A DNA stretch of 64,000 bases from contig NZ_AUGW01000007.1 of NCBI RefSeq assembly GCF_000422865.1, positions 1 through 64,000 of the forward strand, given 5' to 3'. This document shows, in pieces, positions 1 to 64,000 of this stretch (position 1 is its first letter; the number at the start of each line of letters is the position of its first letter). Position numbers and translations under genes: made by a program. Under the pieces are notes generated by a model. The model saw only the letters and a program-made list of their open reading frames with translations, had not been told where the DNA came from and made no database searches. Source of the stretch: Oceanospirillum maris DSM 6286. Lineage in GTDB: Bacteria > Pseudomonadota > Gammaproteobacteria > Pseudomonadales > Halomonadaceae.

Positions 1-32
1 AAGCGAATCGACTTGCTTAACTGAGGCTGCGT

Positions 33-60
33 ATTATACAGAGGCAATCCTCGGTGTCAA
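33..60 (-). promoter_or_regulatory. Strong sigma-70 promoter reading left out of the window (probable rRNA operon promoter)
   Basis: On the minus strand a perfect -35 TTGACA (55-60) is followed by a 16-bp spacer and a perfect -10 TATAAT (33-38). The DNA upstream of the -35 (61-95) is A/T-rich, like an UP element. No gene starts in the window to its left, so the transcript leaves the window. In Pseudomonas the gene after tyrS/tyrZ is an rRNA operon, so 16S rRNA is the likely target; this is inference from synteny. Confidence 0.6.
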
Positions 61-171
61 CACTTAAATCAAAACTTTCAAAACTCTTTTCAACGTTGCT
101 TATGGAGAAAAGTGATAGAAAACAAAGTGTTAACCGTTGCTGAGAGACTTGCTCTGTGACAACGAGGGCGA

Positions 172-199
172 ATTATACGCATAAAACCAGGTAACGCAA
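172..199 (-). promoter_or_regulatory. Second leftward promoter-like element upstream of the probable rrn promoter
   Basis: A perfect minus-strand -10 TATAAT (172-177) has a weak TTGCGT (194-199) 16 bp upstream. With the promoter at 33-60 it would form the tandem arrangement usual for rRNA operons. The -35 matches consensus at only three positions, so it may be weak or need an activator. The rest of the 294-bp left-edge gap shows only a GACCTGC/GCAGGCC hairpin near 256-273, which could end tyrS transcription but lacks a T-run. Confidence 0.4.
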
Positions 200-294
200 G
201 GGGCAATCGTAATAAAACTACAAAAAATTAGCACTTATTATAATCCAACTATAAGACCTGCCGAAGCAGGCCTATCTTGGCAGAAACCTTAAAG

Positions 295-1494
295 CTAAGC
301 TAAAGTGATTTTTGCGAACTGCTTTTTACCAGCCTGACAAACGTAGGTGTTACCCTTTTGCAGCTTAAGCGCTGGATCTGCAACCTTGCCATCAACCTTC
401 ACACTACCCGCTGTCAGCATATCTCGAGCAGCTTTCGAGTTTTTGGTTAAACCTGCTTTATTGATAACTGCTGAAACAGGCACTTCTTCTTGGCCTTCAA
501 AGTCGACAGTTACTTCTGGGAGATCTTCTGGCAGCTCACCATCTTTCAAACGATTACCTGCACCTTTATGCGCATTGGCCGCAGCCTCTTCGCCATGGAA
601 TCGTGCCACAAGCTCACGAGCTAACTCAATTTTAATATCACGAGGATTTACACCCTGGTCAACTGAGACCCGCATCGCATCAATATCACTCATCGGCCGG
701 AAGCTGAGCAACTCAAAGTAACGCCACATTAGCGAGTCAGGCATAGAAACGATCTTGCCAAACATTTCGCCCGGCGCATCATTGATGCCAACATAATTGC
801 CCAATGACTTAGACATCTTTTGTACGCCATCCAATCCTTCAAGAATAGGTACGGTAATACAGATTTGCGGCTCTTGCCCTGCACCTTTTTGCAGTTCTCG
901 CCCCATGAGTAGATTAAATTTCTGGTCAGTACCGCCCAGTTCAACATCTGCTCTCATCGCAACGGAGTCATATCCTTGAACAAGAGGATACAAAAACTCA
1001 TGAATTGAAATAGATTGATTGCCTTTATAGCGCTTACTAAAGTCATCGCGCTCAAGCATACGCGCCACTGTTTGCTGGGCCGCTAGCTCAATCATTTCAG
1101 AGGCGGTCATTTTCCCCATCCAATCCGAGTTAAAACACACTTCTGTTTTAGCTGGATCTAGGATTTTAAATACTTGCTCTGTGTACGTTTTAGCATTTCT
1201 TGCTACATCTTCTTCTGTCAGAGGCTTACGAGTGACATTTTTACCGGTAGGGTCACCGATACGGCCAGTGAAATCACCAATCAAGAACATAACGTGATGA
1301 CCAAGCTCTTGAAAATGCCTTAGCTTGTTGATCAGTACGGTGTGGCCCAAGTGCAGATCAGGTGCCGTGGGATCAAACCCTGCCTTCACCCGCAATACAC
1401 GCCCACTCTCAAGCTTTTTTATCAGCTCATCTTCGACTAAAATTTCTTCTGTACCACGCTTAATTAGCGCTAAAGCCTCTGCAACGGATGTCAT
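295..1494 (-). CDS. tyrS: Tyrosyl-tRNA synthetase (TyrZ type)
   Basis: This class I synthetase charges tRNA-Tyr with tyrosine in the cytoplasm. The HIGH motif is HLGH at residues 48-51, the KMSKS loop is intact at 226-230, and the last ~65 residues form an S4-like RNA-binding domain. The 399-residue length and HLGH signature fit the TyrZ (TyrRS-2) subgroup found in Pseudomonas. It is divergent from the M23 peptidase gene and lies upstream of a probable rRNA operon, as PA0668 does. The start at 1494 gives the usual MTSVAEAL N-terminus. Confidence 0.95.
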
Positions 1495-1584
1495 TTTTCC
1501 TACCCTATGTCAATTTTAGCAACATATATCGAATGTTTTTCACCAATTGTAACCTGGAAAAAATGGCGTACATTATAGCATTCA

Positions 1585-1596
1585 GGTAACGTTACC
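1585..1596. promoter_or_regulatory. Perfect palindrome GGTAACGTTACC between tyrS and the M23 peptidase
   Basis: This 12-bp perfect palindrome lies in the divergent spacer 34 bp before the peptidase start. The half-site GTTACC recurs upstream of crcZ and panB in this window, so it may be an operator for a shared regulator. The binding protein is unknown. Confidence 0.35.
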
Positions 1597-1629
1597 CAAC
1601 GTTTTCTACCGGTTCTGGTTCTATTTCTT

Positions 1630-2904
1630 ATGCTTAGACAATTTTCACAACTTAAACACCATATCATTTTGGCTGCGATCATTATAATAGCTGTCATCAT
1701 CGCACTTGTTTCTAGCCAAGATGTATCCGCTAAGCGGATTGATATTCCTTTAGACCTGACCATTGAAGAGAAAGTACATAGCTGGCCTAGACTATCTGAT
1801 GACTGGATTTCATACGAAGTACAAAACGGTGAGACTCTTTCAGAGCTTTTTGATCGGGCGGGCATTCCCGCGTCGGAGCTTTATAAGATATTACACAGCA
1901 AGGAAGTAACAACAGATCTATCCCTACTAATGCCTGGCCAGAAGATTCATTTTCTGCGAGGAAAGAACAAAAGCATCACATCTGTTCGACTTGATACATC
2001 GCCGTTATCGCTTTCTCTATTTAGCAAAACGGAGCAAGGCCGTTACATTGAAGAAAAACTAACAAGAAAGCCTGAGAAAGTTCTTCGTTATTCTGAAGGT
2101 ACTATTAAAGGAGCTTTCTTTACTGCCGGTGAGAACGCAGCCCTTAGCCAACAAACCATTATGGGCTTAGCCAATATCTTTGGCTGGGATATCGATTTTT
2201 CTCTTGATATTCGTCCTGGCGATACCTTTAAGGTCATTTATTATCAAGAGTACTTAGACGGCGTTCGTTTTAGGGATGGCAGTATACTTGCAGCAGAGTT
2301 CACCACGCAGGGACAAACACATCGTACCGTACGCTACACCGACCAAGAGGGTAAGACGGATTACTATTCTCCTGACGGCCATAGCATGCGCAAACAATTC
2401 CTGCGATCACCCGTAGACTTTACCCGAATCAGCTCTCATTTTACGACCCGCCGCTTCCATCCCGTTCTTAACCGCTTCCGCTCTCACCGTGGAACCGATT
2501 ACGCAGCATCCAGAGGCACCCCTATTAAAGCGACTGGTGACGGCAAAATTATTAGAGCGAATTACAGTCGTAGTTATGGCAATCATGTGATCATCAAACA
2601 TGGCACCCGCTATACCACGCTATATGCCCATATGAGTAAAATTGCCCGTAAAATGAGAACAGGTGCAAGCGTTAAACAGGGTCAAATTATTGGTTATGTC
2701 GGAAGCACTGGTTTAGCAACAGGTCCGCATTTGCATTATGAGTTCCGCGTTAACGGTATTCACAAAAACCCAGTGACGATTAAGTTTGCCGATGTAGAAC
2801 CTATTGCCCGAAAAGAGCGCGAACGCTTCGATCAATATGCCTCTAATATTTTAAGCAACTTAAAAACCTACCCTAAGACTCAGCTCGCTAAATTAGAACC
2901 GTGA
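1630..2904 (+). CDS. M23-family murein endopeptidase with LysM-like/OapA region (MepM-like)
   Basis: A peptidoglycan DD-endopeptidase anchored to the inner membrane and facing the periplasm. One N-terminal membrane segment (about residues 13-28) is followed by a LysM/OapA-type region starting with YEVQNGETLSELF near residue 63, and then a LytM/M23 domain. The zinc-binding residues are intact: H286 and D290 in HRGTD, and H367/H369 in HLHYEF, so it should be catalytically active. Its 424-residue length suits MepM/YebA proteins. It overlaps anmK by 4 bp, which joins murein cleavage to recycling of the released anhydro-sugars. No clear ribosome-binding site precedes the chosen ATG. Confidence 0.9.
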   Translation: MLRQFSQLKHHIILAAIIIIAVIIALVSSQDVSAKRIDIPLDLTIEEKVHSWPRLSDDWISYEVQNGETLSELFDRAGIPASELYKILHSKEVTTDLSLLMPGQKIHFLRGKNKSITSVRLDTSPLSLSLFSKTEQGRYIEEKLTRKPEKVLRYSEGTIKGAFFTAGENAALSQQTIMGLANIFGWDIDFSLDIRPGDTFKVIYYQEYLDGVRFRDGSILAAEFTTQGQTHRTVRYTDQEGKTDYYSPDGHSMRKQFLRSPVDFTRISSHFTTRRFHPVLNRFRSHRGTDYAASRGTPIKATGDGKIIRANYSRSYGNHVIIKHGTRYTTLYAHMSKIARKMRTGASVKQGQIIGYVGSTGLATGPHLHYEFRVNGIHKNPVTIKFADVEPIARKERERFDQYASNILSNLKTYPKTQLAKLEP

Positions 2905-4010
2905 GCAAACTTTATATAGGCTTAATGTCAGGCACAAGTGCCGATGGTATTGATGCGGCGCTGGTTGAATTTGATTCTACCCGGCGCCCCGCCTATACCA
3001 TTAAAGCAGCTGTCGACTGCCCATATAAACCAGAGTTTCGTCACCAGCTACTTGATATCGCACTAAACAACGAGTGCAGCAAAATGCAGATTGGCACCGT
3101 AAGCGCTCAGCTTGCCGATCTATTTGCAGAAGCCGTTAATCAGCTCCTCAAATCGGAAAACCTTACAGCGTCTGCTATAACAGCGATAGGCAGTCATGGC
3201 CATACCATTGACCACGCCCCCAATAATCCACTGCCTTATACACTTCAAATCACGGATCATGCACGCCTGACAGAGAAGACAGGGATTACAACGGTGTGTG
3301 ATTTTCGAAGTAGAGATATCGCAGCTGGAGGACAAGGAGCACCTCTCGTTCCTGCATTCCACCGCTGGCTGTTCGCTCAAAACAGCGATAACCGGCCAAA
3401 GGGACAGGCAATTATAAATATTGGTGGTATTAGCAACATCACATTACTTGAAGCAGGACTAGGCTATGATTGCGGCCCAGGGAACTGTCTTATGGATCAC
3501 TGGCACTATATCCATACCACTGAGAATTTTGACTACGCAGGTGAGACGGCTAGAAAAGGGCGCTTACTAACCAACCTATTAGAGTCAATGCTGGCTGAGC
3601 CTTACTTCTCTATTCCAGCCCCTAAGAGTACGGGGCGAGAATATTTTAACCAACAATGGTTAGAGCCGTTTCTCATAGGGCAGGATTACTTATGGCAGGA
3701 TGTTGCTCATACATTGACTGCTCTAACGGCCCATATAATAACAAACCAACTGAAGGCACATCACTGCAAATCAGCCTTTATTTGCGGTGGCGGAAGTCAT
3801 AACCAATTGCTTATTGAAATGATCGAACAGCAAAGCGATACCAACACCATCATCACAACAACTCACGATCTCGGTATCGATCCAGACTGGATGGAGGCGG
3901 CAGCATTCGCATGGCTAGCCCAGCAAACACTTGAAGGTCTTCCAGGTAATCTTCCAAGCGCAACCGGAGCTTCCGGCTATCGAGTACTTGGCGCTATCTA
4001 TCCAGTATAG
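2901..4010 (+). CDS. anmK: Anhydro-N-acetylmuramic acid kinase
   Basis: Phosphorylates and hydrolyses 1,6-anhydro-MurNAc to MurNAc-6-phosphate in cytoplasmic murein recycling. The N-terminus carries the family signature GLMSGTSADGIDAAL, and CGGGSHN occurs near residue 295. The 369-residue length is normal. The start is a GTG that overlaps the stop of the upstream peptidase gene (GTGA), indicating translational coupling. A bidirectional terminator follows. Confidence 0.95.
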   Translation: MSKLYIGLMSGTSADGIDAALVEFDSTRRPAYTIKAAVDCPYKPEFRHQLLDIALNNECSKMQIGTVSAQLADLFAEAVNQLLKSENLTASAITAIGSHGHTIDHAPNNPLPYTLQITDHARLTEKTGITTVCDFRSRDIAAGGQGAPLVPAFHRWLFAQNSDNRPKGQAIINIGGISNITLLEAGLGYDCGPGNCLMDHWHYIHTTENFDYAGETARKGRLLTNLLESMLAEPYFSIPAPKSTGREYFNQQWLEPFLIGQDYLWQDVAHTLTALTAHIITNQLKAHHCKSAFICGGGSHNQLLIEMIEQQSDTNTIITTTHDLGIDPDWMEAAAFAWLAQQTLEGLPGNLPSATGASGYRVLGAIYPV

Positions 4011-4073
4011 TGCGATCGATTTGCCCTACCAAGCTGGCCTTGTATGTTCTTCTGTAGATCAAATGGCGGCCAC

Positions 4074-4099
4074 AAAAAAAGCAGCCTAAGCTGCTTTTT
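4074..4099. terminator. Bidirectional terminator between anmK and erpA
   Basis: An AAAGCAGC / GCTGCTTT stem with a CTAA loop is flanked by an A-run on the left and a T-run on the right. It can therefore end the convergent anmK (+) and erpA (-) transcripts. Confidence 0.8.
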
Positions 4100-4137
4100 A
4101 TCAATACTGAAAAAACCAATACATTACAACATAGTCA

Positions 4138-4488
4138 TTAAACGGTGAATGAAGAACCGCAACCACAAGTCGTTGTCGCATTGGGGTTTTGCACAATAAA
4201 TTGTGCACCTTGCAAGCCTTCCTGATAATCCACGACCGAGCCTACCAAATAGGGATAACTCATAGGATCAACAACCATTTTTACGCCACCATTTTCTATC
4301 ACAGTATCGTCTTCTTGGTTAGACTCATCAAAGTCAAAGCCGTACTGAAAACCAGAACATCCACCACCTGTCACATACACACGCAGCTTTAGCTCTGGAT
4401 TCTGTTCAGACTCAACCAGTTCATGAACCTTGTTAGCCGCTGAATCGGTCAATGTCATGGCTTGAGGTATATAAACATCCGCCGTCAT
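4138..4488 (-). CDS. erpA: Iron-sulfur cluster insertion protein ErpA (A-type carrier)
   Basis: A-type carrier that passes Fe-S clusters to apoproteins such as IspG. The three cluster cysteines are present in [11 protein letters not shown] and in the C-terminal CGCG. The start at 4488 ([11 protein letters not shown], 116 aa) fits homologues and has a GGAG upstream; an upstream extension of ten codons looks spurious. In Pseudomonas erpA is next to anmK, as here. Confidence 0.93.
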
Positions 4489-4596
4489 TGTTCGCTCCGA
4501 AAATAAGATCAAAATCAATTATCGGCTTAACCAACCAAAACAGTCAACTACTATCAGAATTGATCCTCTAAAACCAAGGTAATCAATCAATGACAT

Positions 4597-5130
4597 CTAG
4601 GCTTTTTTGTCGGTGGCCGGCTCAAGTTTCTTATCAGTGGCCATAGACTTTTTATCTGCAGTCGCAAGCTTTGCTTTTAGATCCGTTTCTTTAGAGATAC
4701 GGCCTTCTTCAAAGACAGGCTTTTCATAAGTAACATTCTTTGGCATAGCAGGGCGATTTTCTGGTTTGCCACGATAGCGATGCATCAATCCACCACTAAC
4801 CTGTGACCCCATAACCATCTCAATCATATTGTAAAAAATATCGCCTTTAACAATAGCTCGTGAAGCTAATTCAATATGCTCACAAGAATGAATATCACCT
4901 TCAACTTGGCCATTAACGATAATATGAGGCGCTGATATTTCACCAACGACAACACCTTTCTCACTAATACGAACGACTGCTTTTGAATCATCTTCAGCGA
5001 TAATATTGCCAAAGATTTTACCATCAATATGCAAGCCACCGCTGAAATGTAAGTCTCCAACAATCTCGGCTTTCCCTGACACCAAGGTATCAAAATGATG
5101 CGTACTTTGTTTGCTGTTATTTCCAAACAT
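4597..5130 (-). CDS. Bactofilin (polymer-forming cytoskeletal protein)
   Basis: Small filament-forming protein built as a right-handed beta-helix. The central region (about residues 10-110) has the repeating hydrophobic/glycine pattern seen in VSGKAEIVGDLHFSGGLHIDGKIFG. The tail is charged and lysine-rich, with ATDKK-type repeats at the C-terminus. The start MFGNNSKQ is chosen because AGGAGG precedes it; the longer frame would include that site in the coding region. It begins 2 bp after the preceding gene's stop, so the two are probably co-translated. It may act in cell shape or envelope assembly. Confidence 0.88.
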   Translation of the reverse strand: MFGNNSKQSTHHFDTLVSGKAEIVGDLHFSGGLHIDGKIFGNIIAEDDSKAVVRISEKGVVVGEISAPHIIVNGQVEGDIHSCEHIELASRAIVKGDIFYNMIEMVMGSQVSGGLMHRYRGKPENRPAMPKNVTYEKPVFEEGRISKETDLKAKLATADKKSMATDKKLEPATDKKA

Positions 5131-5132
5131 GC

Positions 5133-5876
5133 CTAAACAGCCTCCTGAGCTGACCATTCATAATTCTTTTCAACTCGCATAGCCTTACGGCCAGTAGATT
5201 GTAGAATTACTTCAATTTTTTCTGGTTTGAAACCTTTAGGCAATACCATTTCACCACTTACGTTTTGGAAAAAACGGAAACGAAATTTTACGCCCAAGTC
5301 CTTAACATCGGGGGACAAATCACGCAGAGGTAATACCCTTCGTGTCGATCCTTGCATGCCTACGACACTAACAAGCGCATGCCCTTCAATATAATCATTA
5401 TTATCGGCTGCTTGAGTTAGTACTAACTTAAAGCTAAACCGAGAAGGGTTGAGCGTTTGACCCACAGCCCAGCTTTCAATCCGTAAACCTTGATCTTCGC
5501 TACTTGGAGCCATTACACGCTTATAGAATGTTACTTCATTCTCAAGTTGTGCAATGCGCGCATTAAGATCAGTAATGGTATTACGAACTTCTGCATAGGT
5601 TTTCTGATCAATTTGATTACCACGAGATAATACCGCAGTTTTTTGGCGCAACTGTTCGTTTTCTTTATCAAGCTCGGAAAGGGTTTCCCGAAGCTCGTCA
5701 CGTTCAATCACTGCTGAACGTCGTTCTTCCCAGCCTTGATACCGGCCATAGCCGAGCCCGGCAAGAACAATCGCTGTTAAAAATAGTATAAAAATAGTCC
5801 TGCGCATAAAGCGCTGCATAGGACTAAAAGACACTATTTCTAACTGATCCTGTTTACTTCCTTTGACCATTGCCAT
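5133..5876 (-). CDS. Membrane-anchored coiled-coil protein (DUF6776-like), bactofilin partner candidate
   Basis: A 247-residue protein with one membrane segment at about residues 25-45 (RTIFILFLTAIVLAGLGYG). A heptad-rich coiled coil follows (about 60-120, RDELRETLSELDKENEQLRQ), then a globular periplasmic-looking domain to the end. Its biochemical function is unknown. The tight spacing to the bactofilin gene suggests that it anchors or receives bactofilin filaments at the inner membrane. Either ATG, at 5876 or two codons later, could be the start. Confidence 0.75.
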   Translation of the reverse strand: MAMVKGSKQDQLEIVSFSPMQRFMRRTIFILFLTAIVLAGLGYGRYQGWEERRSAVIERDELRETLSELDKENEQLRQKTAVLSRGNQIDQKTYAEVRNTITDLNARIAQLENEVTFYKRVMAPSSEDQGLRIESWAVGQTLNPSRFSFKLVLTQAADNNDYIEGHALVSVVGMQGSTRRVLPLRDLSPDVKDLGVKFRFRFFQNVSGEMVLPKGFKPEKIEVILQSTGRKAMRVEKNYEWSAQEAV

Positions 5877-5902
5877 ACCTGGTAGCTCTTATTATTTGAG
5901 AG

Positions 5903-6934
5903 TTACGGCATCAATCCGATCTGATTGAGCCCAGTCTTTTCATCAAGACCAAACATGAGATTCATATTCTGAATGGCCTGCCCGGATGCCCCTTTGACCA
6001 AATTATCGATCACGGATAATACCACAACTTTCTTGCCATTCTGGGGCCTGTGCAACGAAATTCTACACATATTTACACCTCTTACACTCCTTGTAGAGGG
6101 GTGAGAACCTGCTGGCATAACATCAACAAAAGGCTCATCTTTATAACGCTTTTCGTAAAGCGCTTGTAGATCAACATCTTGCCCTTCGTGCAAGTCGGCG
6201 TAAACCGTTGCATGAATACCTCGAATCATAGGCATTAAGTGGGGTACGAAAGTAAGATCAATATCCTTACCTGCACCACGAGCAAGTTCTTGATTAATTT
6301 CAGGTAAATGACGATGCCCAGATGCACCATAGGCCATAACAGACTCGCTTGTTTCACACAATAACGAACCCACTTTTGCACCGCGTCCTGCACCACTGAC
6401 ACCTGATTTACAATCCGCGACAATCTCAGGCTTAACTAAGCCCGACTCCAGCAAAGGTAACGCTGCTAACTGCACCGCTGTTGGGTAGCACCCTGGGACA
6501 GCAACCAGTCGCGCATTTTTAATCGCTTCACGTTGAGTTTCAGGCAAACCATATACCGCTTCTTTTAATAGCTCTGGTGCTCCGTGAGGCTGGTTATACC
6601 ATTGAGCCCACAGATCTGGATCACGTAGACGGAAGTCTGCTGACAGATCAATCACACGACTGCCTTTTGCTAGAATCTCTCCCGCCAAACTATGGGCAAC
6701 CCCATGAGGTGTTGCAAAAAAGACTACATCGCAGGCCGCCAACGCATCAGAGTCTGGCTCTGTGAATTTAATATCGTAGTGACCGCGAAGATTCGGGTAC
6801 ATGTCGGCTACGGACACACCAGCTTCTGATCGAGAGGTAATCACTTCAACCTGTGCATCAGAGTGTTGCGCTAATAAACGTAACAACTCAACTCCGGTGT
6901 AACCGGTTCCACCAACAATGCCGACTTTAATCAC
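5903..6934 (-). CDS. argC: N-acetyl-gamma-glutamyl-phosphate reductase
   Basis: NADPH-dependent third step of arginine synthesis. It has an N-terminal Rossmann fold ([18 protein letters not shown]), the catalytic cysteine C149 in VPGCYPTA, and the C-terminal [16 protein letters not shown] motif. The 343-residue length is standard. It lies just upstream of the DUF6776-bactofilin pair on the same strand and is divergent from the ClC channel gene. Confidence 0.96.
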
Positions 6935-6959
6935 TACAACTCTCCACTATTAATAAGTA

Positions 6960-7017
6960 TTGGATCGAAATTAAGTCTTAGATCGAATATTAATGCTTGG
7001 ATCAAACTCTTTAATCG
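6960..7017. repeat. Three imperfect tandem units of 18-21 bp between argC and the ClC gene
   Basis: Successive units begin TTGGATCGAA (6960), TTAGATCGAA (6978) and TTGGATCAAA (6997), each followed by an A/T-rich tail. A TATAAT hexamer at 7026-7031 could be the -10 for the rightward ClC gene. The repeats could bind a regulator of argC or the channel, or may be replication-slippage products. Confidence 0.5.
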
Positions 7018-7072
7018 AATCTCGGTATAATACACAAAATTCAGGGCTTATGTATGCTATCCCACTTGATCA

Positions 7073-8839
7073 ATGGACGTCATTTTGGCTAACAACCTGT
7101 TCAATAAACCTTTTTTCCAACGATTCACACTGCAGCATTTTCGTGAGCGTTTGGCACATCTTGATGCGCTGCCACAATTAACACTGCTAGGCCTGATTTC
7201 TGGCTTGGCAACAGGCGGCGTTATGGTGCTATTTATTAGCAGCCTAAACGCACTTTCTGAGCTGTTACTGGGAATCGAACCTGAGGATCACGAATCACTA
7301 CCCCTCACCATTAGAGTAATTACACCTCTTATCGGCTGCTTACTACTCGCTTTGGTTTTTCGTCTTTGTCGCCCAAAATGGCGCTCTTCCGGTGTAGGCC
7401 ATGTTCTTGAACGCTTCACTTTCAACCAAGGGCATATGCCCTGGCAAAATGCGGTCATCCAATATATTAATGCCATTATTAGCCTTGCTAGCGGGCTATC
7501 GGCTGGCCGTGAAGGCCCTGCGGTTCATATGGGTGCGAGTATCAGCAGCTTTTTGGGTATCAGTTTAAAGCTTCCCAATAATAGTATTCGTCTACTTGCA
7601 GGTTGCGGCTCCGCCGCCGCCATCGGGGCATCCTTTAATACCCCCATCGCTGGTGTTATTTTCGCAATGGAAGTTATCATGGCGGAATACTCACTCGTTG
7701 GCTTTATACCCATCATATTAGCCTCTGTCAGCGGTACAGCTCTAAGCCAGTTTTTACTCGGTGGAGGCAGTCTATTTCAAGCAACACCAACGGCTCTTTA
7801 CACTTTGGCGGAGCTCCCTTGGGTTGCCGCTAGCGGTATTATTATTGGTATTCTTGCTACGTTTTTTATTAGCTTCTCCGGTTTCTTATTTCGCACACAC
7901 CATTGGCCAGTGGAGGTACGATTTCTGCTTGCAGGTCTAATCACCGCGCTTAGCGCTGCATTACTACCTTCGCTATTAGGTAGCGGTTTTGACTTGGTAA
8001 ACCTATCGTTTAACGGTGAGCTAGGGGTTAGCTTACTCTTGTTCTTAGCGTTATCTAAGTTACTGCTGACAGCGGTCACTTTTGGCCTTGGCGTTCCCAT
8101 TGGTATCATAGGCCCCGTTATGGTCGTGGGAGGGCTAATGGGAGCGGTGATGGGACATATTGGCTCTTTTCTAGCCGGTACGCAGGTTTCTGATATTAGT
8201 GTTTATGCCATGATTGGCATGGCAAGCATGATGGCGGCAAGCTTACAGGCTCCGTTGGCGGCATTAATGGCATTGATGGAGCTTACGGGCAATCCGCATA
8301 TTATTATGCCGGGGATGTTAGCGGTTGTATCAGCAACACTAACAAATCGCTATTTACTTCCCGATCACCCTTCAATTTTCCAATACGCTCTTGAACTAAA
8401 CGGCGTCAAGATGAAACATCTTGGTTTATCTCAGATACTCAGTAGAACCGGTATTGGCGCCATAATGAGTAAAGACTTTAAACGATGTACTAATCATCTA
8501 AGTCTCGGCCATGCCAAAACAGTGTTAGCCGCCAAGCCTCGCTGGCTACTGATTCATGAGGATGACAACGATCATTTTGTATTGATGCCCGCTGCAGATC
8601 TATCTAACCATCTTTACCTAATAAGCCAAGATTCACACAAAACACCAGAACATATTCTGCTGAACGATGTACCGTCAGAAGATCGGCTAAGCGCCAGCCC
8701 TTTTCCTCAATCAGCAACACTGGCGGAGGCTCAAGAAAAAATTGCCGATATGCGCACGGATGCACTCTATATTTGCGCCGAGAATAATGAGGTTAAAGGT
8801 ATTGTCACCCCAGGCATGATCGAAGAATTCTACCGCTAG
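7073..8839 (+). CDS. ClC-family chloride channel/transporter with C-terminal CBS-like region
   Basis: Integral inner-membrane anion channel or Cl-/H+ exchanger. The gating glutamate is present in GREGPAVH (E147, equivalent to E148 of E. coli ClcA). GSAAAIGASFNTPIAGVIFAME and GVPIGIIGP match later family motifs. The usual GSGIP selectivity loop reads SSGVGH, which may alter ion selectivity. Membrane helices run to about residue 430. The remaining ~150 residues look like a degenerate CBS pair. The 588-residue length exceeds E. coli ClcA because of this tail. Confidence 0.9.
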   Translation: MDVILANNLFNKPFFQRFTLQHFRERLAHLDALPQLTLLGLISGLATGGVMVLFISSLNALSELLLGIEPEDHESLPLTIRVITPLIGCLLLALVFRLCRPKWRSSGVGHVLERFTFNQGHMPWQNAVIQYINAIISLASGLSAGREGPAVHMGASISSFLGISLKLPNNSIRLLAGCGSAAAIGASFNTPIAGVIFAMEVIMAEYSLVGFIPIILASVSGTALSQFLLGGGSLFQATPTALYTLAELPWVAASGIIIGILATFFISFSGFLFRTHHWPVEVRFLLAGLITALSAALLPSLLGSGFDLVNLSFNGELGVSLLLFLALSKLLLTAVTFGLGVPIGIIGPVMVVGGLMGAVMGHIGSFLAGTQVSDISVYAMIGMASMMAASLQAPLAALMALMELTGNPHIIMPGMLAVVSATLTNRYLLPDHPSIFQYALELNGVKMKHLGLSQILSRTGIGAIMSKDFKRCTNHLSLGHAKTVLAAKPRWLLIHEDDNDHFVLMPAADLSNHLYLISQDSHKTPEHILLNDVPSEDRLSASPFPQSATLAEAQEKIADMRTDALYICAENNEVKGIVTPGMIEEFYR

Positions 8840-8955
8840 TTAAATATTAAACGCGGGGAGATCCCGTCAATCAACACGAATAAAATAGCATCGCATCCCC
8901 ATGTCACCACATGCTAATGTGTGCCTTATGCGACAGATTACTCAAAGGAGTTATT

Positions 8956-9390
8956 ATGGATTTTCTATGGGTTAAAGCCTTTCATCTAATGGCCATTGTC
9001 ACTTGGTTTAGTGGCTTATTTTATCTGCCAAGGCTCTATGTCTACCACGCTGAAACCCAAGATGAAGCGGGAAGAGAGCGTTTTAAAGTTATGGAACGCA
9101 AGTTGTATCGAGGTATCGCAACGCCATCAATGATTGTCGTCGTAGCGCTGGGTCTTTGGTTGTTAAGCATGAATGCCAGCTACTACCTGTCTCAACCGTG
9201 GATGCACGCCAAGCTAACCTTGGTTACCTTACTGATTGGCTATCATTTTGCCTGTGGTCATTACCGGAAATTATTCGCAGAAGACAGGAATACCCACAGT
9301 CATAAATTTTACCGTGTTTTTAATGAGTTGCCGGTTTTTGCCCTAATTGGCATTATCATTCTTGTCGTTGTTAAACCCTTTTCAGGTTAA
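8956..9390 (+). CDS. hemJ: HemJ-type protoporphyrinogen IX oxidase (membrane protein)
   Basis: Small four-helix membrane protein that oxidises protoporphyrinogen IX in haem synthesis. The conserved histidine in VKAFHLMAIVTWFSGLFYLPRL and the family pattern through the C-terminus are present. The start at 8956 (MDFLWVKAF, 144 aa) has AAAGGAG 5 bp upstream; an earlier in-frame ATG has no site. Pseudomonas carries this gene near argC. Assignment rests on overall family resemblance. Confidence 0.82.
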   Translation: MDFLWVKAFHLMAIVTWFSGLFYLPRLYVYHAETQDEAGRERFKVMERKLYRGIATPSMIVVVALGLWLLSMNASYYLSQPWMHAKLTLVTLLIGYHFACGHYRKLFAEDRNTHSHKFYRVFNELPVFALIGIIILVVVKPFSG

Positions 9391-9457
9391 GCCCTTTTCT
9401 ATCAGGCTTAATGCCTTGCGCTACGGCTAACCGACCTTATTTTCTGGGAGTTTTATA

Positions 9458-10255
9458 ATGCACTCACATCCTGCTCCAGCGGTTACTCTCGTCCTAGCCG
9501 GACACGATCCTTCAGGCGGCGCGGGCATTCAGGCTGATATCGAGAGTATTCGCGCACTTGGCGGTTACCCAGCCACGGTGATTACCGCGACAACCACTCA
9601 AAACAGCCATAATGTGCAAGGTATTCACCCTGTTAATGCCAACGACTTAATCGCTCAAGCTCGTATGATTCTGGATGACCTTCCTATCTCCGCGATAAAA
9701 ATCGGCTTGCTAGGTAATATCGAAAACATTGAAGCAATTCATACACTCCTGAGAGACCATCCAGATTTACCCGTTATTTTTGATCCTATTTTACAGGCCG
9801 GTGGCGGCAAAAAGCTGTCATCCCAAGAGATGATCGCCGCTATATCAGACCTACTACTACCTTATACCACTCTACTAACACCCAATACCCAAGAGCTTAA
9901 ACAGCTTAGCCCTAATGCGGATTCTGTTGCGGCCCAAGCTCAACACTTAATCAACTTAGGCTGCCAACATATTGCTTTGACGGGAACCCATGCGGATACT
10001 CCAACGGTAATCAATAAGCTTTACGGCAGTCATGGAGAGATGCAACACAAAAGCTGGCCCAGACTCGCCGGTGATTATCACGGCAGTGGCTGTACTTTTG
10101 CCTCAGCCTGCGCCGCACTAATCTCCCAAGGGGCCGATATTTGTAACGCGGTTGAAATGGCTCAAAGTTTCACCTGGAAGAGCCTTGAAAGCGCCCATAA
10201 ATTAAGCGAAGGCCAATATCTACCTAATCGTTTCTTCTGGAGTGACCCAGCTTAG
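9458..10255 (+). CDS. thiD: Hydroxymethylpyrimidine/phosphomethylpyrimidine kinase
   Basis: Phosphorylates HMP and HMP-P to make the pyrimidine half of thiamine. The N-terminal LAGHDPSGGAGIQADI and the C-terminal GDYHGSGCTFASACAA anion-hole motif identify it. It has 265 residues. A GGGAG lies shortly before the ATG. It starts a thiD-thiE-hemL cluster as in Pseudomonas; no TPP riboswitch is visible upstream. Confidence 0.94.
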   Translation: MHSHPAPAVTLVLAGHDPSGGAGIQADIESIRALGGYPATVITATTTQNSHNVQGIHPVNANDLIAQARMILDDLPISAIKIGLLGNIENIEAIHTLLRDHPDLPVIFDPILQAGGGKKLSSQEMIAAISDLLLPYTTLLTPNTQELKQLSPNADSVAAQAQHLINLGCQHIALTGTHADTPTVINKLYGSHGEMQHKSWPRLAGDYHGSGCTFASACAALISQGADICNAVEMAQSFTWKSLESAHKLSEGQYLPNRFFWSDPA

Positions 10256-10300
10256 GCTCGGGAGCGAATACGTTTATTGTAATAACAACAGGGTATTTCT

Positions 10301-10957
10301 ATGGCCAGCCCCTCTCAGGCACGTTTTCTACAGGCATTAAAACACTCGATAATTTATGCCATTACCGACAGTAAACTGATGCCAGGTGAACAACTTTTTA
10401 GCAAAGCGGAGCAAGCACTTAAAGCGGGTATCGGCTGCCTGCAGTATCGCGAAAAGACCGCACACCCCGCCGACAAAAAAGCCAATGCTGAGCGCTTACT
10501 ACAACTTTGTCGCCAGTACCATACTCCGCTGATTATTAATGATGACCTTGAGCTTGCCTTAGCCATTGATGCTGACGGTGTTCATCTTGGACAAAGCGAT
10601 GGATCATTGGCCGAGGCTCGTCGTCAACTAGGTGTGGGTAAGATACTTGGAGCCACCTGTCATGCATCACTGGAATTAGCGCAACAAGCACAGAATGCAG
10701 GCGCAGATTATCTCGCTTTTGGTCGTTTCTTTACGTCCTCAACCAAGCCTGATGCAGCGCCAGCGCCACTGGCGCTCATTCAGCAGGCAAAAGCCCAATT
10801 AAGACGTCCCATTGTTGTTATTGGCGGTATCAATCAAAGCAATGTGCCTCAGGTACTGGAGCAAGGTGCCGATATGATTGCTGTAGTGGACAGTATTTTT
10901 CGCCATGACGACACTGAGCAAGCCATTAGCCAGCTGATGACCGATCAAAATCAATAG
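10301..10957 (+). CDS. thiE: Thiamine-phosphate synthase
   Basis: Joins HMP-PP and thiazole phosphate into thiamine phosphate. TIM-barrel signatures include LQYREKT near residue 48, INDDLELALAIDADGVHLGQSD and the C-terminal VVIGGINQSNVPQVLEQGADMIAVVDSIF phosphate-binding loop (first 20 residues of it are the most diagnostic). It has 218 residues and follows thiD by 45 bp, so the two are probably one operon. Confidence 0.94.
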   Translation: MASPSQARFLQALKHSIIYAITDSKLMPGEQLFSKAEQALKAGIGCLQYREKTAHPADKKANAERLLQLCRQYHTPLIINDDLELALAIDADGVHLGQSDGSLAEARRQLGVGKILGATCHASLELAQQAQNAGADYLAFGRFFTSSTKPDAAPAPLALIQQAKAQLRRPIVVIGGINQSNVPQVLEQGADMIAVVDSIFRHDDTEQAISQLMTDQNQ

Positions 10958-11117
10958 ATATTATTTTTTTGTCTTTCATAGAAGCTTGTGTATCAGAGGC
11001 ATTGTTTAATCGTATTCAATCTTTAATAAGACGCTGTGGCGCTGTATCCCATTGCCCAGCATAGGTATGATAAGTCCCATTAAATTCAGGGTTAAGCTCC
11101 CTGATATTAAACACCGT

Positions 11118-11158
11118 GTTTTGAACATCACTTATTCGCGTTTTGAACATCGCTTATT
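11118..11158. repeat. Two direct copies of a 19-bp sequence upstream of hemL
   Basis: GTTTTGAACATCACTTATT (11118) and GTTTTGAACATCGCTTATT (11140) differ at one base and are 22 bp apart, about two helical turns. Each carries TTGAAC, which resembles a -35. They lie 50-90 bp before the hemL start, where a regulator of haem synthesis could bind. The rest of the 253-bp thiE-hemL gap shows no gene. Confidence 0.6.
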
Positions 11159-11210
11159 ATAGTGTTGATATTCCGTCATTATTTTAGCAACAACCGTTAT
11201 AGGGAATCCT

Positions 11211-12500
11211 ATGTCTACGTCAGAACAGTTATTTGCCAATGCCCAAACCGTTATTCCCGGTGGCGTAAACTCTCCAGTACGTGCGTTCAAAGGCGTCGGC
11301 GGCACGCCTGTTTTTATCAAGCGTGCAAAGGGTGCCTATCTGTTTGACGAAGACGGCAATCAGTACATCGATTACGTGGGTTCTTGGGGGCCAATGATTG
11401 CAGGCCACGCCAACGAAACCGTATTAAAAGCAGTGCGCGACCGTCTTGATGATGGCATGAGCTTTGGTGCTCCAACAGAAATCGAAACCACCATGGCACA
11501 GCGTATCTGTAAGATCATGCCGAATATTGAGATGGTGCGCATGGTCAACTCTGGCACCGAAGCCACAATGAGCGCTATCCGCCTAGCCCGCGGCTATACC
11601 GGTCGTGACAAGATTGTTAAGTTTGAAGGTTGCTATCACGGTCATTCCGACTCCCTGTTAGTTAAAGCAGGTTCAGGTGCTCTAACCTTTGGCGAACCGA
11701 ACTCACCGGGGGTTCCTGCGTCACTGGCCGAACACACCATTACGCTAACCTACAATGATATCGACAACGTACGTGAGTGCTTCAAACAGATTGGTGATCA
11801 GATCGCCTGTATTATCGTAGAACCTGTAGCAGGTAACATGAACTGTATCCCTCCTCAACCGGGCTTTCTTGAATGTCTACGTGAGGTCTGCGATGAGAAC
11901 GGCACCGTTTTGATCTTTGATGAAGTTATGACCGGCTTCCGTGTCGCTCTAGGTGGTGCTCAAGAGCGTTTTAACATCAAGCCGGATCTGACAACCCTGG
12001 GTAAAATCATCGGTGGTGGTATGCCTGTTGGTGCTTTTGGTGGCAAAAAAGAGATTATGTCTCATATTTCTCCACTGGGGCCAGTCTATCAAGCGGGCAC
12101 CTTATCTGGCAATCCTCTGGCGATGGCCGCAGGTATCGCACTACTAGATATTATCAGCGAGCCAGGTTTTCACGATGCTCTCTTTGCCAAAGCAGACAAG
12201 CTATGCGCAGGCCTAGAAGCTGCCGCTAAAGAAGCCGGTGTACCTTTTATCACTCAGAAAGCTGGCGGCATGTTTGGTGTCTTCTTTACCGACAAACCCG
12301 CAGCAACCGGCTTCGCTGATGTTATGGAATGTAATAACAACCACTTCAATACTTTCTTCCACATTATGCTAAAAGAAGGTGTTTACTTGGCTCCAGCGTC
12401 CTATGAAGCAGGTTTTGTATCGTCAGCCCACAGCGATGACGATATCGAGAAAACCCTAGCTGCCGCACGCAAAGCCTTTGCGGCACTAAGTAAGTCGTAA
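11211..12500 (+). CDS. hemL: Glutamate-1-semialdehyde 2,1-aminomutase
   Basis: PLP enzyme of the C5 haem pathway that turns glutamate-1-semialdehyde into 5-aminolevulinate. The PLP lysine is K265 in [35 protein letters not shown] and [11 protein letters not shown] are also conserved. Its 429 residues match the family. It is preceded by AGGGAA and an intergenic region with repeated TTGAAC elements. Confidence 0.96.
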
Positions 12501-12507
12501 AGTCGTA
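12492..12507. repeat. 8-bp tandem duplication over the hemL stop codon
   Basis: AAGTCGTA occurs twice head to tail and spans the hemL TAA. It is one of several short tandem duplications in the window. Confidence 0.6.
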
Positions 12508-12621
12508 AGTAACAAGTAGCAAAATAGGCTATTGAGTAAGCTAACGTCCCTTAACGCACTAAAACCTGATTTAGAACCAAGGGACGCTAGCCCTGAAAAT
12601 CAAATTATAAGGAGATCGCCC

Positions 12622-14232
12622 ATGAGCCAACAGCTAATTGAGGCGCTTCAGAACCCAGACCTGTACGACCACGGCACTGGGGAGTTTAAACTGTATCAAA
12701 CCCATATATCTTGGGTGCTGCTTACTGGCGATTACGCCTACAAAATTAAAAAGCCGATGGATTTTGGCTTCTTGAATTTCTCTACCTTAGAAAAGCGTAA
12801 GTTCTTCTGTCAGCAAGAAGTGGTACTGAACAAACGCCTAGCACCGGAGCTTTACTTAGATGTCGTCCCGATCTCTGGTAGCGAAGATGCTCCGCGCCTA
12901 GGTGATGATTCCGCACCTTTTGAATACGCCATCCGCATGAAGCAATTTGATGGGGATCGCCTGCTCAGCAACCTACAGGCTGAAGGTGCAGTAACCAGTA
13001 CTCACATTGAGTCTCTAGCACAGCAGACTGCTGATTTTCATAGCCAGATTCGCCAAGCCGATGAAAGCATGACCCTTGGTGATCCTGCAGAAGTGCTTGC
13101 ACCAGCTCAGCAGAATTTTGATCAGATCCGTGAGATGCTGACCGATAAAGCGGCTCTCAATCAACTGAGTCAGCTAGAAGGATGGATGCAAGACACCTTC
13201 GCCCGACTCGAACCATTATTCGCCAAGCGCAAAGAAACTGGCATGATCCGAGAATGCCACGGTGATATTCATCTTGGTAATGTCGCTCTGATTGAAAGCG
13301 CCGATGGTGATAACGTCACCCTGTTCGACTGCATCGAGTTTAACGACGAATTCCGCTGGATTGATGTTATTTCAGACGCAGGTTTCTTGGTCATGGATCT
13401 AGAAGCTCGCGGTGAAGATAAGCTGGCTCGCCACTTTATCAATCAATATCTGGAACTAACGGGGGATTATCAAGGCATTCAGCTACTTCCGTTTTATAAA
13501 GCTTATCGAGCCTTGGTTCGAGCTAAAGTAACCCGCTTTATGCTGGCGGACCCGTCGATTGATGATGCCACACGTACGGCTTTTGAAGCCGACTACCAAC
13601 GCTATATCGACCTTGCTGAATCCTATACTGTTTTTGAGCAGCCCTTTATGCTGATCACCCACGGTGTTTCAGGTTCAGGCAAAAGCTCAATCAGTCGTGC
13701 GGTGATACAGGAATTAGGGGTTATCCGTATTCGTTCTGATGTTGAGCGCAAACGCCTATTTGGCCTAACCGGCGATCAAAGCAGTCATTCAGAGCTGAAT
13801 GAAGGTATTTATACGCCAGAAGCCACTCAGCAAACCTATATCACACTCGCTCAGCTGGCTGATTGCGTTATTCACTCCGCAACACCTGTGATTATTGATG
13901 CCACCAACTTAAAACGTTGGCAGCGTGATGCCTTACGTGATAAAGCCGAGCAGCTGGGGGTTCCTGCCTTGACGCTATCGTTCACCGCGAGCAAAGAAAC
14001 GCTAGAGCGTCGTATTAAAAAGCGCCTGACAACGGGTAACGATGCCTCTGAAGCAGATCTTGCTGTACTGCATAAACAGCTAACAGAGCAAGACCCTATC
14101 GCTGAAGATACAGAGCAAGACCCTATCGCTGAAGATGAAGCGGACTACACTGTAACCATTGATACCGATGAAGATAATGCCAGCCAAACACTACTGGCAA
14201 GTATTCGTCGTCAATTTGGTTTGCAACCCTAA
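12622..14232 (+). CDS. Fused aminoglycoside-phosphotransferase-like and P-loop kinase protein
   Basis: The N-terminal half resembles APH/ChoK-type kinases: CHGDIHLGNVAL supplies the catalytic Brenner motif and FDCIEFNDEFRWIDV the metal-binding DxE region. The C-terminal third is a Zeta/gluconate-kinase-like P-loop ATPase with Walker A GVSGSGKSS. Both active sites look intact; the substrate is unknown. The ATG at 12622 has AAGGAG 7 bp upstream, giving 536 aa; an earlier TTG would add 30 residues. The acidic C-terminal linker contains a perfect 9-residue duplication. Confidence 0.85.
   Translation: MSQQLIEALQNPDLYDHGTGEFKLYQTHISWVLLTGDYAYKIKKPMDFGFLNFSTLEKRKFFCQQEVVLNKRLAPELYLDVVPISGSEDAPRLGDDSAPFEYAIRMKQFDGDRLLSNLQAEGAVTSTHIESLAQQTADFHSQIRQADESMTLGDPAEVLAPAQQNFDQIREMLTDKAALNQLSQLEGWMQDTFARLEPLFAKRKETGMIRECHGDIHLGNVALIESADGDNVTLFDCIEFNDEFRWIDVISDAGFLVMDLEARGEDKLARHFINQYLELTGDYQGIQLLPFYKAYRALVRAKVTRFMLADPSIDDATRTAFEADYQRYIDLAESYTVFEQPFMLITHGVSGSGKSSISRAVIQELGVIRIRSDVERKRLFGLTGDQSSHSELNEGIYTPEATQQTYITLAQLADCVIHSATPVIIDATNLKRWQRDALRDKAEQLGVPALTLSFTASKETLERRIKKRLTTGNDASEADLAVLHKQLTEQDPIAEDTEQDPIAEDEADYTVTIDTDEDNASQTLLASIRRQFGLQP
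14083..14136 (+). repeat. Perfect 27-bp tandem duplication inside the kinase gene
   Basis: Two identical 27-bp copies each encode TEQDPIAED, in frame. The lack of any mismatch implies a recent slippage event. It lies in the acidic linker near the end of the kinase domain, so copy-number changes should be tolerated. Confidence 0.9.
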
Positions 14233-14296
14233 TTTATTGGGTTAGTAACACGGGTTCATTTGATTTCTAGTTTACGCCAGCCCTAAGGAGTCGGTT

Positions 14297-14644
14297 ATGA
14301 GTCAAGCACCACATGTATTGGATAACCTCCTCTATCGTTGCTTGCGAGATGAGGATATTGATGGCTTTAACCGTGCTCGCGCTGGCGGTGAACATTCAGA
14401 CCTACGCAGTGGCGATTTTCGCGGGTTAGACCTAAGAAACATGGATGCCCACGGTTTAGATCTCAGCAATGCGTATTTTCGCAGCGCTGATCTGCGAGGC
14501 ATCGATTTCAGTCACACTCGACTGGAAGGGGCTTCCATCGCACAGGCAAACATCTCTGGGTGTCTATTCCCTAAAGAGGTCTCCGCTGATGAACTGGTTA
14601 TGTCTCTTAATCACGGCACACGTATTCGTTATGATCGGCGCTAA
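14297..14644 (+). CDS. Pentapeptide-repeat protein
   Basis: Residues about 37-90 consist of A(D/N)Lxx repeats (for example DFRGLDLRNMDAHGLDLSNA), which fold into a right-handed quadrilateral beta-helix. It is 115 aa long, with AAGGAG before the ATG. Partner and function are unknown. The fold also occurs in gyrase-protecting proteins such as Qnr, but this one is much shorter and nothing here supports that role. Confidence 0.85.
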   Translation: MSQAPHVLDNLLYRCLRDEDIDGFNRARAGGEHSDLRSGDFRGLDLRNMDAHGLDLSNAYFRSADLRGIDFSHTRLEGASIAQANISGCLFPKEVSADELVMSLNHGTRIRYDRR

Positions 14645-14776
14645 AACAGGTCGCTAAAACCAATGCCGCCCCTGATCAGCTTTGACTGTCATCTTACTGT
14701 CATTCCTTGACACTAAAATGGCGTTGTCCGAACAGGGGTTATTAGTGTTCGAGGTTAGGCAACCAACCACTTTTTA

Positions 14777-14804
14777 GCCGTTTGCATTGCAAGCGGCTTT
14801 TTTA
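14777..14804 (+). terminator. Rho-independent terminator after the pentapeptide gene
   Basis: A 10-bp stem AGCCGTTTGC / GCAAGCGGCT (one G-U pair) with an ATT loop runs into TTTTTT. Confidence 0.8.
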
Positions 14805-14851
14805 ATTCTGCACTCGGCTTATTGCTCAGCAAGTCATTCGAGAGAAATAAG

Positions 14852-15181
14852 ATGTACGTACTCTGTGCTTTAGATGAAATCAAAAACAAAACGAGCAAAG
14901 GTTTTCAAACGCCGATAGGCTCTCTTTTCGCGGTAAAGAAGAAAGGCAAAATCTATCTTTATGCCAACGAATGCCCTCACATGGGTGTTGGCTTGGAATG
15001 GCAGCCAGACCAGTTTCTCGACAGCAGCAAACAATTGATTCAATGTGCGGTACATGGTGCTCAGTTTTTAATCGATTCAGGCCAGTGCATCCACGGCCCC
15101 TGCAGCGGCCAGAAATTACGAGCGGTTCCTTTTGAAATCAACGAGAACGATGAAATAATCCTTAGAGTCTCAAGCCGTTAG
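14852..15181 (+). CDS. Rieske [2Fe-2S] ferredoxin-like protein
   Basis: Small soluble Rieske protein of about 109 aa. The two cluster motifs are CPH in NECPHMGVG and CAVH in IQCAVHGAQF, followed by a proline/glycine-rich CIHGPCSG segment. It resembles the NirD/BphF ferredoxin class. The electron partner cannot be told from the neighbours. The ATG at 14852 is preferred over one 30 bp earlier because AGAGAAATAAG precedes it and it begins the domain. Confidence 0.85.
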   Translation: MYVLCALDEIKNKTSKGFQTPIGSLFAVKKKGKIYLYANECPHMGVGLEWQPDQFLDSSKQLIQCAVHGAQFLIDSGQCIHGPCSGQKLRAVPFEINENDEIILRVSSR

Positions 15182-15210
15182 CAGTATTCTAAATCTAGGG
15201 GCTATATAAC

Positions 15211-15993
15211 CTAAACAACAGGTGTCAGCACAGGAATAGCCTGTGTGAGTATGATCTCTTCCTCGCTGATTTTCGTTTGATACGCTAAAACCTCAACCCC
15301 TGCATCAAGGGCTTCCCGGAACGCTTTTCCGTAGGCAGGATCAATATGATCCGCCACCGAAAGTTGATGAATGCCGGTGTGGTTAACGCAAAATAGCAGC
15401 ACTGCCCGATGCCCTTCAGCGACCATCTGTTGTAACTCACGAAGATGCTTACGGCCACGCTCCGTTACCGCATCAGGGAAAAAACCGCACCCTTCACCAA
15501 AAGACGGATCAAGCAAGGTGGCACTTTTTACTTCCACATAACAATCAGGCAATCCCTTTTCTGTCAGTAAAAAATCAACGCGGCTATTCTCTGCCCCATA
15601 TTTTACTTCCGCCTTAATCGTCGCGTATGACGTCAGCTCACGAATCACCTTGGCGTGTAAGGCCTCTGCAACAACGCGGTTTGCCTGAGCCGTATTAACA
15701 CAGATCAGATCTCCCTCTGGCGTTTCTGACAGTTCCCATGTACAGGGGTATTTTCGCTTGGGATTACCAGAATCTGAAAACCATACCCGCCAACCCTCTC
15801 CCATACAGTTCTTCATTGAACCTGTATTCGGACAATGCAGGGTGATCTGGGCTTCTGGACTGAGTTCATCACCAATCTGAGGTGCCACACTATCCAAAAT
15901 AACACCAGCGGCGTCCTCAGGAATAACATCAGCCATAAAGCGCTTATAGCGTTTAATCAACAGGGCGGACTGTAACGGTGATGACCAGCGCAT
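15211..15993 (-). CDS. sfsA: SfsA family DNA/RNA nuclease-like protein
   Basis: Homologue of sugar fermentation stimulation protein A. Conserved segments include HCPNTGSMKNCMGEGWRVWFSDSG (the first 20 residues are most telling), NSRVDFLLTEKG and YVEVKSATL, which forms the nuclease-like D-ExK pattern. It is 260 aa, somewhat longer than E. coli SfsA (234). AAAGGAAAGG precedes the ATG. Position next to dksA is shared with many gammaproteobacteria. Confidence 0.93.
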   Translation of the reverse strand: MRWSSPLQSALLIKRYKRFMADVIPEDAAGVILDSVAPQIGDELSPEAQITLHCPNTGSMKNCMGEGWRVWFSDSGNPKRKYPCTWELSETPEGDLICVNTAQANRVVAEALHAKVIRELTSYATIKAEVKYGAENSRVDFLLTEKGLPDCYVEVKSATLLDPSFGEGCGFFPDAVTERGRKHLRELQQMVAEGHRAVLLFCVNHTGIHQLSVADHIDPAYGKAFREALDAGVEVLAYQTKISEEEIILTQAIPVLTPVV

Positions 15994-16011
15994 AACAAAC
16001 CTTTCCTTTAA

Positions 16012-16045
16012 CGTGTTTTTGGATTAAGCCTGTTTTTGAATAAAG
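16012..16045. repeat. 17-bp imperfect tandem duplication at the aminotransferase stop codon
   Basis: CGTGTTTTTGGATTAAG and CCTGTTTTTGAATAAAG lie head to tail with 14 of 17 bases equal. They span the end of the aminotransferase gene and its spacer to sfsA. Confidence 0.5.
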
Positions 16046-17202
16046 CGAGCGATACGGGTCACCGCTTCTTCCAGCTGTTCAATACTGGCAGCATAGGCAA
16101 AACGTACCGTGGTACGAGAACCTGCTATGCCAAAATCCAGTCCCGGTGTTGCCGCTACGCCTTCCTCTTCTAGCAGATCCTGACACCACTGAAAGCTATC
16201 ATCGGTCAAATGATCAATACCGGCATAGATATAAAAAGCACCTTCTGGGGTAACAGGAATCGACATACCCAAGGCCCGCAAGGCCGGTAATAGATAATCC
16301 CGGCGACGGGCAAACTCACTACGACGCTCTTCCAGCAACGCCAAGGTATCCGGTTGAAACGCCGCTAAAGCCGCATACTGGGAAGGAGTTGTAGCGGACA
16401 GAAATACATTCTGCGCCAGCTTTTCCAGCTCTCCCATGGCACATTCAGGGGCAACTAACCAGCCCAAACGCCAACCCGTCATACCAAAATATTTAGAGAA
16501 GCTGTTAATTACAAAAGCATCATCATTCACCGACAGAGCCGTTTGCGCTTCCACGCCATAGGTGAGACCTTGATAAATCTCATCGCAAATAAAGGCACCA
16601 TTTTTCTCACGAATAGCCTGACTAATCTCCGCAAGCTGTTCTAGGTTAACCAAAGTGCCGGTCGGATTAGAAGGCGTCGCTAACATAGCCGCACGGGTTT
16701 TATCTCCCCAGTGTTGTCGAATATGCTCTGCATTCAGCTGGAAGTGACTTTCTGCCCCGACCGGCATTAGCTGTGACTGGCCTTCAAACAGTCGCATAAA
16801 GTTGCGATTACAAGGATAAGTTGGATCAGCCATCATTACTTGATCCCCAGGATTCACCAGCAGCGCAGCCAACAGCAGCAAGGCACCAGATGCGCCAGGC
16901 GTCACAAGGATTCGGGCCGGATCAACATCAACACCGTAAGCTCGCTGGTAGTGCTTAGCGATAGCCTCTCTCAACGCTGGTATACCTGCTGCGGGCGTAT
17001 AGCCCGTGTGACCATCCTGTAGCGCCTGTCGACCCGCTTCAATCACCTGCGGTGGTGACGCAAAGTCCGGCTCGCCAATTTCCATATGAATAATATCTCG
17101 CCCTTCGGACTGCAACTGTCGCGCTCTTGCCAGTAAATCCATCACATGAAAAGGTGCAATATCCGCGACGCGGTTCGCCCATTGAAAATTCGACAGCGAC
17201 AT
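16024..17202 (-). CDS. Pyridoxal-phosphate aminotransferase, class I/II
   Basis: Fold-type I aminotransferase of 392 aa. The PLP lysine lies in INSFSKYFGMTGWRLGW; the substrate-carboxylate arginine lies in the C-terminal TTVRFAYA. SNPTGT and CDEIYQGL are also present. It resembles AspC/AlaA-like enzymes; the amino-acid substrate cannot be fixed from sequence. AGGAG lies 6 bp before the ATG, and three tandem repeats lie directly upstream. Confidence 0.88.
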   Translation of the reverse strand: MSLSNFQWANRVADIAPFHVMDLLARARQLQSEGRDIIHMEIGEPDFASPPQVIEAGRQALQDGHTGYTPAAGIPALREAIAKHYQRAYGVDVDPARILVTPGASGALLLLAALLVNPGDQVMMADPTYPCNRNFMRLFEGQSQLMPVGAESHFQLNAEHIRQHWGDKTRAAMLATPSNPTGTLVNLEQLAEISQAIREKNGAFICDEIYQGLTYGVEAQTALSVNDDAFVINSFSKYFGMTGWRLGWLVAPECAMGELEKLAQNVFLSATTPSQYAALAAFQPDTLALLEERRSEFARRRDYLLPALRALGMSIPVTPEGAFYIYAGIDHLTDDSFQWCQDLLEEEGVAATPGLDFGIAGSRTTVRFAYAASIEQLEEAVTRIARFIQKQA

Positions 17203-17216
17203 ACGCTACTCCTGAT

Positions 17217-17271
17217 TTAAGATGAGAAAGCTGACTTAAGATGAAAAAGCTGACCAAAGATAGAAAATGAC
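17217..17271. repeat. Three tandem 17-19-bp units upstream of the aminotransferase
   Basis: TTAAGATGAGAAAGCTGAC (17217) and TTAAGATGAAAAAGCTGAC (17236) differ by one base, and a degenerate third copy follows (17255-17271). They lie in the leader of the minus-strand aminotransferase, immediately upstream of its ribosome-binding site. Confidence 0.75.
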
Positions 17272-17286
17272 TGTTACACCGTAACA
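17272..17286. promoter_or_regulatory. Inverted repeat TGTTAC-ACC-GTAACA between the aminotransferase and dksA
   Basis: A 6-3-6 perfect inverted repeat sits in the 327-bp divergent gap. It shares half-sites with the palindrome upstream of crcZ (TGTTAC-C-GTAACA), but its spacing is 3 bp instead of 1 bp. The gap also holds an AAAAAGC/GCTTTTT hairpin at 17372-17396 and no convincing gene before dksA. Confidence 0.35.
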
Positions 17287-17529
17287 ACAGCCTAATATCA
17301 TAGAGAAAAGCCGCTCATTATGCAGCTCTAAACACCTTAATCGATGCCTCCATTCACTTAAAGAAACAATAAAAAAGCCATGTAAATTTGCTTTTTGTCG
17401 GCTTTTCCGCTAAATAAGCAATGCTTTCAAAAACGAGACAGATTATGTCCGTTGCTGAGGGTGCCAATGATGGACTATTTATCGGCGGGTATCCCCCAGG
17501 CCACCAATAACACAATATGGGGCAGTCGT

Positions 17530-17967
17530 ATGCCAGACAATGCAAATAACAACGAAGAGCTGAAACCATTTACTCCTTACCAAACAAAAGATGGTGAGGA
17601 TTATATGAGTGGTGATCAGCTTGAGCATTTCCGCCAGATTCTCCTGAAGTGGAAACAAGAGTTGATGGAAGAGGTTGACCGTACCGTTCAACATCTTCAA
17701 GAAGACGCGAACAACTTTGCTGACCCTGCTGACCGTGCCACTCAGGAAGAAGAATTCAGCCTAGAGCTGCGTACTCGTGATCGCGAGCGCAAGCTGATCA
17801 AAAAGATCAATGAAGCCTTGAACGATATTGATGAAGGTGATTACGGTTACTGTGAATCTTGCGGTATCGAAATCGGCATCCGCCGTTTGGAAGCTCGTCC
17901 TACAGCAACCTTATGTGTCGATTGCAAAACCTTAGCAGAAATCAAAGAACGCCAAATTGGCGGCTAA
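17530..17967 (+). CDS. dksA: RNA polymerase-binding transcription factor DksA
   Basis: Binds the RNA polymerase secondary channel and, with ppGpp, adjusts rRNA and amino-acid promoter activity. The coiled-coil tip DPADRATQEEEF has both key aspartates. The zinc finger has four cysteines (CESC ... CVDC). The start MPDNANNNEELKPF gives 145 aa, matching Pseudomonas DksA (~148). An in-frame extension of 45 codons has no family resemblance and is rejected. A strong terminator follows. Confidence 0.95.
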   Translation: MPDNANNNEELKPFTPYQTKDGEDYMSGDQLEHFRQILLKWKQELMEEVDRTVQHLQEDANNFADPADRATQEEEFSLELRTRDRERKLIKKINEALNDIDEGDYGYCESCGIEIGIRRLEARPTATLCVDCKTLAEIKERQIGG

Positions 17968-17989
17968 TCCTTAATACTGCTATGCAAAG

Positions 17990-18013
17990 AACCAGCTTCG
18001 GCTGGTTTTTTTA
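17990..18013 (+). terminator. Rho-independent terminator after dksA
   Basis: AACCAGC-TTCG-GCTGGTT stem with a stable tetraloop, then a run of T. Confidence 0.9.
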
Positions 18014-18043
18014 TGTCTCTTCTATCGCGATCACCAGCCACCG

Positions 18044-18075
18044 TTTGACGGAAGCCTAATTTGACGGGAGCCTAA
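18044..18075. repeat. 16-bp tandem duplication just before gluQ
   Basis: TTTGACGGAAGCCTAA and TTTGACGGGAGCCTAA lie head to tail with one mismatch, ending 5 bp before the gluQ start. The second copy contains GGGAG, so the duplication may have supplied or duplicated the ribosome-binding region. Confidence 0.75.
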
Positions 18076-18080
18076 ATAGG

Positions 18081-18974
18081 ATGTCTCTAATACCGTACGT
18101 TGGCCGCTTTGCGCCAACCCCTTCAGGCCCATTGCACTTTGGTTCTTTAGTGGCCGCACTTGCCAGCTATCTTGATGCGAAGTCTCACCAAGGCCAATGG
18201 TTAATGCGTATTGAAGATATCGACCCTCCTAGAGAACAAGCCGGCGCAACACAGGCTATTCTACAGGTTCTTGAGGCGTTCGAGTTATTTTGGGATGGCA
18301 CAGTGATGTATCAAAGCCAGCAAGAGGAACGTTACCAAGCCTGCGTGGATCATCTACTCAAAGAGGGTCTTGCCTATCCCTGCCAGTGCAGCCGGAAACA
18401 GCTTAAAGGCCACACTGTATATCCAAACAGTTGCCGTAAAAACCTGCCAGCACTAGGGGCAGAATGCTCAATACGCTTAAAAACCGAAGGCACATTTGTT
18501 ATTAAAGATCGAATCCAAGGGCTTTGCCAATGGCCGATGGATCAAGTGGGAGATTTTATTATTCAGCGCCGGGATAAGCTCTTTGCCTATCAGTTAGCCG
18601 TGGTACTGGACGATAATCAACAAGGCATCAATCAGGTCGTGCGAGGATACGATATATTAGAGAGCACTCCGCGCCAGCTACAATTAATGCAGCACCTTGG
18701 ATTAACACCCCCAACCTATGCCCATATTCCCGTTATCGTGCAAGCTAATGGACAAAAGCTCAGCAAACAGAATTTAGCACCGGCTATTAACAGCCATCAA
18801 AAGCAGTCTTACTTGATAAAAGCTTTAGCCGCTTTGCAGCTGTTTCCCGATCACTCGGTACAGGCCAGTGGTTACTCTGATATTCTGCGCTGGGCGATCG
18901 CTCACTGGTCTCCAGACCCTTTGTCGAACAAGCAGCAGATACCAGAAGCTGATATTGTCGTACCGTCCATTTAA
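18081..18974 (+). CDS. gluQ: Glutamyl-Q tRNA(Asp) synthetase
   Basis: Truncated GluRS paralogue that attaches glutamate to queuosine in tRNA-Asp. The HIGH-like motif is in APTPSGPLHFGS and the KMSKS-like motif is KLSKQN. Zinc ligands occur in PCQCSRKQL and the downstream SCRKN, and the anticodon-binding domain is missing as in all GluQ (297 aa). It follows dksA, a common arrangement. Confidence 0.94.
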   Translation: MSLIPYVGRFAPTPSGPLHFGSLVAALASYLDAKSHQGQWLMRIEDIDPPREQAGATQAILQVLEAFELFWDGTVMYQSQQEERYQACVDHLLKEGLAYPCQCSRKQLKGHTVYPNSCRKNLPALGAECSIRLKTEGTFVIKDRIQGLCQWPMDQVGDFIIQRRDKLFAYQLAVVLDDNQQGINQVVRGYDILESTPRQLQLMQHLGLTPPTYAHIPVIVQANGQKLSKQNLAPAINSHQKQSYLIKALAALQLFPDHSVQASGYSDILRWAIAHWSPDPLSNKQQIPEADIVVPSI

Positions 18975-18999
18975 TCCTTATGTAAAAGAGCATTACGCC

Positions 19000-19176
19000 A
19001 TGTATATGTACCGACTGATATTGTTCTTAGTGTTTGCCGGTTACCTGTTTTCTCCTGTTTTGATGGATTGGTGGGGGGACAGCAACGGCAGCTGGTATCG
19101 CCCATTCTTAATTTGGGCCGCTCTGATTGGGATTTCAATCTGGTTAGAACAGAAGAGAAAACTCGATGAACTTTAG
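19000..19176 (+). CDS. Small membrane protein overlapping cbrA (PA4724.1-like)
   Basis: A 58-residue protein with two hydrophobic segments, about residues 5-20 (LILFLVFAGYLFSPVL) and 33-47 (FLIWAALIGISIWLE), separated by MDWWGDSNGSW. It ends KRKLDEL. AAAGAG lies 9 bp before the ATG. Its last 11 bases overlap the cbrA start, so it should be translated just before the kinase. A small gene occupies the same place in Pseudomonas; function is unknown, and a role in CbrA folding or sensing is a guess. Confidence 0.75.
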   Translation: MYMYRLILFLVFAGYLFSPVLMDWWGDSNGSWYRPFLIWAALIGISIWLEQKRKLDEL

Positions 19177-22132
19177 TTTTAGTCTGGGACATATTTTTGC
19201 CATTGGCGTAGGCTATTTGCTGCTTCTGTTTACTGCGGCTTACGCAACAGAGCGGCGCTGGTTACCGCGCAAGCTTACACGTCACCCCCTCGTCTATGTA
19301 TTATCCATCGGAGTGTATGCCAGTGCTTGGGCGGTTTATGGCTCGGTAGGCTTAGCGAATCAATACGGCTACGGTTTTCTTTCCTATTATTTAGGCATCG
19401 CGGGAGCCTTTGTTTTATCCCCAGTGCTTTTAGTGCCTATTCTGCGTATTACTCGTACTTATCAATTATCATCATTGGCGGATCTACTTGCTTTCCGCTT
19501 CCGAAGCCGCTGGATTGGTAGTCTAGTCACTATCTTTATGTTAATGGGGGCAATGCCCTTATTAGCCCTACAGATCCAAGCCGTAGCGGACTCTATTTAT
19601 ATTCTAACCAATGAAGCCTCGCCCCATACTTTAGCCCTAGCATTTTGTATGGTGATGACGATGTTTGCCATTCTCTTTGGGGCGCGCCACACCTCGCTTC
19701 GAGAAAAACATGAAAGCCTTGTGGTTGCTATCGCCTTTGAATCGATTATCAAACTAGTCATTATGCTGGTAATTGGCGGTTATGCTTTATTTGAAGTATT
19801 TGGTGGCTTTCAAGGCTTGGATATTTGGCTAACGGCTCATTCGGATCAGTTGCAAGCCTTGCAGCAACCGTTAGAAGCAGGCCAGTGGCGCACGATGTTA
19901 CTGCTGTTTTTTGCCGCGGCTATTGCCATGCCTCATATGTTTCATATTATTTTCACCGAGAACCAATCCACCGATGTGCTGTTCCGCGCCAGCTGGGCGG
20001 TTCCTCTTTATCTATTACTACTCAGCTTGCCTGTGCCACTTATCCTTTGGGCCGGTATGGCCGAGGGCAATCCCTTAAAGCCAGAATACATGGTGCTTGG
20101 CATCGGTATTGATGCGACCAATGGCTGGCTCGGTATCTTGGCCTTTATTGCCGGCCTTTCTGCGGCCAGTGGCACGATTATTTTAGTAACACTGGCCTTA
20201 GCGGCTATGACCCTAAATCATTTAGTGTTGCCGGTTTATCAACCCGGCGCTAAGTTTGATATCTACAATTGGTTGTTATGGTTTCGCCGTCTGCTCATCG
20301 GCACAATTATTTTATCGGCCTACCTGTTTTACCGAATACTTGGGGTCAAGCATGACTTGGCCAGTCTCGGGCTCACTTCCTTTGTGGGTATTTTGCAGTT
20401 CTTACCGGGGATTCTTGCGGTGCTCTATTGGCCTACCGCCAATCGGATCGGCTTAGTTGCCGGTTTGTGCTCTGGTATCGGCATCTGGATTTTTGGGCAA
20501 GTAGTGCCCCTTATTTATAATCTTGAGCAAGTCACACTTCCTGCGACCAACCTGGTCTTTCATTCCGGCCATGATGGTTGGTATGAAGTTGCTCTTGCCT
20601 CTATTACCTTGAATATTGTGGTATTTATTTTTACCTCTCTGTTTTTGCAGCCCAGCGAGGAAGAGAAAGCCGGTGCCAATGCATGCTCTGTCGACGCCTT
20701 GTCACGCCCCCAGCGTTTACAGCTTAATGCCCGTACCTGTCAGGATTTTATCGGCTTCTTGGCTGTTCCTTTGGGAAAAATAACCGCTGCCAGAGAGGTC
20801 AATACTGCTCTACGTGATCTCCAATTAAGCCCCGACGATGGCCGCCCCTACGCATTAAGACGATTAAGAGATCGGATTCAAGCTAATCTATCAGGCCTAA
20901 TGGGGCCTGCGATCGCTCAGGAGATAGTAGATCAATACCTTCCTTATCAAGCTAACGCCAATAGCCATAGCTCAGAAGATATTCATTTTGTTGAAACCCG
21001 TTTAGAAAACTATCGCTACCAACTCACAGGTCTTGCAAAGGAACTAGACAGCCTGCGCCGCTACCATCGTCAAACCCTACAATATCTACCTATTGGTGTC
21101 TGTTCCTTAGGCGCCGACTTTGAAATTCTAATGTGGAACAATGCCATGGCAGAATTAACAGGGATTCCTATGGATCAAGTTGTTGGTTCTCGGTTTGACA
21201 GCTTGCCAGCGCCTTGGCAAAGCTTATTGGGAGAGTTCGCCCAGAGCCAAGCTCCCCATCTGTTTCAAAAAGTAGGACAAGGTCACGGGCAAGCACGCTG
21301 GTTTTCGCTCCATAAGGCCCATATTGAAGAGCCCCTATCCCATATGGGAGGCTCCGTCATTCTGCTAGAAGACCACACCGAGACCCAACAGCTGGAAGAA
21401 GAGCTAGTACACAGCGAACGCTTAGCCAGCGTAGGCCGCTTGGCGGCGGGAGTAGCTCACGAGATAGGCAACCCGATAACCGGTATCTCATCGCTGGTGC
21501 AGAACCTTAAATATGAAACAGACAATCCAGAAGTGATTACAGAAACAGCTGACCAGATTCTTCAGCTGACCAAACGGGTAACACGTATTGTGCACTCTTT
21601 AGTCAGCTTCTCCCATGCGGGCCGACATTCTAGTCAAGCCGCCCAAGAACCTCTGCTTATCACCCATGCGGTAGATGAAGCTGCCAGCCTTATCTCTTTG
21701 AGTTCAAAGGGAAAAGATATCGAATTCATCAACAATTGCCCAAAAGACCTAAAAGTTACCGGTGATATACAAAAGCTCATTCAGGTCTTCGTTAACCTAT
21801 TGGGTAACGCAAGAGATGCCTCAGATGCAGGTGATAGTGTTACTATAACTGCTACCATTCAGGACAATGCAGCCCAGGTAACCGTTACCGATAACGGCTG
21901 CGGTATTCCTGAAGAACAGTTAGAGCATATTTTTGAGCCCTTCTTCACCACAAAAGATCCGGGAGAAGGGACCGGTCTTGGCTTGGCTCTGGTTTATAGC
22001 ATTATCGAAGAACACTATGGCCATATTCAGTTCATTAGCCCAGCAGATCGGACGCAAGGTAGAGGGACTCAGGTAAAAATCACCTTGCCTCTTCACCATG
22101 CTGAAGCCAAAAGCGAATCCGCGTGGAAGTAA
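19166..22132 (+). CDS. cbrA: Transporter-fused sensor histidine kinase CbrA
   Basis: A 988-residue membrane kinase. Residues ~1-490 form a sodium/solute-symporter-like (SLC5) domain with about 13 helices. A STAC-like linker and a PAS region (~640-740, [20 protein letters not shown]) follow. The HisKA domain has phospho-acceptor H765 in [11 protein letters not shown], and the HATPase has the N box near N881 ([10 protein letters not shown]), DNGCGIPEE and [10 protein letters not shown]. Order, length and neighbours match Pseudomonas CbrA (about 983 aa), which governs carbon-nitrogen balance through CbrB. It nearly abuts cbrB. Confidence 0.93.
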
Positions 22133-22134
22133 TA

Positions 22135-23607
22135 ATGAGTAAGATTCTAGTAGTTGAAGACGAAGACATCATCCGCTCCGCCCTTAAAAGGCTGCTAGAG
22201 CGACACCGTTTTGAAGTGAGCGAAGCTGCATCTGTGGATGAAGCGTTAAGCCATCTAAAAAACACGCGCTTTGATTTGGTTATCTCTGACCTGCGCCTCC
22301 CTAAGGCACCGGGCACAGACCTTATCGAGAAAACAAAAGGTACGCCGGTACTGATTATGACCAGCTACGCCAGCTTGCGCTCCGCTGTTGATGCCATGAA
22401 GCTTGGCGCAGTGGATTATATCGCTAAACCGTTTGATCATGAGGAGATGCTGGAAACCGTCAATCGCATCTTGGCTAAACAACAAGCACAGCAACCTCTC
22501 AGTGAAATTCCGCCGGTAGAAGATGACTTAAGCGAAGCGGGCACCATGGGTATGATTGGTCATTGCGCCCCCATGCAGATGGTTTATCAGCGCATTCGTA
22601 AAGTAGCCCCCACCCACGCCACCGTTTTAATACAAGGCGAATCAGGTACCGGTAAAGAACTGATCGCTCGGGCGATTCATAATTACAGTCGTCGTAAAGC
22701 CGCACCCATGATCTCAGTAAACTGCGCTGCAATTCCTGAAACACTGATTGAATCTGAACTATTTGGCTATGAAAAAGGCGCATTTACCGGTGCAAACACC
22801 AATCGCAGCGGTTTAGTCGAAGCCGCTGACGGCGGTACTTTATTTCTGGACGAAATCGGTGAACTACCTTTAGAGGCTCAAGCGCGCTTACTGCGAGTGT
22901 TGCAGGAAGGTGAAATTCGCCGAATCGGCTCGGTACAGTCGAAAAAGGTCGATGTTCGGCTTGTTGCGGCGACCCACCGTAATTTGAAGAAACTATCTAG
23001 CGAAGGCGAATTCCGTCTCGATCTTTACTACCGCCTTAATGTCATGGAGATAGCACTACCAGCATTAAGAGAACGCGGGGATGATATTTTAGAAATTGCT
23101 GATTACCTACTAAGCCTCGCCTGTGAACGCATGGGCCGCCCGAATCTTCGTCTAAGCAAACATGCCACCGATGCTATCACTCAACACGACTGGCCCGGTA
23201 ACGTGCGAGAGCTTGAAAATGCAATAGAACGCGGCGTTATTCTTGCGGAAGGCAACCTGATACATACTGATGACATGGGGCTTGTCGTTGAACGTTCCGC
23301 AGGTCATCGCCCGATGCAATCAACCCAATCACAGTCCACACGGCCCTCAGTACAGTCCGCCTTACCATCTGTCAGCATGAGCATGCCTTCCTCGTCTCAG
23401 AGGTCCCCTGCACGTAATGATGGCACCAAAGCTCCTGATGACCTTTCATTAGAAGATTATTTCCAGCACTTTGTACTAGAACACCAAGAGCAGATGAGCG
23501 AAACCGAGTTAGCTCAGAGACTAGGGATCAGCCGAAAATGCCTTTGGGAGCGCCGACAACGCCTTGGCATTCCACGCCGAAAAGCCTCTAGTAAGAAGAG
23601 CGGGTAA
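22135..23607 (+). CDS. cbrB: Sigma-54-dependent response regulator CbrB (NtrC family)
   Basis: Receiver domain with phospho-acceptor D52 ([10 protein letters not shown]). AAA+ domain with Walker A GESGTGKE (168-175) and the sigma-54 contact loop GAFTGA (215-220). A low-complexity Ser/Gln/Pro linker (about 395-430) leads to a Fis-type HTH ([20 protein letters not shown]). The start at 22135 ([10 protein letters not shown]) places it 2 bp after the cbrA stop; the ATG 12 bp earlier is less likely. A sigma-54 promoter lies 207 bp downstream, its probable main target. Confidence 0.94.
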
Positions 23608-23624
23608 TATCCTGCTCTTTTTTT
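23596..23624 (+). terminator. Terminator over the cbrB stop codon
   Basis: AAGAGCGGG / CCTGCTCTT stem (one G-U) with loop TAATAT, then T-run. The TAA of cbrB begins in the loop. It separates cbrB transcription from the RNA gene downstream. Confidence 0.85.
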
Positions 23625-23687
23625 GACCTTCTTTTTTGATATTGCTCAAATAACCAAAATACCAATGCCCAACGGTCTCCCTATGAA

Positions 23688-23739
23688 GTGTTACCGTAAC
23701 ACACAAGCAAGCATTCAAAAGATGGTTTCATCGGTAACA
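23688..23739. promoter_or_regulatory. Candidate CbrB upstream activator sites
   Basis: GTGTTACCGTAACAC (23688-23702) is a perfect 7-1-7 inverted repeat, and a further half-site GTAACA lies at 23734-23739. Another GTAAC occurs at 23780. They are 100-150 bp before the predicted RNA start, the usual distance for enhancers of NtrC-type activators. I recall GTTAC/GTAAC-type repeats as CbrB sites in Pseudomonas; this needs checking. Confidence 0.6.
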
Positions 23740-23813
23740 ATCTTAGGTTCGGTCAGAGACAAACTTTACTTCGATATATGTAACCAACTGTTTTTAAAGG
23801 ATTTAATAAAACA

Positions 23814-23829
23814 TGGCACACCAAGTGCA
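23814..23829 (+). promoter_or_regulatory. Sigma-54 promoter of the CrcZ-like RNA
   Basis: TGGCACACCAAGTGCA has the invariant GG (23815-23816) and GC (23827-23828) with the required 10-bp spacing, and 15 of 16 bases fit TGGCACRNNNNTTGCW. The predicted transcription start is near 23840. No open reading frame with a ribosome-binding site follows. Confidence 0.85.
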
Positions 23830-23839
23830 ATCTATACGA

Positions 23840-24345
23840 GTAAGAACAACAAGAACGACGGTTAACTTATAGCCAATACAACAAAAATAATAATCGGCAC
23901 TTTTTGCAGCGCTCAAATAATAAAAACAGAAATCTGAGCGGTGGAATCCTGGCACAACCGGAAACAATAACAACAAACATCCGGAACGAGTCAAACCTAG
24001 AACAACAATAATAAGCTAGGTAAAGAAGTTAACCACAGCGCACTCATGTATCTCAGACCCGCAACAACAATAACAAAGCGGCGTTTTAAGATACCGGCTT
24101 GAATAATAAAAATAACACTCGAGCCGCGAAAAAATACTTGGATTAATTGTTTTGAATACGAGGCGGTCCAAACTAGAAGTAGTGATACTTCGAATTGGAA
24201 AACAAAAATAATAAGGCATCAGTCACCAAGGTTTGTCACCGATAGACTGTCATTACGTATTCAGAGCGATTTACCAACATCTGACATACCGTTCGCAAGG
24301 AAGCGGACCGTTCCGGCGGAGCCAACTTGGCTCCGCTTTTATTTT
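23840..24345 (+). ncRNA. crcZ: CrcZ-like Hfq/Crc-sequestering small RNA
   Basis: A predicted ~505-nt RNA between cbrB and pcnB, the crcZ position in Pseudomonas. It carries eight A-rich tracts containing AANAANAA: 23842-23856, 23878-23894, 23915-23928, 23962-23977, 24001-24014 (AACAACAATAATAA), 24063-24077, 24102-24115 and 24199-24214. Such tracts bind the distal face of Hfq together with Crc. Several lie between short inverted repeats: CGCTCA/TGAGCG (23910/23935), CCGG/CCGG (23958/23981), CCTAG/CTAGG (23996/24016), CCGC/GCGG (24059/24078) and CGGCT/AGCCG (24095/24122). Limits come from a sigma-54 promoter and a terminator. No coding potential is seen. The role as decoy is inferred from CrcZ; Crc and Hfq are not in the window. 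Confidence 0.85.
24316..24345 (+). terminator. Terminator of the CrcZ-like RNA
   Basis: GCGGAGCC-AACTT-GGCTCCGC stem (8 bp, all paired) followed by TTTTATTTTT. A possible pcnB promoter, TTGGCT (24327-24332) and TACACT (24351-24356) with an 18-bp spacer, overlaps it. Confidence 0.9.
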
Positions 24346-24389
24346 TAGGGTACACTCCCCTCTCCTATTAAGAGATTCAAGACCCAGAG

Positions 24390-25781
24390 ATGCTAAAAGG
24401 AATTCCCTCGTTTCTAAAGCGTCCCGGAGATTCAATTCGGCAGCTGCTAAAATCAGAGCGCCCACAGCAATCCATTAAACCGGAATTGCACATCGTTTCC
24501 CGTGACGAACATCCCATGAGCCGCACCGGCATTTCAGAAAGCGCGTTGAAAGTGCTTTATCGCCTGAAGAAAGCAAATTACGATGCTTTTCTTGTGGGTG
24601 GCTGTGTCCGTGATGCGCTTTTAGACCTGCACCCAAAAGACTTTGACGTTGCCACCAATGCCACGCCTGAACAGGTTAATAGCCTGTTTCATAACGCGCG
24701 CATTATTGGTCGTCGTTTTCGTATTGTGCATGTGCGTTATGGCCGTGAAACTATCGAGGTCACGACATTCCGTGCCCCACCTGCAAACAACACAGCAAAG
24801 TCTCATGCCTCTCAGACCGATCAAGGGCTGTTAGTGCGCGATAATGTCTACGGAACGATTGAAGAGGATGCCATACGTCGTGATTTCACGATTAATGCTC
24901 TCTATTACAATATCCGAGACTTCTCGATCTACGACTACGCTGGCGGCATCGATGATATGGATCATAGGCTTATTCGCATGATCGGTGACCCTGAAACACG
25001 CTACAGAGAAGATCCTGTACGCATGCTTCGGGCTATTCGTTTTGCGGCTAAACTTGATTTTGATATTGAGTCCGCAACGGAGGCACCTATTCGTGCTTCC
25101 GCGAATCTATTACGCCAAATTCCTGCGGCACGCCTATTTGAAGAAGTGTTAAAACTCTTCTTATCCGGTCAAGGTGAAGAAACGTTCAATTTGCTGCGGG
25201 AATACCATTTATTTGGCCAACTGTTCCCTTACAGCGAAGATGCGTTACGGGAATCACCGGAGCGTGAAGCCTTTATTCTTCAAGCGCTTTACAATACGGA
25301 TAAACGTATCGCGGAAAACAAACCTGTTACGCCCGCATTTTTGTTCGCCGCCTTACTCTGGCCCGTCGTACAGAAAGCCTTTGCTGAACTCATTCGCTCT
25401 GGTATTCCTCCGGTTCCAGCAATGCAGCAAGCAGGGCAACAAGCCACCGCCGCTCAAGTTGACTTTACCTCGATTCCAAAACGATTCAGCCAACCCATGC
25501 GTGAGATTTGGGAATTTCAGCTACGCTTAGAACGCCGACAAGGTAAACGTGCGTATCTAACCGCCGAACATCCTCGATTCCGTGCCGCCTATGATTTCTT
25601 AGTATTACGTAGTGAAACCGGTGAAAACGTAGGGGAATTGGCTCAATGGTGGACAAACTTCCAAGAGAGTGACAATCACTCCCGTCGAAATCTTGTGATG
25701 AACAGCGAGCAACATGAAACACCGGTTCCTCGCAAACGTCGGCGGCGTAATTACAATAGTTCTCGAAAGGCCAAGGAATGA
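24390..25781 (+). CDS. pcnB: Poly(A) polymerase I
   Basis: Adds poly(A) tails to RNA 3' ends and so promotes decay, including of small RNAs. The nucleotidyltransferase core has GGCVRDALLDLHPKDFDVATNA (catalytic DxD within it), and the neck region has EEDAIRRDFTINALYYN. The basic C-terminus RKRRRRNYNSSRKAKE is typical of PcnB and absent from CCA-adding enzymes. It has 463 residues. It overlaps folK by 4 bp. Confidence 0.95.
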   Translation: MLKGIPSFLKRPGDSIRQLLKSERPQQSIKPELHIVSRDEHPMSRTGISESALKVLYRLKKANYDAFLVGGCVRDALLDLHPKDFDVATNATPEQVNSLFHNARIIGRRFRIVHVRYGRETIEVTTFRAPPANNTAKSHASQTDQGLLVRDNVYGTIEEDAIRRDFTINALYYNIRDFSIYDYAGGIDDMDHRLIRMIGDPETRYREDPVRMLRAIRFAAKLDFDIESATEAPIRASANLLRQIPAARLFEEVLKLFLSGQGEETFNLLREYHLFGQLFPYSEDALRESPEREAFILQALYNTDKRIAENKPVTPAFLFAALLWPVVQKAFAELIRSGIPPVPAMQQAGQQATAAQVDFTSIPKRFSQPMREIWEFQLRLERRQGKRAYLTAEHPRFRAAYDFLVLRSETGENVGELAQWWTNFQESDNHSRRNLVMNSEQHETPVPRKRRRRNYNSSRKAKE

Positions 25782-26323
25782 GCCAGAACAGCACGATCGA
25801 CCGTACAGCCAGTGCCAGTCATACGGCTAGCCTCAATCATACAGTCTATATCGGCTTAGGCAGCAATTTAGAAGATCCCGTTCAGCAGCTCAAAACCGCA
25901 TTAAACGAACTGGATCAGCTGCCGAGAACCAAACGAATAAGAGCATCATCGCTATACAGCAGCAAACCGGTTGGTCCCCAGGATCAACCGGATTTTGTTA
26001 ATGCTGTTGCCTGCCTATCAACTGAGCTGACTCCAATTGAGTTACTTGATGCCTTGCAGGCGTTGGAACAGTCCCATAGGCGTGTTCGTGAGCGCCACTG
26101 GGGGCCAAGAACTCTTGATCTGGACATCTTGCTCTATGATGAGCAAATCATCGAACAACCTCGCCTGATCATCCCCCATGCCTTTATGCACACTCGAGGC
26201 TTTGTACTGTTACCTTTAGCTGAAATTGATGCTCATTTATCGATCCCTAATAAAGGCTCTATTTCAGACATTCTGTCTAATATCGCGACAGATGACTTGC
26301 AGATACTGACAAAGTCAGAGTAA
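25778..26323 (+). CDS. folK: 2-amino-4-hydroxy-6-hydroxymethyldihydropteridine pyrophosphokinase
   Basis: Transfers pyrophosphate to 6-hydroxymethyl-dihydropterin in folate synthesis. Signatures are YIGLGSNLEDP, QPDFVNAVACL, and GPRTLDLDILLYD with the metal-binding aspartates. 181 residues; an N-terminal Ser/Thr-rich tail of ~22 residues precedes the domain, so a later start is possible, but the ATGA overlap with pcnB supports this one. Confidence 0.94.
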   Translation: MSQNSTIDRTASASHTASLNHTVYIGLGSNLEDPVQQLKTALNELDQLPRTKRIRASSLYSSKPVGPQDQPDFVNAVACLSTELTPIELLDALQALEQSHRRVRERHWGPRTLDLDILLYDEQIIEQPRLIIPHAFMHTRGFVLLPLAEIDAHLSIPNKGSISDILSNIATDDLQILTKSE

Positions 26324-26324
26324 A

Positions 26325-26371
26325 GTTACCGCAGCTTGTTACCTTTAGATGCAGGTAACGTCAAAGTAACA
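26325..26371. promoter_or_regulatory. Composite GTTACC/GGTAAC dyad upstream of panB
   Basis: Four half-sites occur in 47 bp: GTTACC (26325), GTTACC (26338), GGTAAC (26354) and GTAACA (26366), two in each orientation. They have the same core as the palindrome upstream of crcZ, but no sigma-54 promoter follows here. A further AACGCCC/GGGCGTT hairpin lies at about 26380-26408. The bound regulator is unknown. Confidence 0.45.
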
Positions 26372-26430
26372 CATTCCGAAACGCCCGCCGCCTCAAGCCG
26401 TGGGCGTTATTGTAATGGCGGAAGATAATA

Positions 26431-27225
26431 ATGAAGACAGTGACAATCAGTACACTGAATAAGCTAAAACAGGCCGGTGATAAATTCAGCTGCCTGACTG
26501 CGTATGATGCAACTTTCTCAGGACAAACCAGTCAAGCAGGCATTGAAGTGCTCTTGGTAGGAGACTCCTTAGGCATGGTTTTGCAGGGGCACAGCAGCAC
26601 CTTGCCCGTGACCGTGGACGATATCGTTTATCATACCCAATGCGTTGCCCGTGGTAATCAAGGGGCGCTTATCATGGCTGATATGCCATTTATGAGTAAC
26701 GCAACCACCGAGCAAATGTTGGTCAATGCCGGCAAGCTAATGCAAGCCGGCGCTCACATGGTTAAGATCGAAGGTGAAGCTTGGCTAGCAGAAGGCATCA
26801 CCGAACTGACCCGTCGTGGTGTTCCCGTTTGTGCTCACCTTGGCTTAACCCCTCAAATGGTCAATCAGTTTGGGGGTTACAAAGTCCAGGGTAAAACTGA
26901 GGCAGCCGCTCAAGCAATTATTTCAGCCAGCCAAAAACTGGTCGATGCTGGAGCCAGTATCATTCTGCTTGAATGTGTACCCTCTGAAGTGGGTCGCCTC
27001 GTCACAGAAGCAGTTACGGTTCCTGTTATCGGCATTGGTGCAGGGCCTCACACCGACGGCCAAATTCTTGTTCTACAAGATATGCTCGGCATCACCATGG
27101 GCCATACGGCCAAGTTTGTGAAAAACTTTATGGAAGATGCCTCAACGATTCAGGAAGCTCTGACTAACTATCACCAAGAGGTGAAAGCAAGCACTTTTCC
27201 TTCACAGGAGCACTGCTTCTCATGA
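26431..27225 (+). CDS. panB: 3-methyl-2-oxobutanoate hydroxymethyltransferase
   Basis: First step of pantothenate synthesis, making ketopantoate from alpha-ketoisovalerate and methylene-THF. [29 protein letters not shown] and the C-terminal [20 protein letters not shown] are conserved. 264 residues. The panC start codon overlaps its stop (ATGA). Confidence 0.96.
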
Positions 27226-28082
27226 TTCTATGCCACTCTATTACTGAACTGCGTGCAACAATCGCACAGCGACGTCTGTCTGAGGGTGGCAAGGTTGCCT
27301 TTGTTCCAACCATGGGTAACCTGCACTCTGGTCATATTCATCTTATTCACGAAGCTCATAAAGCAGGCAACATCGTTGTCGCCAGTATCTTTGTCAATCC
27401 GATGCAGTTTGGGCCAAATGAAGATTTAGAATCTTACCCACGTACGCTTCAGCTTGATGGTGAAAAACTGGCTGAAGCGGGCTGTCATATTCTATTTGCA
27501 CCCAGTGCGAATGAAATCTATCCACAGGGTTCCGATAACCACACTCAAGTATGTGTTCCAGAGCTGGGGGAAGAACTTTGCGGGGCGGCACGCCCAGGGC
27601 ATTTCACCGGTGTCACCACCGTAGTGAGCAAACTGTTTAACATTGTCCAACCCGATGTTGCCTTGTTTGGCCAAAAAGACTTTCAGCAACTCGCCATCAT
27701 CCGTCAAATGACACAGGATCTTTGTCTGCCGATTGAGATTAAAGGCGTACCCACCGTGCGTGGCGATTCAGGGTTAGCGCTTAGCTCCCGTAATGGTTAC
27801 CTAACAGATGAAGAGCGGGCTAAAGCGCCAAGGCTCTATCAGACATTAGTCGAAATTCGTCAATCGATTGAAAGCGGTGAGTCAGATTTTGATAAACTCT
27901 GCCAACAAGCAAAAGCACAGCTAGCAGAGTATGGCTTTACACCAGACTACCTTAGTGTTCGCCGCCAATCTGATTTAAAACCAGCTGAGGCGGAAGATAG
28001 CACGCTGGTGATCCTAGCAGCCGCGCATCTTGGTAAAGCACGACTGATTGATAACATCGCATTTGCGTTGGATCAGAAATAA
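27222..28082 (+). CDS. panC: Pantothenate synthetase
   Basis: ATP-dependent ligation of pantoate and beta-alanine. [16 protein letters not shown] carries the HIGH-like motif, [19 protein letters not shown] and the KMSKS-like LSSRNGYL are present. 286 residues, translationally coupled to panB. Confidence 0.96.
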
Positions 28083-28106
28083 CACTGGGGCAAACTGCAC
28101 GGATTA

Positions 28107-28121
28107 GCTGCAAATTGCAGC
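28107..28121. promoter_or_regulatory. Palindrome GCTGCAAATTGCAGC upstream of panD
   Basis: A 7-1-7 perfect inverted repeat 74 bp before the panD start, in the 112-bp panC-panD spacer. It could be an operator or an RNA hairpin; no T-run follows. Confidence 0.35.
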
Positions 28122-28194
28122 AAACGTGTATGCTTTTTACGGGCACTTTAAGTGTGCTTTTAACACGTATTTAGAGAATTAAAGGTTAATCATC

Positions 28195-28575
28195 ATGCAA
28201 TCCATCATGCTGAAAGCAAAACTGCATCAGGCTCGTGTTACTCACGCGGTACTGGAGTATGAAGGTTCTTGCGCTATTGACGGCAACTTGCTGGATATGG
28301 CCGGCATCCGTGAATATGAGCAGATCCAGATTTATAACATTGAAGGCGGTCAGCGTTTCACCACGTATGCGATTCGCGGTGAAGAAGGTTCTGGCATCAT
28401 CTCTGTTAATGGTGCAGCGGCTCATCAGGCAAAGGTTGGCGATCGCGTTATTATCTGTGCGTACGCAAATTTCTCTGAAGCTGAGCTAGCAACCTTTAAG
28501 CCTTCTATGGTTTACATGAAAGAAGGTAACGAAGTAAGCCACACCAGTAATGCAATCCCCGTTCAGGTGGCTTAA
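28195..28575 (+). CDS. panD: Aspartate 1-decarboxylase
   Basis: Makes beta-alanine for pantothenate. The self-cleavage site is G24-S25 in YEGSCAID, which yields the pyruvoyl cofactor; its numbering equals E. coli PanD, which confirms the start. 126 residues. With panB and panC it completes the pantothenate branch in one locus. A strong terminator follows. Confidence 0.96.
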
Positions 28576-28602
28576 AACGATCCATTAATCTAATTTTTTA
28601 TC

Positions 28603-28630
28603 AAGCTGGCCTTTGGTCAGCTTTTTTTTT
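28603..28630 (+). terminator. Terminator after panD
   Basis: AAGCTGGCC-TTT-GGTCAGCTT stem (one G-U) running into a long T tract. Confidence 0.9.
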
Positions 28631-28727
28631 GTCATCTTTTAGGCGTATGCTGTCTTTGGAAGTGCAAAAAAAATGATATGCTGCAAAGCACAACAAAAGT
28701 TTGTTATCTGATAAAAAGGAAATACCT

Positions 28728-29906
28728 ATGCAAGACGTTGTTATCGTCGCAGCCGGTCGTACAGCTATTGGTAGCTTTAACGGTGGTCTAAGCTCTGTTT
28801 CTGCCAGCGATCTTGGTGCTATTGTGATTAAAGATCTGTTAGAGAAAACAGGTGTTGATCCTAAGCAAGTTGATGAAGTTCTTCTGGGTCAGGTACTGAC
28901 TGCAGGCTGTGGTCAAAACCCTGCTCGCCAAGCCGCGATTAATGGTGGTTTATTAGATTCGACCCCTGCGATGACAATCAATAAAGTGTGTGGCTCTGGT
29001 CTTAAAGCGCTACACCTTGCGACACAAGCCATTCGCTGTGGTGATGCTGATTTGATCATTGCTGGCGGCCAAGAGAGTATGTCTCTGTCAGCTCACATCT
29101 TGCCAAACTCACGCAACGGTCAGCGCATGGGTAACTGGGCATTACAAGACACCATGATTTCTGACGGCCTGTGGGATGCGTTTAACGATATCCACATGGG
29201 TATCACCGCAGAAAACTTAGCAGAGAAATACGCCCTTACCCGTGAAGAGCAAGATGCTTTTGCAGCTCAATCCCAGCAAAAAGCTGAAACAGCCATCACA
29301 AGTGGGCGCTTCTCTGACGAGATCATCCCAGTATCGATTAAACAGCGTAAAGGTGATCCGGTTATTTTTGATACGGATGAGAATGCACGCTTTGGTACAA
29401 CGGCTGAAAAACTGGCTGGCATGCGTCCTGCGTTCAAAAAAGATGGCACCGTTACAGCAGGTAATGCCTCAACGCTTAACGATGGTGCCGCAGCGGTTAT
29501 GCTGTGTAGTGCTAAAAAAGCGGAAGAACTTGGTTTAACTGTACTGGCCAAAATTACGGCCTATTCTAATGCCGGTGTTGATCCTAAAATCATGGGTATT
29601 GGTCCTGTTCCAGCGACAAAACTGTGCTTAGAAAAAGCAGGCTGGGATATTAATGATCTGGATCTGGTTGAAGCGAATGAAGCTTTTGCCGCTCAAGCCT
29701 TGAGTGTCAACAAAGAGCTAGGCTGGGATACCGCTAAAGTGAACGTGAATGGCGGTGCCATTGCACTAGGTCACCCAATTGGTGCTTCCGGCTGTCGTAT
29801 CTTGGTTTCTCTTGTCCATGAGATGATCAAGCGTGATGCGAAGAAAGGTTTGGCGACACTATGTATTGGTGGTGGCCAAGGTGTTGCTCTAGCGATTGAG
29901 CGCTAG
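28728..29906 (+). CDS. Acetyl-CoA C-acetyltransferase (thiolase)
   Basis: Thiolase II family; condenses or cleaves acetoacetyl-CoA. The nucleophile is C88 in [25 protein letters not shown] supplies the catalytic histidine and [10 protein letters not shown] the second cysteine. 392 residues from the ATG at 28728, which has AAGGA 7 bp upstream; an in-frame ATG 27 bp earlier has none. It could serve ketone-body use or polyhydroxybutyrate synthesis; no pathway partner adjoins it. Confidence 0.92.
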
Positions 29907-29948
29907 ACTTAAGGGCTAAAAATAGCCGTTATTAAGCAAACGGGCACA

Positions 29949-29982
29949 AAAAAGCCTCGCCGGTGTACCGGCGAGGCTTTTT
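29949..29982. terminator. Bidirectional terminator between the thiolase and pnp
   Basis: A 15-bp perfect stem, AAAAAGCCTCGCCGG with its complement, around a TGTA loop. A-run and T-run flanks let it end both convergent transcripts. Confidence 0.95.
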
Positions 29983-30038
29983 ATTCTTATTGCCGTACAA
30001 CCTCTGAAATACAAGGTTAATACAGCAACCTAAGAAGA

Positions 30039-32153
30039 TTACTCAGCAGCTAACGTTGCCGCTTTCTCTTCTTCAGTCACTTCTTTAACACTCAATTTAA
30101 CGCGACCACGGTTGTCTACGTCGAGTACTTTAACCGCAATCACATCACCTTCTTTCAGGTAATCACTGACGCTATTCACACGCTCTTGAGCAATCTGAGA
30201 GATGTGAACGAGGCCATCTTGACCTGGCAGGAAGTTAACAAACGCACCAAAGTCTGCAAGGCGAACAACTTTACCTTTGTAGATAGCACCAATTTCAGCT
30301 TCAGCAGTAATACCTGCTACTTCGTCGATCGCCATCTGTGCTTGAGCTTTGTTTTCTGCGTAGATCTTAACCAGACCGCTATCATCGATATCAATAGAAG
30401 CACCGGTACGCTCACATAGTGAACGGATGGTTGCGCCACCTTTACCGATAACATCACGGATTTTCTCAGGATCAATCTTGATAGTTGTCATCGCAGGTGC
30501 GTTCTCAGAAAGATCCTGACGACCTTCACTGATCACTTTATTCATTTCACCTAGGATATGCAGACGTGCTTTATTAGCGCGTTGCAGAGCAACTTCCATG
30601 ATCTCTTCGTTGATACCTTCGATCTTGATATCCATCTGCAGAGCAGTGATACCTTCCGCAGTACCCGCCACTTTAAAGTCCATGTCACCTAAGTGATCTT
30701 CGTCACCTAGAATGTCCGTTAGAACTGCAAAGCCTTCGCCTTCTTTAACCAGACCCATAGCGATACCGGCTACAGGAGCTTTAATCGGTACGCCTGCATC
30801 CATCAATGCTAGAGAAGCACCACAAACGGAAGCCATAGAACTTGAACCGTTAGATTCAGTGATTTCTGAAACCACACGGATGGAGTACGGGAATTCTTCT
30901 TCCGTTGGCAATACAGCCTGAACACCACGACGAGCAAGACGGCCATGGCCAATCTCACGACGTTTAGGGCCGCCCATAAAGCCAGCTTCACCTACGGAGT
31001 AAGGAGGGAAGTTGTAGTGCAGCATGAAGGGGTCACGGATTTCACCAGCTAGAGACTCGCTAATTTGTGCATCACGAGCCGTACCCAAGGTAGCCGTTAC
31101 GATCGCTTGAGTTTCACCACGGGTGAACAATGCTGAACCGTGGGTCTTCTGTAGCAAACCAACTTCAACGCGAATATCACGAACAGTATCTTGTTCACGG
31201 CCATCAATACGAGGCTCACCGTTAACAACAGACTGACGTACAATTTGCTTCTCAAGGCGAGCAAATGCAGATTTAACGGCATCAGCTGTTGGGCCATTTT
31301 CAGCATTAGACAGTTTTTCTACCGCTTCAGCTTTCAGAGCGCTCAATTGTGCGTAACGATCTTGCTTAACGATAATTTTGTAAGCGTCTTTAATCTTGTC
31401 AGCGTAAGCCAGAGAAACCAGTTGTTTGGTATCCGTGTCTTCAGCCGGTGCTTCCCAATTCCAAGAAGGTGTTGCAACTTCAGCGGCAAACGCTTTAATC
31501 GCTTCAATAACCGCTTGCATCTCTTTATGGGCAAACAGTACAGCACCTAGCATTTCGTCTTCAGTCAGCTCTTCTGCTTCAGACTCAACCATCAATACTG
31601 CGTTTTCAGTACCGGCAACAACCATATCTAGAAGAGATTCTTCTAGTTTTTCATTCGTTGGGTTTAATACGTAGCCTTCTTCGTCAACGAAGCCAACACG
31701 CGCAGCACCCACAGGGCCACCAAAAGGCAGGCCGGACGTTGCTAGAGCCGCTGAAGTACCAATTAGAGCCGCGATATCAGGATTGTTATCCTTATCTGCA
31801 GACATCACAGTACAAACAACTTGAACTTCGTTCATGAAGCCATTCGGGAACAACGGACGGATCGGGCGATCGATCAAACGTGACGTCAGTGTTTCCGTTT
31901 CTGTAGGACGGCCTTCACGCTTGAAGTAGCCACCAGGGATTTTACCCACTGCGTAGGTTTTTTCCTGATAGTGAACAGACAATGGAAAAAATCCGGCGTC
32001 CGGTGCTGCATCTTTTTTAGCTACAACAGAACAAAGCACAGAAGTGCTACCCATAGTCACCAATACAGCTGAGGTGGCTTGACGTGCGATACGACCTGTT
32101 TCGATCGTTACGGTCTGATTGCCGTAAGTAAATGTCTTAGTAACCGGATTCAC
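30039..32153 (-). CDS. pnp: Polyribonucleotide nucleotidyltransferase (PNPase)
   Basis: Phosphorolytic 3'-5' exoribonuclease of the degradosome. Two RNase PH domains, a KH domain ([19 protein letters not shown]) and an S1 domain ([21 protein letters not shown]) appear in order. 704 residues, normal length. It is the last gene of the rimP-nusA-infB-rbfA-truB-rpsO-pnp series. A 13-bp hairpin lies in its leader. Confidence 0.97.
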
Positions 32154-32207
32154 GGTGATTTCCTTCCAATATCTATTGCTTTCATGTGTGTGCTATTTTC
32201 ACACAAA

Positions 32208-32238
32208 GAAGCCCGCTATCAAAGTGATAGCGGGCTTC
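32208..32238 (-). promoter_or_regulatory. Stem-loop in the rpsO-pnp spacer
   Basis: GAAGCCCGCTATC pairs perfectly with GATAGCGGGCTTC around a 5-nt loop. On the minus strand only a broken T-run (TTCTTTG) follows. In E. coli the equivalent spacer holds the rpsO terminator and the RNase III hairpin used in pnp autoregulation; this one could serve as either. Confidence 0.65.
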
Positions 32239-32313
32239 AAAGGGCAATCAATTATCCGCACACAAACGCTGTATGCTTATATAGAGCCAGAGTCCTTTGG
32301 ACAACGTCAGCGA

Positions 32314-32583
32314 TTAGCGACGTAGACCTAGGCTCTTGATCAGATCACTGTAACGACCTAGATCTTTTTTCTTCAGGTAATCCAGCAGCTTACGACGCTG
32401 GTTAACCATGCGAATCAGACCACGACGTGAATGGTGATCTTGTTTGTTCGCTTTAAAGTGTTCTTGCAGACCGTTGATGTTGAACGTTAGCAATGCAACT
32501 TGAACCTCAGGGGAACCTGTGTCGCCTTCGCCACGTGCGTAATCTTTAACGATTTCTGCTTTCTTTTCTGCAGATAAAGCCAT
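32314..32583 (-). CDS. rpsO: Small ribosomal subunit protein uS15
   Basis: Primary 16S rRNA-binding protein of the 30S platform. The 89-residue sequence carries the family core [20 protein letters not shown] and [30 protein letters not shown] precedes the ATG. Hairpins in its leader suggest translational autoregulation as in E. coli. Confidence 0.98.
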
Positions 32584-32622
32584 GATGCTTCTCCTAGTAA
32601 AATATGCAAATAATAGAATTCA

Positions 32623-32650
32623 GGGTAACCGTGCACATTTACAGTTATCC
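32623..32650 (-). promoter_or_regulatory. rpsO leader hairpin, candidate S15 autoregulatory element
   Basis: On the mRNA strand GGATAACTGT pairs with ACGGTTACCC (9 of 10 positions) around an 8-nt loop, ending about 40 nt before the rpsO ATG. A second hairpin, GATCTTTC/GAGAGATC, lies just upstream (~32655-32676). S15 binds its own leader in E. coli; no pseudoknot could be confirmed by eye. Confidence 0.4.
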
Positions 32651-32724
32651 TAACGATCTCTCTGGTAGAAAGATCCTATACAAATAAATAGAGGAATCGT
32701 TCGCCTGCTGTTTCAAAGGCAGGA

Positions 32725-33639
32725 TCACTGATCTTCAAACACCACTAAACGGCGTGGTTTTAACCGTCCAGCTTCCGTTGTCTCAGCCAGCCCGATAAAG
32801 CGACTTTGATCATCGTACAGACGAACTTTATCCAGATATACCTGGTCGCAGGCAATATCTTGGCCGTGCAGGATACGCGCTGTGTCCTCAGCAGACAAAT
32901 CTTTCTTTGGAAAATGCTCGACTAAAATATCCGTCGCGAGCAAATAACCATCTAAAGACTGCTCTAAGTCACGCTCTTGCTGCAGTTGATCAAACTCTAA
33001 CATCTCGGAAGCATCAAAGCCGCCGGTGTGAGTTCGATGTAACATAACCAAATGTGCACCACAACCAAGCCGTTCACCAATATCCTCTGCCAAAGTACGC
33101 ACATAGGTGCCTTTAGAGCAGCGAACGGAGAACGTTAGTTCGGGAGACGTCCACTCAAGAAATTCAAGCTCAAAGATAGTCACTGATCGCGCTTTGCGTT
33201 CAACCGTTTTACCTTCTCGCGCCAACTTGTACAGCGGCTGGCCATTTTGCTTGAGGGCAGAATACATAGGAGGTACTTGCTCAATATCACCCAAAAATGC
33301 TGCCATCGCCTCTTTAATTTGAGCATCGCTCAACTCAGGCACGGGCCGCTCTTGAATAATAGTGCCTTCAGCATCACCGGTATCTGAAACCTGTCCCAAT
33401 CGGGCACGGGCCACATAGGCTTTGTCAGCATCAAGCAAGTAACTGGAAAATTTAGTCGCTTCACCAAAACACAAAGGTAAAAGACCGGTTGCCATCGGAT
33501 CAAGATTGCCCGTATGACCGGCTTTACTGGCATTAAACATAGCACGCACACGCTGCAAAGCGCGGTTGCTTGAGATGCCTTTGGGTTTATTTAGCAGAAG
33601 GACGCCGGAAATATTCCGGCCTTTACCTCGACGAGCCAC
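32725..33639 (-). CDS. truB: tRNA pseudouridine(55) synthase
   Basis: Makes pseudouridine 55 in tRNAs. The catalytic aspartate lies in GHTGNLDPMATGLLP; LLNKPKGISSN and KGTYVRTLAEDIG are conserved. 304 residues. It begins 6 bp after rbfA ends, and the order rbfA-truB-rpsO-pnp matches Pseudomonas and E. coli. Confidence 0.97.
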   Translation of the reverse strand: MARRGKGRNISGVLLLNKPKGISSNRALQRVRAMFNASKAGHTGNLDPMATGLLPLCFGEATKFSSYLLDADKAYVARARLGQVSDTGDAEGTIIQERPVPELSDAQIKEAMAAFLGDIEQVPPMYSALKQNGQPLYKLAREGKTVERKARSVTIFELEFLEWTSPELTFSVRCSKGTYVRTLAEDIGERLGCGAHLVMLHRTHTGGFDASEMLEFDQLQQERDLEQSLDGYLLATDILVEHFPKKDLSAEDTARILHGQDIACDQVYLDKVRLYDDQSRFIGLAETTEAGRLKPRRLVVFEDQ

Positions 33640-33645
33640 CGGAGA

Positions 33646-34068
33646 CTATTCCTCCGATGTATCGGTTGTGTCAGTAGAGCTGCTTGAATCAATCGAGTCA
33701 GTACGTGATTTATCAGCGGCGACCGCTTCTTCAATCAGGCTGGACAACATGCGTCCACGTACCAAGCTAGGATCGTAGTCAAACTTTATCTGAGGCACGA
33801 TACGTAACTTGATCGATTTCCCGATCTCACGACGTAAAAAGCCCGCTGCGCGGTTCAACACACCAAGATCTTCTTTGGCTTCTTCAGCACTATCTTTGCC
33901 CAGCACCGTAATATAGACGTTAGCGAAGCTTAGATCACGACTGATCTTTACATCGTTTACCGTCACCATTCCGAGGCGCGGGTCTTTAATCTCAAACTGA
34001 ATTATCCGAGCCAGCTCCTTCTGGAGCTGTTCGGAAATTCGGTCCGTTCGTTTGAACTCACGGGACAT
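33646..34068 (-). CDS. rbfA: Ribosome-binding factor A
   Basis: Cold-shock 30S maturation factor with a KH-like fold. The start SREFKRTDRISEQLQKELAR and IVPQIKFDYDPS are typical. 140 residues with a Ser/Asp/Thr-rich disordered tail (about 118-140). Confidence 0.95.
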   Translation of the reverse strand: MSREFKRTDRISEQLQKELARIIQFEIKDPRLGMVTVNDVKISRDLSFANVYITVLGKDSAEEAKEDLGVLNRAAGFLRREIGKSIKLRIVPQIKFDYDPSLVRGRMLSSLIEEAVAADKSRTDSIDSSSSTDTTDTSEE

Positions 34069-34108
34069 TCAGGTCTGATCCTCGGCGCACGTATATTACA
34101 CAGGGTAA

Positions 34109-36604
34109 TTACAGCGTGCGCTCAACTTTAACTTTGTCAAAGACTTCGATTTTATCGTCTGCTTTAACATCATTGTAGTTCTTCACGCCGATACCACATT
34201 CTACGCCGTTACGAACTTCGTTTACGTCATCTTTAAAGCGACGTAGTGACTCAAGCTCACCTTCATAAATAACAACGTTATCACGTAGCACACGGATCTT
34301 CTTATTACGGAATACCGTACCTTCAACCACCATACAACCTGCAATTGCACCCAGCTTAGGAGAGCGGAAGACATCGCGTACTTCAGCGATACCCACAATC
34401 TCTTCTTTATACTCAGGCGCTAGCATACCGGTCATGGCTAGCTTAACGTGATCAATTAGTTCATAGATCACGCTGTAGTAGCGTAGGTCAACTTCTTCAC
34501 GCTCGATAATCGCGCGAGACATCGCATCAGCACGGACGTTGAAGCCAACGAGAATCGCACTAGAAGCCAGCGCTAAGTTAGCGTCAGTTTCAGCAATACC
34601 ACCCACACCAGAAGAGATGATATTCACCTTAACTTCATCGGTAGATAGATCAAGCAGCGCAGCTGTAATAGCTTCTAAAGAACCCCGTACATCTGTTTTC
34701 AGTACGATGTTCAAGTTAGCAACTTCGCCTTTGCCCATATTCTCGAATATGTTCTCAAGCTTCGCCGCATGCTGGCGTGCCAGTTTCACGTCGCGGAATT
34801 TACCTTGACGGAACAAGGCAACTTCACGGGCTTTACGCTCATCCTGTACAACAGTGAATTCATCACCAGCATCAGGTGTACCGTCAAGACCTAGAATCTC
34901 AACCGGAATAGAAGGACCCGCTTCATCAATCTGCTTACCATTTTCGTCAATCAATGCACGAACACGGCCATAGTTCAGACCCGCTAGAACCATATCGCCT
35001 TTACGCAGAGTACCGTTCTGAATCAACACAGTAGAAACAGGGCCACGGCCCTTGTCCAAGCGTGCTTCAACCACAACACCCTTACCTGGCGCTTCTGATA
35101 CCGCTGTTAATTCTAACAGCTCAGATTGCAGCAGTACGGCGTCTAGCAGTGCATCAACACCATCACCAGATTTTGCGGAAACATGCATAAATGGAACATC
35201 ACCGCCCCATTCTTCTGGGATAACGTCTTTAGCGGCCAGCTCGTTTTTAACACGATCTGGATCTGCGCCTTCTTTATCCATTTTGTTTACAGCAACAACA
35301 ATAGGTACGCCTGCCGCTTTCGCGTGAGCGATCGCCTCTTCAGTCTGAGGCATTACACCATCATCCGCTGCAACCACTAGGATAACAACGTCTGTTGCTT
35401 TAGCACCACGTGCACGCATTGCCGTAAAGGCCGCGTGTCCTGGAGTATCCAGGAAGGTGATCATGCCGTGGCCAGTCTCTACATGGTAAGCACCGATGTG
35501 CTGGGTAATACCACCCGACTCACCAGAGGCTACTTTAGAACGACGAATGTAATCCAGCAGCGAGGTTTTACCGTGGTCAACGTGACCCATAACAGTAACA
35601 ACCGGTGCACGGTTTACTTCGTTGCCTTCATAGCTGATCGCGTCCAGTACAGCATCTTCAAGAGCATTGTCTTTCAGAAGCTTGAACTTGTGGCCCATCT
35701 CTTCAACAACAATCTGTGCCGTTTCCTGATCGATCACTTGGTTGATGGTTACCATGGCACCCATCTTGAACATGACCTTAATCACTTCTGCTGCTTTAAC
35801 GGCCATTTTATCAGCCAATTCTGCAACGGTAATCGCTTCAGGGATCGCTACTTCACGTACGATAGGTGCTGCCGGTTTTTCGAAAGCATGATCGCGCTTA
35901 GGTCCATTGTCACGGTTTCCACCGCCACGACGGGCATTTTTCTTAGCGCTACGAACTTCTTTCTTACCGCGGCGTGGTGCATTTTCTTTCTCTTTCTTAC
36001 GCTCGCCATATTCAGGCTTAGCAGAAGATTTTTTACCTTTACCAGCAGGCTTATTCGCGCCACCAGCATTCTCATCGCGGAATTTCTTCGCGGGAGCTTC
36101 AGCAGGCTTGGCAGCAGGAGCTGGTGTTGCTCCTGGTGCAGGCGTAGCAGCCGCTGCAGGCTTAGCCGCAGGAGCTGGGGCAGCAGGCCTAGCTTGTTTC
36201 GGTTGTTCAGCTCTACGTTTAGCATCTGCTTTGCGTTTTGCTTCATCTGAAGCTTTGCGCTTAGCATTTTCTTCTGCTTTCTTTTTAGCTTCTTCTGCAG
36301 CTGGATCAACTTCAGGAGCTTTCTCGTAAGTACGCTTTTTGCGCACTTCGATGTTAACAGTCTTTTTGCCTGTACCAGCTTTTAGCTTAGTAGTAGTGCG
36401 ACGCTTCAGAGTGATCTTGTTAGGCTCACTTGCTTTTCCACCATGACTTTCTTTCAGGTGGTTTAATAGGGTCTGCTTGTCTTGCTCGGAAACCGGCTGA
36501 TCCGCTTTCTTCTGTGTCAGGCCTGCTTCGCTCATCTGCTCCAGCAAACGTTCCACAGGTCGGCCAACACTCTCAGCAAACTCTTTTACGGTTGTTTCTG
36601 CCAT
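34109..36604 (-). CDS. infB: Translation initiation factor IF-2
   Basis: GTPase that brings fMet-tRNA to the 30S subunit. An N-terminal IF2_N domain ([19 protein letters not shown]) leads into a long Ala/Lys/Pro-rich linker (about 90-250). The G domain follows with [20 protein letters not shown] and NKMDK, and then domains II-IV. 831 residues. Confidence 0.97.
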
Positions 36605-36631
36605 TCATTCTTCTCCTGTGACTTCGCTGCG

Positions 36632-38125
36632 CTACTCGCCGCCTTCAAACCAAGGGGCACGGGCAGTCATAATTAACTTCCCGGCTTTTTCCTCAGACAT
36701 ACCATCTATATCAAGCAAGTCGTCAATGGACTGTTCAGCAAGGTCTTCCATGGTGCAGATACCTTTGCTTGCCAATACATATGCAAGGTGTTTGTCCATG
36801 CCTTCCATGCTCAACAGATCATCAGCTGGTTCAGAATCTTCAAGCTGCTCTTCAGTAGCAATCGCTAGATTCAGTAGCTCATCTTTTGCACGGCTGCGCA
36901 GTTCTGTAACTAAATCTTCATCAAAGCCTTCAATGGCCAACATTTCTTCAATTGGCACATAGGCTACTTCTTCTAAACTGGTGAAACCTTCTTCAACCAG
37001 TATACGGGCCAATTCGTCATCTGCATCGAGATGAGTAATGAAGATTTGAATAACACTATCAAATTCTTCACCTTGTTTGGCTTCCGCGTCTTCTTCGGTC
37101 ATGACGTTGATTTTCCAACCAGTTAACTCACTGGCTAAGCGCACGTTTTGACCATTACGGCCAATAGCTTGCGCTAGATTTTCAGCGTCAACAGCAACAT
37201 CCATCTCATGTTTATCTTCATCAACAATGATAGAGGCTACATCTGCTGGGGCCATGGCATTGATAACTAACTGCGCAGGATTATCATCCCACAACACGAT
37301 ATCAACACGTTCATTACCCAGCTCGGAAGATACTGCCTGTACGCGCGAACCGCGCATACCAACACAAGCACCTACCGGATCAATACGTTTGTCGTTAGTT
37401 TTAACGGCAATTTTGGCCCGTAGACCTGGATCACGAGCAGCACCACGAATTTCGATCAGCTGTTCGGCAATCTCAGGCACTTCAATACGGAACAATTCTA
37501 TCAGGAACTGCGAACGAGCACGGCTTAATAGCAACTGCCCTGCACGAGCTTCTGGACGAACTTCCGCCAAAAGTGCACGAACACGATCGTTCATACGGTA
37601 CTTTTCACCAACGATCATTTCATCTCGTGGCAAATAACCTTCCGCATTATTGCCTAAATCAACAATAACGCCATCACGAGTCGTTTTCTTGACCGTACCG
37701 TTAACAATCTCACCTTGACGCTCAGAGTATTGACGAACAATCTCCGCACGCTCAGCTTCACGCACTTTTTGCACAATCACTTGTTTAGCGGTTTGCGCAG
37801 CAATACGACCAAAAACTATCGACTCAATCTGGTCTTCAATGACGTCGCCTAGGCCTAAAGCCGGATCTCTTTTTTGAGCATTGGTGAGGGAAATTTCATA
37901 ATCCACATCATCCAGCTCGATATCTTCAACTATTGTCCAGCGACGGAAAGTATCGTATTCACCGGTTCTACGATCAATGCTTACGCGGATGTCCGCTTCT
38001 TCGCCTTCGAAACGTTTCTTTGAGGCACTAGCTAGAGCTAATTCGATCGCCTCAAAAATCACTTCTTTGGAAACGCCTTTCTCGTTTGAAACGGCATCTA
38101 CTACCAGAAGAATCTCTTTACTCAT
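36632..38125 (-). CDS. nusA: Transcription termination/antitermination factor NusA
   Basis: RNA polymerase-associated factor with an N-terminal domain, an S1 domain ([20 protein letters not shown]), two KH domains ([21 protein letters not shown]) and two C-terminal acidic repeats. 497 residues. The C-terminal repeats are the type found in gammaproteobacteria. Confidence 0.97.
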
Positions 38126-38148
38126 GCCATTGCCTCAACAAAAAGTCC

Positions 38149-38610
38149 TTAGTTATCAAACTGCGGCACTATTCGAGCCTGCTCAATATTCTCAATTGGG
38201 AAAAAGTATTCTTCCTGATCTACGACAACCAGCACTTCATCTTCTTCGATGCCGTTTAGAATACCTGAAAACTTACGTCGGCCTTCATATGCAAGATTCA
38301 GTTTTAAGGCGACTTTATGGCCTTTATAACGGGCAAACTGATCAAGGGTAAATAAAGGACGATCCATACCTGGGGAAGATACTTCCAGCGTATATTCGCT
38401 GCTGATCGGGTCTTCTACGTCTAATAAGCCGCTAACTTGGCGACTAACATCCGCACAATTATCGACAGAAACACCATCAGGGCCGTCGATAAAAATACGT
38501 AACATAGAATGATTGCCCTGAGGCTTATATTCTAGCCCCCAGAACTCAAGCCCCAGTGCTTCGACAACTGGCTTGGCCAGATCGATCAGCAAAGTCTCTT
38601 TCTTTGCCAT
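38149..38610 (-). CDS. rimP: Ribosome maturation factor RimP
   Basis: 30S assembly factor. The core ALGLEFWGLEYKPQGNHSML and YTLEVSSPGMDRPL are conserved. 153 residues. First protein gene downstream of tRNA-fMet (E. coli metY-rimP-nusA order), with an intrinsic terminator in between. Confidence 0.96.
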   Translation of the reverse strand: MAKKETLLIDLAKPVVEALGLEFWGLEYKPQGNHSMLRIFIDGPDGVSVDNCADVSRQVSGLLDVEDPISSEYTLEVSSPGMDRPLFTLDQFARYKGHKVALKLNLAYEGRRKFSGILNGIEEDEVLVVVDQEEYFFPIENIEQARIVPQFDN

Positions 38611-38658
38611 CTAATCACCCTGAAATATAAGAAAGCTGAACTGAACTTTTCTGCAGCT

Positions 38659-38691
38659 AACAAAAAGCCCCTATAAAAGGGGCTTTTTGTT
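38659..38691. terminator. Terminator between tRNA-fMet and rimP
   Basis: AACAAAAAGCCCC pairs perfectly with GGGGCTTTTTGTT around a 7-nt loop; T-rich on the minus strand. It probably ends most tRNA transcripts and lets some read through into rimP. Confidence 0.85.
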
Positions 38692-38700
38692 ATAGAAAAT

Positions 38701-38777
<77 letters not shown>

Positions 38778-38792
38778 TCAATGAAGGAGCAC

Positions 38793-38821
38793 ATTATACG
38801 ACCTGATTCCCATTTAGTCAA
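38793..38821 (-). promoter_or_regulatory. Strong promoter of tRNA-fMet
   Basis: Minus-strand TTGACT (38816-38821), 17-bp spacer, TATAAT (38793-38798). The predicted start is ~38786, about 9 nt before the tRNA. A short hairpin ACAGTCAG/CTGACTGT (38849-38866) lies between this promoter and tRNA-Leu. Confidence 0.8.
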
Positions 38822-38877
38822 TAGACTATTTGGTAATAAATCATATTAACAGTCAGAGCTGACTGTCTGTGCTAATT

Positions 38878-38964
38878 TGGTGCCGAAAGCGGGACTTGAA
38901 CCCGCACGACCATAAGGCCACCACCCCCTCAAGATGGCGTGTCTACCAATTCCACCACTTCGGC
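38878..38964 (-). tRNA. tRNA-Leu (GAG)
   Basis: An 87-nt class II tRNA with a long variable arm. The anticodon loop TTGAGGG gives GAG. The acceptor GCCGAAG pairs with TTTCGGC (one G-U), and CCA is encoded at 38878-38880. It lies downstream of secG as in Pseudomonas. Confidence 0.95.
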
Positions 38965-39069
38965 ATAAAACTTGTCTAACGATCCAACTCTAACCAACTC
39001 TCTAACTAGCAACCAACAACTCAAACTTACTAGCAAACCATTATCTCAAGAAGGCTAGTCAATGAGATC

Positions 39070-39429
39070 TTAACGCTCTGCTGGCACATCACCATCTGCT
39101 GGTGCGATCGTTTCCAACACAGGAAGACCACCTGTTGCTTCTTCAATCGCTTGCTCTGTCACAATACCGGTTGTTGCCGCTTGGTTAGCGGTCTTCGCAT
39201 TTTGACTGGCATAAAATGCCAAGGCCAAACTTGTCACGAAAAACAGGGTCGCAATTATACCGGTAAGGCGACCTAAAAAGCTAGCACTTCCCGTACTACC
39301 AAAAACGGTTTGTGAAGCACCACCACCGAATGAAGCTCCGGCCTCAGCGCCCTTGCCTTGCTGAATCATCACCAGACCCACTAAAGCGATCGCCAGAACC
39401 ACATGTACTGCTAGAATTACGGTATCCAT
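39070..39429 (-). CDS. secG: Preprotein translocase subunit SecG
   Basis: Two-helix inner-membrane subunit of SecYEG. The first helix is about residues 2-22 and the second 55-75, with the conserved [20 protein letters not shown] loop between. The start [16 protein letters not shown] (119 aa) is preferred; the frame extends 23 codons further into tpiA without family support. Confidence 0.93.
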
Positions 39430-39445
39430 TAATCTCAACCTATGC

Positions 39446-40192
39446 TTAATTTGCCGAACGGCAAATTGAAATAAATTCGTCTGAATTGAGCGATGCACCG
39501 CCCACTAAGCCGCCATCAATATCAGGGCAGGCAAAAAGCTCGGCCGCATTATCAGCCTTTACACTACCGCCATATAGAATGCGCATGGCATCCGCATGCT
39601 CTGGGCTGTACTCTGCCAAGGCCGCACGAATCGCTTGATGCACATCTTGAGCCTGCTCACTACTGGCGGTTTTACCCGTACCGATAGCCCATACAGGTTC
39701 GTATGCAACAACAAGATTAGCCCAATCAGCTAAGGTTAACTGCTCAACCACCGCGCTAACTTGCCCCAAAACCACATCTAATGTACGGCCTGCTTCGCGC
39801 TCTTCAAGGGTTTCTCCGACACAAAGCACGGCGGTTAGTCCCGCGTTTAAGGCAGCCTTTGTTTTAGCCGCGATTAAAGCGTCAGTTTCACCGTAAATAG
39901 CGCGCCGCTCTGAATGCCCGACTAAAACGTGACTTAACTGCATATCAGCCAACATATCCGCAGAAATCTCGCCTGTAAATGCTCCAGAAACCGCTTCATG
40001 GCAGTTTTGCGCACCCACAAGCAGATATTCACCGGCGAGTCGACGCATATCACCTAAAAAAAGTGCTGGCGGACAAACCAAAATTTCCGCTTGTGACTGT
40101 TTGGCTTCTTCAGCCAGAGCAGGTACGAAGGAATTTAACAGCTCATTTGAACCATTCATTTTCCAGTTACCGGCGACAATTTGTTTACGCAT
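39446..40192 (-). CDS. tpiA: Triosephosphate isomerase
   Basis: Glycolytic DHAP/G3P isomerase. [10 protein letters not shown] (catalytic Lys), GHSERR (catalytic His) and [12 protein letters not shown] (catalytic Glu) are intact. 248 residues. Lies between glmM and secG as in Pseudomonas. Confidence 0.97.
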
Positions 40193-40260
40193 ATCATTTC
40201 CTGTATTTCAGGGCGCAAAATATTACTTCATGCCAACCCTACTGACAAGGCGAACCCGTA

Positions 40261-41607
40261 TTATCCGGCGACTTCTTGCTGAATTACTACCGCCAAACCT
40301 TCCGCTAGCGCCCGAACCTCAGTTTCATCCTCACCTTCGGTCATAACACGGATCAGAGGTTCAGTACCAGACGGACGCAATAATAACCGTCCACGCCCAT
40401 CTAAAGCCTGCTCAACTTCGGCTATTTTAGCAACAACCTTAGGCGAAGACTGTACTTGCTCTGCTGTAGCAGCACCAAGTCGCACATTAATCAGTATCTG
40501 CGGAAGCTTATTTAAAGGCTCAAGCAACTGCGCCAATGTACGTCCGCTTCGGGCAACGGCAGCCATAACCTGTAACGCTGAGACAATACCGTCACCGGTT
40601 GTTTGTACATGCTGACAAACAATATGCCCAGAATTCTCGCCGCCTACTCGCCAATCTTTCGCTTTAAGCTCAGCCATAACATAACGATCGCCTACTTTCG
40701 CTCGATTAAAAGGGATGCCTAAGGAGGCAAACGCCTTTTCAAGGCCGTAGTTACTCATCAATGTACCAACAACACCACCGCAAAGCGTACCTTCACGCTG
40801 CATATCGCAGGCAATAATATAAAGTAAATCATCACCGTCAAGTAGCTTGCCTTGCTGGTCGACCATCGCAACACGGTCACCATCACCGTCAAAGGCGATA
40901 CCCAAGTCCGCTTGATGCTCCAACACCGCCGCTTGTAAGGCTTGAGGCGATGTGGAACCGACCTCTTTATTGATGTTTAAACCGTCTGGCGAAGTACCTA
41001 TGGTGACAACATCAGCACCAAGCTCCTTAAAGACAGAAGGTGCAATATGATAAGTAGCACCGTGGGCGCAATCCAACACTATTTTAAGGCCCTTAAGGTC
41101 GTATTCGTTCGGGAAAGTACTTTTGCAAAACTCAATATAACGGCCTGCGGCATCATCAACACGCTTAGCCTTACCTAGCTTATCAGGGCTAACGGTTTCC
41201 ATAGGTAGTTCAAGCTGGGCTTCAATCGCCGCTTCGATCTCATCAGGCAGTTTGGTCGCCTGAGCAGAGAAAAACTTGATGCCATTATCTTCAAATGAAT
41301 TATGAGAGGCGCTAATGACAATTCCCGCCTGGGCATGAAAAGTACGGGTGAGGTAAGCGATGCCAGGGGTTGGCATAGGACCAAGCAAATAAACATCGAC
41401 GCCGGCGGCAGATAAGCCTGCCTCTAAAGCTGATTCAAACATATAGCCAGAAATACGCGTGTCTTTACCAATCAGGATTTTATTATGCCCCTGCTGATTA
41501 AAAACCCTGCCTGCAGCCCATCCGAGCTTCAACATAAATTCTGCGGTTACAGGAAACTCTCCTACCCGTCCACGGATACCATCTGTACCAAAGTATTTGC
41601 GACTCAT
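40261..41607 (-). CDS. glmM: Phosphoglucosamine mutase
   Basis: Converts glucosamine-6-phosphate to glucosamine-1-phosphate for UDP-GlcNAc. The phospho-serine is S101 in ISASHN; the metal loop FDGDGDR and [12 protein letters not shown] are intact. 448 residues, 2 bp after folP ends. Confidence 0.97.
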
Positions 41608-41609
41608 TA

Positions 41610-42461
41610 TTATTCTGCTCCTTGCACTGCCCGAAGGACGTTCAGCGCATCAATAGTTGCGTCTACATCATGTACCCGAACAATCCAAGCTCCCTGCTGC
41701 GCGCATAATAATGCACTAGCAACACTGGCGATAACACGTTCTGCAGGTACGTTCTTGCCGGTAATAGCCCCTAGCATACTTTTCCGCGATGTGCCGGTCA
41801 GCAAGGGATAGCCCAAGGCTTTAATATCGGCTAAGTGTTTGATCAAACTACAATTATGCGCCAAGGTCTTACCAAAGCCATAACCCGGGTCAAGGATGAT
41901 TCGATCCGGTGAAATACCAGCACTCTCACAGGCGGCAATACGCTGATTAAAATACCGCTCAATCTCTGATAAAAGGTCGCCATAAACAGGGTTGTCCTGC
42001 ATATCCTTTGGCTGCCCTTGCATGTGCATAAGACAAACAGGCAAACTTGTTGCCGCCGCCGCCTCTACAGCACCTTCTTTTTCTAAAGCCCGTACATCAT
42101 TAATCAGACTTGCACCAGCCTTGGCACTTTCACGTATTACCGCAGAGGTACTGGTATCAACGGAGACAAGGGCATCAAATTCTCGCACAAGAGCTTCAAC
42201 GACTGGAATGACACGATCCAGCTCTTCCTGCTCGGCAACAACCGCCGCACCTGGGCGTGTAGATTCGCCACCGACATCAATTAAAGTGGCACCTGCGGCC
42301 AACATCGCTTCCGCATGTTTTAGTGCCTGATCAAGACTGTTATGTCGACCGCCATCAGAGAAAGAGTCCGGAGTAACATTAAGAATCCCCATCACCTGAA
42401 TACGGTTTAGATCTAGCCAATGACGGCCAAAAGAAAAAGGGCGTGATTCAAGGTTCGACAT
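41610..42461 (-). CDS. folP: Dihydropteroate synthase
   Basis: Joins p-aminobenzoate to the pterin made by Fol[27 protein letters not shown] and [11 protein letters not shown] are intact. 283 residues from the ATG at 42461, which has GAGAAAG upstream; a TTG 24 bp earlier is possible. The start lies inside the loop of a 12-bp inverted repeat. Confidence 0.95.
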
Positions 42462-42505
42462 CAAGCTTTCTCGCTTAAAAATCAAACACTTTAAATCACG
42501 CCCTT
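42437..42505 (-). promoter_or_regulatory. folP: Long-loop stem enclosing the folP ribosome-binding site and start codon
   Basis: On the mRNA strand AAGGGCGTGATT (42494-42505) pairs perfectly with AATCACGCCCTT (42437-42448), leaving a 45-nt loop that holds the folP Shine-Dalgarno and ATG. The 3' arm runs into TTTTTCTTTT-like sequence, so it resembles a terminator lying inside the folP coding region. It may attenuate folP after ftsH or control its translation. Confidence 0.55.
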
Positions 42506-42549
42506 AAGTTAAGGCAAGGATTTAGGCAAGCTATTCAAATAGCTGCAAA

Positions 42550-44523
42550 TCAATCCTGATCTTTCGGCTTATCATCAGCATTCTGATCGGCCTCAACACT
42601 TCCTTTTGGCTTAATAGGGGTTACCTTGTTGGTATCAAAGACCGTCTCATTCGCTTTTGCTTCAGTGGTTGCTTCAGCAGCAGCATGGCCTTTTTCTACC
42701 CAGCCTTCAGGTGCATCAGGCTCACGACCTTCCATAATGGAGTCGATCTGTTTCGCATCGATGGTTTCGTACTTCATCAAGGCTTGAGCCATCATATCGA
42801 GCTTGTCGCGATTCTCCATCAAGATATCTTGAGCACGGGTGTAGCACTCATCAATGACCTGTCGAATCTCTTTATCTAACTTGCTAGCAATCTCAGCGGA
42901 AGAGAACTTACCTGGACCGCCACTTGATGCCCCACCCAAGAACTGGTGAGAATCATCTTCGTTATACATCAATGGGCCAAGTTCTCGGGATAAACCCCAC
43001 TTGGTCACCATGCTGTGAGCAATCTCGGTAGCACGCTTAATGTCGTTAGCCGCTCCGGTTGTAACACCGTCAAAGCCTAGGGTCATCTCTTCGGCGATAC
43101 GTCCGCCATACAAGCTACAGATCTGACTTAAGAGACCATTACGACTTTGGCTGTAGCGATCTTCTTCAGGCAAGAACATGGTGACACCCAAAGCGCGACC
43201 ACGGGGAATAATACTTACCTTGTAGACAGGATCATGCTCAGGTACCACACGCCCCACAATAGCGTGACCGGCTTCATGATAAGCGGTATTCAGCTTCTCT
43301 TTATCCGACATCACCATTGTCTTACGCTCAGTACCCATGATGATTTTGTCTTTCGCAAGATCAAATTCACTCATACTAACCAAACGGCTATCGCTACGGG
43401 CAGCAAACAGAGCGGCTTCGTTAACAAGATTCGCAAGATCCGCACCTGAAAATCCCGGTGTACCACGGGCAATAATAGCCGGATCAACATCATCAGCGAT
43501 CGGCACTTTACGCATATGTACTTTTAGAATCTGCTCACGACCACGAATATCAGGCAGGCCAACGGTTACTTGTCGGTCAAAACGACCTGGACGCAGTAAG
43601 GCCGCATCAAGAACGTCAGGACGGTTAGTCGCAGCAATGACGATAACGCCTTCGTTGCCCTCAAAGCCATCCATCTCAACCAATAGTTGGTTCAAGGTTT
43701 GCTCACGCTCATCATGACCGCCGCCCATACCAGAACCACGCTGACGACCTACCGCATCAATCTCATCAATAAAGATAATGCAAGGCGCTTGCTTCTTAGC
43801 TTGCTCGAACATGTCGCGAACACGGGATGCGCCCACACCCACAAACATTTCAACAAAGTCAGAACCAGAAATAGTAAAGAAAGGTACCTTGGCTTCACCG
43901 GCAATCGCTTTTGCCAGCATCGTTTTACCTGTACCAGGCTGCCCCACCATCAATACACCGCGAGGAATTTTGCCACCAAGGCGCTGGAACTTGCCTGGAT
44001 CTTTCAGAAAGTCGACCAGCTCTTTGACTTCTTCTTTCGCTTCATCAACACCCGCTACATCTGCGAAGGTTGTTTTAATCTGATCTTGAGATAAAAGTCG
44101 CGCTTTGGACTTACCAAAACTCATCGGGCCCTTACCACCACCGCCACCACCTTGCATCTGGCGCATGAAGAAGAAAAAGATCGCCAATATAATAAGGATC
44201 GGAAAGCTAGCGACCAGTAGACGAGACCAAACACTTTGCTGTTCAGGCTGCCGGCCTTCTACCGTCACTTGATGTCGAATCAAGTCATCCATCAATTTAG
44301 GGTCTTGAACCGCTGGCCGAATCGTCTCAAAACGACTGCCATCTGTTCTTTCGCCACTGATCACATAACCATCAACCACTACTTTACGTACTCGATCACT
44401 CTGTACTTCTTCAATGAAGTCGGTGTAATTCATACGTAGTGGTGATGAATCAGCACTAAAATTATTAAATACTGTTAATAACACTGCAGCAATAATTAGC
44501 CACAAGATTAAATTTTTTGCCAT
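42550..44523 (-). CDS. ftsH: ATP-dependent zinc metalloprotease FtsH
   Basis: Hexameric inner-membrane AAA protease. Two membrane helices (about residues 5-22 and 100-120) flank a periplasmic loop; GQPGTGKT is Walker A and [14 protein letters not shown] Walker B. HEAGH binds zinc. The ATG at 44523 (MAKNLILW, 657 aa) is preferred to a TTG three codons earlier. Confidence 0.96.
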
Positions 44524-44628
44524 ATCGTTCAAGGGCTCACCCTCTGTTTGATCGCTTTGATTGCCTGCATTTCAGGATACTTCATAGACAATACTATACT
44601 CCAATCGGTTCAACCATCCGATCAGGGT

Positions 44629-45249
44629 CTAGCCTTTAAAACCCTTAGCAAGAAGGTAAACTTCTCGGGATCTTGCCCGTGAGGCATCCGGCTTCCGTGT
44701 AATCACCGTTTTAAACTGCTCTTTAAGCTGTTTCAAGTAAGCATCAAAGCCTTCGCCCTGAAACACTTTGGCTAAAAACACGCCATCTTTCTTTAATGTT
44801 CGAGAGGCAAGATCTAAGGCCAGCTCAACCAGATACATTCCTCGTGGTTGATCCATCGCTGACATACCGCTCAAATTAGGCGCCATATCAGAAATCACCA
44901 TATCAACAGGGCGATCACCAATAGAAGCCATAATCTCGTCATAAACGGTCTCTTCAGTGAAGTCACCTTGAATAAAGGTAACATCAGCAATCGGCTCCAT
45001 TTCGAGAATATCTGAGGCAATAACAACACCGTTCTCACCGACTTTCTCAATCGCAACCTGCGACCAGCCTCCAGGCGCTGCACCCAGATCAACCACCGTC
45101 ATACCGGAACGAAACAGTTTGTCTTTCTCATTCAGCTCCAACAATTTATAACTGGCCCTGGAACGATAACCATCATCACGGGATTTCTGTACATAACGGT
45201 CATCAAAGTGTTCTTTTAGCCAGCTCGCACTGGTTTTTGATCTAGCCAC
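44629..45249 (-). CDS. rlmE: 23S rRNA (uridine-2'-O-)-methyltransferase RlmE
   Basis: Methylates U2552 of 23S rRNA. SAM motif [13 protein letters not shown] and SDMAPNLSG, with the K-D-K-E tetrad residues in place. The GTG at 45249 with AGGAAA upstream gives 206 aa, matching E. coli RlmE (209); the frame extends 13 codons upstream without family support. Heads the rlmE-ftsH-folP-glmM series and is divergent from yhbY. Confidence 0.93.
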
Positions 45250-45358
45250 ACAAATTTCCTGTAAACAAAGTCGGTCAGAGATTATCATCCGCCCTGCACT
45301 TAGCTACAATGTGGGTTTTACCCAAGCCAAATTCAAGGCAAGCACCTCTGGAAGTTTT

Positions 45359-45685
45359 ATGTCCCTGACATCTGCAGTTAAAAAACAGTACCGCTCTATC
45401 GCCCACCACTTAGATCCTGTGGTTATCGTTTCCGAAAATGGTCTGAGCGACGGGCTTCTTGGCGAAGTAGACCGTGCACTGGTCGACCATGAGCTAATCA
45501 AAGTACGCATCAGCGTTTCTGACCGTGAAAGCAAAGTACTTCTGATTGAAGAAATCAGACAGAAAACTGGTTCTGAGCTAGTACAAACCATTGGTAAAAT
45601 GGCTGTTCTATACCGCAAATCTAAAGAGCAGAATGCCAAGCTATCTAACTTGGTTCGTTACGCGCACTATCTAAACCGCAAGTAA
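45359..45685 (+). CDS. yhbY: CRM-domain RNA-binding protein YhbY
   Basis: Single CRM domain protein that associates with pre-50S particles. LKxxAHxLxPVVxVGxxGL-type core reads YRSIAHHLDPVVIVSENGLS, where the usual GxxG loop is SENG. 108 residues from the ATG at 45359 (GGAAG upstream). The divergent pairing with rlmE occurs across gammaproteobacteria. Confidence 0.88.
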   Translation: MSLTSAVKKQYRSIAHHLDPVVIVSENGLSDGLLGEVDRALVDHELIKVRISVSDRESKVLLIEEIRQKTGSELVQTIGKMAVLYRKSKEQNAKLSNLVRYAHYLNRK

Positions 45686-45728
45686 CACGCCGATATATTT
45701 AACGGCAAGCTTATACGGTAAAAAAGAG

Positions 45729-45758
45729 ATAAGGGGGCATCAGCCCCCTTATTTTTTA
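45729..45758. terminator. Bidirectional terminator between yhbY and greA
   Basis: ATAAGGGGGC-ATCA-GCCCCCTTAT with T-rich DNA to the right and A-rich DNA to the left. Confidence 0.9.
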
Positions 45759-46232
45759 GATGTAATGCACTTTTGATATTTCGTACTCAACCTCACCGCC
45801 CGGTGTTAACACCACCACGACATCACCCTCTTCTTTGCCAATTAAGGCACGGGCAATCGGTGAGTTCACCGAGATTTTACCGGCTTTGATATCCGCCTCA
45901 TCATCGCCCACTACTTGATAACGCACTTCTTCTTCGGTATCAAGATTATAGAGTTCGGCGGTGCTACCAAAGATCACTTTCCCACTTTTAGGGATCAAAG
46001 AGATATCAATCACTTGGGCGGTAGATAATTTACCTTCCAGCTCTTGAATACGCCCTTCAATAAACCCTTGCTGCTCACGGGCTGCATGGTATTCAGCGTT
46101 CTCTTTCAAGTCACCGTGTTCCCGTGCTTCTGCAATAGAGGCAATAACACGCGGACGTTGAACCGTTTTAAGATCTTCCAGCTCCGTACGAAGGCGTTTT
46201 TCGCCTTCGACCGTCATCGGGTATCGTTTCAT
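45756..46232 (-). CDS. greA: Transcription elongation factor GreA
   Basis: Rescues backtracked RNA polymerase. N-terminal coiled coil ([20 protein letters not shown], with the acidic tip [14 protein letters not shown]) and a C-terminal FKBP-like domain. 158 residues. Its ATG overlaps the carB stop by 4 bp, so it is co-translated with carB. Confidence 0.97.
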
Positions 46233-49200
46233 GCACTTACTCCTGAATGGATATCCTGCAAGCGACGTACATTAATCTCATCACCGTACTCTAGGGCCAA
46301 ACAAACAGCCTTCGCGGCGGCAATCGTTGTGGAGTATGGCACTTTGTGCTGCAACGCCGTACGTCGAATAGTTGAGGAATCCGCAATGGCTTTACGGCCT
46401 TCCGTGGTGTTTACAATGTATGCCACTTCATCATTTTTTAGCATATCGACAAGGTGTGGCCGACCTTCATTAACTTTATTAACAACTTCAACTGGGATAT
46501 TTGCTTCTTCAAGCACCTTGGCCGTGCCACGAGTTGCTAACAGTTCAAAGCCTAGTTTACGTAGTGATTTAGCCACATCAACAACAGCGCCTTTATCGGC
46601 TTCACGTACACTCAAAATTGCACGACCTGCATTCTGCGGCAAGATTTCACCCGCACCCTGCTGAGCTTTTAAGAACGCTTCAGCAAAGGTATCGCCCACA
46701 CCCATCACTTCACCGGTAGACTTCATTTCTGGGCCTAGAATCGGATCAACAGCTTGGAATTTGTTGAATGGGAATACCGCTTCTTTCACACTGTATAGCG
46801 TTGGTACGATCTCTTTGGTAAAGCCTTGCTCTTCCAGAGAGATACCTGTCATGCAGCGCGCAGCGACTTTAGCTAAAGACACACCAATACACTTGGAGAC
46901 GAACGGCACAGTACGTGATGCACGAGGGTTAACCTCGATCACATAAACTTCGCCATCTTGCCAAGCCAGCTGTACGTTCATTAGACCAACAACGCCAAGC
47001 TCCAATGCCATGCGCTTCACCATATCACGCATTTTGTCCTGAACATCAGATGGCAAGCTGTATGGTGGCAATGAACAAGCGGAGTCACCGGAGTGAACAC
47101 CGGCCTGTTCGATATGCTGCATCACACTACCGATAACAACGTGCTTACCGTCAGAAACCGCATCGATATCAATTTCAATAGCAGCATTCAGGAAATGATC
47201 TAGCAGAACAGGGCTGTCGTTAGATACTTTAACCGCCGTGGTCATATAGCGGTTTAGCTCTTCATCGCTGTATACGATTTCCATCGCGCGACCACCTAGA
47301 ACATAAGATGGACGAACCACTAACGGATAACCAATTTTCTGAGCCAGAAGAACCGCTTCTTCTTGGCTACGGGCTGTCGCATTAGGTGGCTGAAGAAGAT
47401 CAAGACGCTCAATCATTTTCTGGAAGCGTTCACGGTCTTCTGCACGGTCAATGGCATCAGGTGTTGTACCAATGATAGGTACACCAGCGGCTTCAAGTTC
47501 ACGGGCCAGTTTCAGCGGCGTTTGCCCACCAAACTGCACGATCACACCTTTTGGCTGCTCTTTATCAACAATTTCCAACACATCTTCTAAGGTGATCGGT
47601 TCAAAGAACAGGCGATCAGACGTATCGTAATCGGTAGAAACGGTTTCAGGGTTACAGTTCACCATGATGGTTTCGTAACCATCTTCACGGGCAGCTAGAG
47701 CGGCATGTACGCAGCAATAGTCAAACTCAATACCTTGACCGATACGGTTAGGGCCGCCGCCGATAACCATGATTTTTTCACGGTCAGAGGGGTCAGCTTC
47801 GCACTCTTCTTCATAGGTGGAGTACATATAGGCCGTGTCAGAGGCAAACTCTGCCGCACAGGTATCAACACGCTTATAAACGGGGCGAACACCTAGCTTC
47901 TGACGCAGCTTGCGGAATTCTTTTTCAGACACATCCAGCAAGGTTGCCAAGCGCTCATCAGAGAAGCCTTTGCGCTTCAGGCGGAAGATCACATCTTTTG
48001 TCAGCTCAGACATACCCATTTTGGATACACGCTGCTCATCTTTGATAATGTCTTCAATCTGAACCAGGAACCAAGGATCAACACCGGTAACAGCGTATAG
48101 CTCATCAACGGTCATGCCTAAACGGAACGCATCACCGATATACCAAATACGGTCGGCACCTGGATTTTGCAGTTCACCCTTCAGTTTTTCTAGATGACCT
48201 TCTTCAGTCGTATCCAGAATAGGATCAAAGCCACACACGCCCACTTCAAGTCCGCGCAAAGCTTTTTGCAGAGATTCTTGCAGGGTACGGCCAATAGCCA
48301 TTACTTCGCCAACAGATTTCATCTGAGTGGTCAGACGGTCATTAGCCTGTGGGAATTTCTCGAAGGTGAAACGAGGTATCTTAGTCACAACGTAATCAAT
48401 AGACGGCTCGAATGAGGCAGGTGTACGACCACCCGTAATATCATTCTGCAGTTCATCAAGGGTGTAACCCACGGCCAGCTTAGCGGCGATTTTAGCAATC
48501 GGGAAACCCGTTGCCTTAGAGGCCAATGCCGAAGAACGTGAAACACGCGGGTTCATCTCGATAACAACCATACGTCCAGTATCAGGATCAACACCAAACT
48601 GTACGTTAGAACCGCCGGTCTCTACGCCAATCTCACGCAATACGGCCAAAGAGGCATCACGCATGATCTGATATTCTTTATCGGTCAATGTCTGAGCCGG
48701 AGCAACCGTGATGGAATCACCGGTATGCACGCCCATAGCATCGAAGTTTTCGATAGCACACACGATGATGCAGTTGTCGTTTTTATCACGTACAACTTCC
48801 ATCTCGTACTCTTTCCAGCCGATCAGGGATTCATCAATCAGCAGCTCGCTGGTTGGTGACAGATCAAGGCCACGAGTACAGATCTCTTCAAACTCTTCTT
48901 TATTATATGCGATACCACCACCGGTTCCGCCCATGGTAAACGACGGACGAATGATGCATGGAAAGCCTAAACGAGTCTGTATATCCCAAGCTTCATCCAT
49001 GTTGTGGGCGATTTCAGCGCGTGGGCATTCCAAACCGATATTTTTCATCGCTTTATCAAAGCGCTCACGGTTTTCCGCTTTATCGATGGTATCAGCATTT
49101 GCGCCGATCATCTCAACGCCAAACGCTTCCAACACACCATGCTTTTCCAGATCCAGCGCACAGTTCAGTGCGGTCTGGCCACCCATTGTTGGCAGCACGG

Positions 49201-49459
49201 CATCGGGACGTTCTTTTTCAATGATCTTAGCAACCGTTTGCCAAGTGATAGGCTCGATGTAGGTCGCATCAGCCATCGTAGGATCAGTCATGATGGTTGC
49301 AGGGTTTGAGTTCACCAAAATAACTCGGTAACCCTCTTCGCGCAGAGCCTTACAAGCTTGCGCGCCAGAATAGTCAAACTCACAGGCCTGACCAATGATG
49401 ATAGGGCCTGCGCCCAGAATCAGAATACTTTCTATATCGGTACGTTTTGGCATGGTCAC
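46229..49459 (-). CDS. carB: Carbamoyl-phosphate synthase large chain
   Basis: Two tandem ATP-grasp halves make carbamoyl phosphate from bicarbonate, ATP and ammonia delivered by Car[21 protein letters not shown] begins half one and [19 protein letters not shown] half two; the C-terminal MGS-like allosteric domain is present. 1076 residues. Supplies arginine and pyrimidine synthesis. Confidence 0.97.
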
Positions 49460-49534
49460 TCACACACTAAAAATCGGGTTGGTATCAGTTCAGCATCAAA
49501 AGCTTGGCTGAAGCCAAGCTAGGGTCAGATACTG

Positions 49535-50680
49535 TTAACCGCGCTTTTCCACATGGGCCTTAACATTGTCGATAAAACGATCGAACAACGGTGCAACATC
49601 CCGTGGGCCAGGGCTTGCTTCTGGGTGACCCTGAAAGCTAAAAGCTTTCTTGTCAGTGCGCTCAATACCCTGCAAAGAACCGTCAAATAACGATTTGTGC
49701 GTCGTACGTAGGTTGCTTGGCAAGCTGCTTTCGTCAACCGCAAAACCGTGGTTCTGACTGGTGATCATAACCGTTTGATCGTCCAAGCTCTGAACAGGGT
49801 GGTTTGCACCGTGGTGACCAAACTTCATTTTCTCTGTTTTCGCACCGCTAGCCAAAGCCAATAACTGATGGCCTAGGCAGATGCCAAATACAGGAATATC
49901 CGTTTCCAGAATCTCTTTAATGGCAGTGATCGCGTAATCACATGGCTCTGGATCACCAGGGCCGTTTGACAGGAAGATGCCGTCTGGATTCAAAGCTAGA
50001 ACGTCGCTCGCTGACGTTTGCGCCGGAACAACCGTCAGCTGACAACCACGCTCAACCAGCATACGCAGAATGTTGTATTTCACACCGTAGTCGTAAGCCA
50101 CGACATGGTAAGGCAGCTCACTGTCATCACGGTGAATGTAGCCTTTACCCAGCTCCCAGCTCGATTGGTTCCAGCGGTATGACTGACGGGTAGTCACTTC
50201 TTTGGCCAGATCCATGCCTTTCAAGCCTGGAAAGGCTTGAGCCGCTTTCAATGCCTGTTCTTCAGAAATATCACTACCGGCGACAATCGCGCCGCGCAGA
50301 GAGCCTTTCTCACGCAGAATACGGGTTAAACGACGCGTATCAATATCAGCAATCGCAACAATGCCATTTTCTTTCAGATAATCATCCAGTGATTTCTGGT
50401 TACGGAAGTTGCTAGCAAGAAGAGGAAGATCACGAATGATAAGCCCAGAAGCGCAAACGCTATCTGATTCCACGTCTTCACTGTTGGTTCCGGTGTTGCC
50501 GATATGGGGATAAGTGAGGGTAACAATCTGTTTGGTATACGATGGATCTGTCAGGATTTCCTGATATCCGGTCATTGAGGTGTTAAATACCACCTCTCCA
50601 CTGGTGATGCCGTCATTACCAATGGCCACACCTTGAAACACACTTCCGTCTTCAAGGGCCAATATGGCTGGTCTGTTCAA
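49535..50680 (-). CDS. carA: Carbamoyl-phosphate synthase small chain
   Basis: Glutaminase subunit that feeds ammonia to CarB. The class I amidotransferase cysteine lies in [15 protein letters not shown], with HPEASPGP. The start is a TTG behind GGGAGGAGG; E. coli carA also uses TTG. 381 residues. An inverted repeat CTGTAA/TTACAG lies about 55 bp upstream (50735-50752). Confidence 0.96.
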
Positions 50681-50774
50681 GTCAACCTCCTCCCGTCACG
50701 CGATTCTGATCTGAATAAGCTCTGCACTGTTGCACTGTAAGGGTTATTACAGCAAAACCCCGGCCTACAGCTGC

Positions 50775-50813
50775 AAAAAAGCGAGATGAAACAAAGTTCC
50801 ATCCCGCTTTTTT
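50775..50813 (-). terminator. dapB terminator upstream of carA
   Basis: On the minus strand AAAAAAGCGGGATGGAAC pairs with GTTTCATCTCGCTTTTTT, using two G-U pairs, around an AAA/TTT loop. It follows dapB (ends 50967). The rest of the 286-bp dapB-carA gap holds only the carA leader; a 93-codon frame there runs through the terminator and is not a gene. Confidence 0.85.
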
Positions 50814-50966
50814 ATTATCTGGTGTGATTTGACCCTTCGTCCGGCCAATAATCCGCCATATTTTAGGCAATTTAGCCTGCCACGTCCATGACTTCCTTTG
50901 TCTATTTTCAGGCAAAGGCTGGATACATCGCGGTTTCAGCGAGTTAACAACACACCAAGCCAAACA

Positions 50967-51782
<816 letters not shown>

Positions 51783-51825
51783 TTATGCTTTTCTTGATAA
51801 ACGCTTAATAAAGCAGCTTACTCGG

Positions 51826-52641
51826 TTATTTAGAGTTGGGAATTTCAGAGCTGGAGATTTGCTGATTCATATCCAGAGCAGGCTTGGCGCAGCCCGAACT
51901 ACCGACAATTTTAGCTGGCACACCAACAACGGTGGTATGAGGCGGAACATTATCCAGCACCACAGAGCCACCCCCTACTTTAGCGCCAACACCGATTTCA
52001 ATGTTACCGAAAATCTTAGCACCCGCGGCAATCAAAACACCTTCCCGAATTTTGGGATGGCGATCACCGCACTCTTTACCTGTGCCGCCGAGGGTAACGT
52101 TCTGCATAATCGAAACATCATCTTCGATCACGCAGGTTTCACCAATCACAATACCCGTCGCATGATCAAACATCACACCGCGACCAATCTTGGCCGCAGG
52201 ATGGATATCCACCTGAAACACTTGGCTAATACGACTTTGCAGATAGAGCGCCATAGAACGACGACCATGGCACCACATGCAATGGGCCACTCGATAGGCC
52301 TGCAGCGCCTGAAAACCCTTCAGGTACAGCAGCACCGTAGACAACTGCGTAATCGCAGGATCTCGATCTCGAACAGCTACAATATCCTGACACGTCGCGG
52401 TCATAATTTGGCAGCTACTGGAGAAAGAGCCCTCAATCAGCTCTCTTAAACTGACAGCCGGCATCACATCATCCGCCAGCTTTATTGCCAGCAAGTAAGA
52501 TAACGCGCCAGAAAAGTCACTGTGACCAATAATCGTGCTATGAAAATAACTGGCGAGAAAAGGCTCACGCTCCGCTTCTAGGCGAGCTTCGTCCTGTATC
52601 TCACGCCACAAAGCCTGTGAGTCCACTTGAATAGGTGCCAT
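51826..52641 (-). CDS. cysE: Serine O-acetyltransferase
   Basis: First step of cysteine synthesis from serine and acetyl-CoA. An alpha-helical N-terminal region is followed by a left-handed beta-helix of hexapeptide repeats (HPAAKIGRGVMFDHATGIVI). The HATG and GGTGK motifs are the family signature. The start MAPIQVDSQ (271 aa) has AAGGGGCGAG upstream; an ATG seven codons earlier is possible. Confidence 0.93.
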   Translation of the reverse strand: MAPIQVDSQALWREIQDEARLEAEREPFLASYFHSTIIGHSDFSGALSYLLAIKLADDVMPAVSLRELIEGSFSSSCQIMTATCQDIVAVRDRDPAITQLSTVLLYLKGFQALQAYRVAHCMWCHGRRSMALYLQSRISQVFQVDIHPAAKIGRGVMFDHATGIVIGETCVIEDDVSIMQNVTLGGTGKECGDRHPKIREGVLIAAGAKIFGNIEIGVGAKVGGGSVVLDNVPPHTTVVGVPAKIVGSSGCAKPALDMNQQISSSEIPNSK

Positions 52642-52780
52642 CGCTCGCCCCTTTTTTAACATCCCGCTGTACGGGAAAATGACATCGGCAGAAACAAAAA
52701 CAGGAAGCCGCCTAAACCATTAATGACAGAATGCCATGAATGACCAAACACTGCTTCCTGCTGGATGTTTATTCTAATGC

Positions 52781-53926
52781 TTAGCTCTTAAACTCTTCAA
52801 AGAACTTTTTCACCGAATCAAACCAACTATTGGTTTTTGGTGAGTGACGACCCTGAGTATCTTCCATACTATCCTTGAACTCTCGTAGCAGTTCTTTTTG
52901 ACGTTCAGTAAGATTAACCGGCGTCTCCACCAAAATCTTACACATCAAATCACCCTGAACACCGCCACGTACCGGCTTCACACCCTTGCCGCGCAAGCGG
53001 AACATCTTACCTGTTTGCGCTTCTGCGGGGATTTTCAGCTTCACACGGCCATCAAGAGTTGGTACCTCAAGCTCACCACCTAAAGCCGCATCAACAAAAG
53101 AGACCGGCACTTCACAGTAAAGATCACGGCCATCACGCTCGAAAATCTCATGCTGGCGGACACTAACCTGCACATACAGATCACCCGTTGGGCCACCATT
53201 AACACCAGCTTCACCTTCGCCACTCAAGCGAATGCGATCACCTGTATCAACGCCCGGTGGAATCTTAACAGACAGTGTTTTCTGATCTTGAACGCGACCT
53301 TCGCCACGACACTTACGGCATGGATTTTTAATCAAGGTACCGCGACCATGACAGCTTGGGCAGGTCTGCTGCACAGAGAAAAAGCCCTGCTGCATACGCA
53401 CCTGGCCATGACCGCCACAGGTTGTACATGTCATTGGTGGAGCGTTATCGGCAGATCCCGTACCATCACAACTGTCGCATTCAATAAGTGTTGGTACTTT
53501 GATGCTAACGGTTGTTCCGTGTACAGCTTCCTCAAGATTCAGATCAAGACGGTAACGCAGATCAGATCCACGCTGAGGGGCGTTAGGATCGTGGCGACCA
53601 CCACCGCCTCCGCCGAAGATATCACCAAAAATATCACCAAACGCGTCGCCAAAGCCACCGGCTCCAGCGCCACCTCCGCCATAGCCGCCTCCAGCTTGAC
53701 CATCAACGCCAGCATGACCGTACTGGTCGTAAGCCGCACGTTTTTCAGCTGTCGTCAGAACATCATAAGCTTCTGTCGCTTCACGGAATTTTTCCGCGGC
53801 TTCTTCGTCATCCGGGTTACGGTCGGGATGGTATTTCATCGCTAAGCGACGGTAAGCCTTTTTAATGGCTTTTTCATCATCGCTCTTGGAGACCCCCAGA
53901 ACGTCATAATAATCACGCTTAGACAT
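52781..53926 (-). CDS. dnaJ: Chaperone protein DnaJ
   Basis: Hsp40 co-chaperone that stimulates DnaK. J domain with HPD (KYHPDRNP), a Gly-rich region (about 75-110), four CxxCxGxG zinc repeats (about 145-205) and a C-terminal substrate domain. 381 residues. Confidence 0.97.
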
Positions 53927-53981
53927 TGTTCACTAACCATAGGTTGAGAAAGAGAAATAATCTGAAAAAGTGGCGGATACA

Positions 53982-54008
53982 AGAACGCGGGAGAGTCTCC
54001 CGCGTTCT
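53982..54008 (-). promoter_or_regulatory. Intercistronic hairpin between dnaK and dnaJ
   Basis: AGAACGCGGGAG pairs with CTCCCGCGTTCT around a 3-nt loop, without a T-run. Such a stable stem could protect dnaK mRNA ends or lower dnaJ expression. Confidence 0.7.
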
Positions 54009-54030
54009 GTCATCCTTGGCCTAAAACGAC

Positions 54031-55962
54031 TTATTTCTTGTCGTCTTTAACTTCTTCAAATTCAGCATCAACGACATCATCTGATTTAGCAGAACCTTGG
54101 TCTGCGGCTTGCTCGCCGTCTTGACCTTGTTGCGCTTCAGCCGCTTGCTCAGCGTATAGTTTCTGCGCTAGTTCGCCAGAGGCTTCAGTCAGAGTGTTGG
54201 TCTTAGCTTTGATATCATCTGCATCGTCGCCTTTTAGGGCTTCGTCCAGATCTTTAATCGCTGCTTCAATCTTCTCTTTCTCTTCTGCCGTTGCTTTATC
54301 ACCCGCTTCTTCTAAGGTTTTCTTAGTTGCGTGCAACATAGCGTCGCCTTGGTTACGGGTTTGAACCAGTTCTTCAAACTTCTTATCAGCTTCAGCGTTA
54401 GCTTCTGCGTCACGTACCATTTGATCAACTTCATCATCGGACAAGCCAGAAGAGGCTTTAATCACGATAGACTGTTCTTTACCTGTCGCCTTGTCTTTCG
54501 CTGATACGTTCAGAATACCATTCGCATCAATATCAAACGTTACTTCAACCTGCGGTACACCACGTGGCGCAGGTGGAATATCAGCCAGATCGAAACGACC
54601 CAGCGATTTATTCTGTGTTGCTTGCTTACGCTCACCCTGTACTACGTGGATGGTTACAGCCGTCTGGTTGTCATCTGCGGTTGAGAACACTTGAGATTTC
54701 TTAGTAGGAATCGTGGTGTTCTTATCGATAACAGGAGTAGCAACGCCACCCATGGTTTCGATACCCAGCGTTAGAGGTGTTACATCTAGCAGCAGTACGT
54801 CTTTAACTTCACCGGACAGTACACCACCTTGAATGGAAGCACCAATAGCAACAGCTTCATCTGGGTTAACATCTTTACGCGGCTCTTTACCAAAGAATTC
54901 AGCAACTTTCGCCTGAACCTGTGGCATACGAGTTTGACCACCAACCAAAATCACATCATCAATTTCAGAGATAGACAGGCCTGCATCTTTCAGCGCGATT
55001 TCACAAGGCGCTAGAGAACGCTGAACTAAGTCACCAACAAGGGACTCCAGTTTCGCACGGGTCAGCTTAACGTTTAAGTGCTTAGGACCTGACGCATCAG
55101 CCGTAATATACGGTAGATTCACATCACTTTGCTGACTGGTAGAGAGTTCGATCTTCGCTTTCTCACCCGCTTCCTTCAAACGCTGAAGCGCTAGAGGGTC
55201 GTTATGCAGGTCAATACCAGAGTCTTTCTTAAACTCATCCGCTAGATAGTTAATAACGGCCAAGTCAAAATCTTCACCACCCAGGAAAGTATCACCGTTA
55301 GTCGCCAGCACTTCAAACTGGTGCTCGCCATCAACTTCTGCGATTTCGATGATAGAGATATCAAAGGTACCACCACCCAAGTCATATACCGCTACAGTAC
55401 GATCGCCACGGGCTTTATCCATACCATAAGCTAGAGCAGCAGCCGTTGGCTCGTTAATGATACGCTTAACATCTAGACCTGCGATTTTACCTGCATCTTT
55501 AGTTGCTTGACGCTGGGAATCGTTAAAGTAAGCAGGAACAGTAATAACCGCTTCTGTTACTTCTTCACCCAGATAGTCTTCTGCAGTTTTCTTCATCTTT
55601 TTCAGAATCTCTGCAGAGATCTGTGGTGGTGCTTTTTTGTCGCCTTTTACTTCAACCCATGCGTCACCGTTATCGGCTTTAACAATGGAGTAAGGCACCA
55701 TTTTAATGTCTTTCTGTACAACGTCATCTTCAAAACGACGACCAATCAGACGCTTAACCGCAAACAATGTGTTGTTCGGGTTGGTCACAGATTGGCGCTT
55801 AGCAGATTGGCCTACCAAAATCTCATTGTCATCAGTAAATGCGACAATTGACGGGGTGGTACGATCGCCTTCAGCGTTTTCAATTACCCGTGCTTTTTCG
55901 CCATCCATTACAGCAACACAAGAGTTGGTTGTACCTAAGTCGATACCGATAATGCGGCCCAT
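54031..55962 (-). CDS. dnaK: Chaperone protein DnaK (Hsp70)
   Basis: ATP-driven chaperone. The nucleotide-binding domain starts [17 protein letters not shown] and includes [12 protein letters not shown]; the substrate domain and lid follow. 643 residues ending in an acidic tail ([14 protein letters not shown]). A heat-shock promoter candidate lies in its own leader. Confidence 0.98.
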
Positions 55963-56047
55963 AATATTCTCCGGTCTTTCAATCTAATTCTGTAGAGTTT
56001 GCGGCATAAGCTTTGCTTTTCGCCGCTTTTCTTTGCATTTAACTGCT

Positions 56048-56075
56048 ATATGCGGCCTTTACGTTTTCTTTCAAG
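56048..56075 (-). promoter_or_regulatory. Sigma-32 promoter candidate before dnaK
   Basis: On the minus strand CTTGAAA (56069-56075) and CCGCATAT (56048-56055) lie 13 bp apart; consensus is CTTGAAA and CCCCATNT, one mismatch. It would let dnaK respond to heat independently of grpE. Confidence 0.65.
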
Positions 56076-56112
56076 GCCTGCATTTTAATTTTTTTCGATT
56101 TCTAAACCCTAT

Positions 56113-56703
56113 TTAAGGTGCTTTAGAAACCATCACCATGGCAGGGCGCACAAGGCGACCATTCAACAGATAGCCTTTCTGCATCACCGCAATAACGGAG
56201 TTTGGCTCAACGTCAGGGTTTGGCACCATCGACATGGCTTCATGGTACTGAGGATCAAACGGTTTACCCTGTGGGTTAATCGCCTCAACCTTGAATTTTT
56301 CTAAGGTGCCGACAAACATGCTCAATGTCATTTCAACACCTTCTTTAACCGCAGTATCAACATCATGCTGATCAAAAGCGTCTAACGCGCGTTCTAGGCT
56401 ATCGATCACCGGAAGCAGTTCTTTCGTGAACTTTTCCAGTGCAAATTTATGAGCTTTTTCAACATCTTGCTCTGCGCGACGGCGAGCATTTTGAGCATCA
56501 GCATGGGCACGCAACACTTGTTCTTTCGTCTGCGCAAGCTGCTCTTCAAGAGCGGCTATTTCATTGCTGGCATCAACGGTCGCGGTATCATCAGCGGTCG
56601 TCATATCGTCAACTACGTTACCGTCAATCGTATCGCCTTCAGCGGTCTGCTGAGCTTGATCCAGCTCTTCCTGTGCGGTCTTTTTCTGCTCTTCAGTTGT
56701 CAT
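56113..56703 (-). CDS. grpE: Nucleotide exchange factor GrpE
   Basis: Releases ADP from DnaK. Coiled coil (about residues 50-90) then a beta domain ending in [17 protein letters not shown]. The ATG at 56703 ([14 protein letters not shown], 196 aa) is chosen; the frame extends upstream, but a heat-shock promoter lies within that extension. Confidence 0.9.
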
Positions 56704-56751
56704 TGCGTCTGTATCTCTCGCTTCAGATCTGTTATCACCAATTGCAAAGTT

Positions 56752-56778
56752 ATATTGGGTTAGCCCTATTTTTTTCAA
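56752..56778 (-). promoter_or_regulatory. Sigma-32 promoter candidate before grpE
   Basis: Minus-strand TTGAAA (56773-56778) and CCCAATAT (56752-56759) are separated by 13 bp, with one mismatch to CCCCATNT. The spacing equals that of the dnaK site. The predicted start is ~40 nt before the grpE ATG at 56703. Confidence 0.65.
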
Positions 56779-56910
56779 CCCTATTGGCTGCTTTATTCAA
56801 CTTTATCGCCCTGAATGATTAAAATTATTGTGAAATACCCAGATCTATCGATAACAACCTCTATTGTGCGACGACAAGATCAACATCGTTTGCGGCAACC
56901 CATAACAATA

Positions 56911-56926
56911 CTGTATAAATAGCCAT
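56911..56926. promoter_or_regulatory. Degenerate LexA box before recN
   Basis: CTGTATAAATAGCCAT has a good left half and a poor right half against CTGT-N8-ACAG. It overlaps a possible -10 (TGTATA/TATAAA) and lies 54 bp before the recN ATG. SOS control is expected of recN. Confidence 0.4.
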
Positions 56927-56979
56927 GTTTGATTTTCACCCGATATTTCAATGGTGCTGACCGGCGCGAGGATGCATAG

Positions 56980-58665
56980 ATGCTGACGTATTTGGCCATA
57001 AATAATTTAGCCATTGTGGAACACCTAGAACTGGATTTACCTGAAGGCATGACCGTCATCACCGGCGAAACCGGTGCGGGAAAATCCATCTTATTAGATG
57101 CTCTCGGCTTAGCCTTAGGGGATAGAGCTGATGCAGATAGCGTGCGTCATACCGCCAGCAAAGCAGAAATTCATGCTCATTTTGATATTACCGCACTACC
57201 TCAAGCCCTCTCTTGGCTTGAAGATCAAGAGCTAACGGATGAAGAACACGCCTGCGAATGCGTCCTGCGCCGCGTTATTCACGCCAATGGTCGCTCTAAA
57301 GCTTGGATCAACGGCCAGCCCTGCTCAGCACAGCTGTTAAAGCAGTTGGGCGGTTATCTGATTGATATTCACGGCCAGCACGAGCACCAGTCTCTTTTAA
57401 GAAAAGAGACCCACTTGGTTCTACTTGATGAATTTGGCCACTTATCTACGGATATAAAACAGCAGCGCCAGCTCTTTAAATCATGGCAGCAGGTACGAAA
57501 ACAGCTGGAAAAACTCAAAACCGAGGACAGCGAACAGCAAGCTCGTTTAGAGCTACTGCGCTACCAGGTTGAAGAACTGGAACAATTAGGGCTTGAGGAG
57601 CACGAACTACAACAACTAGAACAAGAGCAACAGGATCTAGCCAATGCCGAAACCCTGATTTCTGAAGGCCAAGCCACCCTTGATCTGTGCGATGGCGACA
57701 ACGACGGTGCACGCCAAACGCTTAATCACGCGTGCCAACGACTGAGCCAGATTCCTTACCAAGATACGCAATTAACCAATATTGGACAGATGCTCAGCGA
57801 TGCATTGATTCAAGTGGAAGAAGCTTCCCGGGAGCTTAGCTTCTTTATTGATCGCTGCGAGATCGACCCAGAACGCCTTCAATTCGTCGAAGACCGCCTA
57901 TCCTCTATCTACCAGCTTGCACGCAAACATCACATTACACCGGAAGAACTCTATGCCCACAGTCTCGCCCTACGGGAAGAGTTAGACAATATTGAAAGTG
58001 GGCCGCAAAATATCGACCAGCTCGCCGAAAAACTACAAGAGCTAACCGATCAATACCGCGAAAGCGCAGCCGTATTGAATAAAAAGCGCCACAGCTTTGC
58101 TCAACAACTTAACCAGAACGTTAACGAGCAACTGGCACAACTCGGCATGAGTAACGCACGATTTGAAATCTCGATTAAAAGCACGGATCAATTCCAGCCC
58201 ACCGGCACCGATGATATTGAGTTTTTAATCAGCACCAACCCCGGCCAACCAGCCAAACCTATGATCAAGATTGCCTCCGGTGGCGAACTATCTCGTATTA
58301 GTTTGGCCATTCAGGTAATCACCGCTCAAACCTCGGCTATTCCAACGCTGGTTTTTGATGAAGTTGATGTCGGCATTAGCGGAGGAACAGCGGAGATAGT
58401 TGGCCAACTCCTGCATAACTTAGCGAAAAAAGGCCAGATCTTGTCCGTAACACACTTGCCACAGGTAGCTGCACAGGGCGACCAACACCTACACATTAGC
58501 AAGCACAGTACGGAAGATAACACTCGCTCACAGATGAACTGGCTTGCGGATCAAGAGCGCACCACAGAACTGGCACGCATGCTTGGTGGTGTCGATCTAA
58601 CGGAACAAACCCTTGCCCATGCAGCAGAGATGCTCAGTATCAGCCGCAAAAAAACAAAGACCTAA
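56980..58665 (+). CDS. recN: DNA repair protein RecN
   Basis: SMC-like ATPase in double-strand break repair. Walker A GETGAGKS (29-36), a central coiled coil (about 150-370), and a C-terminal ABC signature region (ASGGELSRISLAIQVI) with VTHLPQVAAQGD. 561 residues. Divergent from grpE, as in Pseudomonas. Confidence 0.96.
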   Translation: MLTYLAINNLAIVEHLELDLPEGMTVITGETGAGKSILLDALGLALGDRADADSVRHTASKAEIHAHFDITALPQALSWLEDQELTDEEHACECVLRRVIHANGRSKAWINGQPCSAQLLKQLGGYLIDIHGQHEHQSLLRKETHLVLLDEFGHLSTDIKQQRQLFKSWQQVRKQLEKLKTEDSEQQARLELLRYQVEELEQLGLEEHELQQLEQEQQDLANAETLISEGQATLDLCDGDNDGARQTLNHACQRLSQIPYQDTQLTNIGQMLSDALIQVEEASRELSFFIDRCEIDPERLQFVEDRLSSIYQLARKHHITPEELYAHSLALREELDNIESGPQNIDQLAEKLQELTDQYRESAAVLNKKRHSFAQQLNQNVNEQLAQLGMSNARFEISIKSTDQFQPTGTDDIEFLISTNPGQPAKPMIKIASGGELSRISLAIQVITAQTSAIPTLVFDEVDVGISGGTAEIVGQLLHNLAKKGQILSVTHLPQVAAQGDQHLHISKHSTEDNTRSQMNWLADQERTTELARMLGGVDLTEQTLAHAAEMLSISRKKTKT

Positions 58666-58710
58666 CCCTACTTCAAGCCTTAAAGCACCGTTATATCAAT
58701 AGCCGAAGCA

Positions 58711-59295
58711 TTAACGATCAACTCGAAAAATCTTATCTGCATTCGGCTTACTTCCCCAAGGTAAACCTGAGTTTTGCCAACCATTTTTAATACGTAGTCC
58801 TTTTTGAGCACCATCTTTAACCGCGCTTCCTTGAAACCCGTTAACAACATAGCGAGCATTTTCAAACCCATTGTTTCTTAGGAACTCTGCACTAGGCAAA
58901 CCTCGCGCACTGCCCGAGCGGCACATTGTTATGATGGTTGCGCTTTTATCCATGCCCCGATCTTGCAAAGCCTGCTCAACCTGAGCAATAAAATCTGGGT
59001 TACGGTAAAGACGGAAGCTATTTTTCTCAGCATTCCACTGACTTCGGTCGACAATTAGAAAAGGAATATTTAGATCAACTTCATCCGTAAACCCCACAAA
59101 CATAATTTCAACGGGGTCTCTCACATCAATAAAAAGCACCGGAGATGTCGCCTGCTGCTTAAGCTTATACGTCTGGTTTGGACTAATACCGATACCATCC
59201 GAGCGACCTCCACTATCGGCAAAGACAAGACTAGAAAGAGAAATGGACAACACACAAGCGATCGAAAGCATCGCCGAAAACAGCTGTTTTTTCAT
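58711..59295 (-). CDS. Exported rhodanese-like protein
   Basis: An N-terminal signal peptide (about 1-26, ending LVFADS) sends this 194-residue protein to the periplasm. The rhodanese domain covers about 40-175 with active-site C125 in TMCRSGSARG. The loop length resembles sulfurtransferases; the acceptor is unknown. It lies between recN and fur, where Pseudomonas has no gene that I recall. Confidence 0.85.
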   Translation of the reverse strand: MKKQLFSAMLSIACVLSISLSSLVFADSGGRSDGIGISPNQTYKLKQQATSPVLFIDVRDPVEIMFVGFTDEVDLNIPFLIVDRSQWNAEKNSFRLYRNPDFIAQVEQALQDRGMDKSATIITMCRSGSARGLPSAEFLRNNGFENARYVVNGFQGSAVKDGAQKGLRIKNGWQNSGLPWGSKPNADKIFRVDR

Positions 59296-59679
59296 TATGG
59301 ATTACTACCTATACAAGACTGCCGATACAACAAAATGGCGATTCGATTAACCTGCAAAGCATCTGCAAGTGGCTGCTGTAAAGGCAAATATAATAAAGTA
59401 TTTTCTAATATATTTAAATCCAAACAAATAACTAAATAACTATCAGTATCGAGACATAACACATCGTTATCGGCAGACTTATTACCATTTGCGACAACGA
59501 TCAAAAAGAAGGGAAATAAAGAGACGATAGAAAAAGACAGTAAAGAAAGGCAATCACTAAAAAGGGGGGGGGTAATAACACCCCAATAGCTGGCAAACCA
59601 GCCTTGGGGCTCGATAATAAGCGAGAAACAGAGCATTATAAAAAATGTCAGCTTCAGCCGCTTCCTACATACGTAAAAC
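59296..59679. other. 384-bp gap between the rhodanese gene and fur, with a G9 tract
   Basis: An A/T-rich stretch with no convincing gene. A 9-G homopolymer lies at 59564-59572 and a nested imperfect hairpin (CCCCAA ... TTGGGG with GCTGG/CCAGC inside) at about 59581-59609. A minus-strand frame of 113 codons (59295-59636) crosses both and ends against the rhodanese start (TAATG) but has no ribosome-binding site and odd composition. Confidence 0.5.
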
Positions 59680-60087
59680 CTAGCTTCTCTTACGTACGTA
59701 CAAGACTAGAGCGTGGTCGACCATTTCATAACCATGTTCTGCCACAATCTCATGCTGACGACGTTCAATTTCAGCATCAAAAAACTCAATGACATCCCCT
59801 GTATCAACACAGACGATATGATCATGGTGCTCTTCTTTCGCAAGCTCAAATACAGCATGTCCGCCGTCAAAATTATGTCGAACGACCAATCCTGCTGACT
59901 CGAACTGAGTTAAAACACGGTATACGGTCGCTAAACCGACATCCTCCCCCGCATCTAACAACGCCTTATAGACATCTTCAGCACTCATATGATGAGCGTC
60001 TGCATTTTCCAGCAACTGAAGGATTTTAATACGCGGTAGTGTTACTTTTAGACCTGCTTTTTTCAGTTCTTGGTTTTCATCTGCCAT
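59680..60087 (-). CDS. fur: Ferric uptake regulator Fur
   Basis: Iron-responsive repressor. Winged HTH in the first ~80 residues (VGLATVYRVLTQFESAGLV), then the metal-binding HHDH at 87-90. Of the E. coli CxxC pair, only C93 remains (CVDT), as expected in a Pseudomonas-like Fur without the structural CxxC zinc site. 135 residues. Divergent from bamE. Confidence 0.96.
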   Translation of the reverse strand: MADENQELKKAGLKVTLPRIKILQLLENADAHHMSAEDVYKALLDAGEDVGLATVYRVLTQFESAGLVVRHNFDGGHAVFELAKEEHHDHIVCVDTGDVIEFFDAEIERRQHEIVAEHGYEMVDHALVLYVRKRS

Positions 60088-60169
60088 GTTTTTCCGGTCT
60101 CGCTTAGCAGTCGATGCTTATTTCCGGTATTATTCCAGAATTGCACAACAAGGTGAAAGATATTCTCAA

Positions 60170-60484
60170 ATGCAAAGACTCATCATTTTAGTCATCTTTT
60201 CGTCGTTCGTCACACTTTCTGGCTGTATTTTTCCCGGCGCTTATAAAAGGGATCTTCAGCAAGGTCACGTCATGACGGATGAGATGATCAATCAGTTACA
60301 ACCCGGCCTTACCCGTGAACAAGTTATTTACGTGATGGGGATGCCGTTGACGCCTTCCAGCCTTGATCAAAACCGCTGGGATTACATCTATTGGTCAAAA
60401 GATCCAAGAGATAACGTAACACAACAAACGGTATCCCTCTATTTTGATGGCAACGATCTAAAGCAGATCAAGAAAAAACCGTAA
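60170..60484 (+). CDS. bamE: Outer-membrane assembly lipoprotein BamE (SmpA/OmlA)
   Basis: Component of the Bam complex. A lipoprotein signal with lipobox LSGC (C19), then IxQLQPGLTREQVIYVMG and the C-terminal beta segment. The ATG at 60170 gives 104 aa and has AGGTGAAAG upstream; the frame extends 28 codons into the fur promoter without support. Confidence 0.94.
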   Translation: MQRLIILVIFSSFVTLSGCIFPGAYKRDLQQGHVMTDEMINQLQPGLTREQVIYVMGMPLTPSSLDQNRWDYIYWSKDPRDNVTQQTVSLYFDGNDLKQIKKKP

Positions 60485-60537
60485 ACCTAATCAGCCACTT
60501 TAACATTTAATGCCCGCCCACAGCCCTGGCGGGCATG

Positions 60538-60837
60538 TTAAGACGCTTGCTGTTTAGCCGCGCGGTTAGCGCGAGCCTTTTTAGGGTCTGCAATTAAGGG
60601 GCGATAAATCTCAACCCGATCATTGTCTCGCAATACTTGCTCTGCTGGTTTTTTCGCCAACTTACTAAACACCCCTAACGGGGCTGAGGCTAGATCAATT
60701 TCAGGATAATGCTTATCCAGTCCAGAGCGTTCTGCCGCTTGCAGTACCGTCGATCCTTCCGGCAGGTGCAGTTCCACAACCCGCTGCTCATTGGGCAGTG
60801 CATACACAACCTCTACCCGAATTAACTTATTGTCCAT
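60538..60837 (-). CDS. rnfH: RnfH/RatB family ubiquitin-fold protein
   Basis: Small beta-grasp protein, about 99 residues, conserved in the ratA-rnfH operon. VEVVYALPNEQRVVELHLPEGSTVLQA and DRVEIYRPLIADPK are typical. Start MDNKLIRVEV at 60837 overlaps the ratA end by 11 bp. Function uncertain. Confidence 0.88.
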   Translation of the reverse strand: MDNKLIRVEVVYALPNEQRVVELHLPEGSTVLQAAERSGLDKHYPEIDLASAPLGVFSKLAKKPAEQVLRDNDRVEIYRPLIADPKKARANRAAKQQAS

Positions 60838-61261
60838 AAACACTATCCGCCCGCTGACAAAATGCATCCACTAACGTATTCGCCGCCTGATTAAACACGC
60901 CACCTAATGCCATGCCGAGCACTCTACTGGCAAACTCAAACTCCATCGTCAGAGATACTTTACAAGCCTCTTCAGACAAGACATCAAAATGCCAATCACC
61001 AACCAGCTTTTTAAAAGGGCCATTCACTAACTGTAAATGTATATGGTGTGGGGCTTCTAAAGTATTTCGGGTTGTAAAACTATGCTTAATGCCAGCCTTA
61101 GCAATCTCTAACTTACCCACCATATGCGTCTCTGACGATTCAACCAGAGTGGCATCACTGCACCAAGGCAGAAATTCAGGATAGGATTCACAATCGTTAA
61201 CCAAGTCATACATCTCACGGGCAGAGTGCATAACTAGCGCGCTACGGGTCACCGTTGTCAT
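60827..61261 (-). CDS. ratA: RatA, polyketide-cyclase/START-like protein
   Basis: Reported in E. coli as a ribosome association inhibitor or coenzyme Q-binding homologue. The START-like core MYDLVNDCESYPEFLPWCSDA is conserved. 144 residues. In the order smpB (divergent), ratA, rnfH, bamE known from E. coli. Confidence 0.92.
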   Translation of the reverse strand: MTTVTRSALVMHSAREMYDLVNDCESYPEFLPWCSDATLVESSETHMVGKLEIAKAGIKHSFTTRNTLEAPHHIHLQLVNGPFKKLVGDWHFDVLSEEACKVSLTMEFEFASRVLGMALGGVFNQAANTLVDAFCQRADSVYGQ

Positions 61262-61454
61262 TTATGACGCTCTCTTACTCAATCACAACAGGCTAAAAAA
61301 TGCCTCAGTATCACTACCAAGCACCAATAACCTGCGATAAACACAGTGGTTTCAACCTTAACCACCCACTTAAAAGCAAGATTGTAGCATGATTTTGATT
61401 TTTAACGGTTTAGCCTAATAGCCCTTTGCCTCTCTTCGTCTTATAATGCTCAAC

Positions 61455-61937
61455 ATGGCTAAGAAACAGAAAGCAAAATCAAACAGCCCAACAATCGCTT
61501 TAAATAAGCGTGCCCGACACGAATTCCATATTGATGAGAAGTTCGAGGCGGGATTATCGCTTGCAGGTTGGGAAGTAAAAAGCATCCGTGAAGGCAAAGT
61601 CCAAATTACCGAGGGCTACGTTGTCATGCACAACGAAGAAGTGTGGCTGATGGGAACACACATCACACCTTTAATTAGTGCATCAACTCATATTCTTGCG
61701 GAACCAACCCGTAACCGGAAACTCTTACTGCATAAGAAAGAGATCGCAAAAATCTTTGCCTCCGTACAACAAAAAGGTCACACCTGTGTACCTTTGGCGA
61801 TGTACTGGAAAAATAACAAAGTAAAATGCGAGATAGCTCTAGCAACCGGTAAGCAGCTTCATGACAAGCGAGCAACAGATAAAGACCGCGATTGGGGTCG
61901 TCAGAAACAACGAATTGTGCGAGAACACGCCGGATAA
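61455..61937 (+). CDS. smpB: SsrA-binding protein SmpB
   Basis: Binds tmRNA and delivers it to stalled ribosomes. [27 protein letters not shown] is the family core and the tail [12 protein letters not shown] enters the mRNA channel. 160 residues from MAKKQKAK; an ATG 9 bp earlier exists. Its RNA partner ssrA follows 62 bp downstream. Confidence 0.96.
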
Positions 61938-61956
61938 GTTAAGCGGCTCGTATAAT

Positions 61957-61986
61957 TAGGCAAACTAAGGGCAACTCTGTTAGAAT
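61957..61986 (+). promoter_or_regulatory. Promoter of ssrA
   Basis: TAGGCA (61957-61962), 18-bp spacer, TAGAAT (61981-61986). The start would be a few bases before the mature tmRNA 5' end. Confidence 0.5.
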
Positions 61987-61999
61987 GCCTAACTTCTTT

Positions 62000-62357
62000 G
62001 GGGGCGACATGGCTTCGACGCCGGCTACAAACCCTGAGGTGCATGTCGAGAGGGTAACGTATCTCGTAAATCCAGCGTTACAACTTTATAGTCGCAAACG
62101 ACGAAAACTACGCTCTAGCTGCTTAATGCAGCTCCCTCAGACGGAAGTTGCCTGTAACTTCTAGACGAGGTATGAGCCCGCGAAACAGGCTCGCAGCAAA
62201 GTCCGTCTCAGACCGCGCTGCTAAAACTTTAAGAGACTCGCGCTAAGCAATCCTGTTCGTTGGAGTGCTACGCGTTAAATCAAATAACGAAACTAAGCAT
62301 GTAGATCCGATGGCAGAGGGCTGGCGGACGGGGGTTCAATTCCCCCCGCCTCCACCA
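62000..62357 (+). ncRNA. ssrA: Transfer-messenger RNA (tmRNA)
   Basis: The 5' end GGGGGCG pairs with CGCCTCC before the 3' ACCA, forming the tRNA-like acceptor stem, and GGGGGTTCAATTCCCCC is the T arm. The tag frame begins GCA at 62094 and encodes ANDENYALAA, with TAA at 62124-62126. 358 nt. A foreign element is inserted at its 3' end. Confidence 0.97.
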
Positions 62358-62395
62358 ACAAAGTATTGATTTATAAGGGTTTTTTAAGTCAATAC
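62330..62395. other. Probable attachment site (attL) at the ssrA 3' end
   Basis: Integrases commonly use the ssrA T-arm/acceptor end as target, and this ssrA is followed directly by an inward-facing tyrosine integrase. The intact ssrA end is retained on this side. An inverted repeat GTATTGA/TCAATAC (62363-62369/62389-62395) lies just past CCA and may be an integrase or host-factor site. The partner att copy is outside the window. Confidence 0.55.
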
Positions 62396-62400
62396 GGGAA

Positions 62401-62449
62401 AGGGTGAACGGTAGGAGCACACAGCTCTTACGGTTCGCCCTTTTTTTGT
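62401..62449. terminator. Terminator shared by ssrA and the integrase gene
   Basis: An 18-position stem, AGGGTGAACGGTAGGAGC with GCTCTTACGGTTCGCCCT, has one G-G mismatch and two G-U pairs around ACACA; T7 follows. The integrase stop codon (62428-62430) lies within the right arm. Confidence 0.85.
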
Positions 62450-63444
62450 GCCAGTGGGTTGAGCCTGACCGCCTCTTGCAGATGATCTGGTGTCAGGTGC
62501 GCATACCGCATGGTCATCTTGATATCACTGTGCCCGAGCACCTTCTGCAGGGTAAGAATATTCCCCCCGTTAATCATAAAGTGACTGGCGAACGTATGCC
62601 GGAGAACGTGGGACGCTTGCCCCTTGGGGAGTTCGATTGTTGTTCTGTTCAGTGATCGCCTGAAACTGCTGATCGACCCTGAGAAAATCCGGTTGCCGGC
62701 AGTCAGGGTGCTATGGTCTAGCAACTCTCGGTAAAGGCTTTCACTGATTGGCACTGCACGATTCCGGCCGCTTTTGGTATCCGTGAAGATCACCCGATTA
62801 TGCCGCACCCGTTGCACCGTCAGCCCCTCCGCTTCTCCCCATCTGCAGCCGGTACTCAGGCACACTTTACTGATTAGAGTAACGTGAGGATTATCAGCCT
62901 TGCGGGTTTCCGTCAGAAGCTCGGTTATCTGGTCATCGGTCAGAAAGGCCAGCTCATGCTCTACGATTTTCAGCCGGTCAACACTGGTTAACGGATTGGG
63001 AAAGGTGATCTCCTCCGTCTTGGCCAGTGCGGACAGTACCGCAGACAGGTAGCCTAGTTCATTATTGAGCGTCTTGGGGGTGATCCCTTCTTGGGATCGG
63101 GTTGATCGGTAGCGAATGAAGTCAGCGGCGGTCAGTTTGGAGCCAGCGGGATTGCCCAGCCGTTCAATCGTGGCCTTCAACTTGTTATAGGTTCGCTTTG
63201 AATCCCGCAAGTACTGCCCGTGGTTCTGGTACCAGAGTTCAGACAGTTCAGACAGTCGCCGGTTGTCCTGTGGTTTTTCTAGCCAAGGCTTTGCACCGGA
63301 ATCCGTCTCATACTGGGCGATGGTGTACCGCTGGAAGCGCTCGCACTCCCCTTTTGTCGGAAACACCCGCTTATACCGTCTGCTGCCACGACCCGCGACT
63401 TTAAAGTCTACCTGCCAACCATTTTTTACAGGTTTTATCGCCAC
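62428..63444 (-). CDS. int: HP1-type phage/island tyrosine integrase
   Basis: Site-specific recombinase of 338 residues. Catalytic residues are all present: R201 (TGCRWGEA), K224, H279 and R282 (HVLRHT), H305 (LGHSD) and Y314 (MRYAHL); their spacing matches phage HP1 integrase. The N-terminus (about 5-60) is an arm-type binding domain and ~65-150 a SAM-like core-binding domain. It adjoins ssrA, its probable target. The base composition looks richer in G/C than its neighbours. Confidence 0.93.
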   Translation of the reverse strand: MAIKPVKNGWQVDFKVAGRGSRRYKRVFPTKGECERFQRYTIAQYETDSGAKPWLEKPQDNRRLSELSELWYQNHGQYLRDSKRTYNKLKATIERLGNPAGSKLTAADFIRYRSTRSQEGITPKTLNNELGYLSAVLSALAKTEEITFPNPLTSVDRLKIVEHELAFLTDDQITELLTETRKADNPHVTLISKVCLSTGCRWGEAEGLTVQRVRHNRVIFTDTKSGRNRAVPISESLYRELLDHSTLTAGNRIFSGSISSFRRSLNRTTIELPKGQASHVLRHTFASHFMINGGNILTLQKVLGHSDIKMTMRYAHLTPDHLQEAVRLNPLAQKKGEP

Positions 63445-63484
63445 TGCTAACCCCTTGTTTGAACAGACAAAACATATTAAACCG

Positions 63485-63546
63485 CCTTAAAACACCTTAA
63501 AACCACTGCAAACAAATTGAAAATTGTTTGCGCGCAAATGTATAAA
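63485..63546 (+). promoter_or_regulatory. Divergent control region of the element, with iterons and an operator over a promoter
   Basis: CCTTAAAAC is repeated at 63485 and 63495 (10 bp apart). An inverted repeat GCAAACAA (63508-63515) / TTGTTTGC (63524-63531) flanks TTGAAA (63518-63523), a -35 with TATAAA (63541-63546) 17 bp downstream. A repressor on the inverted repeat would block this rightward promoter. The iterons may be excisionase or integrase sites. Confidence 0.6.
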
Positions 63547-63595
63547 AACCTATCATTTAATGCATCTGCGCACTAAATTCTCAGGTGCTTAAAAA

Positions 63596-63757
63596 ATGAA
63601 AAATCCAAGGGACACACAATCAGCACCGATTCAGACTCGTGAAATCGGTGATTTTGATTTGGAGCGTATGAAAAAAGCCATCAGTGGCGAAAAAATTAAA
63701 ATCCCGCAGGGTCTGACCCGTGAACAGAAGAAGCAGTTCATTCTGAGTCACGCCTAA
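63596..63757 (+). CDS. Small unknown protein of the integrated element
   Basis: A 53-residue protein (MKNPRDTQSAPIQTREI...), too short for most gene callers. It is rich in charged residues and ends LTREQKKQFILSHA. It lies just downstream of a promoter with an operator-like repeat. I do not recognise the family. A small regulator, or a Cox/Xis-like protein, is possible by position only. Confidence 0.6.
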   Translation: MKNPRDTQSAPIQTREIGDFDLERMKKAISGEKIKIPQGLTREQKKQFILSHA

Positions 63758-63807
63758 CCTTGCTGGTCGTTGCAGAAACACTTCTCAGCGCATAAGGAGA
63801 AAACCCC

Positions 63808-64000
63808 ATGAATGCACAGACCAATGTCATTGATCTGAACAGCCGCCGAATGGCTCGCAACGAAGAGCACGCAGAAGCCGTGTTCGTCAGCCTGCTGGAC
63901 AAAGCGATTGATGAAAACTCAGATCTGGTGCAACCCATTACCGCTTCTGAAATGAACAGCATGCAGTCTCTGTACGACGACATTCTGAAAATTGAAGAAG
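63808..64000 (+). CDS. Unknown element protein, truncated by the window end
   Basis: Starts MNAQTNVIDLNSRRMARNEE with AAGGAGA 7 bp upstream and remains open for at least 64 codons. It is acidic and looks helical. It follows the 53-residue gene by 50 bp on the same strand, so an operon is likely. I do not recognise it. Confidence 0.65.
   Translation, partial: MNAQTNVIDLNSRRMARNEEHAEAVFVSLLDKAIDENSDLVQPITASEMNSMQSLYDDILKIEE

Follow-up and report, generated by a model that had tools for sequence, protein, structure and literature searches.

The 782-nt gap between cbrB and pcnB in Oceanospirillum maris encodes a predicted RNA of about 503 nt (23840-24343, + strand) that is very probably a CrcZ-like decoy of Hfq, or of Hfq and Crc, driven by CbrB and sigma-54. 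All positions refer to the window, the whole stretch of 64,000 nt that was analysed. The ends of the RNA are predicted from promoter spacing, a terminator and conservation.

We propose the following mechanism. On a poor carbon source, CbrB at the upstream TGTTAC and GTAACA subsites would open a sigma-54 promoter. The promoter would yield an RNA of about 500 nt with eight A-rich tracts that are predicted to be mostly single-stranded, several of them in hairpin loops. The tracts could bind the distal face of Hfq hexamers, whether or not Crc takes part, and this capture would free catabolic mRNAs from Hfq-Crc repression. If this is true, the RNA releases a brake on second-choice carbon sources. 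The locus, the promoter, the CbrB sites, the tracts, the covarying hairpins and their conservation, as well as the presence of Crc, Hfq and RpoN, are read directly from the sequence. By analogy with Pseudomonas, CbrB would activate transcription, and the RNA would bind and titrate Hfq and so relieve repression.

The locus and its predicted transcript

The host is an Oceanospirillum (Oceanospirillaceae, Oceanospirillales in the NCBI taxonomy), so that the RNA indeed occurs outside the pseudomonads, as a preliminary description of this DNA had claimed. Its 3.7 Mb genome encodes Hfq, RpoN and Crc. The search tool used here groups genomes into a wider order that also takes in a CrcZ-bearing genome (G056).

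The genes around the RNA all lie on the + strand. DksA (17395-17967; NCBIfam TIGR02420, above cut-off) provides context, and a tRNA glutamyl-Q synthetase, GluQ (18081-18974; NF004314 and TIGR03838, above cut-off), precedes CbrA. CbrA (19166-22132) combines a membrane part, presumably of the SLC5 type, with a histidine kinase (HisKA and HATPase_c domains). It is 83-90% identical to CbrA of five named Oceanospirillum species and 57% identical to that of G056, whose cbrB-pcnB gap contains an Rfam-grade CrcZ. CbrB (22123-23607, probable ATG at 22135) is a sigma-54 response regulator with Response_reg and Sigma54_activat domains and intact receiver hallmarks. The poly(A) polymerase PcnB (24390-25781; TIGR01942, above cut-off) follows. 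The domain and family matches on both flanking genes confirm the position between cbrB and pcnB given earlier. Elsewhere in the window, Rfam models match a ribosomal S15 leader (32527-32652, - strand), a tmRNA (62000-62357, + strand) and two tRNAs (38704-38777 and 38881-38964, - strand).

From 5′ to 3′, the gap (cbrB stop at 23607, pcnB start at 24390) contains CbrB-type subsites, a sigma-54 promoter, eight AANAANAA tracts and an intrinsic terminator, all on the + strand. The promoter (TGGCAC-N6-TGCA, 23814-23829) shows the GG-N10-GC spacing; its position and this spacing place the transcription start at about 23840. CbrB subsite F, TGTTAC, lies at -125 from the -24 element (23689-23694), following the subsite definition in the available part of PMC6296734. 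Subsite R, GTAACA, is found at -118 (23696-23701) and at -80 (23734-23739), the latter at the same position in family loci with cbrB. No NtrC-type sites were found upstream of the RNA with the pattern used. The strong terminator, a 10-bp GC-rich hairpin with a T-run (24315-24343), ends the RNA at about 24343, some 47 nt ahead of the pcnB start. Inside the RNA, the longest start-codon frames span 37 aa on the + strand and 67 aa on the - strand; across six Oceanospirillum species no frame is constant in position and length, some being common to two or three. The sigma-54 promoter, the terminator and the non-coding nature of the RNA had all been proposed in the preliminary description, and each is borne out.

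The gap could instead serve pcnB, as its 5′ leader or as a regulatory region, and not give rise to a free RNA; it does lie upstream of pcnB in 36 family loci, even in those without cbrAB. We nevertheless consider this very unlikely, given a strong terminator so close to the pcnB start and CA tracts that begin at the predicted 5′ end of the sigma-54 transcript. CrcZ of Pseudomonas is likewise a free RNA.

The eight tracts are separate, as had been noted earlier. Tract 1 (23842-23855) lies at the predicted 5′ end, a position that carries a tract in 33 of 36 family loci. Tracts 2 (23880-23893) and 4 (23963-23976) are sequence matches, and tracts 3 (23916-23926), 5 (24001-24014), 6 (24063-24076) and 7 (24102-24115) additionally fall in hairpin loops of the predicted structure. 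Tract 8 (24201-24214) lies inside a 3′ helix domain. Dinucleotide shuffles of the 782-nt gap contained 1.8 tracts on average and 6 at most, so that none of 2000 matched the count of eight. Elsewhere in the 64 kb, a 500-nt segment (50-nt steps, both strands) holds no more than 4.

The tracts are predicted to be accessible. When the RNA is folded, the unpaired probability is 0.91 in tracts versus 0.39 elsewhere, and across 33 family RNAs the mean is 0.91 in tracts, 0.36 at other positions and 0.59 at other A's. In six Oceanospirillum species, the hairpins of tracts 3, 5, 6 and 7 show both-side changes in 13 of 30 pairs, a level reached in none of 500 shuffles, with the structure derived from the same alignment as was used for this covariation test. 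In these hairpins 92% of cells are paired, versus 27-38% when the partner is slid, and the number of pair types is not above that in shuffles (368 of 500 as high). The both-side changes and the pairing relative to the slid control make it probable that several tracts are exposed in hairpin loops maintained by compensatory change. They also bear on the idea that the A-rich tracts are functionless low-complexity drift in an AT-rich gap. The window's gap, at 40% GC, would suit such drift, but tract arrays persist in gaps of 52-60% GC (L054-L059), the average shuffle falls far short of the observed count, and both-side stem changes hold tracts in loops. We thus find drift hardly credible.

The 3′ helix domain

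The best-conserved part of the family RNA is its 3′ end, where helices of 15 bp and 6 bp surround the last tract. Alignments and model searches delimit this domain (covariance model R1) to 24139-24289 on the + strand. By pairing analysis, the outer 15-bp helix joins the 5′ strand ATTGTTTTGAATACG (24146-24160) to a 3′ strand at 24256-24270, and the inner 6-bp helix joins 24163-24168 to 24245-24250, all on the + strand. Among 30 family RNAs that were chosen without the motif and aligned whole (alignment A1), 14 of the 15 positions of ATTGTTTTGAATACG are invariant, and the single variant is one T to C change in L060. In a further alignment of 33 sequences (A2), identity at this strand is partly by construction because the sequences were picked with that motif.

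Over the 21 pairs of the domain, 99.1% of cells are paired, versus 32-45% when one strand is slid. The inner helix shows both-side changes at three pairs, in one sequence each, and 4 of 500 shuffles reach that level. Covariation says little about the outer helix because it mostly never varies. The domain is present in 34 family loci, namely the 33 of A2 and L060, and absent from the remaining two of the 36, L126 and L127. In a search of 293 genomes of the order, its covariance model matched 12 family genomes at E <1e-21 and gave one further, marginal match on another contig. No match was obtained in 21 loci of other families, of which 19 cover the stretch upstream of pcnB.

The domain is more than a holder of the last tract, since L062 and L063 keep the helix without an enclosed tract. 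Part of the extra length of the RNA is a new 3′ domain that forms a separate module. Perhaps it serves stability, processing or the binding of another protein. We speculate that RNase III or a protein that binds duplexes could act on a helix of 21 bp. The strand at 24146-24160 is also partly complementary to CA tracts of the AAAACAA type (tract 8, for instance) and could conceivably switch between two pairings.

The near-constancy of ATTGTTTTGAATACG raises the question of whether the RNA binds Hfq but acts mainly by base pairing, with the invariant 5′ strand as its active part and the CA tracts merely loading Hfq. One substitution in 30 sequences, opposite a partner strand whose changes mostly preserve pairing, hints at constraint beyond the helix. 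However, the six to nine separated tracts exceed the expected need for Hfq loading, four of them sit in covarying hairpins, and the invariant strand is itself paired in the predicted structure. Furthermore, 19 loci of other families that cover the stretch upstream of pcnB lack the domain, and 10 of these have the promoter and then CA tracts. We therefore regard action mainly by base pairing as unlikely and retain the reading as an Hfq(-Crc) decoy.

Spread of the RNA and loss of CbrA and CbrB

The window's family (f1) comprises 37 genomes, the window's own and G001-G036, and 36 loci have pcnB in reach (all but that of G028). A sigma-54 promoter whose -24 element begins 27-31 nt before the first tract occurs in 33 of these 36 loci (not in L061, L121 and L126), under a scoring that favoured promoter candidates with a tract at 24-36 nt. 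The preliminary description had named an absence of the tracts from related genomes as a refutation, and they are present: 33 folded family RNAs contain 6-9, with a median of 8. Among 19 loci of other families with pcnB in reach, 10 have a promoter and, 24-36 nt further on, a tract. From these family and other-family counts, eight tracts are a family trait, with mostly shorter arrays elsewhere. Both CbrB subsites, TGTTAC at -116 to -136 and GTAACA at -79 to -81, are present in every one of the 26 family loci with cbrB that were scanned, a count from which L061 was excluded for having no promoter match. Excluded from the promoter and tract counts were L043, L051, L052 and L065, which have no pcnB in the fetched stretch. 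L051 (G028) belongs to the window's family; cbrAB is present and the 1500 nt downstream of cbrB contain one tract.

Arrays of CA tracts that come with a promoter and CbrB sites are found again in several families. Of 58 genomes in the order as defined by the tool, the window's own among them, 38 have a CbrA match (E <= 1e-100). According to the available parts of a 2022 review and a 2018 study (PMC8871633, PMC6296734), no bacteria other than Pseudomonadaceae have CbrAB. Contrary to these stated limits, the present locus lies outside that family. In the open-access literature we found nothing on CrcZ in Marinobacter; for CbrA together with Oceanospirillales, the accessible text includes a metatranscriptome study with passages on cbrA/cbrB. 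The spread of CbrA and of the arrays beyond Pseudomonadaceae makes Hfq-Crc catabolite control a question for marine bacteria.

Within the family, CbrA is found in 21 of 37 genomes and absent in 16 (E <= 1e-100). In seven of these 16, cbrB precedes the RNA; the six of them that were viewed further upstream (not G029) have, by eye, a GluQ-like frame directly ahead of cbrB. The other nine have no cbrB at the locus, where a GluQ-like frame (eight genomes) or a DksA-like frame (L126) is seen by eye, and no CbrB elsewhere in the genome (E <= 1e-110). All 16 cbrA-less genomes carry an array of at least five CA tracts upstream of pcnB. The sigma-54 promoter followed by a tract is kept in 14 of them (not L121 and L126), as is the 3′ domain (not L126 and L127). 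In G022 (L126), with neither promoter nor 3′ domain, the RNA may be decaying. Crc is retained in all 37 family genomes and RpoN in all nine without cbrB.

The CbrB sites disappear together with cbrB. Paired subsites occur in none of the nine family loci without it (L112, L117, L120, L121, L123-L127), L123 having one TGTTAC at -67, and seven of the nine keep the sigma-54 promoter followed by a tract. This natural co-loss ties the subsites to CbrB. The k-mers shared in eight of these nine loci were A-rich or short matches only.

All 39 loci with cbrA, from the window's genome, five named species, 32 relatives and a Moraxellaceae MAG, encode a CbrB with intact receiver hallmarks. Without cbrA, the hallmarks are altered in seven of eight loci, G015 being intact; related genomes in these counts are not independent, and the eight include two from other families in which the phospho-acceptor Asp is Glu. 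G038, an incomplete genome (75%) in which cbrA was not found, has an intact receiver and was set aside; with it, two of nine cbrA-less receivers are intact. Among the cbrA-less receivers (L132-L139), the phospho-acceptor Asp is replaced by Glu in G048 and G050 and by Thr in G023, and the others that changed are altered in the acidic pocket, Thr/Ser or Lys. CbrB receivers thus mostly seem to decay after loss of cbrA. This fits the report, in the accessible part of PMC6296734, that P. putida CbrB barely depends on phosphorylation.

The cascade appears to have been lost from the top: the kinase went first, receiver residues followed and the activator went last, while the RNA array stayed. We give roughly even chances to the broader proposal that the module centres on the decoy RNA and not on the two-component system, that its 3′ domain has a second function, and that the RNA outlived CbrA and CbrB in nine of 37 genomes with its control rewired. 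If the RNA outlived CbrAB, under another sigma-54 activator or in decay, Hfq-Crc catabolite control would therefore have been rewired to new inputs. The family's natural losses offer a way to test which step of the cascade is important and whether CbrB can act unphosphorylated.

Hfq, Crc and comparison with CrcZ

The genome encodes the proteins that a CrcZ-type decoy would engage. The best PDB match of Hfq is 1u1s, which we take to be Hfq of P. aeruginosa, and the best match of Crc is 4jg3 (E 2.8e-83), presumably a Pseudomonas Crc. In the genome sequence, crc adjoins two further ORFs that look to us like rph and pyrE. At the positions that we assume to be those of the ExoIII catalytic residues, the Crc protein carries replacements. 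Of 14 residues of the Hfq-Crc-RNA assembly named in the available part of PMC6422490, it keeps nine (R138, K139, R140, R141, E142, E193, R196, R229 and R230) and differs at K155, M156, F231, R233 and W255. Its nearest match, the replaced catalytic residues and the interface kept at these nine positions identify it as Crc and not ExoIII. NCBIfam labels this protein exodeoxyribonuclease III (TIGR00633, 186 bits, above cut-off), and a separate ExoIII is also encoded in the genome.

Candidate targets were sought at the starts of 309 genes out of 464 kb, with starts set by a home-made rule. Runs of four AAN occur in six of these genes versus 2.2 +- 1.4 in shuffles, two control stretches being without excess, and AANAANAA occurs 21 times versus 16.3 +- 3.2. 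Genome-wide, the CA-motif pattern shows no clear enrichment (106 versus 91 in the reversed control). The six best gene-start matches encode an enoyl-CoA hydratase, an NMT1-like protein, a histidine kinase, an HlyD-type protein, a GGDEF/EAL protein and a hydrolase; the first two of these resemble catabolic or uptake targets. The slight enrichment at gene starts, together with a genome-wide count without clear excess, lends weak support to the target side of the model.

The covariance search with the Rfam CrcZ model (RF01675) that had been proposed earlier turned out negative. The gap scores 15.8 bits against a gathering cut-off of 95, and nothing in the whole genome lies above the cut-off. The RNA is not within RF01675 as modelled, and we rejected identification through this model, the RNA being too diverged and the model too narrow. 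Among 20 loci scanned in relatives, one exceeds the cut-off and serves as a positive control: L050, of G056, reaches 306.8 bits. CbrB of this genome is 62% identical to the window's, and its RNA gap is flanked by cbrB and pcnB. Because the same gene order accompanies 306.8 bits there and 15.8 bits here, we view the window's RNA as the positional and architectural counterpart of CrcZ outside the Rfam model.

The RNA resembles CrcZ in its sigma-54 promoter, its CbrB subsites and its gene order, which is found in G056 and, we assume, also in Pseudomonas. As in the Rfam consensus, a CA motif lies at the (here predicted) 5′ end and CA motifs lie in loops. The CrcZ-like reading of the preliminary description is thus supported by gene order, promoter, CbrB subsites, unpaired tracts, a Pseudomonas-type Crc and Hfq, and recurrence in relatives. 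On most features that can be tested in sequence, the RNA would work like CrcZ.

It differs from CrcZ of P. aeruginosa in size, the latter having 407 nt and six A-rich stretches according to the available part of PMC4063720, against about 503 nt and eight tracts here. The excess of about 100 nt claimed earlier agrees with these figures; the five tracts then given for P. aeruginosa do not. The description as an enlarged decoy holds for the number of tracts, but much of the extra length is the separate 3′ helix domain and not CA tracts. The 21-bp helix domain also distinguishes the RNA from the Rfam-grade CrcZ of G056, in which it was not found.

Two loci in two other families carry tandem units of a sigma-54 promoter and CA tracts between cbrB and pcnB. 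The units lie 124 and 515 nt into the gap in L073 and 514 and 1020 nt into it in L069; in L073, each appears by eye to come with a terminator and CbrB-like sites of its own. By their arrangement, these tandem units appear to be a local counterpart of the CrcZ/CrcY pair. CrcY and CrcX, further copies in Pseudomonas and Azotobacter, are driven by CbrB and sigma-54 and bind Hfq-Crc according to the accessible parts of PMC6296734, PMC6292655 and PMC8871633, as we propose for the RNA described here. We conclude that the latter, as judged from its sequence, is a CrcZ-type RNA that exceeds CrcZ in length, has a 3′ domain specific to its own family and occurs beyond Pseudomonadaceae, where the literature places CbrAB exclusively.
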